Shown: positions 1-64,000 of the stretch, piece by piece | Position numbering within the stretch: the first letter of the stretch is position 1 | Layout: the number at the start of each line of letters is the position of its first letter | Assembly (NCBI RefSeq): GCF_000407445.1 | Contig: NZ_ASWB01000001.1 | Span: 1,116,001 to 1,180,000, forward strand | Length of the DNA stretch: 64,000 nt | Direction of reading: 5' to 3' | Source of the DNA: Enterococcus moraviensis ATCC BAA-383 | Lineage (GTDB): Bacteria > Bacillota > Bacilli > Lactobacillales > Enterococcaceae | The notes under the pieces: model-generated | Told to the model about the DNA's origin: nothing | The model's input: only the letters and a program-made list of their open reading frames with translations | Database searches by the model: none | Position numbers and translations under genes: made by a program

Positions 1-1157
1 TCATCTGTTAAGCTAACAACTTTGCTCACTTTCACTCCTACTGCTGGTTGAATTTCAAATTTCGTTACGGCTGGTCCTAGACTTGCTTTCACTACTTTTG
101 CATCAACACCGAAACTTTTAAAGGTTTGCTCTAAAACACCAATGTTTTTTTCGATTTTTTGGTATTCTCCACTTTGGTCAGCAGAAGGAATAGAATCTAA
201 TAAGGTTGAAGGCGGTAATTCATAGTCACGATCTTCTGCTTCTTCTGAAATTTCAAAGTCTAATTCGCCACCTTCATCCTCTGTTTCTGTTTCAGCTACT
301 ACTTTTTGTTGAAGAGTTTGTGCTTCTGTCTGACTTTGGAAGCTATCGATTGGCACAAGTGTTAACTGCTCAGGTTCTTGTTCATTTTTTTCGACTTGAG
401 CACGTGCTTCTTGTGCTAATTTTTCTCCTGGCGTCAATTCTCTTACGTCGTTTCTCAACCGTTCTTGAGCCATTTGTTCTATTTTTGCTTCTTTAGCTGC
501 GCGTTTTTCTGCACGTTTAGCTTCTCTTTGTGTTTGTCGTTCTTCACTTTTAGCTGTTAAGCTACCAAGTTTTTCACGAACCACCTGTAAACCGTTCATC
601 ACTTGTTGGAAATCAAGCATACTAATCAAGAAGACACCTATTACCATAAGTAAAACTGCAATCAAATAACTACCCAATTGAGCCACTAAAAAGAACGTGA
701 GGCTGTAAAGTCCTGCTCCAATCATTCCGCCCCCAACATTTTGAGTCACAGTACTTGCCTTTAAATCCATTCTAAGAAACTCCCATGTCGTTCCCATAAT
801 ATCTGGTGTTTGTGTCCCAACATTACGAAACATGTAGGCATGTAAAAAGAGCAAAATACCTAGGTAGATAAATAAGACGCCGATCATCGGGCGAACTTTT
901 TTTATAGGAAAGTCTTTTCCAAAGATAACTAGAGACAGCCCATAAAGCATTAATAAAACCGCCGCTATAGAAAATGTATTACCGATAACGACACGTAAAC
1001 CATTGGCAATCAAGGTGCCAAGAAATCCTAATTTTAATAGTCCAAATAATCCAAAGAAGATAAAAAAGATACCGAGAAAAATGAAATTAAGATGTTCTTG
1101 CTGTTGTTGTTGTTTCTTTGTCTTTTTCTTTTTTGCACTTTTCCGTTTTTGTGCCAT
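1..1157 (-). CDS. ftsK: DNA translocase FtsK/SpoIIIE, N-terminal part (partial)
   Basis: Reading the minus strand from the ATG at 1157 (upstream GAGGGATG ribosome-binding site) gives an open frame of about 385 codons that runs off the left edge. Residues 1-20 are Lys/Gln-rich. Four or five hydrophobic segments follow between about 24 and 180, the usual membrane anchor of FtsK at the septum. Next come a charged Ala/Glu/Gln-rich linker (about 190-320) and the beginning of the conserved region (SFGVDAKV, GPAVTKFEIQPAVGVKVSKV) that precedes the RecA-like motor. The Walker motifs and gamma domain lie outside the window. FtsK pumps chromosome termini through the division septum. The leader has a TATAAT -10 at 1186-1191. 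Confidence 0.9.
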   Translation of the reverse strand, partial: MAQKRKSAKKKKTKKQQQQQEHLNFIFLGIFFIFFGLFGLLKLGFLGTLIANGLRVVIGNTFSIAAVLLMLYGLSLVIFGKDFPIKKVRPMIGVLFIYLGILLFLHAYMFRNVGTQTPDIMGTTWEFLRMDLKASTVTQNVGGGMIGAGLYSLTFFLVAQLGSYLIAVLLMVIGVFLISMLDFQQVMNGLQVVREKLGSLTAKSEERQTQREAKRAEKRAAKEAKIEQMAQERLRNDVRELTPGEKLAQEARAQVEKNEQEPEQLTLVPIDSFQSQTEAQTLQQKVVAETETEDEGGELDFEISEEAEDRDYELPPSTLLDSIPSADQSGEYQKIEKNIGVLEQTFKSFGVDAKVVKASLGPAVTKFEIQPAVGVKVSKVVSLTD

Positions 1158-1185
1158 ATAACATCCCTCTTTTCAATCAGTATCC

Positions 1186-1191
1186 ATTATA
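1186..1191 (-). promoter_or_regulatory. Probable -10 box of ftsK
   Basis: TATAAT on the minus strand, about 30 bases upstream of the ftsK start codon. The -35 region is poor (TTTTGT at 17 bp spacing), so this is a moderate call. Confidence 0.45.
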
Positions 1192-1267
1192 CCTAAAAAA
1201 CGGGCCGAACAAAAGTACCCCCATTGTTTCTCTTAAAATTTTAATCAATTGCCTCCAAACTTATTCG

Positions 1268-2656
1268 TTAGTCAATTGCTTCACTTGGCGACGTTCTACG
1301 AATTCCAATGCCTGTTATTCCTGATACTATTGATAATATCGGACATAATAATATGAAAAAACTAAATGGCGCATAGTCTAACGTAGAAACTTGCAACGTA
1401 CTTGCCATGAATACACCACTTACCCCCCACGGAATCAATGAATTTAGGACGGTTCCTGAGTCTTCTAACGCTCTAGAAAGAACTTCTGGTGCTAGTCCTG
1501 CTTTATCATAGCTTTCTTTGAAAGCACGTCCTGGTAGAATAATGGACAAGTATTGTTCTCCAATCATCAGATTAGCCAAAGCGCCACTAAAGACAGTCGC
1601 AGCAACTAAACTACCCGTTGATTTTAATTTATGCGCAAGGGGTGCCATCAAAACAGTGATTACATCCATCTTCATCAACAGGCCACCTAGTGATAGGGTT
1701 AAAAGGATCAACGAAACTGACCACATCATACTTTGGATACCGCCTCTAGTCAATAAATCGTCGATTTGTTTCATCCCTGTGTCAGAAACAAAACCATTTT
1801 CCAAAATCGTACTTAATTGTTTTAAGTCCACATTTTTCGTCTGAAACATATACATCACACTAGAAACTAGAATAGTTACTAATAAAGACGCAATTGCTGG
1901 GACTCGTTTGATTGAACATACAACAAGTAATAAGATAGGCAAAACTGCCCACCAACTAATCGCAAAATTACTTTGTAATACTTCTAAAAATTGCTTTGTT
2001 TCCAAGTTAGTCTGTTCAATTTTCGTTTGAAAGCCAATGACTGCATATAAGATAAAGGAAAGTATAAAAGCTGGGACTGTCGTCCACATCATATTTCTAA
2101 TATGTTTAAATAAATCTGAACCAGCCACAGCTGACGCTAAATTAGTTGTGTCTGACAATGGCGACATTTTATCCCCGAAAACAGCACCAGAAATGATTGC
2201 CCCTGCTAAGATGGCAGAGTTAAATCCCATTGAGATACCCATACCCATCAAAGCCAAACCAATTGTGGAAACAGTTGTAAAGGCACTTCCAATCGAAATC
2301 CCTACAACTGCGCAACTTACAAAAGCAGATGGTAAAAAAATACTGATACTAATAACAGAAAAACCTGCATACATCATCGTTGGAATCACACCACTTGCGA
2401 TCCAAACAGCAATCAAAGCACCAATCAAGATAAAAATAACCATTGGTATTATCCCGGTTTTCACCCCTTCGATGATGCCTTCATGAATTTTATCCCAAGA
2501 AGCTCCCCGCCATTTACTCCAGCCAATCAATAATCCTAACGCACATAATACGGGAAAAATAGGGCTCATCCCAACACCGATCACACAAACACTAATAATC
2601 AATAATAAGGCCAAAAATACAACTAATGCTTCTTTTACACTTAATTCTCTCTTCAT
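1268..2656 (-). CDS. nhaC: NhaC-family Na+/H+ antiporter-like transporter, T-box regulated
   Basis: A 462-residue polytopic membrane protein with about eleven hydrophobic segments. It carries the family signature region SGAVFGDKMSPLSDTTN near residues 155-175 and GEQYLSIILPGR near 365, both typical of NhaC transporters. Family members were first described as Na+/H+ antiporters, but several homologues are predicted amino-acid transporters. This one sits alone behind a T-box leader (2704-2925), so its expression should answer to uncharged tRNA, which favours an amino-acid substrate such as tyrosine over pH homeostasis. The start ATG is followed by a Lys/Arg-containing N-terminus, as expected for a cytoplasmic end. 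The antiporter name is therefore by family only. Confidence 0.85.
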   Translation of the reverse strand: MKRELSVKEALVVFLALLLIISVCVIGVGMSPIFPVLCALGLLIGWSKWRGASWDKIHEGIIEGVKTGIIPMVIFILIGALIAVWIASGVIPTMMYAGFSVISISIFLPSAFVSCAVVGISIGSAFTTVSTIGLALMGMGISMGFNSAILAGAIISGAVFGDKMSPLSDTTNLASAVAGSDLFKHIRNMMWTTVPAFILSFILYAVIGFQTKIEQTNLETKQFLEVLQSNFAISWWAVLPILLLVVCSIKRVPAIASLLVTILVSSVMYMFQTKNVDLKQLSTILENGFVSDTGMKQIDDLLTRGGIQSMMWSVSLILLTLSLGGLLMKMDVITVLMAPLAHKLKSTGSLVAATVFSGALANLMIGEQYLSIILPGRAFKESYDKAGLAPEVLSRALEDSGTVLNSLIPWGVSGVFMASTLQVSTLDYAPFSFFILLCPILSIVSGITGIGIRRTSPSEAID

Positions 2657-2703
2657 TTAATTTCCTCATTCTTTTTATAAATTTTATGCTAGAACACAAA
2701 AAA

Positions 2704-2925
2704 TCCCTGACAATCAGAAATAGACTGTCAGGGACGTATAACTACACGCGGTACCACCCAGAATTGGAATTATATGATAATTCCCTCTCAAAAGATGGTA
2801 ACGGATCTTACCCGAATTTCACATTGCACTCCAGATTTGTAATTCGAGTAATTGTTTTGGTCAACTTCCATCTGCCGTTGACTTTCTGTCATTTCAAAAC
2901 AATTCTCTACTTAGAATCTTTCATA
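2704..2925 (-). ncRNA. T-box leader of the NhaC-family gene (probably tRNA-Tyr)
   Basis: On the minus strand the T-box sequence TGGGTGGTACCGCG lies at 2747-2760. It is followed by a Rho-independent terminator whose arms TCCCTGACA/TGTCAGGGA span 2704-2734 and end in a T run. Upstream, stem I is recognisable: AAGTAGAG on one side, and a long helix AATTGTTTTG/CAAAACAATT closing the specifier loop. The 3' side of that loop reads CGAATTACAAATCT. The triplet TAC followed by A fits a tyrosine specifier, but TTA (Leu) in another register is not excluded. The UGGU bulge would pair with an A discriminator base, which both tRNA-Tyr and tRNA-Leu have. Antitermination would occur on binding uncharged tRNA. 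Confidence 0.85.
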
Positions 2926-2934
2926 GCGCTTATT

Positions 2935-2964
2935 ATTATTCGTCAGTTTAACGATAAAAGTCAA
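2935..2964 (-). promoter_or_regulatory. Candidate promoter of the nhaC T-box transcript, overlapping the ndh stop
   Basis: TTGACT (2959-2964) and AATAAT (2935-2940) on the minus strand, spaced by 18 bp. The -35 falls inside the last codons of ndh, so the T-box transcript could start independently just after ndh. Confidence 0.45.
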
Positions 2965-4159
2965 AACGACCTTTAGCTAAAACTTCTTTCACACCACCTG
3001 TTTCAAATAAAGAGCGATCCATGATTGCTTTTTTAATAAATGAAGCAGGGTAGCCTTTGACTTCCATTTTTCCAACCACACCAAAGGCATGACTGTTTCC
3101 TATAGAAGCTACAGAACCTAATGATTTAAAAGTGAACTCTTTTGTTGGTTCCCCTTTTAATTGTGCTTTGATATTTTTACCAGCATGTTCACCCATTTTA
3201 AGTGAAATTTGGGCAGTTGTTGGATAAGGTCTGTTTGATTCTTTATCCATTACAGCCGAACAATCGCCAATAATATAAACATTACTGTGCTCTGCATCCG
3301 TTAAGTCAGCTTGAACCATTACACGACCGCGTTTCGCTGAAAAGCCTGAGTCACCAACTACATGGCTACCACTAACGCCTGTTGTCCAAATAATTGTTTT
3401 CGCGTTTAATTCGTTCATTTCATTGGTTTCTTGATTATCTAAATAGACAACTGTATCTTGTTTGATTTCTTTGATTGGTTTTCCAACTAAGAAATCAACA
3501 CCCCATTTTTTCAAATGATCAATACCATAGCCACCAAGTTTTTCACTAAACATTGGTAATAAGCGAGTTACTGCTTCAACGCAATATAATTGGATTTTTT
3601 CAGTTTCAACACCAGCAATTTCAGCTAGTTTTTTCTTTCCTTCATGCAATGATCCTAATAATTCGATACCTGTAAAACCAGCACCACAGACAACGATTTT
3701 CAGACAATTTTCGTCTTTGGTTTCTTTATAAGCTTCCATTTGCTCAGTTAAATGCTGATAGACTTTTTCTGATGTTGGAATGTCTACCATTTTTAATGAG
3801 AACTCTTCAACACCAGGAATACCAAATGATTCTGATTCATAGCCTAGTGCTACGATCAAATAATCATACGAAATCGCTTCTTGATCTTTTAAATGAACTA
3901 ACTGATTTTCACTATCGATTTTCTCTACAGTTCCTTGTACAAACGTTGTGCAAGATGATTTCACTACATCCTTGATCGGATATGTGATTCTTTCTGATGT
4001 TTGAATTCCCGCTGCAACTTCATGGATATCCGTTGCTTCAAAATGATAATCATTTTGATCGACTAATGTGATTTTCAAGTCATTAGCACCTTTTTGTAAT
4101 TCGTGTAATGCTCTTAATCCGGCATAGCCAGCGCCTAAAATAACGACGTGCTTACTCAT
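2948..4159 (-). CDS. ndh: Type II NADH dehydrogenase (NADH:quinone oxidoreductase)
   Basis: 403 residues. Two Rossmann dinucleotide motifs are visible: GAGYAGLRA near residue 9 for FAD and CGAGFTGIEL near 158 for NADH. A further conserved stretch, YIIGDCSAV near 300, is the typical FAD-contacting TxGD-like motif of this family. The enzyme is a monotopic, non-proton-pumping membrane flavoprotein that passes electrons from NADH to quinone. With menA immediately downstream, the polyprenyl synthase divergent to menA, and cydAB a few kilobases away, it supplies the electron input of a (demethyl)menaquinone / cytochrome bd chain. The next gene, menA, starts upstream on the same strand, so menA and ndh may be co-transcribed. 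Confidence 0.93.
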   Translation of the reverse strand: MSKHVVILGAGYAGLRALHELQKGANDLKITLVDQNDYHFEATDIHEVAAGIQTSERITYPIKDVVKSSCTTFVQGTVEKIDSENQLVHLKDQEAISYDYLIVALGYESESFGIPGVEEFSLKMVDIPTSEKVYQHLTEQMEAYKETKDENCLKIVVCGAGFTGIELLGSLHEGKKKLAEIAGVETEKIQLYCVEAVTRLLPMFSEKLGGYGIDHLKKWGVDFLVGKPIKEIKQDTVVYLDNQETNEMNELNAKTIIWTTGVSGSHVVGDSGFSAKRGRVMVQADLTDAEHSNVYIIGDCSAVMDKESNRPYPTTAQISLKMGEHAGKNIKAQLKGEPTKEFTFKSLGSVASIGNSHAFGVVGKMEVKGYPASFIKKAIMDRSLFETGGVKEVLAKGRFDFYR

Positions 4160-4190
4160 GTTAAAATCCCCTCTTAACCTTTTTATTTTA

Positions 4191-5096
4191 TTATTTAAGC
4201 CACAATCCTATGGCAAAAAATACAACTTGTGCAAATGCTCCGACTGCTAAAATTTTAACAGCGCAGATAAATGTTTTGGTTTTAACCTGTTCGTTTAAAA
4301 ATAACTTCGTTTGTTTAAAAACAAATGGTAAAACCAAAAGTGTAAGCAGCATTGTAACTGGTACTAACCCCAGTACAACACTTAAAATGATTGATGCAAA
4401 AGCAATCACTATCAGTCCAACAAACAGACTAATTGATGCTCTTTTTCCGAGATAATGAACTAAGGTAAAGCGATGATTCATTTCGTCTTCTTCTAAATCA
4501 CAAATATTATTTGCCAACATTAAATTGGCAATCAAACATGTGTTAGGTAGCGATACTAAGAAAATACTGCCAAGATTTCCCCATGTCCATTGAAAAGAAT
4601 CAAATGTATTGATATAAACACAAATCAACATGATCATAAACCCCATCGTAAAACCTGAGAACACTTCACCTAACGGTAAGCTTGATAATGGTTTAGGACC
4701 CGAAGAATAAAAAATGCCAATCAAATAACAATATAATCCCAGCCACAATAACGGCCAGCCAACAATCATAGATAAGCCAATCCCCATCAAAGCAGAAATC
4801 ACGATCATCCAAATGATCCAACGACGAATTACTGTAAGAGATAAGCTTTCTCGTCCGATAATATTGGTTTTTTCTTTGTAATCATGCCCCTCTTTTGCAT
4901 GATGGTAATCATTGTAGTTATCTAAAATATCAACAGCCATGTTGAAAATAAACATTGCAATAAAATAAATAAGGACATAACCTAGATGTAAACTTCCATA
5001 ATGATACCAACTGAAGCAAATTCCCAAAAGAAAGGGTAAAACACTGGCTGTCTTCGCTTTTAGTTCTACTAATTCAAAAAATACTTCTCTATTCAA
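4191..5096 (-). CDS. menA: 1,4-dihydroxy-2-naphthoate polyprenyltransferase
   Basis: I choose the TTG at 5096 (protein begins LNREVFFELVELK, 301 residues). AAGGAGAG lies about 11 bases upstream and the length matches MenA. The longer open frame to 5282 would run into the divergent promoter and is not credible. The UbiA-superfamily prenyl-diphosphate motif DNYNDYHHAKEGHDYKEK is present, followed by the second Asp-rich motif NNICDLEEDE and seven to nine hydrophobic helices. MenA attaches the polyprenyl tail to DHNA, giving demethylmenaquinone. Divergent to it lies a polyprenyl diphosphate synthase that would make the tail, and ndh follows downstream as the enzyme that uses the quinone. Confidence 0.88.
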   Translation of the reverse strand: MNREVFFELVELKAKTASVLPFLLGICFSWYHYGSLHLGYVLIYFIAMFIFNMAVDILDNYNDYHHAKEGHDYKEKTNIIGRESLSLTVIRRWIIWMIVISALMGIGLSMIVGWPLLWLGLYCYLIGIFYSSGPKPLSSLPLGEVFSGFTMGFMIMLICVYINTFDSFQWTWGNLGSIFLVSLPNTCLIANLMLANNICDLEEDEMNHRFTLVHYLGKRASISLFVGLIVIAFASIILSVVLGLVPVTMLLTLLVLPFVFKQTKLFLNEQVKTKTFICAVKILAVGAFAQVVFFAIGLWLK

Positions 5097-5214
5097 AGTA
5101 TACTCTTCTCTCCTTACAAAATTTAGTTTTATGCTCACAGAATAATTTACTTGTATTTCATCACCAACATCGTATACAATCAATAGTATTGAATTATTGA
5201 AAGGAATATTGGTT

Positions 5215-6195
5215 ATGAATGATTTTTGGAAAGAATTTCCTATTATCCAACAACAATTAAATGAAACTTGTGAACTGATCAAGCACCAAGTTAAAATACG
5301 TAATAAAGAAATTGAAACTGCGTTGATCGAACTGACTTATTCAGGTGGCAAACTATTGCGTCCTGCCTTCTTTTTTTTATTTGCTCAAATTGGTGATGAA
5401 CAAAAACAAGAGCATGAACAATTGATCAAGATCGCCGCTTCCATCGAAATCTTGCATATGGCGACACTTGTCCATGATGATATCATTGATGATTCTCCTC
5501 TTCGTCGAGGAACAACAACGATTCAAGCTCGCTATGGCAAAGATATTGCTGTTTACACTGGAGACTTATTATTTACAGAGTTCTTCGAATTACTTGCTGA
5601 TACGATGAATGGATCTGATTTTTTACATAAAAATGCTTCAGCGATGAAACGATTGCTCCTTGGTGAGTTAGATCAAATGCACACCCGTTATAAAAAAGAC
5701 ATGACCATTTTTGATTACTTGCGCAGTGTTAATGGTAAAACTGCTGAATTGTTCTCATTAAGTTGCTTAGAGGGTGCTCATTTTGGCGGCGCCTCTACTG
5801 AGGTACAGCGCTTAGCAACTCGGATTGGGCGACATATCGGAATTGCCTTTCAAGTCTATGATGACATCCTTGACTATACAGCAGATGTCAAAACATTGAA
5901 GAAACCTGTCTTAGAAGATTTAGCTCAAGGTGTCTACACACTCCCGTTGATTCTTGCGATGCAAAAAGCACCAGCTCGCTTTTCAACCTATTTAGAAAAA
6001 GGTGCTGACATCACAGATGCACAAGCTACTGAAACAGCAAAAATGGTTCATGAACTAGATGGTGTCAACGATGCAAAAGCCTTTGCAAAACGCGTGACAC
6101 AAAAAGCATTGACTGATATTGAAAAATTACCTGATTGTTTAGGTAAAGAACAATTGACCTTATTGACAGAATTGTTGCTACAACGGTCCTATTAA
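5215..6195 (+). CDS. All-trans polyprenyl diphosphate synthase (heptaprenyl diphosphate synthase component II-like)
   Basis: 326 residues from the ATG at 5215, preceded by AAAGGAA. The TTG at 5197 is in frame but lacks a better Shine-Dalgarno. Both Asp-rich motifs of trans-isoprenyl synthases are present: HDDIIDDSPLRRG near residue 80 and YDDILDY near 215, plus the GGKLLRP substrate-binding motif near 45. The enzyme elongates allylic diphosphates with IPP to give the side chain for (demethyl)menaquinone. It is divergent from menA across a 118-base promoter region, consistent with joint use. The chain length cannot be read from sequence with certainty; HepT/IspB-type names are possible. Confidence 0.9.
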   Translation: MNDFWKEFPIIQQQLNETCELIKHQVKIRNKEIETALIELTYSGGKLLRPAFFFLFAQIGDEQKQEHEQLIKIAASIEILHMATLVHDDIIDDSPLRRGTTTIQARYGKDIAVYTGDLLFTEFFELLADTMNGSDFLHKNASAMKRLLLGELDQMHTRYKKDMTIFDYLRSVNGKTAELFSLSCLEGAHFGGASTEVQRLATRIGRHIGIAFQVYDDILDYTADVKTLKKPVLEDLAQGVYTLPLILAMQKAPARFSTYLEKGADITDAQATETAKMVHELDGVNDAKAFAKRVTQKALTDIEKLPDCLGKEQLTLLTELLLQRSY

Positions 6196-6215
6196 TGATC
6201 TATTTCGTTTAAAAG

Positions 6216-6372
6216 ATCGAGGCTAGGACAGACATGTTTAACTCCAAGAACCTAATAAGTACTGTGTAACAGCAACTACTGCTCCACTGTTTATTTGGAT
6301 TTCTTGAGGCTGAGATATGACTCGTAGAGTTATGTCTCAGCCTCATCTTTTTTATTTTAGCTAAGCCTCGAT
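6216..6372. repeat. Small repeat element with terminal inverted repeats and an inner hairpin (also the terminator after the polyprenyl synthase)
   Basis: Outer ends ATCGAGGCTA (6216-6225) and TAAGCCTCGAT (6362-6372) are inverted repeats. Inside lies a near-perfect hairpin with 18-base arms (6306-6323 and 6327-6344) around the core GACTCGTAGAGTT, followed by a T-rich stretch. The same 13-base core recurs in opposite orientation in the hairpin at 23667-23717, so this is a dispersed element rather than a one-off terminator. It probably serves as the terminator for the gene ending at 6195, and perhaps for cydC from the other strand. Confidence 0.7.
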
Positions 6373-6387
6373 ACTTTCGTCAACCAC

Positions 6388-8148
6388 TCAACTTTTATTC
6401 ATTCCTCGATCAATGGCATAAAGCTGTTGATAATGACGGTTTGTCTGTAACAATTCTTCTGGCGAACCGCTCATCTCCAGTTGACCATCTTCAATAAAAA
6501 TCACTCGATCCATCATATGAACGCCTTGTAGATGATGGGTAATCCAGATAATCGTTTTGTCTTCAAGTGTTTCAAAAAAAGTATCCAGTAGTTGTTGTTC
6601 TGTGATTGGGTCCAAACCTGTTGTTGGTTCATCCAATAAAACGATTGGCGTATCTTGTAGCAAAATACGCGCTAACGCTAAACGATGACGCTCACCACCA
6701 GAAAAACGTAAACCAGCTTCATCCACCATCGTTAACAGTCCCTCTGGCAGATTTTCGATCATTTCTTTTAGCCCAACTTTATCCAATACTTGCCAAACCT
6801 CTTCTTCAGAGGCATCTTCACGTCCGATTCGAACATTATTTAGAATTGTCGTTCTAAAAAGATACGGCGCTTGATGAATCACACCGATTGAATTCGTGAT
6901 TTGATCCCCAAACTCAGATGTTGGGATTCCACCCAATGTAATCGATCCTTCAACTGGTCGTAAATCCCCACGAATCAGTGTTGCTAAAGTACTTTTCCCA
7001 GATCCACTACGGCCTAAAATTGCTAACTTTTCTTTTGAATGAATCGTCAAATTCAACTTATTTAACACCTTTTTAGTCGTTCCAGCATATGAAAACGTCA
7101 TATCACTGATTTTAATTTCTGTATCTGTGATTGTTAATGCTGTCGGTGCTGCTTTTGTTTCTTCAGGTTCAGGCAAATCATTCAACCGTTTGATAGAATC
7201 TTTATAAATATTTGTTTCTTGTGCTGCATCGGGTAGCGGTGCAAAAGCATCGATCAACGGAAAAACAGTTAAGGTAAATGCTGCGATCCAGTTTGCCGCA
7301 CCACCATGATTCCCAGGAAAACGAACACTAGTCCAAGCCAAAATCGCAATAGTGATCACGCCAAACGCTACTTGTAGTACAAAATCACGGAAACGATTAA
7401 ACCGTTTGATTTGTTCATCTAACTGACGTAATTTCGCTTCTTCCACTTCATAGGAATGAACAAACTCTTGTCCCCGTTGACTGAATACCCAGTCAGAAAC
7501 ACCTAAAATATTATCAGTAAGTGTTTTGTATAATTCATTTTTAGAGACTTTTTGCTTCTCTTGTCTGGCACCATTAACTAAAACTGAGATCAAAGGTAAT
7601 AGAAAAATAACCACGCCTAACATCAACAGCATACATAAGCCAAACCACCATGAGAACAAACCAAGTCCAATAATAATAAAAATATACAACAACCAAGCAA
7701 TCACGGTTGGGAAAATCGTGCGTAAATATAAATTCTGTAAATGATTGATATCTTCTGATAACAACCCTAAAATATCTCCAGTTTGATAGTTTGATTTAAA
7801 GAAAATCGCATCTTTTTCTAACACCATATAAAGCTTCAAACGCAAGTCAGACGTCATTTTCAACACCCAGTTATGACTAACTAAACGTTCAATATAACGA
7901 AAAACTGGACGACTGATCCCAAAGGCACGTGTTAAGACAATTGGAATATAGATCATCAAAATATTCTCTGGCAATGATGCCGCTCGACTAATTAAATAAC
8001 CTGAGTTGAACATCAATGCTCCCGCACTGAAAAACGTTAAAAAACCTAAAAACAAGGCTAGATACAACAGCCCTTTATACTTTTTCAAAAAGGGTTTGAC
8101 CCATTGATCTTTTTCGTATAATTCTTTATTTGTTGGGGTATTTTCCAT
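6388..8148 (-). CDS. cydC: Thiol reductant ABC exporter, CydC-type subunit
   Basis: 586 residues. An N-terminal exporter-type membrane domain (six hydrophobic segments, about residues 25-310) precedes a nucleotide-binding domain. That domain has Walker A GRSGSGKST near 378, signature LRFSGGERHR near 485, Walker B IVLLDEP and H-loop ITHH. CydDC exports cysteine/glutathione-type thiols and is required for assembly of cytochrome bd. It is the last gene of cydA-cydB-cydD-cydC, its start overlapping the cydD stop by one base (TAATG), so translational coupling is likely. Naming of CydC versus CydD follows gene order and length and could be swapped in some annotations. Confidence 0.9.
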   Translation of the reverse strand: MENTPTNKELYEKDQWVKPFLKKYKGLLYLALFLGFLTFFSAGALMFNSGYLISRAASLPENILMIYIPIVLTRAFGISRPVFRYIERLVSHNWVLKMTSDLRLKLYMVLEKDAIFFKSNYQTGDILGLLSEDINHLQNLYLRTIFPTVIAWLLYIFIIIGLGLFSWWFGLCMLLMLGVVIFLLPLISVLVNGARQEKQKVSKNELYKTLTDNILGVSDWVFSQRGQEFVHSYEVEEAKLRQLDEQIKRFNRFRDFVLQVAFGVITIAILAWTSVRFPGNHGGAANWIAAFTLTVFPLIDAFAPLPDAAQETNIYKDSIKRLNDLPEPEETKAAPTALTITDTEIKISDMTFSYAGTTKKVLNKLNLTIHSKEKLAILGRSGSGKSTLATLIRGDLRPVEGSITLGGIPTSEFGDQITNSIGVIHQAPYLFRTTILNNVRIGREDASEEEVWQVLDKVGLKEMIENLPEGLLTMVDEAGLRFSGGERHRLALARILLQDTPIVLLDEPTTGLDPITEQQLLDTFFETLEDKTIIWITHHLQGVHMMDRVIFIEDGQLEMSGSPEELLQTNRHYQQLYAIDRGMNKS

Positions 8149-9878
8149 TATTCTGTCCCCCTCATTTGATTGACTAATTTCACATAGTAACCATTTTTTT
8201 CGGTCAATTCAGCTAAGGTTCCTGCTTCAACCAGTTGCCCTTTATCCATTACTAAAATATAATCCATCTCTGTCATCCAATGTAATCGATGCGTGGCAAA
8301 AAAGACAAGATGATCATCCATTAATGGCAACATTCTTTCTTTTAATTCTACTTCTGTTTCGATATCTAAGTGTGCCGTCGGTTCATCAAATAGCAGAACT
8401 CGGCGTTCTTGATCTAAAAAGGCTCTAGCAAGCGCCACACGCTGTGCTTGCCCACCGCTTAACATTCTCCCACTTTCACCGATCACCGTGTTTAACCCCT
8501 CTGAAAGCTCTGCTACAAGCGTTTCTAATCCTACCAACTGAACAGCAGCTAATACTTGTTCCTCTGTAGCATCAGGAGTATAGAAACGAACATTGTTTGC
8601 TAATGTATCTTGGAAAATATAGGGAGATTGCGGAATATACAAAACTTGCTTCTGCCACTCTTTTTGCAGAAAATGCGGAATCAATTGCCCATCCACTTCA
8701 ATTTTTGTCGCTTTAGCATCTGGCTCTAAAAATCCACTTAGTACGTTGATCAATGTTGATTTACCAGAACCACTGGCACCAATGATCCCGATTTTTTGGT
8801 AGCCTTTTGCAGCAAAATCCAAATCAGTTAAAGCAGATTGTGTTGCTTCTTCATATTGGAACGTTAATTTCTCTACTGATAATGTACTAAGCGCTGTCCA
8901 TTCGCCTAATGACAGACGCTCTGTTTCAGTCATTTCTGGTAAATCCAATACTGCTTGAATCGCCTGAAATGAATTTTTACCATCCAATGTCGCATGATAA
9001 TCACTCGCAAAATCACGAACAGGTAAAAAGAACTCGGGTGCTAAAATCAATGTTGTCAACGCAGGAAATAATAAAATTCCGCCTTCCAACAAGCTTAATC
9101 CCAGAAACACTGCCACAACAGCTACAGACAATGTTGTAAAGAAGTCTAGGGCAAATGTGGATAAAATCGCGATCTTTAATGTACTCATTGTTGCTTCTCT
9201 AAAACGTTCACTCGTATTATAAATACTGCCTGCGTATTTTTTACTCAATCCAAATAGTTTCAAAGTATCTAATCCTCGTAATGAATCAATAAAGTGATTC
9301 GATAAAATTTGAAAGGCTTTGTATTGTTTGTCCGCTTTACTTTGCGCTGCATAACCTAAAATAATCATAAAAATAATAATCATTGGAAAAACAACCAGTA
9401 AAACAATTCCAGAACGAATATCTAAGGTGAATACAAAAATCAAAATGATCCATGGAATAATCATCATATTCATGATTTTCATTAAGATTAAATGAAGATA
9501 ATTTTCTGCCTGACTGATTCCTTCAAGCGCCATCGTGATCATATTCCCAGTTCCATTCTTTTGAACAACAGTTGGGCCTAATCGGAAAACTTTTTGTAAC
9601 AACGATTCTCTTAATTCACGAGAACGATCATAACTAAAGGTATCCAACATTTTCTCACGAAGATATGTCACCACATGTCTACCAGTATAAAACAAAAAGA
9701 ACACCAAAATATTCAACAGCTGGTCACTTAACTGACCACCTTCCCATAACCCAACAACGGCTTTAGATAAATAAAATGCTTGTCCTATAATAAATACTGC
9801 TTGCAGGAAAGAAAAACCTGCAAGCAAGATCATGATATTTTTGATTTTTGGCATTTTTAAGATGGCTTTATCAATCAT
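8148..9878 (-). CDS. cydD: Thiol reductant ABC exporter, CydD-type subunit
   Basis: 576 residues, with six membrane helices (about 15-300) then an ABC ATPase domain: Walker A GASGSGKST, signature MLSGGQAQRVALARA, Walker B RVLLFDEPTAHLD, H-loop ATHR. It forms the heterodimeric exporter with the next gene. The start overlaps the cydB stop by four bases (ATGA), and the stop overlaps the cydC start, so the whole cluster is one tightly packed operon. The partner pairing is inferred from context; each half has a complete set of ATPase motifs. Confidence 0.9.
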   Translation of the reverse strand: MIDKAILKMPKIKNIMILLAGFSFLQAVFIIGQAFYLSKAVVGLWEGGQLSDQLLNILVFFLFYTGRHVVTYLREKMLDTFSYDRSRELRESLLQKVFRLGPTVVQKNGTGNMITMALEGISQAENYLHLILMKIMNMMIIPWIILIFVFTLDIRSGIVLLVVFPMIIIFMIILGYAAQSKADKQYKAFQILSNHFIDSLRGLDTLKLFGLSKKYAGSIYNTSERFREATMSTLKIAILSTFALDFFTTLSVAVVAVFLGLSLLEGGILLFPALTTLILAPEFFLPVRDFASDYHATLDGKNSFQAIQAVLDLPEMTETERLSLGEWTALSTLSVEKLTFQYEEATQSALTDLDFAAKGYQKIGIIGASGSGKSTLINVLSGFLEPDAKATKIEVDGQLIPHFLQKEWQKQVLYIPQSPYIFQDTLANNVRFYTPDATEEQVLAAVQLVGLETLVAELSEGLNTVIGESGRMLSGGQAQRVALARAFLDQERRVLLFDEPTAHLDIETEVELKERMLPLMDDHLVFFATHRLHWMTEMDYILVMDKGQLVEAGTLAELTEKNGYYVKLVNQMRGTE

Positions 9879-10900
9879 CCTTCATACCCCGCAGCAGCGA
9901 TTGCTGGATGCTTGATACGTTTTCTAAAGACATAATAAGACCAACTTGTATATGCTAATACAAATGGTAAAATCGTTAATGACAACCAAGTCATTGTTTT
10001 CAGTGTATACGGAGAACTAGAAGCATCTTTGATCAAGATATCATAATACCCCTCACTACCGATCATAACACGTGGGAATAATCCGCTAAATAATAACGCA
10101 ACTAAAAGAATCAATGTCAACCCACTCGCGATAAAAGCCAACATTTCTTTTTTCTTAAAGACACTAACATTGGCAACAACTGTCATTACAACGATTCCAA
10201 CTACCAATAATAAAGTCACAACGAAGTGATTATCAAAGAAATCTGTTTTGAAATACAACAACGCTGCAAAAACTACTAAGCCAATATATAAAACCCAATA
10301 GAAGAATGAAGCGTAGTTACGCGCTCTTTCTCTCACTGGACCTTCTGTTTTCAACGTAATATAATTTAACCCATGCAAGTAGCATAATAATGTCAATGCA
10401 ACCCCACCAACAACAGAAAATACATTAATATAATCTGTAAATGACGCCATCACATTTCCATTCACATCAATTGGCATCCCTTGAACTAAATCAATGAATA
10501 AAACACCAAAGAAAAATGGGACAATAAAACTACCGATCGATAATGTCCAGTTCCACATTCTACGACGTTTGCCATCTGGCATACGGTGACGGAATTCAAA
10601 TGACACTCCGCGAATGATCAAACCAACTAAAATGATAAATAAAATCAAGTAAAACCCACTAAATAATGAAGCATACCAGTATGGGAAAGATGCAAACATC
10701 GCCCCACCTGCTGTTAATAACCATACCTCATTACCATCCCAAACCGGTCCAATCGTTTGGATGATTTGTTCTTTTTCTTCTTCATCATGCGCTAACGTTT
10801 GAACCGACATACCCACGCCAAAGTCAAAACCTTCTAAGAAGAAGAAGCCTGAGAATAAAATACCAATTAGTACAAACCAAAGTAATTGCAACGTACTCAT
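9875..10900 (-). CDS. cydB: Cytochrome bd ubiquinol/menaquinol oxidase subunit II
   Basis: 341 residues with about eight transmembrane helices. The family N-terminus LQLLWFVLIGILFSGFFFLEGFDFGVGM and the GPVWDGNEVWLLTAGGAMFA segment near residue 50 are diagnostic of CydB. It is the structural partner of CydA, with ATGA overlaps at both ends (to cydA upstream and cydD downstream). The oxidase reduces oxygen to water at the expense of quinol. In enterococci it works only when heme is supplied, because the genus lacks a complete heme pathway (family knowledge; no heme biosynthesis gene is visible here). Confidence 0.95.
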   Translation of the reverse strand: MSTLQLLWFVLIGILFSGFFFLEGFDFGVGMSVQTLAHDEEEKEQIIQTIGPVWDGNEVWLLTAGGAMFASFPYWYASLFSGFYLILFIILVGLIIRGVSFEFRHRMPDGKRRRMWNWTLSIGSFIVPFFFGVLFIDLVQGMPIDVNGNVMASFTDYINVFSVVGGVALTLLCYLHGLNYITLKTEGPVRERARNYASFFYWVLYIGLVVFAALLYFKTDFFDNHFVVTLLLVVGIVVMTVVANVSVFKKKEMLAFIASGLTLILLVALLFSGLFPRVMIGSEGYYDILIKDASSSPYTLKTMTWLSLTILPFVLAYTSWSYYVFRKRIKHPAIAAAGYEG

Positions 10901-12315
10901 TCGCCAAAGACCTCCTTATCAAATGGATCTACATCAGTAGAGTTCGCCTCTGCTAATTTCTTTTCTTCATAATCTGGGCCTTTTTTAAGTTCTACAGTAA
11001 TCAAGTAAACCATTACTGAGCCTAGACCAGCAAAAAGAATGAAGTAAATAATATTCGATGTTAATAGTGAAGCGACTGATACGTTCGGTGACACACTATC
11101 TTCAATCGTGAATAGACCATAAACAGTCCAAGGATAACGACCAAGTTCAGTGATCAACCAACCTGTTGTATTTGCTAAGAATGGTGCAAATGTACACAAT
11201 GCAACGATCCAAACCATCCAGCGTTTTTCATAAAGTGAAGGTTTTTTCTTACGCGTAAAGAATAATCCTAATGCTGAAACAAGAAGCATCAACGCACCAA
11301 AACCAGCCATCACTCTAAAACTCCAGAATAATGTGTTAACAGGTGGATAATAATTTTTATCATCCCCATATTGTTCTTTCAAGCGTTCATTCACGGTTTC
11401 CATTCCATCAACGGAACCAGATAAACTATTATAAGAAAGAATACTCAACATATAAGGAATTTGAATCCCAAATACTTGTTTATGTTGGGCTTCATCCGCC
11501 CATGCAATCAATGTCCACGCAGCAGGATCACCAGAATCTTCGTAATCCCCTTCCATTGCAGCAAATTTCATTGGTTGATCATTGATCAAAGCTTTCATTT
11601 GTAAGTCACCTGTAAATAAAACAGATAGTGAACCAAATAAAGCAATCCATAACCCAATGCGCATAGATACTTTATGGAAATTCATATCACGTTTTTTCAA
11701 AATTTGGAACGCAGCAAGACCTGCAACGATCATTCCACCCATCACAATAGCCCCAGACAGAACATGGGTAAATTCATACCAAACTTTTGGATTACCAATA
11801 ACTGCACCAAAGTCGATCAATTCTGCACGACCATTGTTTAATGTATAGCCCACTGGATGTTGCATAAAGCTGTTTGCAGCTAAAATCCAAAAAGCCGACA
11901 TCATTGAACCAAATACAACCAACCAAATAAATGTTAAATGCAGTTTAGGATTTACTTTATCCCAAGTAAAGATCCATAAACCTAAGAATGTTGATTCTAA
12001 AAAGAATGCAAGTAACGCTTCAATTGCCAGTGGAGCACCAAAAATATCTCCAACAAAGCGTGAATAATCTGACCAGTTCATTCCGAACTGAAATTCTTGA
12101 ATAATTCCTGTTACAACTCCGACTGCAAAACTTAATAGAAAAATGTTGCCCCAAAACTTCGCCATTTTGCGATAACGTTCATCTTTTTTTACAACATACA
12201 TTGTTTCCATGACTGCGACTACAAGTGCTAATCCTATTGAAAACGGTACGAAGAAGTAATGAAAGACTGTCGTCATTGCAAATTGGAATCTTGCTAATGT
12301 TACAATATCAAACAT
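10897..12315 (-). CDS. cydA: Cytochrome bd quinol oxidase subunit I
   Basis: 472 residues from the ATG at 12315, which has AAGGGGG upstream; an in-frame TTG one codon earlier is less likely. Candidate heme ligands are His19 (TTVFHYFFVP), His184 (YEFTHVLSG) and Met336 (FRVMAGFG), positions that align with the b595 and b558 ligands of the family. The loop between helices VI and VII is short, the form usual in Firmicutes. The Q-loop contains KQVFGIQIPYMLSILSYNS. First gene of cydABDC; upstream lies a 430-base region with a candidate promoter. Confidence 0.95.
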   Translation of the reverse strand: MFDIVTLARFQFAMTTVFHYFFVPFSIGLALVVAVMETMYVVKKDERYRKMAKFWGNIFLLSFAVGVVTGIIQEFQFGMNWSDYSRFVGDIFGAPLAIEALLAFFLESTFLGLWIFTWDKVNPKLHLTFIWLVVFGSMMSAFWILAANSFMQHPVGYTLNNGRAELIDFGAVIGNPKVWYEFTHVLSGAIVMGGMIVAGLAAFQILKKRDMNFHKVSMRIGLWIALFGSLSVLFTGDLQMKALINDQPMKFAAMEGDYEDSGDPAAWTLIAWADEAQHKQVFGIQIPYMLSILSYNSLSGSVDGMETVNERLKEQYGDDKNYYPPVNTLFWSFRVMAGFGALMLLVSALGLFFTRKKKPSLYEKRWMVWIVALCTFAPFLANTTGWLITELGRYPWTVYGLFTIEDSVSPNVSVASLLTSNIIYFILFAGLGSVMVYLITVELKKGPDYEEKKLAEANSTDVDPFDKEVFGE

Positions 12316-12745
12316 CAATAATCCCCCTTGTTTTTACTGTTTCCACAAAAAGAATAAGCTGATTTCATTCAAAATAATTATTCATTTGCACAGTTGGTTG
12401 GTGCTGCCAAAATGAATCAAAACCCAGAATAAAATAAACCTAATTACATTATATATGTGAAAACTCTTTTTATTAAATTTAGAATGATTCCAATTTAGAG
12501 TATACTCCTTTTATAGCAAAATACAAATGTTTCCGCCCATTTTCATTAAATTATTCCTTTGTTCTTGGGAAAAAGCAAGAAAAAGCAGGTTGGATGACTA
12601 AATATGAAAAAACACTTCGAACGAAGTGCTTTTTTCCGGGTCTATATTCTATTCTAGATTATGTCTGAAACTAGTCAATTTTCTACATTTTTAGTGTATC
12701 AAATCATAATTTGAAATTTAAGACTTTTTGTCATAAAATAATAAA
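12316..12745. other. Gene-free region upstream of cydA
   Basis: AT-rich. It holds a weak cyd promoter candidate on the minus strand (TATAAT at 12448-12453, TTTAAT at 12472-12477, 18 bp apart) with TTTTCACA immediately upstream of the -10, resembling half of a Rex-type site but without a second arm. A bidirectional terminator sits at 12606-12636. I found no small gene. Confidence 0.5.
12606..12636 (-). terminator. Terminator after the MazG-like gene
   Basis: AAAAAAGCACTTCG/CGAAGTGTTTTTTC is an almost perfect palindrome with T runs on both strands. Confidence 0.8.
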
Positions 12746-13045
12746 TTATTCTATCAGTCCATTTGCCTTTGAATACTCCATATATTTATATACTTTCTCA
12801 ATCTTATTCTGCTTTACTTGTTCTATTTTATCTTGAGCAAAGCCTGCAATAATTCCTCTATTCTGCATTTCCTCGATCATCGCAGTTAATTGATAGAATT
12901 CTGTTAACAGTTGTTCTTCATTGGTTTCATCTGCTCTGGATGGATGATGATCGTCAAAGCCGAATCTTAGTGCCTTTGACAAGGCTTGCTGGATTTCTGC
13001 ACATTCTTCCATTGCAACGAGTGCTAAATATTCATTTTTTCTCAT
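12746..13045 (-). CDS. MazG-like nucleotide pyrophosphohydrolase-related small protein (putative)
   Basis: 99 residues from the ATG at 13045, whose Shine-Dalgarno GAGGTGAG is well placed; the GTG at 13057 lies within that site. The protein is helical and carries an EECAEIQQALSKALRFG segment near residue 13 plus a second acidic helix LLTEFYQLTAMIEEM near 52. These resemble the EExxE and ExxD halves of the metal-binding all-alpha NTP pyrophosphatases. The second motif is degenerate, so activity is uncertain. It is separated from the deaminase upstream by 20 bases and is probably co-transcribed with it, which would pair two nucleotide-handling proteins. Confidence 0.55.
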   Translation of the reverse strand: MRKNEYLALVAMEECAEIQQALSKALRFGFDDHHPSRADETNEEQLLTEFYQLTAMIEEMQNRGIIAGFAQDKIEQVKQNKIEKVYKYMEYSKANGLIE

Positions 13046-13065
13046 CTTTCTACTCACCTCATATT

Positions 13066-13536
13066 TTATTTTTGGAAATAATTGACATAAACTGGCACTG
13101 CCGCCTCTTTTAAGACACCTTTAATAACTTCAGGTCTATTCGGGCTTTTTGAAAAAATCTCTTCACTGCTAATCATAATATTAAACCCAGCGATCTCAGC
13201 TAATTCATCATGGCCTAAACTATAAACCATTCTACCTAGATTGCTCCACACCATAGCTCCTGCACACATACAACAGGGTTCACAACTTGTATACAATGTA
13301 TATTCGGATAAATCTGTTATGTTTTGGCTGGTACAAAAGTCACGAATAATGCCTAATTCGGCATGATAGGTGGGATCACTTTCTGTATGGATCTGATTTT
13401 CTCCGGTTAAAACCACTTTATCTTTTTTGACAAGTACCGATCCAAATGGTTCATTTCCGTGTTTAGCAGCATCTTTCGCAAGTTCTAGAGCTTGTTTCAT
13501 AAACTGATCATCTAATTGTTCTTGATTAATGGCCAT
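13066..13536 (-). CDS. Nucleoside/guanine deaminase family protein
   Basis: 156 residues with the cytidine-deaminase-like zinc signature. HAE at 58-60 provides a zinc ligand and the proton-shuttling Glu60. SCEPCCMC at 84-91 provides zinc ligands Cys88 and Cys91. The length and the DPTYHAE...LYTSCEPC arrangement match the guanine-deaminase / tRNA-adenosine-deaminase-like group. True TadA proteins are bound to tRNA and usually lie near dnaX, which is absent here, so a free-base or nucleoside deaminase is more likely. Substrate not determinable. Followed closely by the MazG-like gene. Confidence 0.75.
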   Translation of the reverse strand: MAINQEQLDDQFMKQALELAKDAAKHGNEPFGSVLVKKDKVVLTGENQIHTESDPTYHAELGIIRDFCTSQNITDLSEYTLYTSCEPCCMCAGAMVWSNLGRMVYSLGHDELAEIAGFNIMISSEEIFSKSPNRPEVIKGVLKEAAVPVYVNYFQK

Positions 13537-13610
13537 TCTTCCACTCTTCTCTAATTAGCATTTTGTTTACATTATAGCATGAAATCAAACGGTTTCACGC
13601 TATCTTAGAC

Positions 13611-13652
13611 AAAAAACACTAGTCACAAAGCTCCTTGATGATTAGTGTTTCT
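13611..13652 (-). terminator. Terminator after topB
   Basis: Minus-strand arms AAACACTA and TAGTGTTT flank a loop that contains a further short stem, followed by TTTTTT. Confidence 0.75.
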
Positions 13653-13659
13653 AAAAAAA

Positions 13660-15741
13660 TCAATCTTGTTTCATTGCCGCTTTCAACGCCTGTGCCAAAG
13701 CACTTTCTTCTGGTTCTTCTTTTTGCGAATATTTTTTCACTAATTTACGTTCTTCATGTTTACTTAACTTTTTACTACGTTCTTTTTTATCCTGCATTTT
13801 TTCAGTGATGGAGCAATATTTACATTTGAAGTATGCACCATTCTTCCCGTCGATAATCTCCATTTTTCGATGGCACTGAGAGCAACGATGATTTGAAACT
13901 TTAGGGTCTTTTCTGCGACGGTAGCTACAGTCTTGGTTTGAACATATATAGATTTTGCCATCTTTAGTATTTTTCTCACGTAAGTTTGAGCCGCATTCTG
14001 GGCATTTTTTTTGTGTGATTGAAAAATCTTGGTATTTGCTTTCGCTTTGTCTGATCTCGTTGACAAGTTTTTTAGTGTCTTGTTCGATTTCTTTTAGGAA
14101 AACGGTACTGCTTTGTTTGCCTTTAGCGATTGCTTCAAGTGTTTTTTCCCACTTTTCAGTTAGTTCAGGCGTCACTAAAGATGGATTGACTAGTTCAAGT
14201 AGTTGCTTACCTTTTGGTGAGACGTTCAATCCATTGGTATTACGCTCCATTAATTCTGATTTGATGAGTTTTTCAATGATTTCTGCACGCGTAGCAGGCG
14301 TTCCCAAGCTGTGTTTTTCCATCAAACCTAAAAGAGTTCCTTCGGTCAGTGGTTTAGGTGGTGCTGTTAATTCTTTGTTAATGGTGAAATTTGGCGGAAT
14401 TACCATTCCTAACGTCCAGTCAACAGACGGAACCACGTCTTCTTTTTCTTGTTTCCAACCAGCTACTTCGACTTTACTTTGACGGAAGATAAATTGTTCT
14501 TTACCAAAGCTTACAGTAACTTTTGTTTGTTTTGTGCGATGTGGTTCAGCAAACAAGCCGAGGAAACGAGTCACGATCATGTTATAGATTTTTTGTTCGT
14601 CTCCACTTAATTTTTCATAACGAGGGCGTTGTTCAGTTGGAATCAATGCATGGTGATCTGTCACTTTCTCATTTTGGAAAACTTTGGTTAGTTTGACTTG
14701 CCCGCCATCTTTGATGTACGTTTTAACTTCTGGTGCAAAATCACTCACTGCCTGTAAACGTTCTTTCATCGTTGCTCTCATATCTGTCGTCAAGTACTTG
14801 CTATCCGTTCTTGGATAAGTCACGATTTTGTGGAATTCGTAAAGACTTTGAACCAGTGAAAGAGTTTTTTTCGCTGAAAATTGATAGCGTTGATTGGCTT
14901 CTCTTTGAATTTCCGTTAAATCGTATGGTAATGGCGCTTGTTCTGTTTTCGTTTTTTCTTGGATATCGGTTACTTTACCTTTGCCTTCGCTTAATTTTTT
15001 CACAAACGCTTCTACATCGTTGCGTTCTTTAAAAGCGTATGGGTTACTTTGAACTAATTTAGCTTTTTCTTTTTGAACTTGTAACTCTACAGAAAAATAG
15101 ATTTGAGGTCTGAATCCTTCGATTTTCTTTTCTTGTTGACGAACTAAGGATAAAGTTGGTGTTTGCACCCGTCCAGCTGACAGACTATCTTGATATTTTA
15201 CCGTTAACGCTCTGGTAACATTCAACCCAACTAACCAATCGGCTTTAGCACGAGCTAAGGCTGAATAATATAAATTGTCATATTCTTTAGCAGGTCTTAA
15301 TTTTTTAAAACCGTCTTTGATCGCTTTATCTGTTTGCGAAGAAATCCATAAACGCTTAACTGGTTTATTAAAGTTAACGTACTCTAAAATCCAGCGCGCT
15401 ACCAACTCTCCCTCACGTCCTGCATCCGTTGCAATCACTGCTTCTGTCACATCTTTGCGGTTGGCTAATTGTTTGATTGCCTTTAATTGATGGCCTGTTT
15501 TTGGTAAAGGCTTGATTCCTAAGTTTTTCGGCACCATGGGTAGTGTTTCCATTTGCCATGATTGCCATTCTTTGTTGATGTCTTCCGGCATTTTTAAGCC
15601 TAATAGATGACCTAATGCCCAAGTCACAATGACTGTTGGACCTTCGTAGTAGCTCTTATTTTTTTGATTTGCTCCTAGTACTTTACTTAAATCTTTGGCA
15701 ACACTAGGTTTTTCAGCAATAATTAGTTGTTTATTTGCCAT
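13660..15741 (-). CDS. topB: DNA topoisomerase III
   Basis: 693 residues from the ATG at 15741. Type IA features are in order: Toprim with IAEKPSVAKDL near residue 10 and the acidic triad ATDAGREGELVARW near 105-118; RVQTPTL near 192; active-site Tyr309 in VTYPRTDSKYL; and the GTPATRAEIIEKL domain IV motif. The C-terminus carries two four-Cys zinc ribbons (CPECGSNL...CSNQDC and CSQCHRKM...CKYC, about residues 595-660) and a Lys-rich tail. The protein relaxes negative supercoils and decatenates DNA. E. coli TopB lacks such zinc ribbons; they are frequent in Firmicute homologues and in plasmid-borne versions. The gene stands alone, divergent from the DsbA-like gene. Confidence 0.92.
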   Translation of the reverse strand: MANKQLIIAEKPSVAKDLSKVLGANQKNKSYYEGPTVIVTWALGHLLGLKMPEDINKEWQSWQMETLPMVPKNLGIKPLPKTGHQLKAIKQLANRKDVTEAVIATDAGREGELVARWILEYVNFNKPVKRLWISSQTDKAIKDGFKKLRPAKEYDNLYYSALARAKADWLVGLNVTRALTVKYQDSLSAGRVQTPTLSLVRQQEKKIEGFRPQIYFSVELQVQKEKAKLVQSNPYAFKERNDVEAFVKKLSEGKGKVTDIQEKTKTEQAPLPYDLTEIQREANQRYQFSAKKTLSLVQSLYEFHKIVTYPRTDSKYLTTDMRATMKERLQAVSDFAPEVKTYIKDGGQVKLTKVFQNEKVTDHHALIPTEQRPRYEKLSGDEQKIYNMIVTRFLGLFAEPHRTKQTKVTVSFGKEQFIFRQSKVEVAGWKQEKEDVVPSVDWTLGMVIPPNFTINKELTAPPKPLTEGTLLGLMEKHSLGTPATRAEIIEKLIKSELMERNTNGLNVSPKGKQLLELVNPSLVTPELTEKWEKTLEAIAKGKQSSTVFLKEIEQDTKKLVNEIRQSESKYQDFSITQKKCPECGSNLREKNTKDGKIYICSNQDCSYRRRKDPKVSNHRCSQCHRKMEIIDGKNGAYFKCKYCSITEKMQDKKERSKKLSKHEERKLVKKYSQKEEPEESALAQALKAAMKQD

Positions 15742-15925
15742 TTGTTTCACTCACTTTCTGTATTTCCTTATATAAATTGAGTTAATGGTTAAAATCTCAG
15801 TAAGTTGATTTTACCACATTTGGTCTATACTGCGCGCCTCTTATTGAAGCATTTTAATTGAATTCCTAATCCCAGAACCATATACTTACAATTAGTAAGC
15901 TAAAAACTTTTATTAAGGAGAAATT

Positions 15926-16639
15926 ATGATCACAATTGAATTTTTTCACGACGTCATCTGTAGTTTTTGTTTTCCGATGTCTTATCGGATGAGACAAGTT
16001 CAAAAAGCATTACCAGAAATAAAGATTATACACCGCTCTTTTGCCTTAGCTAGAGAAGATGCTGACCACGTGCAGATGTTTGGCTCTAGAGAAAATGCAA
16101 AAAACGAAATTCTATCTCACTGGGTTCATGCAAATCAAAATGATGATCTGCATCGATTTAATATCGAGGGAATGAAACAAGCTGATTTTCTTTTCCCAAC
16201 TTCTATGAACGGTTTAGTTGCTGCAAAAGCGGCAGGTGTGGTCGACGGAGAAGACGGTTACTGGGCTCTTTTTGATGCTCTACAAACAGCGTTGTTCGTG
16301 AATAGCCAAAACATCGATGACCGCGATGTGATTGAAGCAATCGTTCAAGATAGTTCGATTGATTTTGAAAAATGGCAACATGCCTTTAAGGACCCTGCAA
16401 CCTTAGCTTTGGTCGAAGATGATTTTCGTATAGCCAACGCTTATCAACTTACCGGAGTCCCAGCATTGATTGTTAACGGAAAATACTTAATCAATGGTGC
16501 TCAGCCAATGGATCAAATCATTCAAGCACTTAACACAATCAAGGAAAAAGAAGCACCTATCGTTGAGGTTATCGAAAACAGTGAGTCCGAATACGGCTCT
16601 TGTAATATGGAAGATGGCAAATGGGTGTGTAAAGACTAA
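15926..16639 (+). CDS. DsbA-family thiol oxidoreductase (FrnE-like)
   Basis: 237 residues, with AAGGAG seven bases upstream. The thioredoxin-fold active site CSFC at residues 12-15 and the cis-Pro motif TGVPALIVNGKY near 177 identify the DsbA superfamily. There is no signal peptide, so it is cytoplasmic, like FrnE, which acts as a disulfide isomerase or oxidoreductase in oxidative stress. The C-terminal 35 residues include two further cysteines (SCNMEDGKWVCKD), an extra pair also seen in some FrnE proteins. Not in an obvious operon; a strong terminator follows at 16710. Confidence 0.85.
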   Translation: MITIEFFHDVICSFCFPMSYRMRQVQKALPEIKIIHRSFALAREDADHVQMFGSRENAKNEILSHWVHANQNDDLHRFNIEGMKQADFLFPTSMNGLVAAKAAGVVDGEDGYWALFDALQTALFVNSQNIDDRDVIEAIVQDSSIDFEKWQHAFKDPATLALVEDDFRIANAYQLTGVPALIVNGKYLINGAQPMDQIIQALNTIKEKEAPIVEVIENSESEYGSCNMEDGKWVCKD

Positions 16640-16705
16640 TTTATCTGCCCAACTGAACAGGAGAAGATCCATTTAATCTCAATTCTTTCTTTAAAAAAAT
16701 GAAAA

Positions 16706-16755
16706 AAGAAGCGTATCGAACACCTAGTGTCTTTCGATACGCTTCTTAATATTTC
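16706..16755 (+). terminator. Bidirectional terminator between the DsbA-like gene and the surface-protein gene
   Basis: Arms AAGAAGCGTATCGAA and TTCGATACGCTTCTT are perfect complements, flanked by an A run and a T-rich tail. Confidence 0.85.
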
Positions 16756-16847
16756 CATACTGTATTCAAGAAAACACTTCTGATAAACCATAAAAAGAAA
16801 AATTCACTGGAATAACTTCATTTCTTATTATTTAAAAGCCTTTATCA

Positions 16848-19800
16848 TTAAGGTGTCTCACCTAACTCGAGTAGAATTTCACCATGATACTTGCCTAATG
16901 CATTCACTGCACCAGGTGCAATTTCCACCTTAAATCCGTTTCCTTCAGGATTCCAATCCTTACTAACATTGTATTCACCAGGTTTTAAATTTTGAGCGAT
17001 TTTTAATGCCTGATCATTTAAAATCGTTTCTGTTTCACCTGATTTATAACGAACTGCGTTTCTGAGTGTAGTTCGCCCATCCTCATTTAACAACTCTTCT
17101 GTCAGCTTCACTTTTAGTGACCAACCTGGAGAACTAGCTCTTGTATCAGAAACAACGAGTGGCATTCCTATAACGGTAGGATCATCTATCCGTATTTTCT
17201 TATAAGAAGCAACGTTCAATTTAAAATCAAATGCTTCTGGGAAAGAAACATATGTTAATCGTCCTTTAAATTTGTACTCTATCGTCGTGGAATCATCTGT
17301 AAACTCAACAACTCTTGTAGGATCTGGTAAAATTTGTTCATATTTTTTCTTTAATTCTTCAATTACATCCAGTACTGAGTTTTCTTTCTTCAAATCAATA
17401 CTTGTTCCAATTTCTTGTGTAAATGTAATATCTTTGGCTATTGATTGAGGTGGTTCAGCATCATCAATGAATTTTACAATCACATCGGATTTTCTGATTC
17501 CTTCTAATGTTAGGGTCGCACTGTTTGACTCTTGTGCAAATCTGTCTCGTGCTTTGATCTCTATCACATGTTTTACACCTCTTGGCAGTTCTTCTTTGGG
17601 AATAATAAAACTAAACTTACCACTTGTTTCATTTGGCTCTTCTGCCATTGTCACTTCTTTGTAAGCACCAGTCCCAATCTTGTAGTAAAACGTGAATGGG
17701 AAGTAAGCATCGGTCAAGCTGACCGTACCTGCCACCGTGTAATCTACACCCATTGAAAAATCTGTCTCTTTATCCAATGATTCGATCACAGGTTTTCCAG
17801 GCATATTAAACGAAACTGTCTGCTCGTCTGATAGAATACCAAATCGATCGGATACAACAAAATGAACAACGTGATTCTCCCCAAATGATAATTTTGAAGC
17901 AGGAAGTTTAATTGTTTGTGGCCCTTCGGTAACATCCGTCAATACAGCGGTCATCGCTCCTACTGGCTGGTCTGTCATTCGTTGCCACTCTTTTTCATCA
18001 TCCACTTTATACTGAACCGTCAACGGATAAAATAGTCCTGTATGCGTAAAACTAGCAAATTCAATTGGGTATTCTTTTGCCGTTTGATTTAACAGATTAT
18101 CCTTTGATTTATCCGATAATACAAATTTGGGCTTTGTTTGTTTATTAGACAGCATCACATCTTCTACATTTGATAGAACGCCATATTTATTTTCTGCTCG
18201 AATGGAAAATACATAGGTTCCATTTGCATCCGGCATATCTTTTTCCGGTATTGTAAATTCAAAGGTTTCATTTGGAGAATTGACTACTGTCATTTCTTTA
18301 TACTTTGAATCAGGATCTGTTGTTTTTTTATACGAAATTGTAGCAGGTTTGTATTTTTCATCCTTGCCTGTATAACGACCTTTAACTTTGTATCCTCCTG
18401 GTAGAATAGCTCCCATTGTTTCCTCTAGTTCGATTTTCGGATCATCATCTACATAAACCAGTTTTAAGACTTCATGGTTTGATTCTGTCGGCTCAAGACC
18501 AGTCCCTTCTTCTGGAAGATCTTTTGCGTAGACTTCTATTTCGTGATCTTGTGGTTTTAGGTCACCAGGCTCAGTTAAATCGATAGAAAATTCAATCCCT
18601 TGTCCTAACATGTCTGGTGTTGTCCTTTGACGATACGGTCCTTTCACAGCACCACCATCTACAGAATAGAATAAATCAATTTCGGTGCTATCATTGTCAA
18701 ACCATTGTCCTTTAAGTGAATAGGTATTTTCTCCCTTTAATCTAAAGCCTTCCGTATCATCTAACATGATCGACGGTACATCATCGATTTTTTGTAACCC
18801 AATGTTAAATGCATAGCTGATTGTATCTCCTATTTCAAAGCTCTCTTTAACAGAAGATTTCATTGAAAAGGCCGGGTCTTTTTTAGCTAGATTAGCCCAA
18901 AAAGGAGGTTCTGGAACATTCGTTCCGGCTTTTCCATTGTCCTTCTCATTTCCTGCTCCTGTAATTCCATTAAAAATATAGTGCCCATTTAAAAAGTTTT
19001 TTGATTCAGCTTCAGCTATTTGTTCCTTAGAAGCACTAGGGTTATCACTACTCCACGATCCTACAAGAGTCGATGCGCCAATCCAGTTGGTTACAGGATT
19101 TGGTACATTGAAAAAGTAGTTCAATCGATAGGTAAGTCTTAAATGATTCTCATATTCCATATACAGCCCACGATTATTTCCAAGATAAAAAATCGGATTT
19201 GTTTCACCAGCCTCTGACCTATAACCAAGTCCAATAGGATAATGACTATTTAGGGTAATATTTTTTAACACAGGCTTATTAGCATCGGCTGGCGTAATAT
19301 TCTTCAAGTAGGTCTCTACCCTGATTGTTCCATTATAGGGTTTTAACACATTCGTTGCCTGAAACAGATACCCTTTAAAAAATCCTTTTGACATTTGCCA
19401 GTTATATTTCAACATGGTGGTCGTTGTTTGATCTGCCTCTGTTTTCCGGTATAAATTGATGTTACTAAGTGTTAAATCCGGATCATTTTTATAGATTGTC
19501 TTAGCTTCCCCTGTATCCGTTATCCATGATAAAAGGATAGGTGACGAAGTGTTTGGTCCTTGATAGTCGTCTCCACGCTCTAAAGCATTTACATCCCCTA
19601 CTTCTATCAGTTGCGGGGGATTACCTGGTGGAGCTACATCAAATTTCGAATAATCATGTAAATAGACATTTGGAACCACAGCAGACATGCCATAATTACC
19701 TTGTAAACTCCCAGTTACAAATGGTTGGTCTACTTGACTTTCCTCTGACGAACCGAACTTATACCTTAGTTCTAGCTTTTGTTCCGCGTCCATGAATATA

Positions 19801-20012
19801 CCTAATGGATCATTTTTTGTATATCGCTGCCATCCAGGCTCTTCGTTCGGATTCGGAGGTTCTGGACTTAATTCTTTTGTTGTTTTGGTTTGTGCGACCA
19901 TTTCGGTCTTTTTTTCTTCTGTATTCGCTTTTATTATTGATTCAAATTTAACATAAACTAAAATAGCGATTACTAGAAAAACAACAATTGATAACATTCT
20001 TTTTTTCTTCAT
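16848..20012 (-). CDS. Large cell-surface protein with Ig-like repeats and a degenerate WxL domain
   Basis: 1054 residues. A Lys/Arg start and hydrophobic segment (7-21) act as signal or anchor. Residues about 100-400 form a conserved-looking beta-rich region typical of large proteins encoded in WxL loci. Four Ig-like repeats follow at about 415-520, 525-622, 628-735 and 740-837, sharing patterns such as SYKKTT...YKEMTV, F.IP...L, and the ending IRAENKYGVLSN / SDRFGILS / KARDRFAQES. A MucBP-like segment lies at about 843-930. The C-terminus (935-1054) contains VSDTRASSPGWSLKVKL, the first WxL motif. The second motif, normally YxxxLTWxL, reads YHGEILLEL, without Trp. There is no LPXTG. Expected to attach non-covalently to peptidoglycan. 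The start is supported by AAGGAG and a strong promoter. Not in a WxL operon, which is unusual. Confidence 0.7.
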   Translation of the reverse strand: MKKKRMLSIVVFLVIAILVYVKFESIIKANTEEKKTEMVAQTKTTKELSPEPPNPNEEPGWQRYTKNDPLGIFMDAEQKLELRYKFGSSEESQVDQPFVTGSLQGNYGMSAVVPNVYLHDYSKFDVAPPGNPPQLIEVGDVNALERGDDYQGPNTSSPILLSWITDTGEAKTIYKNDPDLTLSNINLYRKTEADQTTTTMLKYNWQMSKGFFKGYLFQATNVLKPYNGTIRVETYLKNITPADANKPVLKNITLNSHYPIGLGYRSEAGETNPIFYLGNNRGLYMEYENHLRLTYRLNYFFNVPNPVTNWIGASTLVGSWSSDNPSASKEQIAEAESKNFLNGHYIFNGITGAGNEKDNGKAGTNVPEPPFWANLAKKDPAFSMKSSVKESFEIGDTISYAFNIGLQKIDDVPSIMLDDTEGFRLKGENTYSLKGQWFDNDSTEIDLFYSVDGGAVKGPYRQRTTPDMLGQGIEFSIDLTEPGDLKPQDHEIEVYAKDLPEEGTGLEPTESNHEVLKLVYVDDDPKIELEETMGAILPGGYKVKGRYTGKDEKYKPATISYKKTTDPDSKYKEMTVVNSPNETFEFTIPEKDMPDANGTYVFSIRAENKYGVLSNVEDVMLSNKQTKPKFVLSDKSKDNLLNQTAKEYPIEFASFTHTGLFYPLTVQYKVDDEKEWQRMTDQPVGAMTAVLTDVTEGPQTIKLPASKLSFGENHVVHFVVSDRFGILSDEQTVSFNMPGKPVIESLDKETDFSMGVDYTVAGTVSLTDAYFPFTFYYKIGTGAYKEVTMAEEPNETSGKFSFIIPKEELPRGVKHVIEIKARDRFAQESNSATLTLEGIRKSDVIVKFIDDAEPPQSIAKDITFTQEIGTSIDLKKENSVLDVIEELKKKYEQILPDPTRVVEFTDDSTTIEYKFKGRLTYVSFPEAFDFKLNVASYKKIRIDDPTVIGMPLVVSDTRASSPGWSLKVKLTEELLNEDGRTTLRNAVRYKSGETETILNDQALKIAQNLKPGEYNVSKDWNPEGNGFKVEIAPGAVNALGKYHGEILLELGETP

Positions 20013-20068
20013 TTTTACACTCCTTCTTGCTAATTAATCCTGACATACATAAACTTTGCCCACTACTA

Positions 20069-20096
20069 ATTATAACAAAGAAAGAAATATTTTCAA
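20069..20096 (-). promoter_or_regulatory. Promoter of the WxL-like surface protein gene
   Basis: TTGAAA (20091-20096), 16 bp, TATAAT (20069-20074) on the minus strand, about 57 bases upstream of the start codon. The remainder of the 302-base gap (20013-20314) is AT-rich sequence plus the DUF1033 terminator. Confidence 0.7.
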
Positions 20097-20249
20097 TTCC
20101 AAAAAAATATAATTTTAATCAAAACGATATATTTTTTCTTTATATTTATTTTTGTTTTTTTAAAATTACTATCAATTATTAAGAGTAGATTCTAATTTGA
20201 TTTACAAGTATGGCAGATCATCTTCAAATATAAAGATGATCCTATCCAA

Positions 20250-20291
20250 AAAAAGTGGTTAAGGTAACTCAAAGAGTTGCCTTAACCACTT
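20250..20291 (-). terminator. Terminator after the DUF1033 gene
   Basis: AAGTGGTTAAGGTAACTC and GAGTTGCCTTAACCACTT pair almost completely; the minus strand then reads TTTTTTT. Confidence 0.85.
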
Positions 20292-20314
20292 AGAAGCTTT
20301 ACTTCCTAATCATA

Positions 20315-20680
20315 CTAAACTAAACTTGACTTACAACATTTTGGTTTTGCACAATCATTATGGCGCTCATGAAAATCATCACCACTTTCAAATGTTACAG
20401 CTTGAAAATCTTTCAATAAAGCGAGCCCTTTATATTGTTGAAGATCCTCATCGCATTCTTCACACCAACGTTCATCACCTGTATTCCAAAAAGCAGCTAA
20501 ATAATTAACTTTTGTATTTATGTATTCATATGTTGAAGAGAGTTCTTGCCATTTTTTTATGTAGTAACGTTCCGCATCTTCTAAACAATCAAATGTCTTA
20601 TTTTCTTCTATATCTTCTTGCCACTCTTCAAAAAACCACCAAGGCTCATTATCGCCATACATGATAACAACTTGATACAT
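20315..20680 (-). CDS. DUF1033 family protein
   Basis: 121 residues, very rich in aromatic and acidic residues. The N-terminus YQVVIMYGDNEPWWFFEEW is the hallmark of DUF1033, a small cytoplasmic family of Lactobacillales with no established function. The C-terminus is Cys/His-rich (WCEECDEDLQQYKG near 75, then HERHNDCAKPKCC), which could bind a metal, but this is speculation. Monocistronic by context, with its own terminator. Confidence 0.8.
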   Translation of the reverse strand: MYQVVIMYGDNEPWWFFEEWQEDIEENKTFDCLEDAERYYIKKWQELSSTYEYINTKVNYLAAFWNTGDERWCEECDEDLQQYKGLALLKDFQAVTFESGDDFHERHNDCAKPKCCKSSLV

Positions 20681-20904
20681 CGATCAATCACTCCAATTCT
20701 TTCTACAAGAGCTATTCTAGTCACTTCGAATAAAACTTTCAACTTAATTGCTTGTGAAATAGTTTTTTCAGACACGCTCAATCGTTTTTATTTTACCATA
20801 GGTTTAACTAGCTAGGTGTAAAATGTTGTTTTTTTCTTATTTCATTGCGAATAGAAAAAGCATTTGCTAAAATATGGAAAGAGCAGAAAGGAACGTTTTA
20901 AATA

Positions 20905-21297
20905 ATGAAAAAACCTGTATTTTGGAATTCAATTGCCATTTATTTACTTCTATATAACAATATTTTACTCATTATTTCACTGATTATTGCGTTGAAAACG
21001 ATAGTTGATGGCCACGGATCTTTTGGAGCAGAGGTCTGGTATCAAATAGCGGTGTTCCTTGTCTACATCATTGAGATTGCGGGATTAATGTCAGGTGGGA
21101 AAAAAGGCTATCTATTATCGATCCTCTTTATTCCATTTGTCGTTCTATTATATTTTTATCCGCCAATGATGGTTACTATGTTTCCTAAAATGATTATGTT
21201 AGCATTTCGTGTAGTCGAATTAGGTTCTATGCTTTACCTTATTCTTTCACCAGAATCACGAGCGTATTTCCGTAACTGTCTAAAAAAAAGTGAGTAG
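20905..21297 (+). CDS. Small four-helix membrane protein, function unknown
   Basis: 130 residues. Hydrophobic segments are at about 8-30, 48-64, 68-90 and 92-115, with a short basic C-terminal tail (CLKKSE). GAAAGGAAC lies upstream of the ATG. No recognised motif. Transcribed alone between DUF1033 and mnmA, and ends in a bidirectional terminator shared with mnmA. Confidence 0.65.
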   Translation: MKKPVFWNSIAIYLLLYNNILLIISLIIALKTIVDGHGSFGAEVWYQIAVFLVYIIEIAGLMSGGKKGYLLSILFIPFVVLLYFYPPMMVTMFPKMIMLAFRVVELGSMLYLILSPESRAYFRNCLKKSE

Positions 21298-21321
21298 GGA
21301 TTTTTTCCCCTACTCACTTTT
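21284..21321 (+). terminator. Bidirectional terminator (small membrane protein / mnmA)
   Basis: AAAAAGTGAGTAGGG pairs with CCCTACTCACTTTTT; T runs on both strands. Confidence 0.85.
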
Positions 21322-21324
21322 TGT

Positions 21325-22464
<1,140 letters not shown>

Positions 22465-22522
22465 TCAATTTAGATTCTGAACTCATCTACGATTTGAAGG
22501 TCGTAACTTTTCAGTGATACTT

Positions 22523-22550
22523 ATTATACTAGTATTTTTGAAGAAGTAAA
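22523..22550 (-). promoter_or_regulatory. Promoter of mnmA
   Basis: TTTACT (22545-22550), 16 bp, TATAAT (22523-22528) on the minus strand. Confidence 0.65.
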
Positions 22551-22570
22551 GCTCTTAGAAATAGGAAGCA

Positions 22571-23560
22571 TTAATTCTTACTAAATAGCAATTGATATTT
22601 ATCTACAAATTTTTTCAATAACAGCTCTTCCAATTCTTGATACTCTACTACTTGAGAATGACCGATGGAAAATTGATAGAATAATCGTTGTTTTTTCCCG
22701 CCATCTTCAAAAACTATATTTAAAAAGCAGACATTATTTTTTTTACTGTCATCACTGCTAGCACTCATTGCTAAATGAATGATTTCTTGGTTTTTATAAT
22801 GAACATTATTGATACTGACCGATTCTTTATTTATAGATAGTTTCTGTAAAGGAATTCTTTTTTTAAAACGAATGTTTCGTAGCCCTACAAAGAAAAATAC
22901 AGCTAAAACAACGACTATCTGCCATTTTGTTTCCAGAAGTCTGATTGGCACAAGCTTATATAATAAGAACGTAATCACCGCTCCTATGACTAGAGCCATC
23001 AGATTATCCAACCAGGGCTTTGAATAACGATCCTGCCCTGCTGGGACAAAGGAATATCCTTCTATATTATTTACTGGGCACTGATCGTCTAGTTCGTCCA
23101 TTTTTAAATAAGAAACGATGTCCTGATAATAGTTGTTCGAACTTTTTACCTTTATTTCAAAAATTTTCAATGACTCTTTATCTACGACATTTAATTGATG
23201 CCAATATTCTGTATTTCCAGATTCGTCACCATATCCTGGAGTATAACTTTCTTTAGCACCTACGCCGACAATCATATATTCAGACTTAGCAAATGTTTTC
23301 TTAGTAAATAATGTAGCATAGATGAACTCACTTTCTGTAATAACGAATCGGTTACAACAAACAACCAGTTGAAACAAAAAAGCTCCTGATAAACCGATTA
23401 GAATAATCTCTTTCTGATTATTAATGAACGTCTGCAAATGAAAGAGAATGGTATTATCTTTGGAATAGTGATGAATAGACACTATAAAAATCAATAGGAT
23501 TACTAAGATAATCACAAATTTAAAATTATTTTTATTTACCCAAAATACCTTTTTTTTCAT
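22571..23560 (-). CDS. Hypothetical membrane protein inserted between DUF1831 and mnmA
   Basis: 329 residues from the ATG at 23560, preceded by GGAGTGGGG; the longer frame to 23599 lacks a Shine-Dalgarno. There are two pairs of membrane segments (about 15-32 with 52-70, and 190-208 with 215-235). Each pair is followed by a beta-rich cytoplasmic or surface domain of 100 residues or so; the second ends in charged helices. The repeated two-helix-plus-domain arrangement suggests an internal duplication or a PH-like bacterial domain, but I recognise no family. It has its own promoter and is bracketed by the repeat hairpin upstream. Confidence 0.6.
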   Translation of the reverse strand: MKKKVFWVNKNNFKFVIILVILLIFIVSIHHYSKDNTILFHLQTFINNQKEIILIGLSGAFLFQLVVCCNRFVITESEFIYATLFTKKTFAKSEYMIVGVGAKESYTPGYGDESGNTEYWHQLNVVDKESLKIFEIKVKSSNNYYQDIVSYLKMDELDDQCPVNNIEGYSFVPAGQDRYSKPWLDNLMALVIGAVITFLLYKLVPIRLLETKWQIVVVLAVFFFVGLRNIRFKKRIPLQKLSINKESVSINNVHYKNQEIIHLAMSASSDDSKKNNVCFLNIVFEDGGKKQRLFYQFSIGHSQVVEYQELEELLLKKFVDKYQLLFSKN

Positions 23561-23589
23561 TTTCCCCACTCCTTTTTCCCCTATCAAAA

Positions 23590-23618
23590 AGTGTACCAAT
23601 AGTACCTAGACATGACAA
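23590..23618 (-). promoter_or_regulatory. Promoter of the hypothetical membrane protein gene
   Basis: TTGTCA (23613-23618), 17 bp, TACACT (23590-23595) on the minus strand. Confidence 0.65.
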
Positions 23619-23666
23619 GAGCGTTTTATCTGCTCGTTCATTAAAAATCTTATCCCACTTGCTAAA

Positions 23667-23717
23667 AACAATGAGGTTGGAACACAACTCTACGAGTCAC
23701 ATTCCAACCTCATTGTT
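23667..23717 (-). repeat. Dispersed hairpin element, terminator of iscS-DUF1831
   Basis: Two 24-base arms (23667-23690 and 23694-23717) pair around a TAC loop, with only the AACAC/GTGAC section mismatched. Minus-strand core GACTCGTAGAGTT is identical to the core of the hairpin at 6306-6344. A T run follows on the minus strand, so it can end the upstream transcript. Confidence 0.7.
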
Positions 23718-23734
23718 CATAATAAATTAATTGA

Positions 23735-24076
23735 TTATGCTTTCTCAAATACTCCACGGCTGATCATACCATCCATCAAGAAGTAAAACTTCTCTTGGCT
23801 CATTGCATGTGAGTCATTTTTGAAAATATTCATTGATTTTAAACCATTTGCCGTTGTTACCGACATTTTTAATGTTTTTAAATCTTCTGCAATCGTAATT
23901 TTTAATTTAAATCCTTCTTTACTTTGGGGCGTTCCATCTAAAGGACGGATCAATTGAAAGTTACCTGAATTTGTTTCAGTGAAGCCATTGTCTTTCAATG
24001 TATATTTTTTAGCTTGTTCATTTACTTTATAAAATATTGTACAACCTTCTACTGTTGCTTTTTCTTTAAATGCCAT
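23735..24076 (-). CDS. DUF1831 family protein, cysteine-desulfurase associated
   Basis: 113 residues, mixed alpha/beta, no Cys-rich motif except a single Cys12, no membrane segment. Family assignment is by overall pattern (MAFKEKATVEGC...YTLKDNGFTETNSGNFQLIRPLD) and by position just downstream of a cysteine desulfurase, the conserved context of DUF1831 in Lactobacillales. A role as adaptor in sulfur transfer to MnmA is an inference from that context. It lies 82 bases after iscS with its own RBS (AGGTGG). Confidence 0.7.
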   Translation of the reverse strand: MAFKEKATVEGCTIFYKVNEQAKKYTLKDNGFTETNSGNFQLIRPLDGTPQSKEGFKLKITIAEDLKTLKMSVTTANGLKSMNIFKNDSHAMSQEKFYFLMDGMISRGVFEKA

Positions 24077-24158
24077 TTTTCCACCTCTTTATTTATTGTC
24101 TCTTTTATTATAGTTGGTACGCTTTCTTTTTGCTACCTAAAATCTAATTTTTCTTGCA

Positions 24159-25304
24159 TTACTGTTTTATTTTTTCAATCGTTTCAACCAGTATTGTTGA
24201 AAATCGTTGGATTTGTTCCGTATCATTCCCTAATCCAAAACTTATTCGTACGGATTCTTTAATGGCAGGATCATCTTTCCCATACAAAGCTTCTAACACA
24301 TGAGAAGGCTCTACTGTTCCCGCCGTACAAGCTGAACCTGTGGAAATAGCGATCCCTCGAAGATCTAAGTGCATTAACAATAAATCACTTGCTACTCCTA
24401 AAAATTGTAAGTTTAAAATATGAGCGAGTTTATTTTTAGGATCCCCGTTGATTCGATAATCGATGTTAGCTTGATTTAATTCAGTCAAAATAATTTGCTC
24501 AAACTCAGCATATTTCCCATGCCTATGTTCTTTTTCATCTTCTGTCAAAAGAGCAACGGCCTTCCCCATTCCCGCAATACCTGCTAGGTTTTCCGTGCCA
24601 GCTCGACGTTTTTCTTCCTGCTCACCACCATGTAAAAAGGAAGGTAACGAAATGGCATCATTCTTGAATAAAAAACCAACGCCTTTTGGTCCATTGATTT
24701 TATGAGCAGAAATACTTAATAAATCAATCCCAAGTTCATGTGGTAAAATTTTTTCAGAACCATACGCTTGTACAGCATCTGTATGAAAAACGGCCGGATG
24801 TTCTTTTAATAATTCTCCAATCTCTTTGATTGGAAGTAAGTTACCGATTTCGTTGTTGCCATACATGACTGAAACTAAAATCGTATCCTCTCGTAAAGCA
24901 TCCTTAACCATTTCAATTGCCAATTTGCCATTCTCATCTACTGGTAAATAGGTAACCTCAAAGCCTAATTCTTCTAAATAATTCATTGTTTTCAAAACAG
25001 CTGGATGCTCGATTGCCGTTGTTATCAAGTGCATTCCTTGATCTTTTTTTGAAAACGCCGTTTCAATAATTGCTGTATTATCCCCTTCTGTGCCGCCACT
25101 ATTAAAAATAATTTCATGTGGCTTTACTTCAAGACTAGCCGCAATCACTTGACGGATATCTTCTAATTTACGATGGGCCTGTCTTCCAAAAGTATGGATA
25201 CTGGAGGGATTGCCAAAGGTATTGGCCATTTCACTGGTCATTATCTCAATAACTGTTGGATGTGCTGGTGTTGTTGCTGCGTGATCTAAATAAATGGGTT
25301 CCAC
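24159..25304 (-). CDS. Cysteine desulfurase (IscS/NifS family)
   Basis: 381 residues, PLP enzyme of aminotransferase fold class V. LDHAATTP at 6-13, PLP-binding SGGTEGDN near 69, Lys202 in SAHKINGPKG forming the internal aldimine, and the persulfide Cys326 in STGSACTAG are all present. It releases sulfur from cysteine for tRNA thiolation and possibly Fe-S assembly. In this context (DUF1831, mnmA) the tRNA role is most likely. This class of Firmicute desulfurase is often named IscS or NifS; it is not the SufS type. Confidence 0.92.
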   Translation of the reverse strand: MEPIYLDHAATTPAHPTVIEIMTSEMANTFGNPSSIHTFGRQAHRKLEDIRQVIAASLEVKPHEIIFNSGGTEGDNTAIIETAFSKKDQGMHLITTAIEHPAVLKTMNYLEELGFEVTYLPVDENGKLAIEMVKDALREDTILVSVMYGNNEIGNLLPIKEIGELLKEHPAVFHTDAVQAYGSEKILPHELGIDLLSISAHKINGPKGVGFLFKNDAISLPSFLHGGEQEEKRRAGTENLAGIAGMGKAVALLTEDEKEHRHGKYAEFEQIILTELNQANIDYRINGDPKNKLAHILNLQFLGVASDLLLMHLDLRGIAISTGSACTAGTVEPSHVLEALYGKDDPAIKESVRISFGLGNDTEQIQRFSTILVETIEKIKQ

Positions 25305-25340
25305 TGAACTCGCCCTTTCTGAATCCTTTTTAATGGCATT

Positions 25341-25369
25341 AGTTTAACATACCTGAAAACCTTACTCAA
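25341..25369 (-). promoter_or_regulatory. Promoter of the cysteine desulfurase operon
   Basis: TTGAGT (25364-25369), 17 bp, TAAACT (25341-25346) on the minus strand. Confidence 0.6.
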
Positions 25370-25381
25370 AGATTGATTCTT

Positions 25382-26296
25382 TTACTTTACAAATTTCTTT
25401 TCCTTTCGATACGTATAAATGTTGCCATACGTGAAAGCGGCTATCCCTGCCCAAATAAAACCAAACGCAATAAACTGATCTGCGGTATACGGTTCGTGAT
25501 ATAGAAATAACGCAGAGATAAGCATCAATGTAGGCCCAACATATTGAATAAAGCCTAAAATAATATACGAAATCTGTTTTGCCGCTTGCGCAAAAAGCAA
25601 TAAAGGAATTGCAGTAACAATACCTGCCCCCATCAACAATAGATTCGTAGATAATTCGTAGTTCATAAATCCTTGACGTGAAAAGAATACTAGATAAATC
25701 ATAGCCACAGGCAAAATAACAAATGTCTCGATCGTCAAACCAGTATACGAACTAACAGAAACCCCTTTTTTAATCAATCCGTAAAAGCTAAATGTCACGG
25801 CCATAATAATGGGTGCCACAGGAATTTCGCCTGTTTGAATCGTTAATAAAAGAACGCCCATTAAAGCTAATCCACACGCAATCATCCCTGAACGACTTAA
25901 TTTTTCTTTCAAAATCAAGGTTGCCAATAGCACATTCACCAATGGATTCATGTAATAACCCAAACTTGCTTGCGTAACATGTCCTTGACTGACGGTATAA
26001 ATAAATGTAAACCAATTAACTGAAATCAAAATAGCCGCACAAATAATAGCCAATAATTTTTTCTTATCTTGTAAGACAGCTTTAACTTCTGTCATAAATA
26101 ACGTCCATCTTTTTGTAACCAAAATATAAATGATCATAAATAAAAAAGACCAAACAATGCGATAACACAATATATCCAATGGCGCCACAGTTGGCAGTAA
26201 CTTCCAATAAATCGGAATGATTCCCCAAAATACATATGCAATAAATCCTAATATAATCCCCTTTTTCTGTTCTCTCACCTGTATAACTCCTTTCAT
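25382..26296 (-). CDS. rarD: RarD-type EamA transporter
   Basis: 304 residues (or 298 from the GTG at 26278, which has AAAGGAG upstream; the ATG at 26296 has GAGGAG). Ten hydrophobic helices in two EamA halves. The beginning GIILGFIAYVFWGIIPIYWKLL and LDILCYRIVWSFLFM are typical of the RarD subgroup of the drug/metabolite transporter superfamily. Homologues have been linked to chloramphenicol sensitivity and to amino-acid export; substrate unknown. A single-gene unit between iscS and prs. Confidence 0.82.
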   Translation of the reverse strand: MKGVIQVREQKKGIILGFIAYVFWGIIPIYWKLLPTVAPLDILCYRIVWSFLFMIIYILVTKRWTLFMTEVKAVLQDKKKLLAIICAAILISVNWFTFIYTVSQGHVTQASLGYYMNPLVNVLLATLILKEKLSRSGMIACGLALMGVLLLTIQTGEIPVAPIIMAVTFSFYGLIKKGVSVSSYTGLTIETFVILPVAMIYLVFFSRQGFMNYELSTNLLLMGAGIVTAIPLLLFAQAAKQISYIILGFIQYVGPTLMLISALFLYHEPYTADQFIAFGFIWAGIAAFTYGNIYTYRKEKKFVK

Positions 26297-26337
26297 CTAT
26301 ACTCCTCATCTTGTGTTATTTCATTTCTCAATTATAA

Positions 26338-26388
26338 CGATTAAAAAGAAGTTCAGTATCAAACAATAACTGAACTTCTTTCTTAATT
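26338..26388 (-). terminator. Terminator after the prs-like gene
   Basis: AAGAAGTTCAGT pairs with ACTGAACTTCTT, with A/T runs on both sides. Confidence 0.75.
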
Positions 26389-26402
26389 TAAACAGATCGT
26401 TA

Positions 26403-27368
26403 TTATTTTTCTTCTAAACGAAATAGCGGACTCATTGGTGTATTTTCATGGGTACGTTTAACTGCCTCACCCATTAGTTCGGCACATGAAACAATATTTA
26501 AGACATCTGGTTTGCGGTCATCTGATATAAATACAGAATCTGTCACGCAAATTTGTTCGATTGGCGAAGCATCTAGCGTCTCTTTGGCTCCTTTAGATAA
26601 CAATCCATGAGAAGCACATGCATAAATACATTTTGCGCCGTTTTCCTTTAAAATTTCTGCAGCTGTTGCCATAGTGCTGCCTGAATTTAAAATATCATCC
26701 ACTAAAATACATGTTTTCCCTTTGACTTCACCAATAACGTACCCTGAGCGTACCCCATCAACTTCATCTTGATCAATGATTGCAAGTGTTGCATCTAAAT
26801 ATTCAGATAAACTTCTTGCACGTTGCACACCACTATTTTTAGGTGAAACAACCACGATATCTTCTCCTGTTAATTGTTGCTGACGATAATTATGAGCAAA
26901 CAACGGCATTGTGAATAAGTTATCTACTGGAATATCAAAGAATCCTTGTACTTGAACGGTATGTAAATCCAATGTTAATACACGCATTGCTCCAGCTTCT
27001 TCTAATAAATTCGCAACTAATTTTGCAGTGATTGGTTCTCTTGGTTTTGCTGTTCGGTCTTGTCTAGCATATCCATAGTAAGGCAATACAACATTGATCG
27101 TTTTAGCACTTGCTCGTTTTAATGCGTCAATCATGATCAATAATTCCATTAAATTGTCATTAACAGGAAGATTGGTCGACTGAACAAGAAAAACATGGTC
27201 CCCACGAATACTCTCTTCAATATTGATTTGAATCTCTCCGTCACTAAATTGGCGCACCGTACTTTTTCCAAGTTCAGTCCCGACAACCTCTGCAATTTTC
27301 TCCGCTAAAGGGCGATTGGCATTCAAACTAAAGATTCGTAATGTTTTATCCTCGTATTTTTGGGTCAT
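26403..27368 (-). CDS. Ribose-phosphate pyrophosphokinase paralogue (Prs2-like)
   Basis: 321 residues with the PRPP synthase pattern: [16 protein letters not shown] near 41, the [14 protein letters not shown]-binding stretch near 95-105, [12 protein letters not shown] near 133, and the PRPP loop [10 protein letters not shown] at 223-232. The flexible catalytic loop, K-R-R-P after AIID in housekeeping class I Prs, here reads QDEVDGV, as in the second Prs found in several Lactobacillales. It makes PRPP for nucleotide, His and Trp synthesis, or may act as a regulatory paralogue. The housekeeping copy is normally next to glmU and is not in this window. Confidence 0.85.
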
Positions 27369-27610
27369 GATTTCCTCCGTGATTTAGATTTTCTATGCGT
27401 AATATATATAAAACTTCAATTACCATTTTAACATTGATTCTTAAAAAAATCATGAATCTTTTTCTTTCTTGTGACAAATCATTGAAATTCAGACGAATTT
27501 TAAAAGAAGATTATTTGTGCTTACAAAATTGTTCGTTAAATCCCACACAATCGCCTTGTCTTTCTATACTAAATAAGTAAAATAAAGAATGATTGGAGGT
27601 GGTCAAACTC

Positions 27611-28804
27611 ATGCGCCATAAGAAACATCATAAAAAGCAAAATCTATTTATTCCTGTACTTGTTATGTTGATTTTGATCATTTTGGTCATTACAGAAGTG
27701 TATCTTTTATTTTTCCAAAACCGGCCTGAATCAACCTCACATACAAGTTCAAGTGAGATACTAACAACGACAGAACCGTCTACTTCACATACACAAGATA
27801 TATCACAGGAACAAAATTTTGAACAAGAAGTTTTACCCGTTTCTGATTTTGCAAAAGATCTAAACCAAAAATTAGAAGATATTCAATTTATTGGGACAGC
27901 TTTGATTATTCACAATGGTCACATCATTTTGCAAAAAGGCTTTGGCTATGCAAATATTTCTGAAAGCCGTTCGAATACGTATAACTCAACCTTTCAAATC
28001 GGGTCAATCCAAAAAGCCTTTACAGCTGCCCTTATTTTAAAACAAGTTCAAGCTAACAAACTTTCATTAGATGATACCTTAGACCAATTTTATCCAGCTA
28101 TTCAAGATAGTCAGAAAATAACAATCCGGCAATTGCTTTCGATGACTTCTGGATTGGAGCAAAAAATCAAACCGACGATTTTGATGACGGATGATGATTT
28201 TATTCAATTCGCCATTGCTAACGCTACGATGGGCGTTTACGGTAAATATAAATATGAAGGTATCAACTACTCTATTTTAGTGGGTATTTTGGAACAATTG
28301 ACTGGAACCTCTTACCGAACACTGTTTACTCAGACGTTTATCCAAGGACTTAAATTATCTCATACCTGCTTTTATAACGACTTTATAAAATCAACGAATC
28401 GAACCTATGCCTATGAGCCTGTGGCTGGCCAAGATTTTGGTTCTCAAATCACGGATAATCCGTTAACCTTTGATCAAGAAGTTGGGACGGGCAATGTTGG
28501 CATGACCGTCGGTGATCTCTACTTATTTTACTCTGACCTCTTCGAAGGAAAAATTATTGACCAACAGACCATTGATAGCGTTTGGACTCCTGAAACTGAA
28601 ACAAAATATATGGGCGGCTTATATAACTTTCCTAACCATATCAAAGGACATGGCAACGAAGCAGGTTTTGAATCAAACTCAATGGTTTCAAAAGATCGAC
28701 AAAACGCCGTTATTTTACTATCTAATCAATACCCCAAAAATAAATCTCATTCAGAATTAGCCGATTCCATATTTGATCTGTTGGAGTCAAATTCAAGTGA
28801 CTGA
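27611..28804 (+). CDS. Membrane-anchored serine hydrolase, beta-lactamase/DD-peptidase fold
   Basis: 397 residues from the ATG at 27611, ten bases after GGAGGT. A very basic N-terminus, one transmembrane helix (about 12-34), a Ser/Thr-rich linker (40-75), then a class C beta-lactamase-like domain. SxxK is SIQK (FQIGSIQKAF, near 140), and the HxG triad element is HGN in KGHGNEAGFES. The usual YxN motif appears as YEG (KYEGINYSIL), so the second catalytic Asn is missing or shifted. Proteins of this family are D-Ala-D-Ala peptidases, esterases or D-alanyl-teichoic acid hydrolases rather than true resistance enzymes. Located divergent from prs. Confidence 0.8.
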   Translation: MRHKKHHKKQNLFIPVLVMLILIILVITEVYLLFFQNRPESTSHTSSSEILTTTEPSTSHTQDISQEQNFEQEVLPVSDFAKDLNQKLEDIQFIGTALIIHNGHIILQKGFGYANISESRSNTYNSTFQIGSIQKAFTAALILKQVQANKLSLDDTLDQFYPAIQDSQKITIRQLLSMTSGLEQKIKPTILMTDDDFIQFAIANATMGVYGKYKYEGINYSILVGILEQLTGTSYRTLFTQTFIQGLKLSHTCFYNDFIKSTNRTYAYEPVAGQDFGSQITDNPLTFDQEVGTGNVGMTVGDLYLFYSDLFEGKIIDQQTIDSVWTPETETKYMGGLYNFPNHIKGHGNEAGFESNSMVSKDRQNAVILLSNQYPKNKSHSELADSIFDLLESNSSD

Positions 28805-28815
28805 TTTTCACTGCA

Positions 28816-28851
28816 AATCTAGAAGACGATGTCGTTTTCTAGATTTTTTTG
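28816..28851 (+). terminator. Terminator after the serine hydrolase
   Basis: AATCTAGAA pairs with TTCTAGATT, followed by seven T. Confidence 0.75.
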
Positions 28852-28859
28852 TTTTAATT

Positions 28860-28931
28860 TTTAGGCAGACCTAAAAAAATATTTGATTTTATTTTAGCTT
28901 TATCATATACTGATTTTAAGGCAAACCTAAA
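28860..28931 (+). promoter_or_regulatory. efaCBA promoter with two DtxR/MntR-family (EfaR-type) operators
   Basis: Two 16-bp dyads, TTTAGGCAGACCTAAA (28860-28875) and TTAAGGCAAACCTAAA (28916-28931), match the operator type of the manganese-responsive DtxR family (EfaR, ScaR, SloR, MntR). Between them lies a strong promoter: TTGATT (28883-28888), 17 bp, TATACT (28906-28911). Binding at both would sandwich RNA polymerase. Repression by Mn(II)-bound regulator is expected. Confidence 0.85.
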
Positions 28932-28945
28932 AAGGAGGTTTTTTT

Positions 28946-29701
28946 ATGTCTATAAATAACAATAACATTACAATACAACAGCTAACGGTTAGTTACCAAG
29001 GTCAAAAAGCACTAGCCGATATTTCTTTAAACGTCCCGGCAGGAAAAATAACTGGGATTATTGGGCCAAACGGAGCGGGAAAATCGACATTTTTAAAGGG
29101 GATGTTGGGTTTACTCAAAGCAGACTCTAGAACTGTATTGATAGGAGAACAACCACTTGATACACAGAAAAAACGAATCGCCTATGTCGAACAACGCAGT
29201 GCATTAGATCTTTCTTTTCCAATCAACGTGCTTGAGGTCGTTCTGTTAGGCACTTATCCAAAGCTCGGTGTTTTAAAACGTCCTAAAAAACAAGAAAAAG
29301 AACAAGCACTCGCCGCATTAAAGACGGTTCAACTAGAAACATTTGCTAAACGGCAAATCGGTGAATTATCAGGTGGACAATTGCAACGAGTTTTCATTGC
29401 CCGCGTGCTAGCTCAAAAAGCAGATATCATTGTTTTAGATGAACCTTTTGTAGGAATCGATATGACGAGTGAAAAAGTCATCATGGATATTTTAAAACAA
29501 TTAAAAGAAGCTGGAAAGACGATTTTAATCGTTCATCATGACCTTCATAAAGTTGCACATTATTTTGACGATGTGATCATTTTGAAGAAAGAACTGATTG
29601 CTTGCGGACCTGTTTCAACTACATTTACAAACAAAAATATTCAATTAGCCTACGGTGAAACGATGGGCGATATTATTATTAAAGGAGTGGCTGATGCATG
29701 A
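28946..29701 (+). CDS. efaC: Manganese/metal ABC transporter ATP-binding protein
   Basis: 251 residues. Walker A GPNGAGKST near 40, Q-loop, signature LSGGQLQRV near 145, Walker B IIVLDEPFVGID, H-loop IVHHDLH. First gene of efaC-efaB-efaA; AAGGAGG upstream, and the stop overlaps the next start by four bases (ATGA). It energises Mn(II) import through EfaB. The operator pair upstream fits control by a DtxR-family regulator. Confidence 0.92.
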   Translation: MSINNNNITIQQLTVSYQGQKALADISLNVPAGKITGIIGPNGAGKSTFLKGMLGLLKADSRTVLIGEQPLDTQKKRIAYVEQRSALDLSFPINVLEVVLLGTYPKLGVLKRPKKQEKEQALAALKTVQLETFAKRQIGELSGGQLQRVFIARVLAQKADIIVLDEPFVGIDMTSEKVIMDILKQLKEAGKTILIVHHDLHKVAHYFDDVIILKKELIACGPVSTTFTNKNIQLAYGETMGDIIIKGVADA

Positions 29702-30555
29702 TTGCAAATTTTATTGATGGGTTGGTTCGCTACCAATTTTTACAAAACGCTCTGATCACATCGATCATCGTTGGATTAGTTTCTGGAATCATTGGTTCAT
29801 TCATTGTGTTACGCGGTATGTCTTTAATGGGAGATGCCATCTCACACGCTGTTTTACCAGGAGTAGCAGCCTCTTATATGTTCGGCGTTAATTATATATT
29901 TGGGGCTTCGATTTTTGGAATCTTAGCAGCTTTGCTGATCGGGTTCATTACACAAAAAAGTCAGTTAAAAAATGATACCGCAATCGGTGTTGTTTTCAGC
30001 TCATTTTTCGCTTTAGGAATTATCATGATTTCTTTTGCAAAAAGTTCGACTGACCTTTACCACATTCTCTTTGGGAATGTTTTGGCAGTGCGTGATTCAG
30101 ATATTTTGATTACTGTAGTCGTTGGGATCATTGTTTTGATTTTTGTTGGATTATTTTACAAAGAATTGCAAATTACTTCTTTTGACCCAACAATGGCACA
30201 AGCGTATGGATTAAATGTTCAGTTTTTCCATTATGCATTGATGTTTTTATTAACATTAGTAGCCGTTTCTTCATTACAAACAGTGGGGACAATTTTAGTG
30301 ATCGCCATGTTGATCACACCAGCAGCTACTGCTTACTTGCTGACGAACCACTTGCCTACAATGATCGGGTTAGCTTCGCTCTTTGGGATATTAAGTTCGA
30401 TTATCGGCTTATTCTTTAGCTATTCGTATAACTTAGCATCAGGGGCGACTATCGTGTTAACAGCAGCTGCATTTTTCATTTTAGCTTTTCTATTTTCACC
30501 GAAAAAAGGACTATTTTTTGTCAATAAACAGAAAACGGAGGAATCAACTTTATGA
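29698..30555 (+). CDS. efaB: Manganese/metal ABC transporter permease
   Basis: 285 residues with eight or nine hydrophobic helices. Family ABC-3 signature near residues 35-55, [20 protein letters not shown], is present. Coupled to both neighbours: the start overlaps efaC and the stop overlaps efaA by four bases. Forms the membrane channel of the cluster A-I metal importer. Confidence 0.92.
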
Positions 30556-31481
30556 GAAAAAAAATACTTTTTATTGCCGCACTAGCCAGTTTATTTTTAT
30601 TAGCCGCATGCCAATCCAAAACGGATGATACTGCTGACAAAGAAAAAATCAATGTGGTTGCAACGAACTCGATTCTTGCCGACATGGTCGAGAATGTCGG
30701 GAAAGATTTAGTCAATTTACACAGTATCGTGCCCGTAGGAACTGATCCACATGAATACGAACCATTGCCAGAAGATGTTGCCAAAGCCTCTGAAGCGGAT
30801 GTTTTATTCTTCAACGGGTTGAACTTAGAAACAGGCGGAAATGGTTGGTTCAACAAGCTAATGGAAACTGCCAAGAAAAAAGAAGACCAAGACTTCTTCT
30901 CTGTTAGTAAAAAAGTCGAACCGATGTATTTAACAAGTGCTGGACAAGAAAACGAACAAGATCCGCATGCTTGGTTAGATATCCAAAACGGAATTTCTTA
31001 TGTAAAATCAATTAGAGATACATTAAGTGAAAAAGATCCAAAAAACAAAGATACGTATGAAAAAAATGCTAAAGAATACATTGAAAAACTTAATTCTTTA
31101 GACAAAGAAGCCAAAGAAAAATTTGCTGACATTCCAGATAATAAAAAATTACTGGTAACCAGTGAAGGTGCCTTTAAATATTTCTCAAAAGCGTATGGAC
31201 TGACCGCAGCCTACATTTGGGAAATCAACACAGAAAGCCAAGGAACACCAGATCAAATGAAACAAATCATTGATCAAATCCATAAAACAAAAGTGCCTTC
31301 TCTATTTGTCGAAACAAGTGTAGACAAACGTAGTATGGAACGAGTATCAAAAGAAACAGATTTACCCATTTACAGTACAATTTTTACTGATTCCATTGCT
31401 AAAAAAGGAGAAGATGGCGATAGCTATTACGCGATGATGAAATGGAATTTAGATAAAATCCATGATGGATTGATGAAATAA
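30552..31481 (+). CDS. efaA: Manganese-binding lipoprotein, EfaA/PsaA family adhesin-type
   Basis: 309 residues. The signal peptide ends in lipobox LLAAC (Cys20). Metal ligands of the cluster 9 solute-binding proteins are visible: His in GTDPHEYEP (about 67), His in DPHAWLD (about 140), Glu in [10 protein letters not shown] (about 205) and Asp in FTDSIAKKG (about 280). The His-His-Glu-Asp set is typical of Mn-preferring members. Homologues in E. faecalis and streptococci are manganese-scavenging virulence factors. Last gene of efaCBA, ending in a strong terminator. Confidence 0.92.
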
Positions 31482-31526
31482 AAAATAGCTTCTGACAGAT
31501 TAAAACATGTCAGAAGCTATTTTTTA
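31482..31526 (+). terminator. Bidirectional terminator (efaA / ABC-F)
   Basis: AAAAATAGCTTCTGACA pairs with TGTCAGAAGCTATTTTT. Confidence 0.9.
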
Positions 31527-31527
31527 T

Positions 31528-33063
31528 TTAAATCATTTCCTCAATATCGATCACACGATCTGTAATATCTGCATAAAATTCCTCCTCATGAGAAACAATC
31601 ACAATCGTACCTTTAAATTGCTGAATCGCTTGACGTAAGCTCTCTTTGGCAGCCGCATCGATGTGATTCGTTGGTTCGTCTAGGAAAATAATGTTGCTTG
31701 TGTCCATTGTCAGCTCGCTTAATTTTACCTTCGTCTGCTCGCCTCCACTTAATAAACGCAATGATTGATTCACTAATTTATCTGGCAACCCACATTTCGC
31801 TAAATAAGTGCGGATTTCTTTGACCGTTTTTTTAGGAAAGCAATCACTTAGATACGCTATCGGGGTCAAATAATCATTATCCCAAATTAAATCTTGTGAG
31901 AAATAAGCAATTTTTGTATTTGCTGGATATTGATAGTCACCGTTGATTGGTTTGATTTTCCCTGTCAACGTTTTGATCAATGTTGATTTTCCTATACCAT
32001 TAAAGCCTTTGATTGCCACCTTTTCTCCACTATGAACAGATAAATTGATTGGTGCTAATAATGGTTCAGTATAGCCAATCGTTAATTCATCTGTAATCAG
32101 CGCTAAACTGGCCACAATTGGCTGATAAGGAAACTGTATTTGTGGTTTCATTAAGCTGCCTGGAGGTGCCATTCGTTCCACTCGATCTAATTGTTTCTGA
32201 CGACTTTTCGCCATGGTAGCACGATTCCCAGCTTTGTATTTACGAATATACGCTTCAGCTTTTTCAATTTTTGCTTGTTGCGCATGATATTGTTTTAAGT
32301 AACTCTCTTTGTTTTGTTCTTTTTGCGCAAAGGATTTCTCGACATTTCCTGTATATCTCGTTAATTTACCAAATTCAATATCACAAATACAATTTGTTAC
32401 GGCATTTAAAAAGTGATAATCATGGGAAACCAAAATAAACGTACCATCGAAATCATTCAAATAATTGATGAGCCATTGAATATGTGTATCATCCAAATAG
32501 TTTGTTGGTTCATCCAATAATAAAACATCCGGCTCTTCTAAAAGAAGTTTTGCTAGAATGACCTTTGATCTTTGCCCTCCACTTAGTTCATTCATTAGTC
32601 GATCCAATCCAATCGCTTCAATTCCTAAGCCATTAGCCAAATCATTGATGATCGTATCAATTTGATAAAAATCACTTTCGTCTAATTGCGTTTGCAAATT
32701 TCCTGCTCGTTCAAGTAATTTATCTTCACCGGTCTCACTATATTCCGCATATAACTCATTGATTTTATTTTCGATTTCATATAATGGCGTGTATGCTTGG
32801 TGTAAAAACGCATTGATCGTACTATTTCCGATTACTTCCACATACTGGTCCAAATAACCGATTTTGGTGTTGTTTTGCCACGTAATACTACCATCATCTG
32901 CTAAAATTTCCCCTGTTAAAATCTTGACTAAGGTTGATTTGCCTACACCATTTTGTCCAGTTAAGCCCATGTGATCCCCTTTATTGACACGAAGCGATGC
33001 ATCTTCATACAGAATTTTTTCACCAAAACGTTGGGTTAGGTGTTCGATTGTTAATAAACTCAT
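31528..33063 (-). CDS. ABC-F family ribosome-associated ATPase
   Basis: 511 residues, two ABC ATPase domains in one chain and no membrane segment, so an ABC-F protein. Domain 1: GQNGVGKST (near 37), LSGGQRSKV, VLLLDEPTNYLD. The inter-domain P-site tRNA-interaction linker is long, charged and helical (KYKAGNRATMAKSRQKQLDRVERMAPP, near 265). Domain 2: GFNGIGKST (near 350), LLSGGEQTKVKL, IIFLDEPTNHID. Members rescue stalled ribosomes or protect them from antibiotics. Which of these applies cannot be read from sequence, but the leader-peptide attenuator upstream (33229-33494) is the arrangement known from drug-inducible resistance ABC-F genes. Confidence 0.85.
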   Translation of the reverse strand: MSLLTIEHLTQRFGEKILYEDASLRVNKGDHMGLTGQNGVGKSTLVKILTGEILADDGSITWQNNTKIGYLDQYVEVIGNSTINAFLHQAYTPLYEIENKINELYAEYSETGEDKLLERAGNLQTQLDESDFYQIDTIINDLANGLGIEAIGLDRLMNELSGGQRSKVILAKLLLEEPDVLLLDEPTNYLDDTHIQWLINYLNDFDGTFILVSHDYHFLNAVTNCICDIEFGKLTRYTGNVEKSFAQKEQNKESYLKQYHAQQAKIEKAEAYIRKYKAGNRATMAKSRQKQLDRVERMAPPGSLMKPQIQFPYQPIVASLALITDELTIGYTEPLLAPINLSVHSGEKVAIKGFNGIGKSTLIKTLTGKIKPINGDYQYPANTKIAYFSQDLIWDNDYLTPIAYLSDCFPKKTVKEIRTYLAKCGLPDKLVNQSLRLLSGGEQTKVKLSELTMDTSNIIFLDEPTNHIDAAAKESLRQAIQQFKGTIVIVSHEEEFYADITDRVIDIEEMI

Positions 33064-33228
33064 GTTTACGTCCTCTTTTCCATTCTCGCAAAGTTATTTT
33101 CTACTGTCTTTGCTTCTAGTTTATTGTAAATTGCCGTAATTATTTGTTTTTCTTCAAAAATTAACATTGCTTCACACAACGTTCTCGTACGTCGATTCGA
33201 AAGGTCTTTGTTTATTCAGACAAAAAAA

Positions 33229-33263
33229 CAAGCGATCAAATAGGTCCACCTACTTATCCCTTG
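33229..33263 (-). terminator. Leader (attenuator) terminator upstream of the ABC-F gene
   Basis: Minus strand CAAGGGATAAGTAGG / CCTATTTGATCGCTTG form a stem of about 14 pairs with one mismatch and one bulge around TGGA, followed directly by seven T (33222-33228). It lies about 165 bases before the ABC-F start codon, so it would stop transcription before the gene unless prevented. Confidence 0.75.
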
Positions 33264-33273
33264 TTAGTATCAA

Positions 33274-33306
33274 CAAAGGACAACGTACGAAACACGTTGT
33301 CCTTTG
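33274..33306 (-). promoter_or_regulatory. Hairpin sequestering the candidate antiterminator strand
   Basis: CAAAGGACAACGT / ACGTTGTCCTTTG, 13 perfect pairs and a seven-base loop. Its 5' strand overlaps GATCAAAGG (33301-33309), which can alternatively pair with CCTATTTGATC (33234-33244), the 3' arm of the terminator. The two states are mutually exclusive. Confidence 0.6.
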
Positions 33307-33395
33307 ATCAGCGCTATAAAAATCAGGATCATCGTCAACAGCAACACTAAATAAGACTACATTTTAGTCCCAAAAAATTTAGTATACATTTAGAC

Positions 33396-33438
33396 GATGA
33401 AGCGTTCATTCTATTAGGCTCCACAACAATGCTTCATC
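33396..33438 (-). promoter_or_regulatory. Leader-peptide hairpin of the ABC-F attenuator
   Basis: GATGAAGC (inside the leader ORF, codons 19-22) pairs with GCTTCATC after its stop codon. The 3' arm continues as TCATCGTC, which is also complementary to GACGATGA (33329-33336), giving an alternative pairing if a ribosome covers the first arm. Confidence 0.55.
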
Positions 33439-33494
33439 ACATTCATCTGTTGGGAGCTGCTTCTTTTCACAAATTTATCTGAAAGAAAAAACAT
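33414..33494 (-). CDS. 26-residue leader peptide upstream of the ABC-F gene (too short for routine ORF calling)
   Basis: ATG at 33494, four to five bases after GAAAGGTGATT, a good Shine-Dalgarno. The peptide begins MFFLSDKFVKR and ends MKHCCGA before TAA. It lies about 20 bases after the predicted transcription start and its last third overlaps the first attenuator hairpin. A translated leader whose stalling changes downstream folding is the expected design. No homologue known to me. Confidence 0.65.
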   Translation of the reverse strand: MFFLSDKFVKRSSSQQMNVMKHCCGA

Positions 33495-33520
33495 TCTTAA
33501 TCACCTTTCTTTACAAAAAT

Positions 33521-33548
33521 AGTTTACCATAATTGTTTTGAAAAGCAA
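33521..33548 (-). promoter_or_regulatory. Promoter of the ABC-F leader transcript
   Basis: TTGCTT (33543-33548), 16 bp, TAAACT (33521-33526) on the minus strand; start of transcription expected near 33513, just before the leader peptide RBS. Confidence 0.6.
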
Positions 33549-33591
33549 GAATATTACTAAGTACGTTCTACTCTTTCAAGTAAAAATGAAA

Positions 33592-33640
33592 AAGTATACG
33601 GCTTGAAGTTCGCTATTAAACTTCAAGCCGTATGCTTTTA
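33592..33640 (-). terminator. Terminator of the methionine uptake operon
   Basis: AAGTATACGGCTTGAAGTT... pairs with AACTTCAAGCCGTATGCTT around a short loop, with T-rich flank on the minus strand. Confidence 0.85.
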
Positions 33641-33647
33641 TTCATGA

Positions 33648-34847
33648 TTAGTCAATCGAATTTAAATACGTTAGTGCATAACGTACATGAAATTCTGTTG
33701 CTAAGGCTAAGCCAGCTTCATCGATATCGAATTTTTCATGATGATGGCCATATTGTGTTTCTGGGTTATCTAGATTTCGAGTCCCTACTCTTCCGTATAC
33801 ACCTGGTGCTTTCAATAAAAAGTCGGCAAAGTCATCCGCACCTAAACTCTTTGTATGATCGGTTACAACATTCTCACTGCCAACAATTTCAGCTGCTACT
33901 TTTTGAGCTAGTTCAGTTGCTGTGTCATCATTGATCAACGGTCCTGCTGCATCATGGATATGGAAAGAGGCAATTTTAGTTCGATGAGCTTCAGCAATTT
34001 GATTGGCGATTTCTTCTACGCGCTGTAAAACAAATGCTCTTGTTTCATGACTGAAAGCTCGCACTGTTCCTTCGATTCTCGCATGATTTGCTACGATATT
34101 ATATCTCGTTCCAGCATCGAGTACACCTATTCCCACAACAACAGGATCTAGAGGACTGACTTCTCGTGCCGCTATTTTCTGCAGTTCCACAACAATACTT
34201 GCAGCAGACAATACCGCATCCCGACCAACATTCGGTTGCGCTACATGACTGCTCAATCCTTCAACCTCAATTGTAAAAATGTCACAAGATGCATTCGTTG
34301 CCCCTTTAGTCGCAACTAGTTTTCCTACAGGAACACTTGAATCTAAATGAATCCCGAACACTTGATCAATATTTTCAACAAAACCGCCCTCAACAAACTG
34401 ACAGGCACCAGCACCGATTTCTTCTGCAGGTTGAAAGGCTAATTTGATTGTTCCAGCAAAATCATCTTCGTGATTTTTCAAAATTTTAGCTGCTCCTAAT
34501 AATGCTGCAGCATGACCATCATGTCCACAAGCGTGGTTTAATCCTGGATTTTTTGATTGATACTCTCTGCCCGTCCCATCTTCTAATTCCAATGCATCGA
34601 TATCTGCTCTTAAAATAATTGTTTTACCAGAACCTTTTTTTCCTTTTATTGTTGCTAAAACACCTGTTTCTCCGACTTCTTCAAAAGGAATAGCCAGCTT
34701 GTCTAGCTCTTCTTTGATTCGTTTGATTGTTTCAAATTCTTTCAAACTCGCTTCTGGATATTGATGAAAGTGACGTCTTAAAGCAATCACTTCATCTGCA
34801 TGTTGTTGAATTTCTTCTTGAATCGATTGTTTTGTTACTGTCGTCAT
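33648..34847 (-). CDS. M20-family amidohydrolase (N-acyl-amino-acid/peptide hydrolase)
   Basis: 399 residues. Metal-binding and catalytic motifs of M20D: LRADIDALELED near 77, NHACGHDGHAAALLGAA near 105, PAEEIGAGA with the catalytic Glu near 140, and the dimerisation domain about 185-300. The closing motif LGADDFADFL supplies a further element. Substrates of this group are N-acetyl or hippuryl amino acids and some peptides. It is the last gene of the metQ-metN-metI-metQ operon under tandem T-box control. It therefore probably frees methionine from an imported N-acyl-Met or Met peptide, an inference from context. Confidence 0.85.
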   Translation of the reverse strand: MTTVTKQSIQEEIQQHADEVIALRRHFHQYPEASLKEFETIKRIKEELDKLAIPFEEVGETGVLATIKGKKGSGKTIILRADIDALELEDGTGREYQSKNPGLNHACGHDGHAAALLGAAKILKNHEDDFAGTIKLAFQPAEEIGAGACQFVEGGFVENIDQVFGIHLDSSVPVGKLVATKGATNASCDIFTIEVEGLSSHVAQPNVGRDAVLSAASIVVELQKIAAREVSPLDPVVVGIGVLDAGTRYNIVANHARIEGTVRAFSHETRAFVLQRVEEIANQIAEAHRTKIASFHIHDAAGPLINDDTATELAQKVAAEIVGSENVVTDHTKSLGADDFADFLLKAPGVYGRVGTRNLDNPETQYGHHHEKFDIDEAGLALATEFHVRYALTYLNSID

Positions 34848-34862
34848 TTGTTCGTCCTCCTC

Positions 34863-35696
34863 TTATTTTCTACCAAATGTTTCCCAGGCTGGAACACTTG
34901 ATCCTTTTGATGTTTCTTCGATTACTTTTTTCGTTTCTTCTTGTTGATACGTATCCACTACTTTATTGTACGTTTTATTGTCTTTATCAGCCTTACGAGC
35001 AACGATAATATTGACATATGGTTTTGATGTTTCATCCACAGGTTCTAAGAAAATCGCATCTTTTGTTGGCACAAAGCCAGCATCCACAGCCATTCCGCTA
35101 TTGATCACAGAAGCATCAATATCTTGCAAGGCTCTAGCTGTTTGAGACGCATCTAATTCTGTGATTTTTAAGTTTAATTTATTTTCAGTGATATCACTTA
35201 CTGTTGGTGTTTGTTTCTTGGCAGGATCTACTTTAATTAATCCAGCGCTTTGCAATAATAACAACGCACGTCCGCCATTTGTCGCATCGTTTGGAATCGC
35301 GATTTCAGCACCCTCTTTCAGTTCTTTCACATCTTTAATTTTAGAAGAATAAATACCTAATGGTGCACTAACTGTATTCCCGATTGAAACTAGATCCGTC
35401 TTATGTTCTTCATTATAGTTATCTAAAAAAATCTGATGTTGAAATGAATTCAAGTCAATTTCTTTTTCTGCTAAAGCTGCATTTGGCTGTGTGTAATCTG
35501 AAAACTCCACCAATTGAAGATCGATTCCATCCTCTTTTAAACGTTCTTTTACAGATTCTAATACTTCATTATTCGCACCAACAACACCTAATTTTACGAC
35601 TTCATTTTTTTCACTTTTAGCACTTCCAGCAGAACATCCTGCTAAGACAAACCCAATTGTTAACGCTAGTCCGATAATCTTGATTGTTTTTTTCAT
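34863..35696 (-). CDS. metQ: Methionine-binding lipoprotein MetQ (copy 1)
   Basis: 277 residues from the ATG at 35696, which follows GAGGAAAA; the frame's earlier ATG at 35711 lies over the ribosome-binding site. The signal peptide ends in lipobox VLAGC. The NlpA family pattern is clear: VKLGVVGANNEVLESV, the ligand-pocket stretch DLNSFQHQIFLDNYN, IAIPNDATNGGRALLLLQ and ALQDIDASVINSGMAVDAG. It differs strongly from the second copy upstream in the same operon, so it may bind a different derivative (D-Met, Met sulfoxide, N-acyl-Met). Confidence 0.88.
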   Translation of the reverse strand: MKKTIKIIGLALTIGFVLAGCSAGSAKSEKNEVVKLGVVGANNEVLESVKERLKEDGIDLQLVEFSDYTQPNAALAEKEIDLNSFQHQIFLDNYNEEHKTDLVSIGNTVSAPLGIYSSKIKDVKELKEGAEIAIPNDATNGGRALLLLQSAGLIKVDPAKKQTPTVSDITENKLNLKITELDASQTARALQDIDASVINSGMAVDAGFVPTKDAIFLEPVDETSKPYVNIIVARKADKDNKTYNKVVDTYQQEETKKVIEETSKGSSVPAWETFGRK

Positions 35697-35723
35697 TTTT
35701 ATTTTCCTCATTTCAACTATTTT

Positions 35724-36404
35724 TTAATGTGATGTTTTCTTGATCAATGTGTTACTAATAAACTGGCTGGCAAAAACTAAGATTAAAATAATCAATGTTG
35801 CGACAACTGTAACGTCTGTTTGGAATCGATTATAACCTCTAGTAATTGCTAAATTCCCTAAGCCACCTGCTCCAATTGCACCAGCCATTGCGGTCAAACC
35901 GATTAGATTGATGATGGTTACAGATGACACTCGAATGATACTTGGTAATCCTTCAATTAAATATACTCTGAAAATAATTCCTAAAGGACTCGTTCCCATT
36001 GATTCGGCTGCTTCAATAACACCTGGATCAACTTCTAATAAGGCATTTTCAATCTGACGTGCAAAAAATGGAATCACTCCTATCACCAGTGGCACTAAAG
36101 CAGCCGTTGTTCCAATCGTTGTTCCTGTTAAAAAACGAGTGATTGGCTGAATCAGTGCCAGCATGATGATAAAAGGGATGGATCTACAAACATTGATGAT
36201 TTTTTCTAAAATATTATACAAAACACTATTCTTTAAAATACCTTCTGGCCCTGTTGCTACTAAAACAACACCAAGTAAGGTTCCTAAAATCCCTGCAATA
36301 ATTGCCGTCCAAAAGACCATATATAATGTCTCGATCGTACTGTCAATAAACTCTTGTTTTAATAATAAAACGTTTGGAAAATACTGCTGTATAAAAGCCT
36401 GCAT
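35724..36404 (-). CDS. metI: Methionine ABC transporter permease MetI
   Basis: 226 residues with five membrane helices. The permease EAA loop EAAESMGTSPLGIIFRVYLIEGLPSIIR, near residue 130, contacts MetN. Located between metN and metQ copy 1, 27 bases from metN. Confidence 0.92.
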   Translation of the reverse strand: MQAFIQQYFPNVLLLKQEFIDSTIETLYMVFWTAIIAGILGTLLGVVLVATGPEGILKNSVLYNILEKIINVCRSIPFIIMLALIQPITRFLTGTTIGTTAALVPLVIGVIPFFARQIENALLEVDPGVIEAAESMGTSPLGIIFRVYLIEGLPSIIRVSSVTIINLIGLTAMAGAIGAGGLGNLAITRGYNRFQTDVTVVATLIILILVFASQFISNTLIKKTSH

Positions 36405-36431
36405 ATCAATTACTCCTTCTCATGATTTGTT

Positions 36432-37502
36432 TTAGATAACATGTAATGGTACAACACTTTCTCGTGGTTCACTTTTTTTCAATATCTTGATTTTTACTCC
36501 TTGTGTTTTTAAAAAGTCTAAGGCTTTATCTCGCTGGTTTTCTTCTCCCGAAAGAATCACGATTAAATTGCCAATTGGCACTTGTTGCAAGATTTCAACA
36601 TTGCCGTATAAAATATTCGTTACCACATGATATTTGCCATATAGTTGCGCTATCAATGGCTCACTTGTTTGTTCCCCTACATAAGAAATTTCTACCAAGA
36701 CTTCATTTCCACTTAATTTAGTTAAACTAGGATGTTGAATAATCGTTTCCAATGCTTGATCGATATGTGTTGCTGTTCGGATGAAGTCCTTCGTCAAGGC
36801 TTCTTTCGGTTGGCTGAAAATCGATACGATATCATTTCTTTCAATCACCTGTCCATCTTCCATCACAGCTACTTTATTACAAATTTCTTTTACCACTTGC
36901 ATTTCATGAGTAATCAAAACGATCGTTAAGCCTAACTCCTTGTTTAACTTCTTTAATAAATCTAAGATTTGGATCGTTGTCTTTGGGTCTAATGCGCTCG
37001 TTGCTTCATCACACAATAATATCTCTGGATCATTTGCCAAAGCTCTAGCAATCGCTACTCGTTGTTTTTGTCCGCCAGATAACTGACTAGGATACGCATC
37101 TTTTTTCTCTGAAAGTCCGACAAGTTCAAGTAACCGCTCAATTTTTTCTTTTCGTTGTTCCTTCGATAAACCAGAATATTTTAACGAGAAATCGACATTG
37201 GCAAAAATCGTTCGTTCCTTCATCAAATTGAAGTGCTGGAAAATCATGCCAATTTTCTTACGCTGTGCTCGTAATTCTTTTGGTGAAAAACCAAGAATAT
37301 TTTTGTTGTTGATCACAACTTCTCCTGATGTGGGTCGTTGTAACAAGTTGATTACGCGCACCAAGGTACTTTTACCTGCTCCTGAATAACCAACGATGCC
37401 AAATACATCTTCTTTTTCGATTGTTAAGGAAACATTTTTTACAGCATCGATTTGTTGTTTCTTCTGACAAAAAGTAACGTCTATATTTTTTAATTCAATC
37501 AT
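36432..37502 (-). CDS. metN: Methionine ABC transporter ATP-binding protein MetN
   Basis: 356 residues. Walker [10 protein letters not shown] near 38, signature [15 protein letters not shown] near 143, Walker [15 protein letters not shown]-loop ITHEM. The C-terminal NIL domain (about 265-340), which binds methionine and gives transinhibition in E. coli, is present. Overlaps metQ copy 2 by four bases (ATGA). Confidence 0.93.
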
Positions 37503-38347
37503 TTTTGCTCCTCCTGCAATTCTTTTGGAATAAACCAGTAATTTCCTTGGTTGTGTTCTCTTACGTATTTTTTAAAGTCGTCTGAATGATATGCCTTTAC
37601 TACAGCTTTTGCCCAATCACTTTCTGCATTCTTTTCATCAACTGTTGCGACTAATTCGTAGTCTTTTAGCACATCTTCGGATAGTAGACTATCTTTTGGT
37701 TCAAGTTTAGCACTGTAGACAATACTTCCAGGAATCACCGCGAAATCTAAATCAGCCAAACTTCTTGGTAGTTGAGCCGATGACATTTGAATTAAATCCA
37801 GATTTTTGGGATTATTCACGATATCCTCTTTTGTGGCTTTAACTGGGTCGATCCCCTCTTTTAATTTGATCCAACCTGCTTTTTGTAATAAATTAAAAGC
37901 CCGTGCAGTATTGGACGCATCATCTGGAATACCAATTTTATCTCCTTCTTGCACGTCATTTAGTGAAGTTCTTTTCCCAGGGAATAGTCCAGCTGGCACT
38001 GTTGGGACTGGTGTGATTCCAACTAAATGAGTTTTTTTATTCTCATTGAAATTATTTAGATACGCTGTATGTTGATCAACATTTAAATCAATCGTGCCTT
38101 CTGTCAACGCTACGTCAGCTTGAATCAATTCTGTAAATTCAGTTTGTTCTATTTGATACCCATTCTTTTCCAAGATTGGTTTGACGGCTTCTAAAAATAA
38201 TTCACTATAAGGTCCAGGGGACGTTCCGACTCGAATGATTTTCGTTTCTTTTTTACCGTTGGCCGTCGTATTATCATTTTTACCACAGGCTGCAATGACA
38301 ACTGCTAATCCTAAAATCATCCCTATACCTAACAATTTTCTCTTCAT
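37499..38347 (-). CDS. metQ: Methionine-binding lipoprotein MetQ (copy 2)
   Basis: 282 residues. Signal peptide with lipobox VIAAC. NlpA family elements: [71 protein letters not shown]. First gene of the operon directly behind the two T-box leaders, with GGAGGGATGATC upstream. Two different SBPs feeding one MetNI pair is the unusual point. Confidence 0.88.
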
Positions 38348-38388
38348 AGATCATCCCTCCATTATCGTTATTTATAAAAAATAAAAAA

Positions 38389-38680
38389 GCGTCCTCAAAT
38401 GTATAATGTTATACATTTGAGGACGCTTTTGCGTGCTACCACCTCTATTTGTTATCTACTCACATAGATAACCTCATCAAGTACGGCGATCGATGATCGC
38501 TTATACTCTAGTACTATAACGGGTACACCCGTCGCTGTCTTATGAATAATTCACTCGAAGCGCTGCTCAATGGCCATTTTCTAGATGTCGTTTATCGCTT
38601 GTTTTCAGCTACCCAAGCTCTCTGTTAGATATCGTTTCATCTGTACTTTCCATCTCATTGCTTTATTTGTTTCATTTAAT
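38389..38680 (-). ncRNA. T-box leader 1 of the met operon (proximal, probably tRNA-Met)
   Basis: T-box sequence AGAGGTGGTAGCACGC at 38431-38446, a slightly unusual form with an extra G. The terminator hairpin at 38389-38425 has arms GCGTCCTCAAATGTATAA/TTATACATTTGAGGACGC and a T run. Stem I includes GAGAGCTTGGGTAG and the run GAAAATGGCC, where ATG (complement of 38575-38577) is the likely specifier. The same GAARATGGCC context occurs in leader 2. 5' limit approximate. Confidence 0.8.
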
Positions 38681-38727
38681 TGTGTGACTGTTCAACATCT
38701 AAACTATGTCATTAGTGATGAACAAGT

Positions 38728-39003
38728 AAAAAGCCCTCTGCCAGCTTATGCTAGTAAAGGGCGAATAATCGCGGTACCACCTTTTTTTTAAAGTAATCAT
38801 CATTACTTTTCTTAGACCAAGTCTTATAACTTGTCGCTTTGATAACGGGTGCTTTCCCGAAACTGCTTACTTATCAACAGCTTATCCTCATGAGGCCATC
38901 TTCAACTCTTATGCGCTTATCTCTTTTCACCAACCGAGACTCTCTTATAAAGCACGTCCAAATTTACTCTTCTCTTCAACGGACTGTTATTCTTTTGTTG
39001 TTA
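38728..39003 (-). ncRNA. T-box leader 2 of the met operon (distal, probably tRNA-Met)
   Basis: Classic AAGGTGGTACCGCG at 38770-38783 and terminator 38733-38762 (GCCCT...AGGGC with inner CTAGC/GCT pairing) plus T run. Stem I has AGAGAAGAGTA, a helix GTGCTT/AAGCGC, and GAAGATGGCC with ATG at 38897-38899 as candidate specifier. Together with leader 1 it forms a serial double T-box: both must read through for expression. Confidence 0.85.
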
Positions 39004-39009
39004 CGTTGT

Positions 39010-39038
39010 ATTCTACTGGAAAATAAATTCTATGTCAA
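39010..39038 (-). promoter_or_regulatory. Promoter of the met T-box operon
   Basis: TTGACA (39033-39038), 17 bp, TAGAAT (39010-39015) on the minus strand. The only strong promoter before the tandem leaders. Confidence 0.8.
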
Positions 39039-39147
39039 ATCTTTTTTTGAAAATTTTTTTAATCATTATTTTAGTCTTACAATTCATTAGCACATACAGT
39101 GTATTAATAGTCTAATTTTCTAAGTATTGACTGAAAACGGAATTTTA

Positions 39148-39176
39148 TTGACAAACCCTATTTTCTACGGTAATCT
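39148..39176 (+). promoter_or_regulatory. Promoter of tRNA-Thr
   Basis: TTGACA (39148-39153), 17 bp, TAATCT (39171-39176), 22 bases before the tRNA. Confidence 0.7.
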
Positions 39177-39197
39177 GTTATTTGTATCACTACTAGT

Positions 39198-39270
39198 GCC
39201 GCCTTAGCTCAGCTGGTAGAGCACCACCATGGTAAGGTGGGGGTCGACGGTTCGAATCCGTCAGGTGGCT
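39198..39270 (+). tRNA. tRNA-Thr (anticodon GGT)
   Basis: 73 bases fold cleanly. Acceptor GCCGCCT/AGGTGGC (one G-U), D arm GCTC/GAGC, anticodon stem CCACC/GGTGG around ATGGTAA (anticodon GGT), T arm GACGG-TTCGAAT-CCGTC, discriminator T. The 3' CCA is not encoded. Reads ACC and ACT. Single gene with its own promoter and a terminator at 39279. Confidence 0.95.
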
Positions 39271-39278
39271 TCATGAAA

Positions 39279-39311
39279 AACTGTATCCTTCATCGATACA
39301 GTTTTTTTATT
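39279..39311 (+). terminator. Terminator after tRNA-Thr
   Basis: AAACTGTATC pairs with GATACAGTTT, followed by T7. Confidence 0.85.
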
Positions 39312-39394
39312 GACCTCCATTGATAGAATGAATTAAACTTTAGATGATTAAAATAAGTATAATAAAAAATTTAGGCTATAGAGAGGTGAAAACA

Positions 39395-39889
39395 ATGTCA
39401 GCAAATAGAACCTTAGACTTTGATTTTTATCAACAGGAAGATCAACCCCTTTTTTCCATTCTTACCAAAGACATTCGTGTGATGCGCTACATTACTGAAA
39501 AAGCGGAAACTGATCTTGAAGCAAACGACAATTTCAAAAAGATTTTACTATACAACACAACACATCAAGATCAAACAGGCTATTACAAATTTTTTGATCA
39601 GGAAACGTATATTGGTTTTGGCAAGTTATCTTGGGATGAGGAAGGGAAACTCGAAATTGGGTATATGATCGTACCCGACCACTGGAGCAAGGGCTATGCG
39701 ACACTAATCATTGCAACCTTATTAGATATGGTACGGCAATCAGAATCGTTAAATAAGGCTACAGTTTATGCCATTATTGATCCTAATAACGGTGCATCAA
39801 AACATCTATTAGAAAAGCATCATTTTGTCTCTGTTTGGCAAGGAATTGAAGATGGCTTACCTTCTGAACATTTGGTTTGGCAACCTTGA
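39395..39889 (+). CDS. GNAT family N-acetyltransferase
   Basis: 164 residues from the ATG at 39395 (AGAGGTG upstream); the frame extends upstream without a ribosome-binding site. A GNAT fold is indicated by GYYKFFDQETYIGFGKLSW, the beta-4/acetyl-CoA segment LEIGYMIVPDHWSKGYATLIIATLLDM, and the closing DPNNGASKHLLEKHHF. This resembles RimJ/RimL-type amino-group acetyltransferases; substrate unknown. Lies between tRNA-Thr and the convergent rpoN, sharing a bidirectional terminator. Confidence 0.8.
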   Translation: MSANRTLDFDFYQQEDQPLFSILTKDIRVMRYITEKAETDLEANDNFKKILLYNTTHQDQTGYYKFFDQETYIGFGKLSWDEEGKLEIGYMIVPDHWSKGYATLIIATLLDMVRQSESLNKATVYAIIDPNNGASKHLLEKHHFVSVWQGIEDGLPSEHLVWQP

Positions 39890-39908
39890 TGCGTTCTTTA
39901 TTTCATAA

Positions 39909-39957
39909 TAAAAGTGCCCTTCTTCTTTTAATAAGAGTCGGGCACTTTTACTTTTAT
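39909..39957 (+). terminator. Bidirectional terminator (GNAT / rpoN)
   Basis: AAAAGTGCCC pairs with GGGCACTTTT, with inner complementarity TTCTT...AAGAG. Confidence 0.75.
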
Positions 39958-39968
39958 CCAATTAACTG

Positions 39969-41294
39969 CTATACATCGTATCTTTTTCGTTTGGAGGAAG
40001 CTGGGATGCCTAAAGCTTCTCGGTATTTTGTCACAGTACGACGAGAAATTTCAATATCTTGTTCTTTTAACAAGTCCACTAACTTTTGATCTGAAAGTGG
40101 TTTTGCTTTATTTTCATTATCAACAAGTGCCTGTAGCTGTTTTTTGATACTGCTCGTTGATGTTTCTTCACCCGTACTATCATTTGATAAGCCATTAGAA
40201 AAGAATGATTTAAGTTCAAACACACCGAATTCTGTTTCTAAATATTTCCCATTAACTGATCGACTGACCGTTGATTCATGAATATCTAACGTTTCTGCAA
40301 TTTCTTTTAAGGTCATTGGTTTTAATGGCCGATCTTCTTGAAAAAAGAATGCTTGCTGGCGTTGAACGATTTCTGTTCCCACTCTTAAAATCGTATCTCC
40401 CCGTTGAATAATTGTTTTTTCTAACCATTCAAACTCATTTTTCTTTTCCTTGATGTAGTCTTGAACCTCTTTATCATCTGTTGCTTCCATTCGTTCAAAA
40501 TAGGCTTGTTGAAACTGAATTGTAGGTGTCCCTGTTTTATTAGAAAGCACCTTTAATTGATTGCCTTTAATTCTTAATGTTAAATCTGGGCGTATATACA
40601 AGCCAGAAGTCGACTCAAAAATACTTCCTGGTGACGGAGTTAAGGTCTGAATGTAATCAAAAATCACTTGAATCTCAGATAACGCAACGTCAAATTTTTT
40701 TGCAATCAATCCCCATTTACGATTCGCTAAATGATCGAACTCTTCTTCAATCACGATATAGGCCAAATCAGGTGCAGCATCATCCCGTTCAATCTGTAAC
40801 AGAAGACATTCCCGTAAATCTCTTGCTCCAACACCCGCGGGGTCTAATTGTTGAATCAACGTCAAAGCATCCAGCATTTCGATAGCTTTTGCCCCAGTTT
40901 TTTGAACCGCTTCGTCCAAGTCGATCATCAGATACCCGTTTAAATCAATGTATTCAACTAAAAATAATACTAGCGTGCGCAAATAAGTATCCCGATAATT
41001 TAAGTGGATCTGATCAATCAAGTATTCAAATAAAGAGGTGTGGTTATCTGGAATTTGGTTTAAATAATTATTTTCTTCATGGTTATATGTTCGGCTACTA
41101 GAACTTGAAAAATCGCTATAACTTGTATCTGCATGGATATCAATTAGGGGATTTTCTAATGCCTTCGCTTCTATGTATGCAAAAAGCTCTTCAGAATTGT
41201 ATTGCAAAATCTGAATGGATTGCTGTAATTGTTGCGTCATTGCAAGTTTTTGGACTTGTTTTTGTTGTTGTGATAAATGTTGTTCAAATTTCAT
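39969..41294 (-). CDS. rpoN: RNA polymerase sigma-54 factor
   Basis: 441 residues. Region I is Gln-rich (SQQQKQVQKLAMTQQLQQSIQILQ, residues 8-31), followed by the acidic region II, the core-binding domain, the helix-turn-helix (TLKEIAETLDIHESTVSRSVNGKYLETEFG near 325) and, at about 416-428, the RpoN box SRRTVTKYREALG. Sigma-54 in enterococci drives mannose-class PTS operons with LevR-type activators (family knowledge); none is encoded in this window. No partner genes; it lies between tRNA-Thr/GNAT and tRNA-Arg. Confidence 0.95.
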   Translation of the reverse strand: MKFEQHLSQQQKQVQKLAMTQQLQQSIQILQYNSEELFAYIEAKALENPLIDIHADTSYSDFSSSSSRTYNHEENNYLNQIPDNHTSLFEYLIDQIHLNYRDTYLRTLVLFLVEYIDLNGYLMIDLDEAVQKTGAKAIEMLDALTLIQQLDPAGVGARDLRECLLLQIERDDAAPDLAYIVIEEEFDHLANRKWGLIAKKFDVALSEIQVIFDYIQTLTPSPGSIFESTSGLYIRPDLTLRIKGNQLKVLSNKTGTPTIQFQQAYFERMEATDDKEVQDYIKEKKNEFEWLEKTIIQRGDTILRVGTEIVQRQQAFFFQEDRPLKPMTLKEIAETLDIHESTVSRSVNGKYLETEFGVFELKSFFSNGLSNDSTGEETSTSSIKKQLQALVDNENKAKPLSDQKLVDLLKEQDIEISRRTVTKYREALGIPASSKRKRYDV

Positions 41295-41311
41295 TATTTT
41301 TGTCCTCCCTC

Positions 41312-41340
41312 TTGTAATTTATCTAAATATCAGCTAAACT
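41312..41340 (+). promoter_or_regulatory. Promoter of tRNA-Arg
   Basis: TTGTAA (41312-41317), 17 bp, TAAACT (41335-41340), 14 bases before the tRNA. Confidence 0.55.
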
Positions 41341-41353
41341 AGTAAACGTGCTT

Positions 41354-41425
41354 GCGCCCTTAGTGTAGTGGATATCACGTAAGATTCCGGTTCTTGAGAC
41401 GGGGGTTCGATTCCCTCAGGGCGCG
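41354..41425 (+). tRNA. tRNA-Arg (anticodon CCG)
   Basis: 72 bases. Acceptor GCGCCCT/AGGGCGC, anticodon stem TAAGA/TCTTG around TTCCGGT (anticodon CCG), T arm GGGGG-TTCGATT-CCCTC, discriminator G. CCA not encoded. Reads the rare codon CGG. Confidence 0.93.
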
Positions 41426-41784
41426 TTTTTCACAATTCATTATAACATAGTTTAACACTGATTATTTAGTTAAGTTTTTAGGTAGATTGAGGTAGATAAC
41501 AAAGAAATTGACACCTCTTTTGAGATAAAAATCTGTTAGTCAAAATATCAAAATTTAGCGAACTCTCCTGTTACTCAGGAGAGTTTTTTTTTAGAAAAAA
41601 CACTTTGTAAATACTAGATTGTCTATTATATTCCTATTTCATTTTGTTCTTCTTACAATAAGATTTTATTTTCTTACAATGATTTTCTCTTTCTCATTTA
41701 TCTATTAAATTCATCTAAAATTTGATAAAATGCTATCTTTTTTTATGTTATTATAGTTTTTTAACAAATATCTTAGTTAGGTAG
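41426..41784. other. Gene-free region after tRNA-Arg, containing an orphan terminator
   Basis: AT-rich. A clear Rho-independent terminator on the plus strand lies at 41562-41592 (AACTCTCCTG/CAGGAGAGTT then eight T). The preceding TTGACA (41509-41514) has no convincing -10, so the terminator may serve the tRNA transcript or an unannotated short RNA. No ORF with an RBS seen. Confidence 0.5.
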
Positions 41785-42000
41785 TTGATACGTTTGAGTC
41801 ACCGTCATACAAGGTTATTAGCATTTTCACTTTTATTAGCTCTCATCGAATCTATTTTTGTTCGTTATTTTAATAAACTGAACACTATTGACTATCAGCT
41901 TTTATTTTTAGTCATTGCATGTATTCAAGGTGCCATTTTTTTATATTTTCTACTCTCTTTTATTTTACTATTATTTATTAAGGCCATGACAAAAAAATAA
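41785..42000 (+). CDS. Small two-helix membrane protein (hypothetical)
   Basis: About 71 residues if the TTG at 41785 is used; TTG at 41794 is an alternative and neither has a strong Shine-Dalgarno. Two hydrophobic helices (about 10-25 and 37-66) and a basic C-terminus (KAMTKK). A terminator follows directly, supporting a real transcript. No family recognised. Confidence 0.45.
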   Translation: MIRLSHRHTRLLAFSLLLALIESIFVRYFNKLNTIDYQLLFLVIACIQGAIFLYFLLSFILLLFIKAMTKK

Positions 42001-42017
42001 ATTTGCTTTTATAATAC

Positions 42018-42060
42018 AAAAAAAGAGTAAAGCGGTTTTTCACCGTTTTACTCTTTTGGT
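42018..42060 (+). terminator. Bidirectional terminator (small membrane protein / TPR protein)
   Basis: AAGAGTAAAGCGGT pairs with ACCGTTTTACTCTT; flanked by A and T runs. Confidence 0.8.
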
Positions 42061-42062
42061 AT

Positions 42063-43031
42063 TTATAAAACCATTTTCTCCAATTCAAATCGAATCTGAC
42101 TTTGGATCTGTTGAATTTTTTCGATTTCGGAATGTTTCTCATCTACTTGAAATTTTTTAGCAATAGAATGATTATAAGAAATAATATAACTTACAGCCCA
42201 TAATTCGGGATTTTCAATTACTTGATCCGCTAATGGATACAACAGTGCAAAATGAATTCGGATTTCTTCCATGATATCTACCAATAAAATCGGATCATCA
42301 TTGAGTAGTTCTTTTTCTAAAAAAAGAAGAATTCTTTGATACGTCGCACTATCTACTGGTGTCCCTACCGAAGCGGGAATGACGGTATATTTTTTGTTAT
42401 CTCTCCACAAAAACTCTACTTCTTCTTTGACGTGAAGACTTGCTAGTTCTTCCAGAATCCAAGACCGAACTAAATTATGTACCCGCTCATCCAATAGAAT
42501 TTTTTTACCGATCATGATAAATTCATCTTGAGGCAGTCGCCCCGCCTTCTTCACAATTGCCATCTGTTCATAGTAAGTATGCTTATTTAAATCATCCAAT
42601 TCTTCTTTCAATTCTCTTATTTTTCCAACTTCAAACTGTTGATACATTAATTCAACATGACGGATTTTCTTTTTCAGAGAAACTAGTTTTCTCATTTCAT
42701 CACTTTGTTCCATCAAAATTCGTTCATTAATAACGCTATGTGCTTGAATAAACATCTGATTTTGGATCAAAATTTGAATATAAATTTCTAAATAATCTAA
42801 GTACGCAAAATACTTTTCTTTCATCTCAGAAGCGAGTGATAATGCTTGTTCATGTTCTTCCAATGCTAGATACATATTTACAAGTACTAGATTCAACGGA
42901 AAATCTTGTCGAATCGCATACGCTTGTTCGTAATACTCTACAGATTCAGCCAAATGATTTTGCTTTTCTGCTTCTTGCCCCAGCTCAATAAATCGTTCAT
43001 AGTTCTTTGGAAATGGAATTTTATTTGTCAA
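42063..43031 (-). CDS. TPR-repeat protein (DUF3196-like)
   Basis: 322 residues from the TTG at 43031, eight bases after AGGTGG; the GTG codons just upstream lie in the ribosome-binding site. The N-terminal half has TPR-like helical hairpins (FIELGQEAEKQNHLAESVEYYEQAYAIR near 15; NLVLVNMYLALEEHEQALSLASEM near 50). The C-terminal half is helical with charged residues. Cytoplasmic. The overall shape matches DUF3196 proteins of Lactobacillales, which are uncharacterised. Monocistronic. Confidence 0.65.
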   Translation of the reverse strand: MTNKIPFPKNYERFIELGQEAEKQNHLAESVEYYEQAYAIRQDFPLNLVLVNMYLALEEHEQALSLASEMKEKYFAYLDYLEIYIQILIQNQMFIQAHSVINERILMEQSDEMRKLVSLKKKIRHVELMYQQFEVGKIRELKEELDDLNKHTYYEQMAIVKKAGRLPQDEFIMIGKKILLDERVHNLVRSWILEELASLHVKEEVEFLWRDNKKYTVIPASVGTPVDSATYQRILLFLEKELLNDDPILLVDIMEEIRIHFALLYPLADQVIENPELWAVSYIISYNHSIAKKFQVDEKHSEIEKIQQIQSQIRFELEKMVL

Positions 43032-43161
43032 AAGAAACACCACCTTCCTAATGATTCTCTCCCATTAACTAGTATTTATTGATATATAATATCAAATAAA
43101 AGAACTAATGTGTATCCTTTAAAAGTAAAAAACCTTTTATACCTCAAACGCCCTGACTACA

Positions 43162-43452
43162 TTAGTATAGATTTCTAATGATAACAGCCGACTCAGCCTG
43201 ACCATGCGCTTGCATCCGCTCTGCTTTTTCTATCAATGTATAGCCAACATAAAATTCTTTTGTCAGCTCATCTTGTACTTTAAACTCCACAACTTCTTCC
43301 ACATGAAAGGCATTTGGTTCAACTTCTTGAACACTGTCCCATCCAGTATCGATAAATACTTTTGTATCATCATTGATTGTATCATTTGCTTCCATTTCTT
43401 CAACAAGTTTCTTTAATTGTGAAAATCTCATCACTTCTACCCGATTATCCAT
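43162..43452 (-). CDS. Conserved-looking small acidic protein, unknown function
   Basis: 96 residues with AAGTGAGG upstream of the ATG. Predicted alpha/beta with a FIDTGWDSVQEVEPNAFHVEEVVEF segment in the middle; no membrane or signal sequence. I do not recognise the family. Single gene between the TPR protein and the ABC exporter operon. Confidence 0.6.
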   Translation of the reverse strand: MDNRVEVMRFSQLKKLVEEMEANDTINDDTKVFIDTGWDSVQEVEPNAFHVEEVVEFKVQDELTKEFYVGYTLIEKAERMQAHGQAESAVIIRNLY

Positions 43453-43568
43453 TGTTCTGCCTCACTTTCTGTCGATTAATTTTTACATATTTATACCAGT
43501 TACTTCTTTTTACTTTTCCCCACTATCATCATAACCTAAAATTGTTTTTTATAATACTTAAAATTAAA

Positions 43569-43606
43569 AAGAAGAGAAATAAACTTTTTCGTTTATTTCT
43601 CTTCCT
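43569..43606 (-). terminator. Terminator of the ABC exporter operon
   Basis: GAAGAGAAATAAAC pairs with GTTTATTTCTCTTC around TTTTTC. Confidence 0.8.
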
Positions 43607-43610
43607 ATTA

Positions 43611-44282
43611 TTATTCTTTGGTCAATTCACCATCTTCAATACGGTAAACATTGTCACTCCACTCGATCATTCTTGGGTCATGCGTTACCATGATCGTTGC
43701 TTTTTGCTTTTCGTGTGCTTCTTTGGCCAGAAGTTTTACTACTTCATACGCATGCTCCGTGTCTAAACTTGCCGTTGGTTCATCTGCTAAAATTAAACTT
43801 GGTTCATTGAACAACGCGCGCGCAATTGCCACTCGCTGGCGTTCTCCCCCAGATAAATCTCGTGGAAATTTGTGCATCAAATCAACAACATCTAAAGAAG
43901 TCAGTAAGTCCGTAATTCGTTGTTTTTCTATTTTTTTCTTTTCGATTTTATCGACTAAAGTAAATTGGTTTTCTACTGTTAAAAAAGGAATCAAATTAGA
44001 AGATTGAAGAATAAAGCCAATTTCTTCAAAGCGTAACCTTGACCGTTTTTTTTCACTTAGATGTGTAAAATCCTTGTCATTGATTCTAATAGTACCAACC
44101 GAGGGAGTTTGTAATCCTCCAGCAATCGTTAAGAATGTACTCTTACCAGAACCTGAAGGTCCAATGATACTAACAAATTCTCCAGCTTTTACTTTTAAAT
44201 TGATTCCTTTTAAAGCTTCAACCTTGGCATGACCGCTGCCAAACGTTTTACGAATATCATCCATTACTAAAATATCAGACAT
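43611..44282 (-). CDS. ABC transporter ATP-binding protein (MacB/LolD type)
   Basis: 223 residues. Walker A GPSGSGKST near 40, signature [15 protein letters not shown] near 140, Walker B LILADEPTASLD, H-loop VTHDP. This class pairs with FtsX-like permeases in peptide/antibiotic efflux or lipoprotein-type transport. It follows the permease by three bases, so the two form one operon repressed by the TetR protein upstream. Confidence 0.9.
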   Translation of the reverse strand: MSDILVMDDIRKTFGSGHAKVEALKGINLKVKAGEFVSIIGPSGSGKSTFLTIAGGLQTPSVGTIRINDKDFTHLSEKKRSRLRFEEIGFILQSSNLIPFLTVENQFTLVDKIEKKKIEKQRITDLLTSLDVVDLMHKFPRDLSGGERQRVAIARALFNEPSLILADEPTASLDTEHAYEVVKLLAKEAHEKQKATIMVTHDPRMIEWSDNVYRIEDGELTKE

Positions 44283-44285
44283 TTT

Positions 44286-45377
44286 TTACCCTCCTATCGC
44301 TTTCATCGGATCAACATGAGTCACTGTTCTGATTGAGAACACGCCCCCTAATACAGCCACAATGATCAACACGATACTGTAGATCACTAGATTTGTGCTA
44401 TCTAATTCAAACGGCATTGCAGAAGGCAAGACTAGATTTGTCAACAGTGTCAAAACCACTCCGATCAACACACCTATCACACCTAAAATAAAGGTTTGGG
44501 CAATGATAGATTTAATAATATAGCCATTAGAAATTCCTTGTGCTTTCATTACACCAAACAAACTTGTCTTTTGTAACGTCATTACATAGATAAAGATCCC
44601 AATGATTGCTGCTGTAATTACAAATAGAAAATAGATCATTGCATTTAACGTAAGGTTCTGTTCACTATAACCAGGTAGTTTTTCGATAAATTCTTCTATT
44701 TCGTACTTGGCTAAATGATCATCTGTATCCTTTAATTTGATTGCAGATGTCTTAGTTGAACGTACCACGATTCCATTGATCGGCGCGGCATCCCCTTCAA
44801 TAATTCTGCCAAATTTTAATTCTTGCCATTGATCAAGTGAAGTATAAATCAATGGTACGATACTAAAGCTATTTTGCTTTGTAATCCCTACGACTTTCAG
44901 CTCTTTATCAAGCTTGCCAATTTTTACCGTATCCCCTAATTTGATTCCTTTATCCACTAAATTTTGTGGAATAATGATTTCTCCTGAATTCTTAAAATAG
45001 CGTCCTTCTACTAAGTCAGGTTTAATTGTGCTATTTTCAGTTACACCAAAAAGAGAAATATTTATCTTATCAGTCTCTTTGTTTTGGCCTGTTTTATTCA
45101 AGGCCCCAGCATATTGTCCAAGTGGTTCTTTTTGTTTGGCCTCTACTTGATTTAGATCGTCCATTACTAAACTTGAAGCATTTAGGCTTTTGTTTGCATC
45201 GTTAGATAATACAATACTCGTCGCATCCCACTGATCAACACCTTGTCGCACGCCTTGGGCAAGACCATTTGCTAAGCCAGACAGCATAAAAGCAACATAC
45301 GCTACCAAGACAATAACACCTACTACTAACGTATACCTAAGTTTGAAATATTTCATCTCTTCTAAACCTAAAAACAT
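44286..45377 (-). CDS. ABC transporter permease, FtsX-like
   Basis: 363 residues from the ATG at 45377, with AGAGGTGG upstream; the frame's ATG at 45401 sits in the operator. One N-terminal helix (about 18-40), a large extracellular MacB-like domain (about 45-240), then three C-terminal helices carrying the FtsX domain (YVMTLQKTSLFGVMKAQGISNGYI) typical of MacB-class permeases. Function is likely export or extraction of a peptide or drug; no substrate clue except tight TetR control. Confidence 0.85.
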   Translation of the reverse strand: MFLGLEEMKYFKLRYTLVVGVIVLVAYVAFMLSGLANGLAQGVRQGVDQWDATSIVLSNDANKSLNASSLVMDDLNQVEAKQKEPLGQYAGALNKTGQNKETDKINISLFGVTENSTIKPDLVEGRYFKNSGEIIIPQNLVDKGIKLGDTVKIGKLDKELKVVGITKQNSFSIVPLIYTSLDQWQELKFGRIIEGDAAPINGIVVRSTKTSAIKLKDTDDHLAKYEIEEFIEKLPGYSEQNLTLNAMIYFLFVITAAIIGIFIYVMTLQKTSLFGVMKAQGISNGYIIKSIIAQTFILGVIGVLIGVVLTLLTNLVLPSAMPFELDSTNLVIYSIVLIIVAVLGGVFSIRTVTHVDPMKAIGG

Positions 45378-45390
45378 TTGATTCCACCTC

Positions 45391-45504
45391 TTTTTTATCA
45401 TGTGATAAAAAAATATCTAAAAAAAGAAACTTTTTTATCGCTTGATAAAAATTCTAACATAAAAAAAAGAATTAAACAACGATTTTTTATCACATGATAA
45501 AAAA
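45391..45504 (-). promoter_or_regulatory. Three TetR operators around the ABC exporter promoter
   Basis: Three 22-bp dyads with half-site TTTTTTATCA: 45391-45412 (perfect arms), 45431-45452 (imperfect), 45483-45504 (perfect, extended by flanking AACGA/TCGTT). The promoter TTGTTT (45474-45479), 17 bp, TAGAAT (45451-45456) lies between the second and third. The most downstream dyad abuts the permease ribosome-binding site. The extended third dyad could also terminate tetR transcription. Confidence 0.85.
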
Positions 45505-45517
45505 TCGTTTTACTTCT

Positions 45518-46099
45518 TTAAGGTAACACACCATGTAATACCATATCCATCAGTTCAGCAATTTGGTCTGAACGTTCTTTTTCTGTAGATAGTTGATGAA
45601 TTGTTGAAAATAATAAAGACAAACTCATTAGATAAAACTGTGCAGCCTTTTGAGATGGGACTTTTCCCTTCAAAAACTGTTTGTTAGATTCAAAAATAGC
45701 CTGCAAGGGTTCTAAGTAATAGTCGTTTAGTATATAAAACAATTTTTGCTTATTTTCTGGTTCCATTTCTGCTGCACTTTGATGAATGAAGGAAAAAATA
45801 TCTCTATGATAAACGTTTAATAAAGCGTTAGTACATTTAATCAATTGATTCTCAAGGGAATCTGACTCTTTTTGTATTTTTTCAATTTCATATTTCAACT
45901 GACTACCAATTTGTTTATTAATTTCAATAAATAGAACTTCTTTATTAGAAAAATGATAATATAACGCTGGTTGCGTGATATTTACAGCCTTGGCAATATC
46001 ACGAGTAGATGTATTTTTATACCCATTTGTTAAAAAGAGATCTTTCGCAGTCTCTATAATCGAGTGATGCGTAACCTCAAACACTTTTTCTTTTTTCAT
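45518..46099 (-). CDS. TetR family transcriptional regulator
   Basis: 193 residues. N-terminal helix-turn-helix ILETAKDLFLTNGYKNTSTRDIAKAVNITQPALYYHFSNKEVLF-type sequence at about 13-58 (here beginning SIIETAKDLF) is textbook TetR, followed by an all-helical ligand domain. AAAGGAGG upstream. It is transcribed toward the ABC genes. The three palindromes lie directly between, so it most likely represses the exporter and is released by the exporter's substrate. Confidence 0.88.
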   Translation of the reverse strand: MKKEKVFEVTHHSIIETAKDLFLTNGYKNTSTRDIAKAVNITQPALYYHFSNKEVLFIEINKQIGSQLKYEIEKIQKESDSLENQLIKCTNALLNVYHRDIFSFIHQSAAEMEPENKQKLFYILNDYYLEPLQAIFESNKQFLKGKVPSQKAAQFYLMSLSLLFSTIHQLSTEKERSDQIAELMDMVLHGVLP

Positions 46100-46329
46100 T
46101 GCCTAAGCCTCCTTTTCACCTGATCGTAATCTTTCACTGTATGAACTATTTTAAATCAAAATGAGTAAAAAAGAAAGTCAATAAACACTGCTCTAGCGTT
46201 TGCACGATAAAACAGCACATTTCAAAAACAGTTGTTATTGAAATCTATTTCCATTTATATTACAATAATCGATCTATTTGAAACAAAGACTCCCTTTTGT
46301 AAAACAAGAAATAAACATTTAACCTACCT

Positions 46330-46357
46330 TTTACATACTTTTTGCTCTAGCTATGTT
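46330..46357 (+). promoter_or_regulatory. Candidate promoter of the NlpC/P60 gene
   Basis: TTTACA (46330-46335), 16 bp, TATGTT (46352-46357), 90 bases before the start. The divergent tetR gene starts at 46099, leaving a 348-base AT-rich gap with no further gene. Confidence 0.4.
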
Positions 46358-46447
46358 TAAATATGAACTGGTCTTAAAATAATCCACTTTATTTTAGGTA
46401 TTTCACTATTTTAATAGAGAAAATTTGAACTTTTAAGGAGAGTTTTT

Positions 46448-47338
46448 TTGAAAAAAAATAAATACATAGTTAAATTATTTATAGGTTTCGTAACCTTATC
46501 AGCTGGCTTTACGTTGAGTGAGTATACGTTTGCCACATCAGAAGAGACAATGGCACAAGAGAAAATAATCGCTACATCCTCGCAAAAATTAGCACAATTA
46601 AAAGAGACCAAACAGAACATTTCAAAACAACTATTAGAGAATGAAAAACAACATTCAACAGTTGGAGTAAACATTCAAAAGATTCAAATCGATCTGGATC
46701 AGTTAGAAAAAATTGAGTCTACAACGACTATTTCTGAAGTAGCTGAATTAAAGGATGAACAAGCACTCACACTTACAACAAGTCTTTCACCAGTTGAAGT
46801 TCAAGAGGATACAATGACTAAAAAAACAAAGCAATTAACAGAATTAAAGCAAAAACAGAACAGGCTAACTTTAGAGAAACAAAATATTTCAACGCAACAA
46901 GCAGATATGCAAAAACAAGAAACGCAACTATCCAAGAAAATAGCACAAGCACAAAAACAAAAAGATGAACAATCCAAACAAACTAATACACACTTAGAGA
47001 TTGTTGCCGCTGCGAAAACCCACTTAGGTAAACCCTATGTCTACGGTGCAGCTGGTCCTGATGCTTTTGATTGCTCAGGCTTGGTTCAAGTAGCATTCGC
47101 TTCTGCTGGGCGTTCTATTGGACGTACAACAGTCGACCAAGAAACCGCTGGTGAGACAATTCCCGTATCAGAAGCACAAGCTGGCGACTTAGTTTTCTGG
47201 GGAAGTCATGGCGGTACACATCATGTCGCCATCTCATTGGGAGACGGTTCATACATCCATGCACCTGTTCCAGGTGATGTAGTACAAATTGCAACGGTTG
47301 CTTCTTATTCTCCTGATTTCGCTATACGTATTTTATAA
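46448..47338 (+). CDS. Secreted NlpC/P60 peptidoglycan endopeptidase with N-terminal coiled coil
   Basis: 296 residues starting with TTG at 46448, seven bases after AAGGAGAG. Signal peptide (1-29, ending near YTFA). Residues about 35-185 form two long Gln/Lys/Glu-rich coiled coils split by a TTT/SPVE linker, resembling the PcsB/p45 architecture. C-terminal NlpC/P60 domain with catalytic Cys in DAFDCSGLVQ (near 208), His in THHVAISLG and His in YIHAP. Cuts D-Glu-diaminoacid bonds in peptidoglycan; probably a cell-separation hydrolase. Monocistronic. Confidence 0.88.
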   Translation: MKKNKYIVKLFIGFVTLSAGFTLSEYTFATSEETMAQEKIIATSSQKLAQLKETKQNISKQLLENEKQHSTVGVNIQKIQIDLDQLEKIESTTTISEVAELKDEQALTLTTSLSPVEVQEDTMTKKTKQLTELKQKQNRLTLEKQNISTQQADMQKQETQLSKKIAQAQKQKDEQSKQTNTHLEIVAAAKTHLGKPYVYGAAGPDAFDCSGLVQVAFASAGRSIGRTTVDQETAGETIPVSEAQAGDLVFWGSHGGTHHVAISLGDGSYIHAPVPGDVVQIATVASYSPDFAIRIL

Positions 47339-47346
47339 GTTATAAC

Positions 47347-47385
47347 AAAAAATCATTCGTCTATAAATGGCGAATGATTTTTATC
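47347..47385 (+). terminator. Terminator of the NlpC/P60 gene
   Basis: AAAAATCATTCG pairs with CGAATGATTTTT. Confidence 0.75.
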
Positions 47386-47482
47386 AGTTTTTATAAACTT
47401 TTATAGAAATAGAGACAAATTTTATAAAAAAAATGCCCTTACCTAAATTTTTTCTCATTTCTTTATATAAAGATCGAAATTT

Positions 47483-47572
47483 TTGAGAATTTCTAAAAAA
47501 TATGGTATTTTATGGTTGTGTGTAATTTGATTTGTGTTCCCTCCATCTCTCCGGTGGAGGAACGCTTTTTTT
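47483..47572 (+). ncRNA. Candidate small RNA transcription unit
   Basis: TTGAGA (47483-47488), 17 bp, TATTTT (47506-47511) is followed about 30 bases later by a strong terminator: CCTCCATCTCTCCGGTGGAGG stem-loop, GTTCC/GGAAC extension and nine T (47537-47571). The transcript would be about 55 nt, with no ORF between. Could instead be a terminator only, but no plus-strand gene lies within 145 bases upstream and the NlpC gene already has its own terminator. Confidence 0.45.
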
Positions 47573-47582
47573 TTGCATTTTT

Positions 47583-47864
47583 TTAATTTTTTTCCCAACA
47601 AGAACGCATTCTTTTATTATCGTACCTCCAGTTTACTTCATCCCTATGATTTCGAGAAAATTTTTCGTAAACGTCATCACTAGTCATCCTTTTACTGTTT
47701 CGATTGTTATGCATTTGCTCCTCGCTCATCCTATCTCGTTGTCTGTCGTATCTTTGCTGCATCTGGTGATCATCAACTCTTCCCACGGCTTCACTTACGG
47801 TGTTAAAACCTATCATCCCTGTTAAAAATAATACAAGCGTACCACTAACTATTGTCTTACTCAC
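47583..47864 (-). CDS. Small secreted Met/Arg-rich protein, divergent from the two-component system
   Basis: 93 residues from GTG at 47864 (GGGGG upstream). Signal peptide about 1-26 (cleavage near SEA/VG). The mature part is very hydrophilic, rich in Arg, Asn, Gln and Asp, with Met at 35, 46, 51, 60 and 86 and one Cys. No family recognised. Divergent from the response regulator, with direct repeats overlapping its -35, suggesting it is a target of the two-component system. Confidence 0.55.
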   Translation of the reverse strand: MSKTIVSGTLVLFLTGMIGFNTVSEAVGRVDDHQMQQRYDRQRDRMSEEQMHNNRNSKRMTSDDVYEKFSRNHRDEVNWRYDNKRMRSCWEKN

Positions 47865-47909
47865 TTTTCGTTTCCCCCTTTTTGTCTTTTCCCTAGTCTA
47901 TTCAATAAA

Positions 47910-47926
47910 TGTGTCAACTATGTGTC
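47910..47926. promoter_or_regulatory. Candidate response-regulator binding site (TGTGTC direct repeat)
   Basis: TGTGTC repeats at 47910-47915 and 47921-47926, spaced by 11 bases, one helical turn, as OmpR-class regulators prefer. It overlaps TTGACA (complement of 47912-47917), a -35 for the divergent secreted protein. The regulator gene has TATAAT at 47960-47965 downstream. Confidence 0.45.
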
Positions 47927-47991
47927 GAAAATAAATCCCCCAAATAGATGATTATTGACTATAATAAAAGAAGACACTAGGAGGTCATCTT

Positions 47992-48690
47992 ATGAAAAAT
48001 ATTTTGATCGTTGATGATCATTTACAAATTACAGAAGTATTAAAGGAATATGTTATAAAAGAAGGATTTCATCCGATTATCGCATTTGATGGACAAGTAG
48101 CACTCGATGTATTTTTTAACAACTCGATTGAGCTTGTTTTATTGGATGTTATGCTCCCAAAGCGGGACGGATTTGATGTTTGCAAAAAAATAAGAAGTGT
48201 ATCAAATGTTCCGATTATCATGATTACAGCAAAAGGTGAAGACTTTCATCGAATCATGGGGTTAGATATCGGCGCTGATGATTATATCGTTAAACCATTT
48301 TCACCAAACGAAGTAATGGCTCGAGTCAGAGCCATTCTAAGAAGAATTGAAAAAACTGAAGAAAATCATCAGACGATGGTACAGTTGACTTATGATAATC
48401 TCGTTGTTTACTTGGACGAAAAGAAAGTCACGATTGCACAACAGGAAATTCTTTTGACCAAAAGAGAATTAGAAATTCTGTGGCTTCTTTTAGCTAACCG
48501 AGAAAAAGTCTTTTCAAGAGATAACTTATTAGATAGTTTATGGGGCATAGATTACTTTGGGGATTCAAGAACAGTCGATACCCATATCAAACGTTTGCGG
48601 GCAAAATTAGATGAAGTTGATCATCCAAAATGGGAGATTGCCACCGTTTGGGGACAAGGGTACAAATTCGAGGGCAAAAATGAAAAATAA
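47992..48690 (+). CDS. Two-component response regulator, OmpR family
   Basis: 232 residues. Receiver domain with DD at 8-9, phosphoacceptor Asp52 (LLDVMLP), Thr in ITAKG and Lys in VKPF. OmpR winged helix in the C-terminal half (LTKRELEILWLLLANREKVFSRDNLLDSLWG..., ending HIKRLRAKLD...VWGQGYKF). AGGAGG upstream. The histidine kinase gene begins inside its last codons (11-base overlap). Confidence 0.93.
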   Translation: MKNILIVDDHLQITEVLKEYVIKEGFHPIIAFDGQVALDVFFNNSIELVLLDVMLPKRDGFDVCKKIRSVSNVPIIMITAKGEDFHRIMGLDIGADDYIVKPFSPNEVMARVRAILRRIEKTEENHQTMVQLTYDNLVVYLDEKKVTIAQQEILLTKRELEILWLLLANREKVFSRDNLLDSLWGIDYFGDSRTVDTHIKRLRAKLDEVDHPKWEIATVWGQGYKFEGKNEK

Positions 48691-50176
48691 ACTAACAACG
48701 AAACTCATTCTCTATTTTTCATTAACGCTATTACTTTTTTCTTTAGTGATCGGTGTTGCGTTTAGTATTTTGTTTTCTAGACAAACTGTTACGATCCATA
48801 CTGAAGAAATGACGCGTCGTGCAACTGTTATTGCAGATGCATTAAATGAGTATTTTACTGAGCAAAATGACTCTGCTACTGAAGACAGCTCCTCAATGCA
48901 TGGAATGATGGGCTCTAATTCTTCAATGAGAATGGGAATGAAGTATTCTTCTCTACTGAAAGTAATGGATCAATTGGCAATGGATGATATTTGGATCGTT
49001 GATGAAGATGCCAATACAATCACTGTAGGCCACGATATGCACAATAAGGAATACAACCAACTTCCAAACAACGCTCAAGACGTAATCAAAAAAGTCTATA
49101 CAGGAAAAACTACTACAAGTGATGCTTTTAGTCATTTCATTGGAGAACCGACCGTTACTGTGGGTGCGCCGATAAAAAACAATAATGGTAATGTTATCGC
49201 TGTAGTACTACTCCACTCAGCGATCGCTAGCGTTCATAAAGAAGAAAGTCAAGGATACCTTTTACTCTTCATCAGTATTATGCTTGCATGGATCATCGGA
49301 CTTATTCTTTCGATTCTCTTATCGAAAAAATTTATAAACCCAATCAATAAAATGAGCCGATTTACTGAAGAACTTGTTGTAGAAAATTATCAAAAATCTT
49401 TAGACATAGAGACACATGATGAAATCGGACAACTTGGAGAAAAATTAACTATTTTAAAAGACCGTCTTACTGAAGCAAAATTCCAGCGAGAAAATCGTGA
49501 ACAAGCACAGAAAAATTTCTTATCCACTATTTCTCATGAATTGCGAACTCCTGTCACAGTGATTCGAGGGTCTCTAGAATCTTTAAATGATGGTTTGATC
49601 GATCAACCAGAAAAAATTGCGCAATATCATCGACAACTATTAGCCGAAGCCATTGTTTTAGAGAGATTGATCAATGATTTGTTAGAGTTATCTAGACTGG
49701 AAAATCCTGAATTCACCATTACAATGGAATCTGTTTCAATCAATGATATTTTATCTGATAGTTTCAGAAGCCTACGTTTAAAAACATCAGAGAAAAAACA
49801 GCATTTGCATCTGGAAAATGCTTTAGAGCACCCTATTATTGTCAACGGTGATTACGGTCGCATTCGACAACTTTTTGTTATTCTGATTGAAAATGCACTC
49901 AAATTTTCTCCTAATCAGGCAATAATCACAGTGCAAACCATTTTAGAAACAGACAAATTAATTATTAGTATTCATAATATTGGTTCATACATTTCTGAGA
50001 AAGAACAAAAAGAAATCTTCCAGCGCTTTCATCAAGTACGTTCGAAAGAGCACATTGATGGAACTGGGTTAGGCTTAGCCATCGCTAAAGAAATAGCGGA
50101 TCGTCATCACTTTTCTTTAACTGTTTCAAGTGACAAGTTACTTGGGACAACCTTCTATGTTGGAATACCGATATAA
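48680..50176 (+). CDS. Sensor histidine kinase with Met-rich extracellular segment
   Basis: 498 residues from the ATG at 48680, with GAGGGC upstream inside the regulator gene. Two membrane helices (about 10-32 and 192-214) flank an extracellular domain that contains a Met/His cluster (Met73, His74, Met76, Met77, Met83, Met85, Met87). Then HAMP (about 215-265), HisKA with His286 in STISHELRTPV, and HATPase_c with N box IENALKF and G box GTGLGLAIAKEIA. Met clusters of this kind bind Cu(I)/Ag(I) in other sensors, but a redox or envelope signal is equally possible. A terminator follows at 50181. Confidence 0.9.
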   Translation: MKNKLTTKLILYFSLTLLLFSLVIGVAFSILFSRQTVTIHTEEMTRRATVIADALNEYFTEQNDSATEDSSSMHGMMGSNSSMRMGMKYSSLLKVMDQLAMDDIWIVDEDANTITVGHDMHNKEYNQLPNNAQDVIKKVYTGKTTTSDAFSHFIGEPTVTVGAPIKNNNGNVIAVVLLHSAIASVHKEESQGYLLLFISIMLAWIIGLILSILLSKKFINPINKMSRFTEELVVENYQKSLDIETHDEIGQLGEKLTILKDRLTEAKFQRENREQAQKNFLSTISHELRTPVTVIRGSLESLNDGLIDQPEKIAQYHRQLLAEAIVLERLINDLLELSRLENPEFTITMESVSINDILSDSFRSLRLKTSEKKQHLHLENALEHPIIVNGDYGRIRQLFVILIENALKFSPNQAIITVQTILETDKLIISIHNIGSYISEKEQKEIFQRFHQVRSKEHIDGTGLGLAIAKEIADRHHFSLTVSSDKLLGTTFYVGIPI

Positions 50177-50179
50177 TAA

Positions 50180-50222
50180 AAATGCTGAATGTATCGTTCA
50201 CGATACGTTCAGCATTTTTCTC
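50180..50222 (+). terminator. Bidirectional terminator (histidine kinase / glmS)
   Basis: AAAATGCTGAATGTATCG pairs with CGATACGTTCAGCATTTT around TTCA. Confidence 0.9.
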
Positions 50223-50223
50223 T

Positions 50224-52035
50224 CTATTCTACCGTAACACTCTTCGCTAAATTGCGGGGTTTATCTACATCATATCCTCTTTGCAGTGTTGCGAAATACG
50301 CAATCAACTGTGTAGGAACAACACTAACTAACGGCGTTAATAAAGGATGTACATCAGGTATAATGAATTGGTCTGTTTCTTTAGACAATGACGCCAATGC
50401 TATCACAAAATTATGAGCACCGCGGCTTTCAACTTCTTTTAAATTACCACGCGTATGAGCAGCAGTCTTTTTATCTGTAATTATTCCAAAGACTGGTGTT
50501 CCTTCTTCAACCAACGCAATCGTCCCATGTTTTAGCTCTCCAGCTGCAAATCCTTCAGCTTGTATATACGAAATTTCTTTCAGTTTCAACGATGCTTCCA
50601 TCGATACATAGTAATCTACACCTCGACCGATATAGAAAGCATTTCTTGTTGTTGTCAAATACTCTTCAACCAGTTGACTGATCAACATTTTTTCATCAAT
50701 GATCGTCTCTATAACTGCTGCAATAACACTTAGTTCATGCGCAATATCAAAATCCAATGAAAACTGATTTCTTTTGTTGTCTCCAACCGCTTTAGCCAAA
50801 ACAGCTAAGACAGCAATTTGCGCTGTATATGCTTTGGTTGAAGCGACAGCGATTTCTGGTCCCGCATGAAGTAATAATGTATAATCCGCTTCTCTAGACA
50901 ATGTAGAGCCCACAACATTTGTCAATGTCAATGAGGAGAATCCCTGTTCATTAACTTGAACCAACACTTGACGACTATCTGCTGTTTCACCACTTTGACT
51001 TAAAAAAATGAAAAACGGTTTTTCGGATAATAACGGCATATTATAGCCGAATTCACTTGAAAGATGAACTTCCACTGGAATATTTGTCATTTTTTCAAGA
51101 AGTGCTTTTCCAACCCAGCCAGCATTATAACTAGTTCCACAAGCAACGATATAAATACGATCACTGGCTGTTATAGTTTCGATGATTTTTTCATCAATAA
51201 TTGTTTCTCCAAGTGTATTCGTATATTCCTGTACAATCCGACGCATAACAGCTGGCTGATCATCGATTTCTTTTAGCATATAATAAGGGTATGTGCCTTT
51301 TTCGATATCGCTTAAATCTAATTGTGCTTCATAAGACTCACGGTAAACTAAATTGCCTTTTTGATCCTCGATCACGATCTTATCTGCTTTAACAATGACC
51401 ATTTCACCATCGGCGATTTCAACAAAATGATTTGTCTCAGTAAGCATCGCCATAGCATCACTACAGATCACATTAAAATCCTCTCCAAGACCAATCAAAA
51501 GTGGGCTTTTATTTTTAGCCACATAAATTGTATCTGGATCATTTTTATCAATCAAGGCAAATGCATATGATCCATTGATCACAGTCAACGCTTTTTTAAA
51601 CGCTTCTTTTGTCGATAAACCAGTTTCTGCAAAATGTTCGATCAAGTGAACCGCAATTTCTGTATCTGTTTCACCTTCTAAAGATTTAGTTTGAAGAAAT
51701 TCCTGTTTTATTTCCTCAAAATTTTCAATCACACCATTGTGGACAAGAATAAACTGCCGATTACTTGATGTATGGGGATGCGCATTTCTTTCGCTTGGTT
51801 TTCCATGGGTTGCCCAACGAGTATGCCCAATACCAACTGTCCCTTGAACTTCTGGACTGATTTTATTTTGTAGATCTGCAATTCTGCCTAGAGATTTTAC
51901 TAGATATTCTTCTTGCTCTTTCCCCGTTACAAAAATCCCAGCTGAATCATATCCTCTGTATTCTAATTTTTCCAACCCTTGTACTAAAATATCTGTTGCA
52001 TTGTCTTTTCCAATTATTCCTACAATTCCACACAT
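50224..52035 (-). CDS. glmS: Glutamine--fructose-6-phosphate aminotransferase
   Basis: 603 residues from the ATG at 52035, which gives MCGIVGIIG, so that Cys becomes the N-terminal nucleophile; the frame's ATG at 52044 would bury it. N-terminal Ntn glutaminase domain ([17 protein letters not shown], near 72), two SIS domains ([42 protein letters not shown]-like sequence near 485) and the C-terminal [13 protein letters not shown], the conserved GlmS end. Makes glucosamine-6-phosphate for peptidoglycan. Preceded by a glmS-ribozyme-like leader, with glmM downstream in the same strand block. Confidence 0.95.
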
Positions 52036-52237
52036 AATATCCATATCCTACTTTCTCGATTGTCTTAGGTTACTACTCAAGAAAAAAAGCTGACAAATAA
52101 AAAAATTTTTGCATTCTTATACTAAAAAATAGGTTAAATTCTTTTATTCTCAATTCTTTCAATTTTCTTGTTCCTTCATCATAGGTTTCTATTCTGCGTA
52201 GTTGGATTTTTGTTATAATCTTACAATTATTTTTTTC

Positions 52238-52330
52238 TCCAACTTGTAGAGTGCAGACCCTAGAGCCATCCGCCGAAATTTTCGATAAGCTCTTTCCTCG
52301 TCACCTGATTGATCAGGCCTGGCGCTATCC
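52238..52330 (-). ncRNA. glmS leader: glmS ribozyme/riboswitch
   Basis: Reading the minus strand, the leader contains A-GCGCCAG (cleavage expected before the G complementary to 52325), GTGACGAGGA, TTATCGAAA and TTTCGGCGGATG in the order and spacing of the glmS ribozyme core. AGAGC and GGCTCT close the surrounding helix. The 3' part, GGGTCTGCACTCTACAAG, is shorter than in B. subtilis, suggesting a reduced P3/P4 region. GlcN6P-induced self-cleavage would lower glmS mRNA. It lies about 200 bases upstream of the start codon. 3' limit uncertain. Confidence 0.8.
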
Positions 52331-52383
52331 TAACATTGGTATAACTACCCTCCTTTTTATTTAGTTAAATAGAAACTGCACTA

Positions 52384-52413
52384 ATAATACAATACAACAA
52401 ATATAGATGTCAA
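52384..52413 (-). promoter_or_regulatory. Promoter of glmS
   Basis: TTGACA (52408-52413), 18 bp, TATTAT (52384-52389) on the minus strand, about 55 bases before the ribozyme cleavage site. Confidence 0.75.
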
Positions 52414-52455
52414 TAGTTTTATCCAAAAACAAAATTGGTCTAGTCTGAAAAAGGA

Positions 52456-52496
52456 AACAAAAAAAGCTTACTAAAATCGCTAGTAAGCTTAAAAAT
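52456..52496 (-). terminator. Terminator of the ECF transporter operon
   Basis: AAGCTTACTA pairs with TAGTAAGCTT; the minus strand ends in T7. Confidence 0.85.
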
Positions 52497-52498
52497 GA

Positions 52499-53332
52499 TT
52501 AATGAAATGGATTATAAAAGCGTCCGCCGTTTACTTTGAATAAGGCAAAACTGATTACAGTCAATAGCACAGCGAATCCCATGACTAGAAAATCAGACAC
52601 ATGAAAAGGCTGTTGCGCATACCACGTTCTTTTCTTTTTTTCACCAAAGCGACGTAGTTCCATGGCTGTACTGATTGTTTCAATTCGATCTAAACTTGAA
52701 AGAATTAACGGAAAAACAATTTGAGCAGTTCCTTTTAGCCGCTGTGTTAGTTTGCCTTTTTTAGACATCTCAAACCCACGAGCTTGTTGGGCAAGCGAAA
52801 TATTGACAAAATCTTCTTGGACATCAGGAATATAGCGAATAGCCAGTGCTACAGCATAACTGATTTTATAACTAACACCAATTCGATTCAAACTAGAGGC
52901 AAATTCACTTGGATTCGTCGTTAAGAGAAAAATCAAAACTAAAGGAATCGTACATAAATATTTTAACACTAAATTGAACTCATAAAACAACTGCTCTTGT
53001 GTTAATGTAAACCGACCGATTCCTTCCCAAATCACCGTTCTAGACTGATATAATTCCACTCCATATTCTGGTGCAAACAGATAGACTGCAATAATATTTA
53101 ATAATGAAAAAATAAAAATAAATTTTACAACAAATGAAATTTGGTGCCATCTGATATTTGATAACTTGAATAATACTAATGAAAATACGGTCATCCCGAT
53201 CAAAAATCGAGTGTCATAAGTTGTCATACAAGCCACAGATAATAAAATCAAAAAGATCAGTTTTGCTGTTCCATTTAATTTATGGATCACCGTATTATCA
53301 GGAATAAAGCCTAATGTTTGATGTTCATTCAT
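52499..53332 (-). CDS. ECF transporter transmembrane component (EcfT/CbiQ family)
   Basis: 277 residues with five or six hydrophobic helices. The coupling-helix Ala-Arg-Gly motif SLAQQARGFE near 192 and SSLDRIETISTAMELRRFG near 225 are diagnostic of EcfT. Last gene of the operon DUF62-S component-EcfA-EcfT; its start overlaps the ATPase gene by four bases. A dedicated (group I) T unit is implied because the S gene is in the same operon. Confidence 0.88.
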   Translation of the reverse strand: MNEHQTLGFIPDNTVIHKLNGTAKLIFLILLSVACMTTYDTRFLIGMTVFSLVLFKLSNIRWHQISFVVKFIFIFSLLNIIAVYLFAPEYGVELYQSRTVIWEGIGRFTLTQEQLFYEFNLVLKYLCTIPLVLIFLLTTNPSEFASSLNRIGVSYKISYAVALAIRYIPDVQEDFVNISLAQQARGFEMSKKGKLTQRLKGTAQIVFPLILSSLDRIETISTAMELRRFGEKKKRTWYAQQPFHVSDFLVMGFAVLLTVISFALFKVNGGRFYNPFH

Positions 53333-55038
53333 TTAAAGCGTACCTCCTGATCATACGTCATAAAGTTTTCTGTGAATAAAAACGGATCTTCAATCCCTAA
53401 ATGTTGCGCAAACGTAAACAAACTTGTTTCTTTCAAAGAGGCTTGCTCCACTAACTTAGAATCAGTCAGAACCTTGACTGGCGTTGTATCAGCAATAATG
53501 TTTCCATCATATAAAACCAAAGCCCTATCTGTATATTCCAACATAAGATGCATATCATGTGTGATCATAGCAATCGTCACACCCATTTTATTTAGTTCCT
53601 CCAAAAATGTCATCATTTCAGTGTAATGTTTGAAATCTTGTCCGGCAGTTGGCTCATCTAATAAGATCATTTCAGGTTCTAAAACTAAAATAGCTGCAAT
53701 TGTAACTCGCTTTTTTTGCCCAAAACTAAGTGCTGAAATCGGCCAATGACGAAATGAATACAATCCACATATTTTTAGTACCTTTTCAACGCGTTCCTTG
53801 ATTTCTTCTTCTGGAATCCCTTTTAGTGTCAAACCTAAAGCCACTTCTTCAAAAATCAATTTCTTTGAGATCATTTGATTTGGATTTTGCATAACATAAC
53901 CAATTTTATCCGCACGTTCTTTGATAGAAAATTTGGTGAAGTCTTCTCCTAACCAACTCATCATTCCTGATTGAGGTCGAATAAACCCACACACCGCTTT
54001 ACTTAATGTCGATTTTCCAGCACCGTTTTTTCCGACAATACTAATCATTTCACCACGATTGAATGTGACGGAAACATCGTTTAAAACATATCGATCATTT
54101 CGGTTATATTGATAGGTTACATTTTGAAGCGCTAATAACGGTGGCAAGGCATTTGGTTTTGGAATGTGAACTTGGTTGTTCATCCATTTTTCCATTTGCT
54201 CTTTTAACTTTGGCGCTTGAACTTTTTCGATAGTAGCTAGAAAGTCAACGATTTCCAAATCAACACCAGCATATTTCATAGCAGTTATATACAGTGGCTC
54301 TCGTATACCTTGTTCTGTTAGAATATTCGTTTTTAATAGTTCATCCGCAGGCATATCAGCCACAACTCGCCCATCATTAAACACAATCACCCGATCAACG
54401 GAGCGATATAACACATCTTTCAAGCGATGCTCAATAATCAAAATAGTTGTTTCTGTTTTTTGATGAATGTCTTCAATCAATGCAATCGTTTCTTTTCCAG
54501 CTTTGGGATCTAAATTAGCTAAGGGTTCATCAAATAATAGGATAGGGGCTTCATCGATCAATACGCCAGCCATTGAAACTCGTTGCTTTTGGCCACCTGA
54601 TAAATCTTGTGGTCGATGAGACAAAAAATCTTTCAGCCCAACAACAGTTGTCCAACGTTCTACTTCTTCTTTCATTTTCTTTTGTGAGACTTCATCGTTC
54701 TCTAAGGCAAAGGCAACATCTTCTCCCACTGTTAAGCCAATAAACTGACCATCTGTATCCTGTAATACCGTTCCAACATCAAAAGATAACTCAAATAGAC
54801 TTGTCTTGGTTAATTCTTTTTCACCGATTATTACATTCCCAGTTATTTCCCCTTCAAAACTATACGGAATCAGTCCATTGATACACTGAGCAAAGGTTGA
54901 TTTACCACTGCCGCTTGGACCAACAATCAAGACTTTCTCCCCTTCATAGATCGTTAGATCGATATTATGTAATGTAGGTTCCGCCTGACTATGATATTGG
55001 AATGTAAAATTTTTAAACGTTATCAGTGGTTTTTTCAT
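53329..55038 (-). CDS. ECF transporter fused double ATPase (EcfA-EcfA')
   Basis: 569 residues from the ATG at 55038, eight bases after AAAGGAG. Two ABC domains in one chain: first GPSGSGKST (near 40), [14 protein letters not shown] and ILLFDEPLANLDP; second GKNGAGKST (near 335), ALSFGQKKRVTIAAIL and MILLDEPTAGQD. The second signature is SFGQ rather than SGGQ, common in the A' half. Powers uptake with the UPF0397 S component and EcfT. Confidence 0.9.
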   Translation of the reverse strand: MKKPLITFKNFTFQYHSQAEPTLHNIDLTIYEGEKVLIVGPSGSGKSTFAQCINGLIPYSFEGEITGNVIIGEKELTKTSLFELSFDVGTVLQDTDGQFIGLTVGEDVAFALENDEVSQKKMKEEVERWTTVVGLKDFLSHRPQDLSGGQKQRVSMAGVLIDEAPILLFDEPLANLDPKAGKETIALIEDIHQKTETTILIIEHRLKDVLYRSVDRVIVFNDGRVVADMPADELLKTNILTEQGIREPLYITAMKYAGVDLEIVDFLATIEKVQAPKLKEQMEKWMNNQVHIPKPNALPPLLALQNVTYQYNRNDRYVLNDVSVTFNRGEMISIVGKNGAGKSTLSKAVCGFIRPQSGMMSWLGEDFTKFSIKERADKIGYVMQNPNQMISKKLIFEEVALGLTLKGIPEEEIKERVEKVLKICGLYSFRHWPISALSFGQKKRVTIAAILVLEPEMILLDEPTAGQDFKHYTEMMTFLEELNKMGVTIAMITHDMHLMLEYTDRALVLYDGNIIADTTPVKVLTDSKLVEQASLKETSLFTFAQHLGIEDPFLFTENFMTYDQEVRFK

Positions 55039-55061
55039 TGATGCCACTCCTTTATTCTATG

Positions 55062-55116
55062 TAAAAAGGACGAGAAAAGGCTGGTACGCTTTAAAATCAA
55101 GCTTGCTTTTTCTCGC
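55062..55116 (-). terminator. Internal hairpin between S-component and ATPase genes (partial terminator)
   Basis: GGGCGAGAAAA pairs with TTTTCTCGTCC, inner GCAAGC.../GCGTACC weaker, and TTTTT follows on the minus strand. It would reduce transcription into ecfA-ecfT or process the mRNA, leaving more S component than energising module. Confidence 0.6.
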
Positions 55117-55168
55117 CCTTAATTTTATTTCAGAAATTATATTTATCTAATTTCATTTTACTACATAA

Positions 55169-55720
55169 TCAATCTTTTGTTAAACTGCCTTTTTTAGTTC
55201 GTGTTGCAGCATAAGCGGCCATCAATAAGGTTCCGATGATTCCGACTGCAATAATGTTTAATATAACAGCAATCACGCCTTGTGTGTATACTTTGCTAGC
55301 TGGCTCACTATAAATCAATACATCTAAAGTCGGTGCAATCAAGCCCCAAACTACGGCATTTCCAATCACTTGATAAATATTAAAATGAATAATGTCCTTT
55401 TTGTTAAACTCGCCATGTTGAAGATCGATTTTTCTACCAGCTAAACCATAGACCACTCCAATAATACCAGAACAAACGATCCAACTCCACCACGCACCGC
55501 CATATGTTGTAAAATCTTTTAACGTATGACCGATAAGTCCGATTAGACCACCCGCTACAGGTCCAAAAATAACAGAAATCAATGCTAAAAAAGGATATGC
55601 TGTTTCTAAGTTTGTATTAGGAAATCCTGTTGGAATCACGACAAAACGGCCTAGAATAACAAAGACTGCCGAACCGATACCAATTGCTACGATTGTTTTT
55701 ACTGAAAATTCTTTTTTCAT
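55169..55720 (-). CDS. ECF transporter substrate-binding (S) component, UPF0397 family
   Basis: 183 residues with about five hydrophobic helices. The motifs [21 protein letters not shown], the [14 protein letters not shown] loop and [18 protein letters not shown] are typical of UPF0397 S components. The ligand of this family is not established; S components in this size class bind vitamins or small metabolites. Its neighbour is a SAM-hydrolysing DUF62 enzyme, so a nucleoside- or methionine-related ligand is a reasonable hypothesis, not more. Confidence 0.82.
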
Positions 55721-55731
55721 ATTCCCCGCTC

Positions 55732-56589
55732 CTATTCAAAAATGATTTTTGGTGCTTTTCTTAATTGAATCGTCCAATCCGTTCCAGTACCAATATGGTA
55801 CAGTTTAGAAAATGAGTCTTGATTGACTGCTACGCCAATATTTACCAATGAATTTACATACACTAAAGGCTCACCAATATTCACATCTGCAAATGATTTA
55901 GCAAATTTCATAATATTTTGGTACACTTTTTTCCCTTGATGATAGATGGTTACTTGCAGCTGGTCATCATGAACAATATTTTCTTCCTTCATAAACGACA
56001 GTGGAATATTTGTCCACAAGGAACCAAACCGAATATCTAAAACATCGATACTGCCTTCCAAAATATGTTGATCATGCTTCGCTTCAATCAATGGTAAAGC
56101 TTCAACAGAATCAATCGCAACAGTCTTTCCTAATTCCTCAAAAGAAATCTCCCCACTCGCTAAACGCGCGCCATTATAGGCATAAATATCCCTACCATGA
56201 AACGTATGACTTTCTTCTGAATGTGGTAAACGACTCGTTACTTCATTGATTGCGCGAATCTCTTCAATTCCTTGATAATGAGAAATATGTGTTAACGATC
56301 CATTATCTGGCGTAATAATATAGTGCCCTGAATTTGTTTTCGCTACGATACTTCGTCTCGTACTGCCTACACCCGGATCAACAACAGAAACAAACACACT
56401 TCCTTTGGGCCAATATTTTACGGTCTGATACAAACGATAAGACGCTGCCCAAATATCATAAGGAGGAATTTCATGGGTCAAATCACCAACGCTAATCGCA
56501 TCACTTACCATATGAGCAACACCATACATCGCACTTACTGCGCCATCGCCAAGTCCAAAATCTGTTTGCAAAACTAAATAATTCCCCAT
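55732..56589 (-). CDS. SAM hydroxide adenosyltransferase / S-adenosylmethionine hydrolase (DUF62)
   Basis: 285 residues from the ATG at 56589 (GAGAGGAG upstream). [10 protein letters not shown] near residue 7, the VVDPGVGS loop near 68 and [10 protein letters not shown] near 92 identify the SAM-dependent halogenase-like family (chlorinase fold). Members without the halide-loop insertion hydrolyse SAM to adenosine and methionine. First gene of the ECF operon, 11 bases before the S component. The biological role of this enzyme in Firmicutes is not settled. Confidence 0.85.
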
Positions 56590-56658
56590 CACATTACTCC
56601 TCTCATATTCGCTTATTTTTCATTTTTTATAAATTGATTTTTCTATCAATTCTCAAAC

Positions 56659-56687
56659 ATCGTACCTTTTTCTGTTTATTCTGTCAA
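56659..56687 (-). promoter_or_regulatory. Promoter of the DUF62-ECF operon
   Basis: TTGACA (56682-56687), 17 bp, TACGAT (56659-56664) on the minus strand. No riboswitch-like structure recognised between it and the gene. Confidence 0.75.
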
Positions 56688-56752
56688 TTGAATTATCGAA
56701 CAATCATTGAAATAAAACATTAATTATTCGTCCTTTATAAAATCAGAAAAAT

Positions 56753-56788
56753 AACCCGTTACATGTTGCCATGTAAACGGGTTATTCT
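56753..56788 (-). terminator. Terminator of the cdaA-cdaR-glmM operon
   Basis: AACCCGTTTACATGG / CATGTAACGGGTT, T run on the minus strand. Confidence 0.85.
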
Positions 56789-56797
56789 AAACAGTGT

Positions 56798-58153
56798 TTA
56801 TCCTATACCAATTTCAGCTCTTACAACATCTGCAATTTTATCTACATAATAATCAACTTTTTCTTGTGTTGGTGCTTCCGCCATCACACGTAATAACGGT
56901 TCTGTTCCGGAAGGGCGAACTAAAATACGTCCATCACCATTCATTTCAGTTTCCATTAATTCTACAACTTCTTTAATTGCTGGTACATCCATGGCACCAT
57001 GTTTATCTGTTACTCGAATATTTACTAATTTTTGTGGATAAACCGTTAATTCAGCAGCAAGCTCTGATAATTTTTTCCCAGTTTGTTTCATTACATTCAG
57101 TAACTGGATACCAGAAAGCATTCCATCACCTGTTGTATTGTAATCTAAAAAGATCATGTGTCCAGATTGTTCACCACCGAAGTTATAATCATTTTTGCGC
57201 ATTTCTTCGACAACGTAACGGTCACCGACTTGAGTGATGACATCTTTCATTCCAGCAGCTTCTACCGCTTTGCGGAAACCTAAATTACTCATAACAGTTG
57301 TAACGATTGTATCTTTTTTCAAACGGTTCTTTTCAGCAAGATACTTTGCACAGATAAACATGATCTTATCACCATCGACAATGTTACCTAATTCATCAAC
57401 TGCAATGATTCGATCACCATCACCATCAAAAGCAAGACCTGCATCTGCCCCTTTTTCAACAACCATTTCTGCTAATTTTTCAGGATGAGTGGAACCCACT
57501 CCATCATTAATATTTAATCCATTTGGATTTGTCCCCATTGTGAAAAAGTCGGTTTCCAAATCTGCAAATAAACGATTAACTGAAGTGGCTGTTGCACCAT
57601 TTGCAGCATCGATACAAACGGTTAAACCAGATAAATCGCCTGGAATCGTTTGAACTAAAAATTGAGAATATTTTAACAGCCCTTCTGGAAACTCATCAAG
57701 TGTTCCTAAGCCTTCTGCTGATGGACGAGGAAGAGTGTCTTCTGCTCCATCTAATAATGCCTCAATCTCAAGTTCTTGATCATCAACTAATTTAAAACCA
57801 TCTGAGCCAAAAAATTTGATACCGTTATCTTCTGCTGGATTATGAGAAGCAGAAATCATGACACCCGCAGATGCTTTTTGCAATCTTGTTAAATAAGCAA
57901 CCCCCGGTGTTGAAATAACACCTAACTGAAAGACTTCAATCCCAACAGATAAAAGTCCTGAAATCAAAGCCTGTTCTAGTAACTGACCCGAAATACGTGT
58001 ATCACGACCAACCAAAACTCTTGGACGTCGTGTAGAATCTTCATGTTGACTTAATACGTATCCGCCGAAACGGCCCAATTTAAATGCTAACTCTGGCGTT
58101 AATTCCTTATTTGCAATTCCTCTAACTCCATCTGTTCCAAAATATTTACCCAT
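56798..58153 (-). CDS. glmM: Phosphoglucosamine mutase
   Basis: 451 residues. [11 protein letters not shown] start, phosphoserine loop [17 protein letters not shown] (catalytic Ser103), metal-binding DGDGDR near 243, sugar-binding GEQSGH near 325 and phosphate-binding RPSGTEP near 410. Converts GlcN-6-P (from GlmS) to GlcN-1-P. Third gene of the conserved cdaA-cdaR-glmM operon; GlmM is known to bind and inhibit CdaA in other Firmicutes. Confidence 0.96.
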
Positions 58154-58195
58154 TATAACTCTCCTTCTACCTAACTAAATAGCTGTTTTCTTAGG

Positions 58196-59353
58196 TCAAT
58201 CAGCTTGATTTATAGAAAGCGAACTATTTCCGCTTTCGATTTCATTTTCAGCAGTGCTATCAACACTAGAGGAACTTGACGTGCTTGGTGTACTAGAGGA
58301 ACTTGTCGTTTTTTCACTTGACGGCACAGGTTGCGGCAACGACTGACTTGTGGCTGTGGTCGTTGAACTTTGTCCTCTAGTTTCAGAAAAACTACTGCTA
58401 GTTCCTGCAAAGACTGGATTGATCGTCACGTCTACTTCTTCAGGTGAAACAATATACTCTGCATTTGTGGGAATTTTTACTTTTTGCTTCGTGGATGATT
58501 TTATATTGCTCACATCAACTGGTAAATCTATTGTATCTATTGCATCTAAAACAGATTTTGTTCCTCTTATCTCGACTTTTTGCTCTGAAAGATTAAATGT
58601 ATAATGTTCAACACCGGAAGGCGGTGAACCTGTCGGACTAATTGAGAGCCCAACTTCTTTTGATGGCAATGTTAGATCAACAACAACTTTTACTTGTGGT
58701 GCCGGATTTTCAATACTTAATACTTGTCCTTTAGCATCAAGCGCTTGAACATTGACCGTTTGTTTGATGGTATCAACCGATTGTTTAACATTTGATAGTG
58801 GCGCAACAACACGCGTAATTGCTTTAGCTGTTTCTTCCCCAGTTGTGATTTCTACTGTCTTAGGACTTAAAGAAACGTTGTCTACTTTATAGCCGTCTGC
58901 TTCAATAGTCTCTGGTAACTGGGCTTCTACATCAAATGTTCTCGTTACTTTTTTTTCTATCGTTACTGTGATTGTTTTTGGTTCTACTTCAGCAGTTACT
59001 GCTGTACTTAATCCTTTGACCCTCAATTGGATCTCCGAAGTGCCCAGTGGCGTTTTGGTCAAATCTGCAACAACTTGAAAATTCCTCGTATCTTCATTTG
59101 ATTCTAAATTCAATTGGATTCGATTTGCACTGCTTAAGTGAACATTAACAGTTTCTTCATAACCAGAAACGAAATATTTTGTTTGATCATATTCTACTTG
59201 TACTGGAATATTGTAGAGCATTTCGTCATAGACTTGGTTTGTACTGGATATATTAGAGATGTTTCCGGATGAATTAGCATTGAAAAATAGCAATAAGGCA
59301 AAAAGTAAAGCTAACAGTCCTGAAAACCAATTGCTTTGGGAGGACTTTCTCAT
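58196..59353 (-). CDS. cdaR: YbbR-domain protein CdaR, regulator of CdaA
   Basis: 385 residues. One N-terminal membrane helix (about 10-25), then tandem YbbR repeats (about 35-320) and a Ser/Thr-rich low-complexity tail (about 322-370). It is extracellular and modulates the diadenylate cyclase CdaA through the membrane. Its start overlaps the cdaA stop by four bases. The tail is longer than in B. subtilis and likely spans peptidoglycan. Confidence 0.9.
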   Translation of the reverse strand: MRKSSQSNWFSGLLALLFALLLFFNANSSGNISNISSTNQVYDEMLYNIPVQVEYDQTKYFVSGYEETVNVHLSSANRIQLNLESNEDTRNFQVVADLTKTPLGTSEIQLRVKGLSTAVTAEVEPKTITVTIEKKVTRTFDVEAQLPETIEADGYKVDNVSLSPKTVEITTGEETAKAITRVVAPLSNVKQSVDTIKQTVNVQALDAKGQVLSIENPAPQVKVVVDLTLPSKEVGLSISPTGSPPSGVEHYTFNLSEQKVEIRGTKSVLDAIDTIDLPVDVSNIKSSTKQKVKIPTNAEYIVSPEEVDVTINPVFAGTSSSFSETRGQSSTTTATSQSLPQPVPSSEKTTSSSSTPSTSSSSSVDSTAENEIESGNSSLSINQAD

Positions 59354-60240
59354 TTTCTTTTCGCCCCTTTCGATACACCGTCAATAAAGTGCTGCAAAAG
59401 ATTCTTTTTATCTTTACTTTCTTCTTTAGGAACTAATTCAGCTCTAAGGATTTTTAGGTATTCTTCTTGTGTTAATCTAGGAATCAAGTCATTGTTTAAC
59501 GTTAGACTCACGTCCCCTGTTTCTTCTGACACAATAATCGTTATCGCATCGCTTACTTCACTGATACCGACAGCCGCTCTATGACGAGTCCCAAATTCTT
59601 TGGGAATCAAATTACTTTCAGATAGAGGCAGATAAGCACTTGCTACAGCAATTTTGCCTTGTTTCACAATGACTGCTCCATCATGTAGTGGCGTATTGGG
59701 AATAAAAATATTGATCAGCAATTCTCCTGAAATATCAGCATCTAAATCAATACCTGTTTCAATGTATTCATCTAAACCGGTATTTCTTTCTACTGTGATC
59801 AACGCACCAATTTTTCGTTTGGACATATACTGGATCGCTTTATCAAAGGCGAGTATCATTTTTTCGTCTTCCTGCTGTTCAGATCGACTGGTTCGGAAAA
59901 ATGAACTTCTACCAAGATGCTCTAAGCCTCGCCGGACTTCTGGTTGAAAAATCACCACTGCCGCAATTACACCGTACATGATGACTTGATTCATCAGCCA
60001 AGACAATGTATGCAGCCCAATGATCTCACTCAGTATTCGAATCACAATAAAAACAGCGACCCCTTTTAATAGCTGGACAGCTTTTGTGCCTCTAACGAGC
60101 ATGATCAATTTATAAACAAGATACCATACTACCAAAATATCTATAATATTGATGATATAATCACGCGACAAGAAATCTGATGAGATCAATTGCCGCCAAT
60201 AATTCAAATCAAATAATTGACTAAGTTGAAAAGACATCAT
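59350..60240 (-). CDS. cdaA: Diadenylate cyclase CdaA
   Basis: Translated from ATG at 60240 (or the adjacent ATG at 60237, better spaced from GTGAGG); the open frame to 60282 lacks a ribosome-binding site. 296 residues. Three membrane helices (about 25-95) and a DAC domain with LHDGAVIV (DGA motif) and GTRHRAAVG (RHR motif). Makes c-di-AMP from two ATP. First of cdaA-cdaR-glmM. Confidence 0.94.
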   Translation of the reverse strand: MMSFQLSQLFDLNYWRQLISSDFLSRDYIINIIDILVVWYLVYKLIMLVRGTKAVQLLKGVAVFIVIRILSEIIGLHTLSWLMNQVIMYGVIAAVVIFQPEVRRGLEHLGRSSFFRTSRSEQQEDEKMILAFDKAIQYMSKRKIGALITVERNTGLDEYIETGIDLDADISGELLINIFIPNTPLHDGAVIVKQGKIAVASAYLPLSESNLIPKEFGTRHRAAVGISEVSDAITIIVSEETGDVSLTLNNDLIPRLTQEEYLKILRAELVPKEESKDKKNLLQHFIDGVSKGAKRK

Positions 60241-60272
60241 AAACCTCACTTCTCTCTGAAGATTTCTTAATA

Positions 60273-60281
60273 AGTATACCA
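60273..60281 (-). promoter_or_regulatory. Extended -10 promoter of cdaA
   Basis: TGG-TATACT on the minus strand, 33 bases before the start codon; -35 weak (TGTAAC). Confidence 0.5.
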
Positions 60282-60333
60282 TAATCTTTTACTTGGTTAC
60301 AGGATGAGTGCAAACGATAGAAAAATTTAAATA

Positions 60334-60380
60334 AAAGAATGAAAGAACCAAGCAATTTGCCTAACTTCTTTCATTCTAAA
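60334..60380 (-). terminator. Terminator of the nifJ gene
   Basis: AGAATGAAAGAA pairs with TTCTTTCATTCT; minus strand continues TTTTA. Confidence 0.8.
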
Positions 60381-60392
60381 TCAAATCAGTTC

Positions 60393-63300
60393 TTATTCTT
60401 CTGTTTTTCCACGCTTAGCTGCACGCTCCGCACGTCTTGCGGCTCTTCTTGCTTCTGCTTCTGGATCAACTACTCTTTCTTTTTTCACACGAGGTGCTTT
60501 TTCAGCGACTGTCTCATCTACTGTTTTTTCAAGTTTTGCACGAATTTTTTCTTCTTGGCCTGCCATACGTGCATAATTATAAAAACGATTTTTAGCGTCA
60601 TCCACTGTCTTTTCAAAAAGTTTACCTGCAAACTCAGGCTGTGTAGATTCCAATGAAGAAAAACGAACTTGTTTGCGCATAAAACCTTGCATCTCTTCAA
60701 AATTTGGTTTTTTATAATCTAAGGTCATTGGATTTTTTCCTGATTCTCTTAATTCAGGATTATAACGGTATAATGACCAATAGCCCGAATTAACGGCTTC
60801 TTTGGCCTCTTCTAACGTTTTACTCATACCACCAGCAAGACCATGAGTAATACATGGCGTATAAGCGATAATAATCGATGGCCCAGGGAAACGTTCTGCT
60901 TCTTCAAAGGCTTTGATTGTTTGCATTTGGTTTGCACCTGATGCGATTTGAGCGACATAAACATTGCCATACGTCATTGCCATCATTCCCAAATCTTTTT
61001 TAGAAACGTATTTGCCACTAGCCGAGAACTTCGCAATCGCAGAGGCTGGAGTTGCTTTCGATGTTTGACCACCAGTATTGGAGTAAACTTCATTATCCAA
61101 GACCAACATATTGACATCTGCTCCGCTAGCAAGAACATGATCGATCCCGCCATAACCAATATCGTAGGCCCAACCATCTCCGCCAATCATCCATTGGCTA
61201 TTTTTCACAAATAAATCCTGATCAGCATAAATAGCTTCCAATAACGGCTGTTGATTCTTTTCATCGATCAATGCCGCTTTCAGTTTAGCTGCACGTTGTT
61301 GTGTCCCTTCCCCTGTATGTATATGATTGATCCAATCTTCCATCAATAATTTTAGGGTGGACGAAGCAACAGGCATTGCCTCAGTCATTTTCATAGCTAA
61401 ATGTTCACGACGTGTTTGACTTGCTAATAACATGCCATAACCAAATTCTGCATTATCTTCTAATAACGAATTGGACCAAGCAGGACCTTGCCCTTCATCA
61501 TTGATTGTATAAGGTGAAACAGGCGCTGCCCCACCCCAGATAGAAGAACAACCTGTTGCATTGGCAATCATCATGCGATCTCCGAACATTTGTGTCAATA
61601 GTTTTACATATGGCGTTTCGCCACAGCCAGCACAAGCACCTGAAAATTCTAATAACGGTTTATTAAATTGTGTGCCTAAGACGGTATTTGGTTTCGCTGG
61701 ATTTTCTTTTTGTCTTAATGTCATAGAAAAGGCCCAGTTCATGGCTTGTTCTTTTTGTTCTTCGTAAGGTTTCATCGTTAATGCTTTGCCTTTGGCTGGA
61801 CAAGCATCTACACAAAGACCACAACCTGTACAATCCTCTACAGAAACTTGGATCCGATAGTTTAGTCCATCAGCACCACGCATTTCTCTTACAATATAGC
61901 CCTCTGGTGCTTCTTCCATTTCTTCATCGTCCGCTAAGAATGGTCGAATCGCTGCATGTGGGCAAACAAACGCACATTCATTACACATTGTACAGCGGTC
62001 ACTGTTCCATTCCGGCACTTCTACAGCAATACCTCTCTTTTCCACTACTGTTGTACCAAGTGGCATCCGACCATCTGTCATATCATTTTTCACAAAGGCA
62101 CTAACGGCAAGATCATTACCTTCTTGACGATTGATTGGTTCTACAATTTCATGAACATAATCCGTCACATTCACTTGGCGTACTTTTGGTTTTATTTCAA
62201 CTGTTTGCCAAGATTCTGGTACTTCGACTTTATGCAACAATTCAACCGTACGTTCGATTGCTTGAATGTTTTTATCCACAACAGACATCGACTTTCTAGC
62301 ATAGCTCTTGAAAGCTTCTTCTTTTAATATTGGCAAGACTTCATCGAACGGCATGATGTTTGCTAATTTGAAGAAAGCAGTTTCCATCGCTGTATTGATG
62401 CGTCCGCCTAGCCCCACTTCACTTGCTAGTTTAACTGCATTTATCGTATAAAAGTTAATGTTATTTTCTGCTAAATATTTTTTCAATTTATTTGGTAAAA
62501 ACCGCTCTAATTGTTCATCATTCCAAACTGTATTTAGTAAAAAGGTACCCCCTTTTTTCAGGCCTTTCACTAAATCATACGTATTCAAATACGCTGCCGT
62601 ATGACAGGCAACAAAATCAGCATGCTCAATTAAATAAGTCGAACGAATCGGAGTCTCACCAAAACGTAAATGAGAAACAGTTAGTCCACCAGATTTTTTT
62701 GAATCATAATAAAAGAAGCCTTGAGCATATTTATCTGTATGATCACCAATGATCTTGATTGCTGATTTATTTGCCCCAACTGTACCATCTGAACCAAATC
62801 CCCAAAATTTTGCTTGATAAGTAGTGGAATTTGTTAGATCTAATGCTTCTCCGCAGTCAAGCGATGTATAGGTCACATCATCCACAATACCGATTGTAAA
62901 GCGTGACTTCGCTGCTTTTTTATCTTTTAATAACTCGTTATAAATTGCCACAATTTGATTGGGTAAAACATCTTTTGACCCTAAGCCATAACGTCCACCG
63001 ATGATCATTGGGCGTAGATCAGATTCATACATCGCACTTTGGACATCCAGTAGCAAAGGTTCACCACCTGCTCCAGGTTCTTTTGTGCGATCTATCACAC
63101 CGATAGCTTTAACAGTTTTGGGCATTTTTTCTAAAAAGCTTTCAATCGGAAACGGGCGGTACAAATGAATATTTAAGAAACCAACTTTTCTACCTTGTTT
63201 GGTTAAATAATCAATGGTTTGCTCAATCGCTTGCGCTGCTGATCCCATGGAAACAATTACTTCTTCAGCATCTTCTGCCCCATAATATGTAACCAAATCA

Positions 63301-64000
63301 TAGGCTGTCCCTCTTAATGTATTGATTTCGTCCATATATTTTTTCACAATTGCAGGGATTTCTTCATAATATTGATTGATCGTTTCTCTTTGTTGAAAAT
63401 GGATATCTGGATTTTGATTCGTTCCACTAACAGAAGGATGATTTGGATTCATACTTCTACTACGGAATTTGTCTAATTTCTCTTGATCCAATAATGGCGC
63501 TAATTCGTCGTATTCTAATACTTCTATTTTTTGAATTTCATGACTCGTGCGAAACCCATCAAAAAAGTTGATAAATGGAACACTCGATTCAATTGATGCC
63601 AAATGAGCAACTGGCGATAAATCCATGACTTCTTGCACACTGCTTTCACACAACATCGCAAAACCAGTCTGACGAGCGGCCATCACATCTCCATGGTCAC
63701 CAAAAATATTCAACGCATTCGTTGTCACAGCACGACTTGCCACATGAAAAACTGAAGGAAGTAATTCTCCAGCAATCTTATACATATTTGGAATCATTAA
63801 TAGTAACCCTTGTGAAGCAGTATATGTAGTTGTTAGCGCACCTGTTTTAAGTGATCCATGAACCACTCCAGCGGCACCTGCTTCTGATTGCATTTCAACG
63901 ATTTTTACGGGTTGTCCAAAAATATTTTGTTTACCTTCTGCCGACCATTGATCAACAAGTTCTGCCATTGTTGAACTCGGTGTAATTGGATAAATAGCCG
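60393..64000 (-). CDS. nifJ: Pyruvate:flavodoxin/ferredoxin oxidoreductase, 5' end outside the window
   Basis: The frame continues past the internal ATG at 63968 to the window edge, reading AIYPITPSSTMAEL, the conserved family N-terminus, so roughly 20 residues are missing. Over 1190 residues are seen: pyrimidine-binding domain I with GAAGVVHG, the CoA-binding domain, two 4Fe-4S motifs (CTMCNECAFVCPHA and CTGCGLCVDACPAKGK), and the TPP domain with CAGCGETPYVKLL, ATGCSSIWGG and YSNTGGQTSKATP. Oxidises pyruvate to acetyl-CoA and CO2. A Lys/Arg/Glu/Ala-rich tail of about 45 residues follows the core. Flavodoxin or ferredoxin partner not in the window. Confidence 0.93.
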   Translation of the reverse strand, partial: AIYPITPSSTMAELVDQWSAEGKQNIFGQPVKIVEMQSEAGAAGVVHGSLKTGALTTTYTASQGLLLMIPNMYKIAGELLPSVFHVASRAVTTNALNIFGDHGDVMAARQTGFAMLCESSVQEVMDLSPVAHLASIESSVPFINFFDGFRTSHEIQKIEVLEYDELAPLLDQEKLDKFRSRSMNPNHPSVSGTNQNPDIHFQQRETINQYYEEIPAIVKKYMDEINTLRGTAYDLVTYYGAEDAEEVIVSMGSAAQAIEQTIDYLTKQGRKVGFLNIHLYRPFPIESFLEKMPKTVKAIGVIDRTKEPGAGGEPLLLDVQSAMYESDLRPMIIGGRYGLGSKDVLPNQIVAIYNELLKDKKAAKSRFTIGIVDDVTYTSLDCGEALDLTNSTTYQAKFWGFGSDGTVGANKSAIKIIGDHTDKYAQGFFYYDSKKSGGLTVSHLRFGETPIRSTYLIEHADFVACHTAAYLNTYDLVKGLKKGGTFLLNTVWNDEQLERFLPNKLKKYLAENNINFYTINAVKLASEVGLGGRINTAMETAFFKLANIMPFDEVLPILKEEAFKSYARKSMSVVDKNIQAIERTVELLHKVEVPESWQTVEIKPKVRQVNVTDYVHEIVEPINRQEGNDLAVSAFVKNDMTDGRMPLGTTVVEKRGIAVEVPEWNSDRCTMCNECAFVCPHAAIRPFLADDEEMEEAPEGYIVREMRGADGLNYRIQVSVEDCTGCGLCVDACPAKGKALTMKPYEEQKEQAMNWAFSMTLRQKENPAKPNTVLGTQFNKPLLEFSGACAGCGETPYVKLLTQMFGDRMMIANATGCSSIWGGAAPVSPYTINDEGQGPAWSNSLLEDNAEFGYGMLLASQTRREHLAMKMTEAMPVASSTLKLLMEDWINHIHTGEGTQQRAAKLKAALIDEKNQQPLLEAIYADQDLFVKNSQWMIGGDGWAYDIGYGGIDHVLASGADVNMLVLDNEVYSNTGGQTSKATPASAIAKFSASGKYVSKKDLGMMAMTYGNVYVAQIASGANQMQTIKAFEEAERFPGPSIIIAYTPCITHGLAGGMSKTLEEAKEAVNSGYWSLYRYNPELRESGKNPMTLDYKKPNFEEMQGFMRKQVRFSSLESTQPEFAGKLFEKTVDDAKNRFYNYARMAGQEEKIRAKLEKTVDETVAEKAPRVKKERVVDPEAEARRAARRAERAAKRGKTEE

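Follow-up and report, generated by a model that had tools for sequence, protein, structure and literature searches.

The orphan uup RNA as the probable core of a ribosome-mediated transcription attenuator ahead of an ABC-F gene in Enterococcus moraviensis

The window analysed here, a stretch of 64,000 nt from Enterococcus moraviensis ATCC BAA-383, carries on its minus strand a gene for an ABC-F protein that is preceded by a leader of about 290 nt, the elements of which were re-read from position 33548 to 33222 (Table 1). The initial annotation had described a promoter, a 26-codon open reading frame (ORF) with its own ribosome-binding site, a first hairpin between GATGAAGC and GCTTCATC, a 13-bp hairpin and a Rho-independent terminator in front of the ABC-F gene, and each of these could be located, although the promoter is weak. 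It was missed by a simple consensus scan, which returned two overlapping candidates at 33579-33550 and thereby no excess over shuffled sequence (mean 2.2); the TGn ahead of the -10 element is present in all 14 aligned leaders of the genus. The same scan also missed T2 and T3, both of which were found by a folding-based search. Elsewhere in the window, tandem T-box leaders (38416-38667 and 38754-38988, minus strand) lie upstream of an apparent methionine ABC importer operon (ORFs from 38347 to 35724), and a third T-box (2727-2933) and a glmS ribozyme (52190-52337) were observed.

Table 1. Elements of the ABC-F leader in the window, with the evidence on which each rests (positions count from the first letter of the window).
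Feature	Position	Strand	Description	Evidence
Weak promoter	33521..33548	-	TTGCTT, 16-nt spacer, extended -10 TGgTAAACT	Sequence; TGn in genus alignment
Shine-Dalgarno of leader ORF	33501..33510	-	AGAAAGGTGA	Sequence; comparison
Leader ORF	33414..33494	-	26 codons, MFFLSDKFVKRSSSQQMNVMKHCCGA, core KFVKRSSSQQ	Sequence, comparison, codon rates, stall scan
P1 (uup hairpin)	33418..33457	-	5' arm within leader ORF	Rfam RF03060 match 33418-33466
P1 loop element	33431..33438	-	GATGAAGC; partner 33396-33403 (P2), possible pseudoknot	71/78 loci; three-way co-change
P2 3' arm	33396..33403	-	GCTTCATC, overlapping P3 5' arm	Sequence, comparison
P3	33329..33400	-	TCATCGTC (33400-33393) with GACGATGA (33336-33329), around pause-like element	Partner-swap test
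Pause-like element	33345..33369	-	Hairpin GACTA/TAGTC, then TTATTT (NusG TTNTTT motif)	TTNTTT counts vs shuffles
T2	33274..33306	-	13-bp hairpin, U-tract weak here; first terminator in most relatives	Folding search
AT1 5' half (putative)	33423..33435	-	P1 loop/3' arm; partner 33289-33300 in T2	Segment scores, folding
AT1 3' half (putative)	33289..33300	-	In T2 5' arm and loop	Segment scores, folding
AT2 5' half (putative)	33272..33281	-	T2 3' arm; partner 33256-33265 in T3	Partner-swap test
AT2 3' half (putative)	33256..33265	-	T3 5' arm	Partner-swap test, folding
T3	33222..33265	-	Intrinsic terminator ahead of ABC-F gene, seven-T run	-16.0 kcal/mol, T-run
ABC-F gene	31528..33063	-	511 aa, clade with uup leaders	Profile scores, tree

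The leader is a member of the Rfam family RF03060 ("uup RNA"), whose model matches 33466-33418 on the minus strand with 43.6 bits and so passes the gathering score of 36.8. The family model spans 48 nt and a single hairpin, which is the same hairpin, with the same conserved loop, as in the window; here, however, the uup hairpin is one element among several, and its 5' part codes for the leader peptide. The motif was reportedly described by Weinberg in 2017. A 2024 review records it in Bacillota and Gammaproteobacteria, commonly with ATPases whose biochemical function is not known, places it in C. difficile around CD3359 and states that nothing further points to a riboswitch function (PMC11477304).

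Matches to RF03060 occur in 29 of 295 genomes at the level of the order (24 above the cut-off), in 12 of 398 at that of the class (all 12 above it) and in 4 of 398 at that of the phylum (all 4 above it), these three genome sets overlapping. The genome of the window itself holds two copies, the second of which (L041, G000:C4:353612-353660) scores 31.9 bits and lies under the cut-off; its leader peptide is MYVLYISTLSSLQLMFDEVLYGA and its ABC-F protein is 45% identical to that of the window. A pattern scan of named genomes revealed 75 loci in hosts that include Enterococcus, Paenibacillus, Bacillus, Lachnospiraceae, Tissierella, Holdemania, Klebsiella, Hafnia, Shewanella and Chromobacterium; a pattern scan of viral contigs gave none. 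One leader (L110), located before a MATE gene, comes from a contig titled as a Planctomycetota metagenome-assembled genome, for which mis-binning is possible. The 118 loci were reduced to 79 non-redundant leaders, 33 obtained by the covariance model and 46 by the pattern. Given that the pattern fixed GCTC..GATGAAGC.TTGT..GAGC, conservation of these letters is no evidence in the 46 loci; the ORF, the TTCATC arm, P3, the terminators, the T2 side of AT1, AT2 and the gene type all lie outside it. The comparisons below cover 78 leaders for P2 (L047 being too short downstream), 77 for P3, 63 of these 77 for TTNTTT (loci with a P3 score of at least 22 and close arms), 69 of the 77 for terminators, 61 of the 69 for AT1, 60 for stall folding, 50 for AT2 and 49 for the folding of the relay.

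An ORF running into the 5' arm of the uup hairpin is present in 78 of the 79 leaders and starts 14-62 nt upstream of the hairpin, L108 being the one without a leader ORF by the start/arm rule. A Shine-Dalgarno match of at least 5 nt precedes 59 of the 78 ORFs, and an ATG combined with such a match and a frame open through the arm was found in 53 of the 79 leaders, against a mean of 2.4 and a maximum of 7 in 200 shuffles. Among the loci found by the covariance model only, 32 of 33 have an ORF with a match of at least 4 nt. Of the 70 loci with a match of at least 4 nt, 60 have a start-to-arm spacing of 3n+1 and 10 one of 3n, and over all 78 ORFs these two frame classes comprise 66 and 12 leaders. 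In the larger class, dN/dS over 210 codon pairs, which are related and non-independent, is 0.38 in frame and 0.70 and 1.59 in the other two frames; codon pairs with a stop are absent in frame and number 304 and 312 in the others. The smaller class (12 leaders, 31 pairs) gives 0.46 in frame against 0.62 and 0.67. The leader ORF is under protein-level constraint and its translation is predicted from this comparison; it is kept across the enterococci and far beyond the genus.

The consensus of the larger class before and in the arm is K-[LF]-[VIT]-R-[RK]-x-[SCR]-S-x-Q. It is not invariant, as K is found in 39 of the 66 leaders, R/K in 39 and 51 at the two basic positions, S in 66 and Q in 57, and 61 leaders have R or K at one at least of the two basic positions. 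The 3n leaders read the arm in the other frame and retain an F-[VI]-R-K core (F in 12, V/I in 10, R in 12 and K in 10 of the 12). The ORFs range from 11 to 48 codons over the 78 loci, with 26 in the window, and the stop codon lies anywhere from 11 to 104 nt after the hairpin start; since its position is not conserved, the N-terminal core, and not the tail, is the part that is retained. Three leaders on Vibrionaceae plasmids (L120, L121 and L127; uup scores of 51.6-54.4 bits) precede ABC-F genes that are 45-47% identical to that of the window, and their cores, read by eye, are FVRRLNSVQ, FVRRVSSAH and FVRRLGSAQ. A peptide core made of a hydrophobic residue, then R/K, then S-x-Q appears to be common to the leaders of Bacillota and Proteobacteria.

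The ten pairs of P1 are kept in all 140 cells of the 14 genus leaders. The first hairpin of the initial annotation corresponds to P2, the pairing of the P1 loop (GATGAA) with TTCATC, for which all six pairs are possible in 71 of 78 loci, compared with 8.1 on average and at most 16 after shuffling; in a first, looser test, only 39 of the 78 loci had a P2 better than every one of 20 shuffles. In L004, L011, L021 and L026, changes in the loop are accompanied by changes in both its partner and the P3 arm. P2 is nearly absent from the equilibrium ensembles of the energy model, and as a candidate for the main antiterminator it was rejected, being conserved and yet outcompeted in folding by P3 and by P1 or AT1. 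It is regarded as a real pairing that may form an H-type pseudoknot with P1, which loops of 3-12 and 7-50 nt make sterically thinkable. P3 starts in the same TTCATC. This re-pairing of TCATCGTC with GACGATGA, already proposed by the first reading, proved to be conserved with sequences that differ between clades: 90 of 112 cells pair within the genus, and over 77 loci the own partner scores 25.9 as compared with 18.9 when partners are swapped between loci, outdoing at least 95% of the swaps in 39 of the 77.

TTNTTT is the pause motif of NusG. Of 63 loci, 47 have it within P3 (15.6 on average and 26 at most in shuffles), in many cases right after a small hairpin; among the four proteobacterial loci checked, it is absent from L060, L062 and L090, and L055 offers no more than a TTCTTT. 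Taken over P1, the small hairpin after it (P1b), P3, the pause hairpin and T2, 77 cells are changed on both sides versus 31.1 in shuffled alignments. Immediately behind the uup hairpin, all 22 aligned Bacillales leaders share a TAAT that is not a stop in their frame, and a GATTAA-like stretch before T2 is a candidate for further pairing with it.

With terminators called from folding plus a T-run, at least one intrinsic terminator follows P3 in 67 of 69 loci and two follow it in 50 of 69, a terminator-like hairpin being found within 30 nt past P3 in 61 of 69. Two pairings could keep these terminators from forming. One, termed AT1, is formed by the P1 3' arm together with the T2 5' arm; over 61 loci its mean score is 17.6, compared with 10.6-13.3 for other segments of the leader and 16.4 for swapped partners (p = 0.0018), the co-change being modest. 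Among 22 aligned Bacillales leaders, which are related and not independent, AT1 pairs in 98.3% of 175 cells, and since 95 of 500 shuffles equal the observed covariation, it is best described as a conserved complementarity and not as strong co-change. The other, AT2, links the two terminators, the T2 3' arm being matched by the T3 5' arm, and scores 24.1 as against 19.6 with swapped and 16.4 with shuffled partners (p = 7.5e-8, 50 loci), whereas two control combinations of T2 and T3 arms gave no excess over swaps in these 50 loci. The antiterminator drawn in the initial annotation was a different one, pairing GATCAAAGG of the 13-bp hairpin with the 3' arm of the terminator. It pairs in 88 of 98 cells inside the genus but over 50 loci scores 15.2 versus 14.4 for swapped partners (p = 0.13), so that this combination of T2 5' arm and T3 3' arm, which has no support outside the genus, was dropped. 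The leader-peptide attenuator read there thus stands with regard to its ORF, its alternative folds and its ABC-F gene, but not its antiterminator, and to call it a complete circuit was too strong, as the uup hairpin that competes with a stalled ribosome, the use of its 3' arm in AT1, the pause-like element and AT2 had been overlooked.

The effect of a stalled ribosome was modelled with an assumed footprint of -14 to +15 nt (30 nt covered) and with energies that are equilibrium values. When the RNA up to the T2 loop is free, P1 has a mean of 10.2 bp and AT1 reaches at least 4 bp in 7 of 60 leaders; with the P site at the conserved codon, it does so in 58 of 60. AT1 then averages 10.5 bp with the own T2 5' arm and 2.7 bp once that arm is shuffled; the unshuffled arm outdoes all ten shuffles in 36 of 60 leaders and at least nine in 52, and AT1 of at least 6 bp is predicted in 55 of 60 leaders with their own arm and in 19% of 600 folds with shuffled arms. 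A scan of stall positions around the conserved TCY/CTT codon gave AT1 of at least 6 bp in 32-58 of 60 leaders for codons -5 to +3. Upstream, the same level was reached in 4-7 of 36-60 leaders at codons -14 to -6, about equal to the 6 of 60 without a ribosome, and in 2 of 5 at -15; downstream, it was reached in 10 of 57 at +4, in no more than 3 at any codon from +5 to +14, in 4 of 34 at +15 and in 1 of 33 at +16. The stall window that would enable AT1 coincides with the conserved core, which in the peptide of the window means the codons around K-R-S-S-S-Q.

For RNA extending to the T3 loop, the free leader of the window is modelled with P1 at 11.4, T2 at 11.6, AT1 at 0 and AT2 at 2.5 bp, and the stalled one with P1 and T2 at 0, AT1 at 12.1 and AT2 at 14.0 bp. 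AT1 prevails over T2 in 18 of 49 stalled leaders, the window among them, versus 1 of 49 free ones. Once all of T3 is transcribed, AT1 prevails over T2 in 4 and AT2 over T3 in 2 of 49 stalled leaders. Since a fully transcribed leader is predicted at equilibrium to adopt the terminators, with or without a stalled ribosome, the switch would have to be kinetic, that is, dependent on timing.

The genes behind the 79 leaders comprise 63 ABC-F genes, 7 Mef-like MFS genes, 5 MATE genes, 2 class I methyltransferase genes and 2 that were not judged. The ABC-F protein of the window scores 367.4 bits against the ribosomal-protection-like NCBIfam family NF000355 (cut-off 380); four uup-linked relatives score 398.7 (L053), 379.8, 360.7 and 380.2, and two relatives not linked to uup score 400.5 and 382.2. 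It scores far below the class cut-offs for Vga, Lsa, Msr, Sal, OptrA and CplR. Its best PDB matches are YbiT (290.7 bits) and then PoxtA (263.6 bits), and it was placed neither with housekeeping YbiT nor with a named resistance class, the cut-offs of both kinds being missed. Several ABC-F subfamilies have been predicted to be resistance factors (PMC6723617). In a tree of 52 rows, which does not contain OptrA (L128), the second uup-linked ABC-F of this genome (L135) or L138, each without a complete ORF by the filter applied, the clade of the window protein is separate from VgaA, MsrE and PoxtA. The 37 uup-linked proteins, which include near-copies, require two label changes, compared with a mean of 13.1 and none as low in 500 shuffles, and a single row not linked to uup, from E. 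raffinosus, falls among them. The E. raffinosus megaplasmid (L119) carries the closest plasmid relative, with an ABC-F that is 61% identical and no uup match, where the uup leader may have been replaced by another leader.

Three of the MFS proteins were scanned and are Mef-related, at 188-210 bits with the MefA/MefB models and far under the cut-offs, and the 12 MFS proteins compared, those of Klebsiella and Hafnia included, share 54-94% mutual identity. L070, L075, L079, L083 and L094 have both genes, with the MFS gene behind the ABC-F gene. In Paenibacillus arenosi (L099), a leader 88.6% identical to that of L094 runs straight into an MFS gene (85%), as if the ABC-F gene between them had been lost. 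Further irregular loci were observed: L049 has an ABC-F remnant of 83 codons followed by an MFS gene, in Shimazuella alba (L032/L057) two ORFs take the place of a single ABC-F gene (160 and 364 aa in L057), and in Hazenella (L033/L070) the ABC-F ORF has 414 aa, with about 100 residues between the ATPase halves seemingly missing when read by eye.

A leader ORF with a ribosome-binding site, mutually exclusive hairpins and an intrinsic terminator are all found in this leader by comparison and in silico, and we consider that the uup RNA is probably the core of a ribosome-mediated transcription attenuator. The ORF, P1, P2, P3, the TTNTTT element, T2 and T3, AT2 and the complementarity of AT1 are predicted elements established by comparison, and the switch at the core codons is a modelled one. 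The mechanism proposed would run as follows. Without an inducer, the ribosome would traverse the leader ORF, P1 would form and sequester the antiterminator strand, RNA polymerase would halt briefly at the TTATTT within P3, and T2 and T3 would then fold and end transcription. A ribosome arrested on the core (hydrophobic, R/K, R/K, x, x, S, x, Q) would instead cover the 5' arm of P1, which acts in this scheme as an anti-antiterminator; its released 3' arm would take the 5' arm of T2 to form AT1, and the T2 3' arm, left unpartnered, would take the 5' arm of T3 to form AT2, allowing read-through into the ABC-F gene or, elsewhere, into the gene of an efflux pump or a methyltransferase. We infer that the arrest is brought about by a ribosome-targeting antibiotic, that the pause here depends on NusG and that the gene protects against that drug.

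Other explanations of the leader have to be weighed against this one. The Rfam class of uup is Cis-reg and the motif is treated among riboswitch-like motifs in the review cited above (PMC11477304), so that direct ligand binding by the RNA, with an incidental ORF, might be considered; the near-universal ORF with its in-frame constraint and the fact that P1 is a plain hairpin make this very unlikely. A second alternative, in which attenuation proceeds by P2/P3 and T3 alone, as first drawn, and P1 is a side structure, draws on the conservation of P2 and P3 and on the frequent pairing of the T2 5' arm with the T3 3' arm in the genus. That pairing fades into the level of swapped partners over the 50 loci, P1 is the very part that Rfam recognises and the modelled stall window matches the reach of P1, and we hold this scheme to be very unlikely as well.

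The peptide might also sense the charging of a single tRNA, the leader then being an amino-acid-starvation attenuator reading Arg, Ser or Cys codons. Runs of Lys-Arg-Ser-Ser-Ser and Cys-Cys in the window peptide would suit such a sensor, as would the Ser codon that is invariant in the 66 leaders of the larger class. In that class no residue upstream of the RNA-constrained arm is invariant, however, the basic columns also holding T, E, I or M; the second class has Ala-Leu-Asn at the same place, and the genes downstream encode ABC-F, MFS and MATE proteins and methyltransferases and not biosynthesis, which leaves starvation sensing very unlikely.

With regard to the drug that might arrest the ribosome in the attenuator proposed here, the core places basic residues side by side and keeps a small residue, Ser or Ala, ahead of x-Gln/Asn, which is reminiscent of the context rules of two groups of inhibitors. 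Chloramphenicol and linezolid follow a context rule of Ala, Ser or Thr before the last residue. For macrolides, a context rule of R/K-x-R/K has been described (PMC8298421). No drug can be named from the core, because the Ser and Gln codons sit in the RNA-constrained arm.

Comparable circuits are known. The vmlR leader of B. subtilis likewise has an upstream ORF within an anti-antiterminator hairpin, a UUAUUU pause hairpin, an intrinsic terminator and an ABC-F gene, but its ORF is of three codons (MIN) and lies in the bulge of SL-1 (PMC9226507), whereas the uup leaders have ORFs of 11 to 48 codons whose core lies internally, two terminators in 50 of 69 loci joined by the putative AT2, and modelled stalls near the start that are ineffective. 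Attenuation governed by stalling on an upstream ORF also regulates the ABC-F genes behind the cplR, vmlR2 and lsaA leaders, as dissected experimentally for cplR, and these ORFs (MR[I/M], MK[L/Q] and MAGN) have three to four codons (PMC10201436). Assignment of the uup leader to this short type (MIN, MRI, MAGN) was rejected on account of its length. A stall in the middle of the ORF together with NusG-dependent pausing, as proposed here, has been described for the tlrB leader (PMC6851288), where tylosin stalls the ribosome at RYR (PMC9226507); its peptide and its gene, which encodes a 23S rRNA methylase, differ from those of the uup leaders. A search of the open PMC literature found no paper linking the uup RNA with a leader peptide, and as far as that literature shows, the interpretation of the uup RNA as a leader-peptide attenuator is new, as are the relay proposed over two terminators and the occurrence of the leader ahead of four gene families.

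These results give an orphan Rfam motif a concrete proposed mechanism, part of its conserved sequence being predicted to code for a leader peptide, and the modelled stall window predicts poor induction by inhibitors that act directly after initiation. We tentatively suggest, as a wider reading that we find possible and somewhat doubtful, that the uup leader is a travelling sensor module, in which one core shared by Bacillota and Pseudomonadota would be arrested in mid-ORF by one class of ribosome-targeting compounds and a two-step antiterminator relay would pass the signal to a downstream protective gene, be it for a member of the distinct ABC-F clade or of the Mef-like MFS family partnered with it, for a MATE pump or for a methyltransferase. 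If true, this would explain the uup motif in general, and the genes behind it would be expected to share a natural inducer. The attenuator also ties an uncharacterised ABC-F clade, an MFS family, MATE pumps and a methyltransferase into what is likely to be one stress response.
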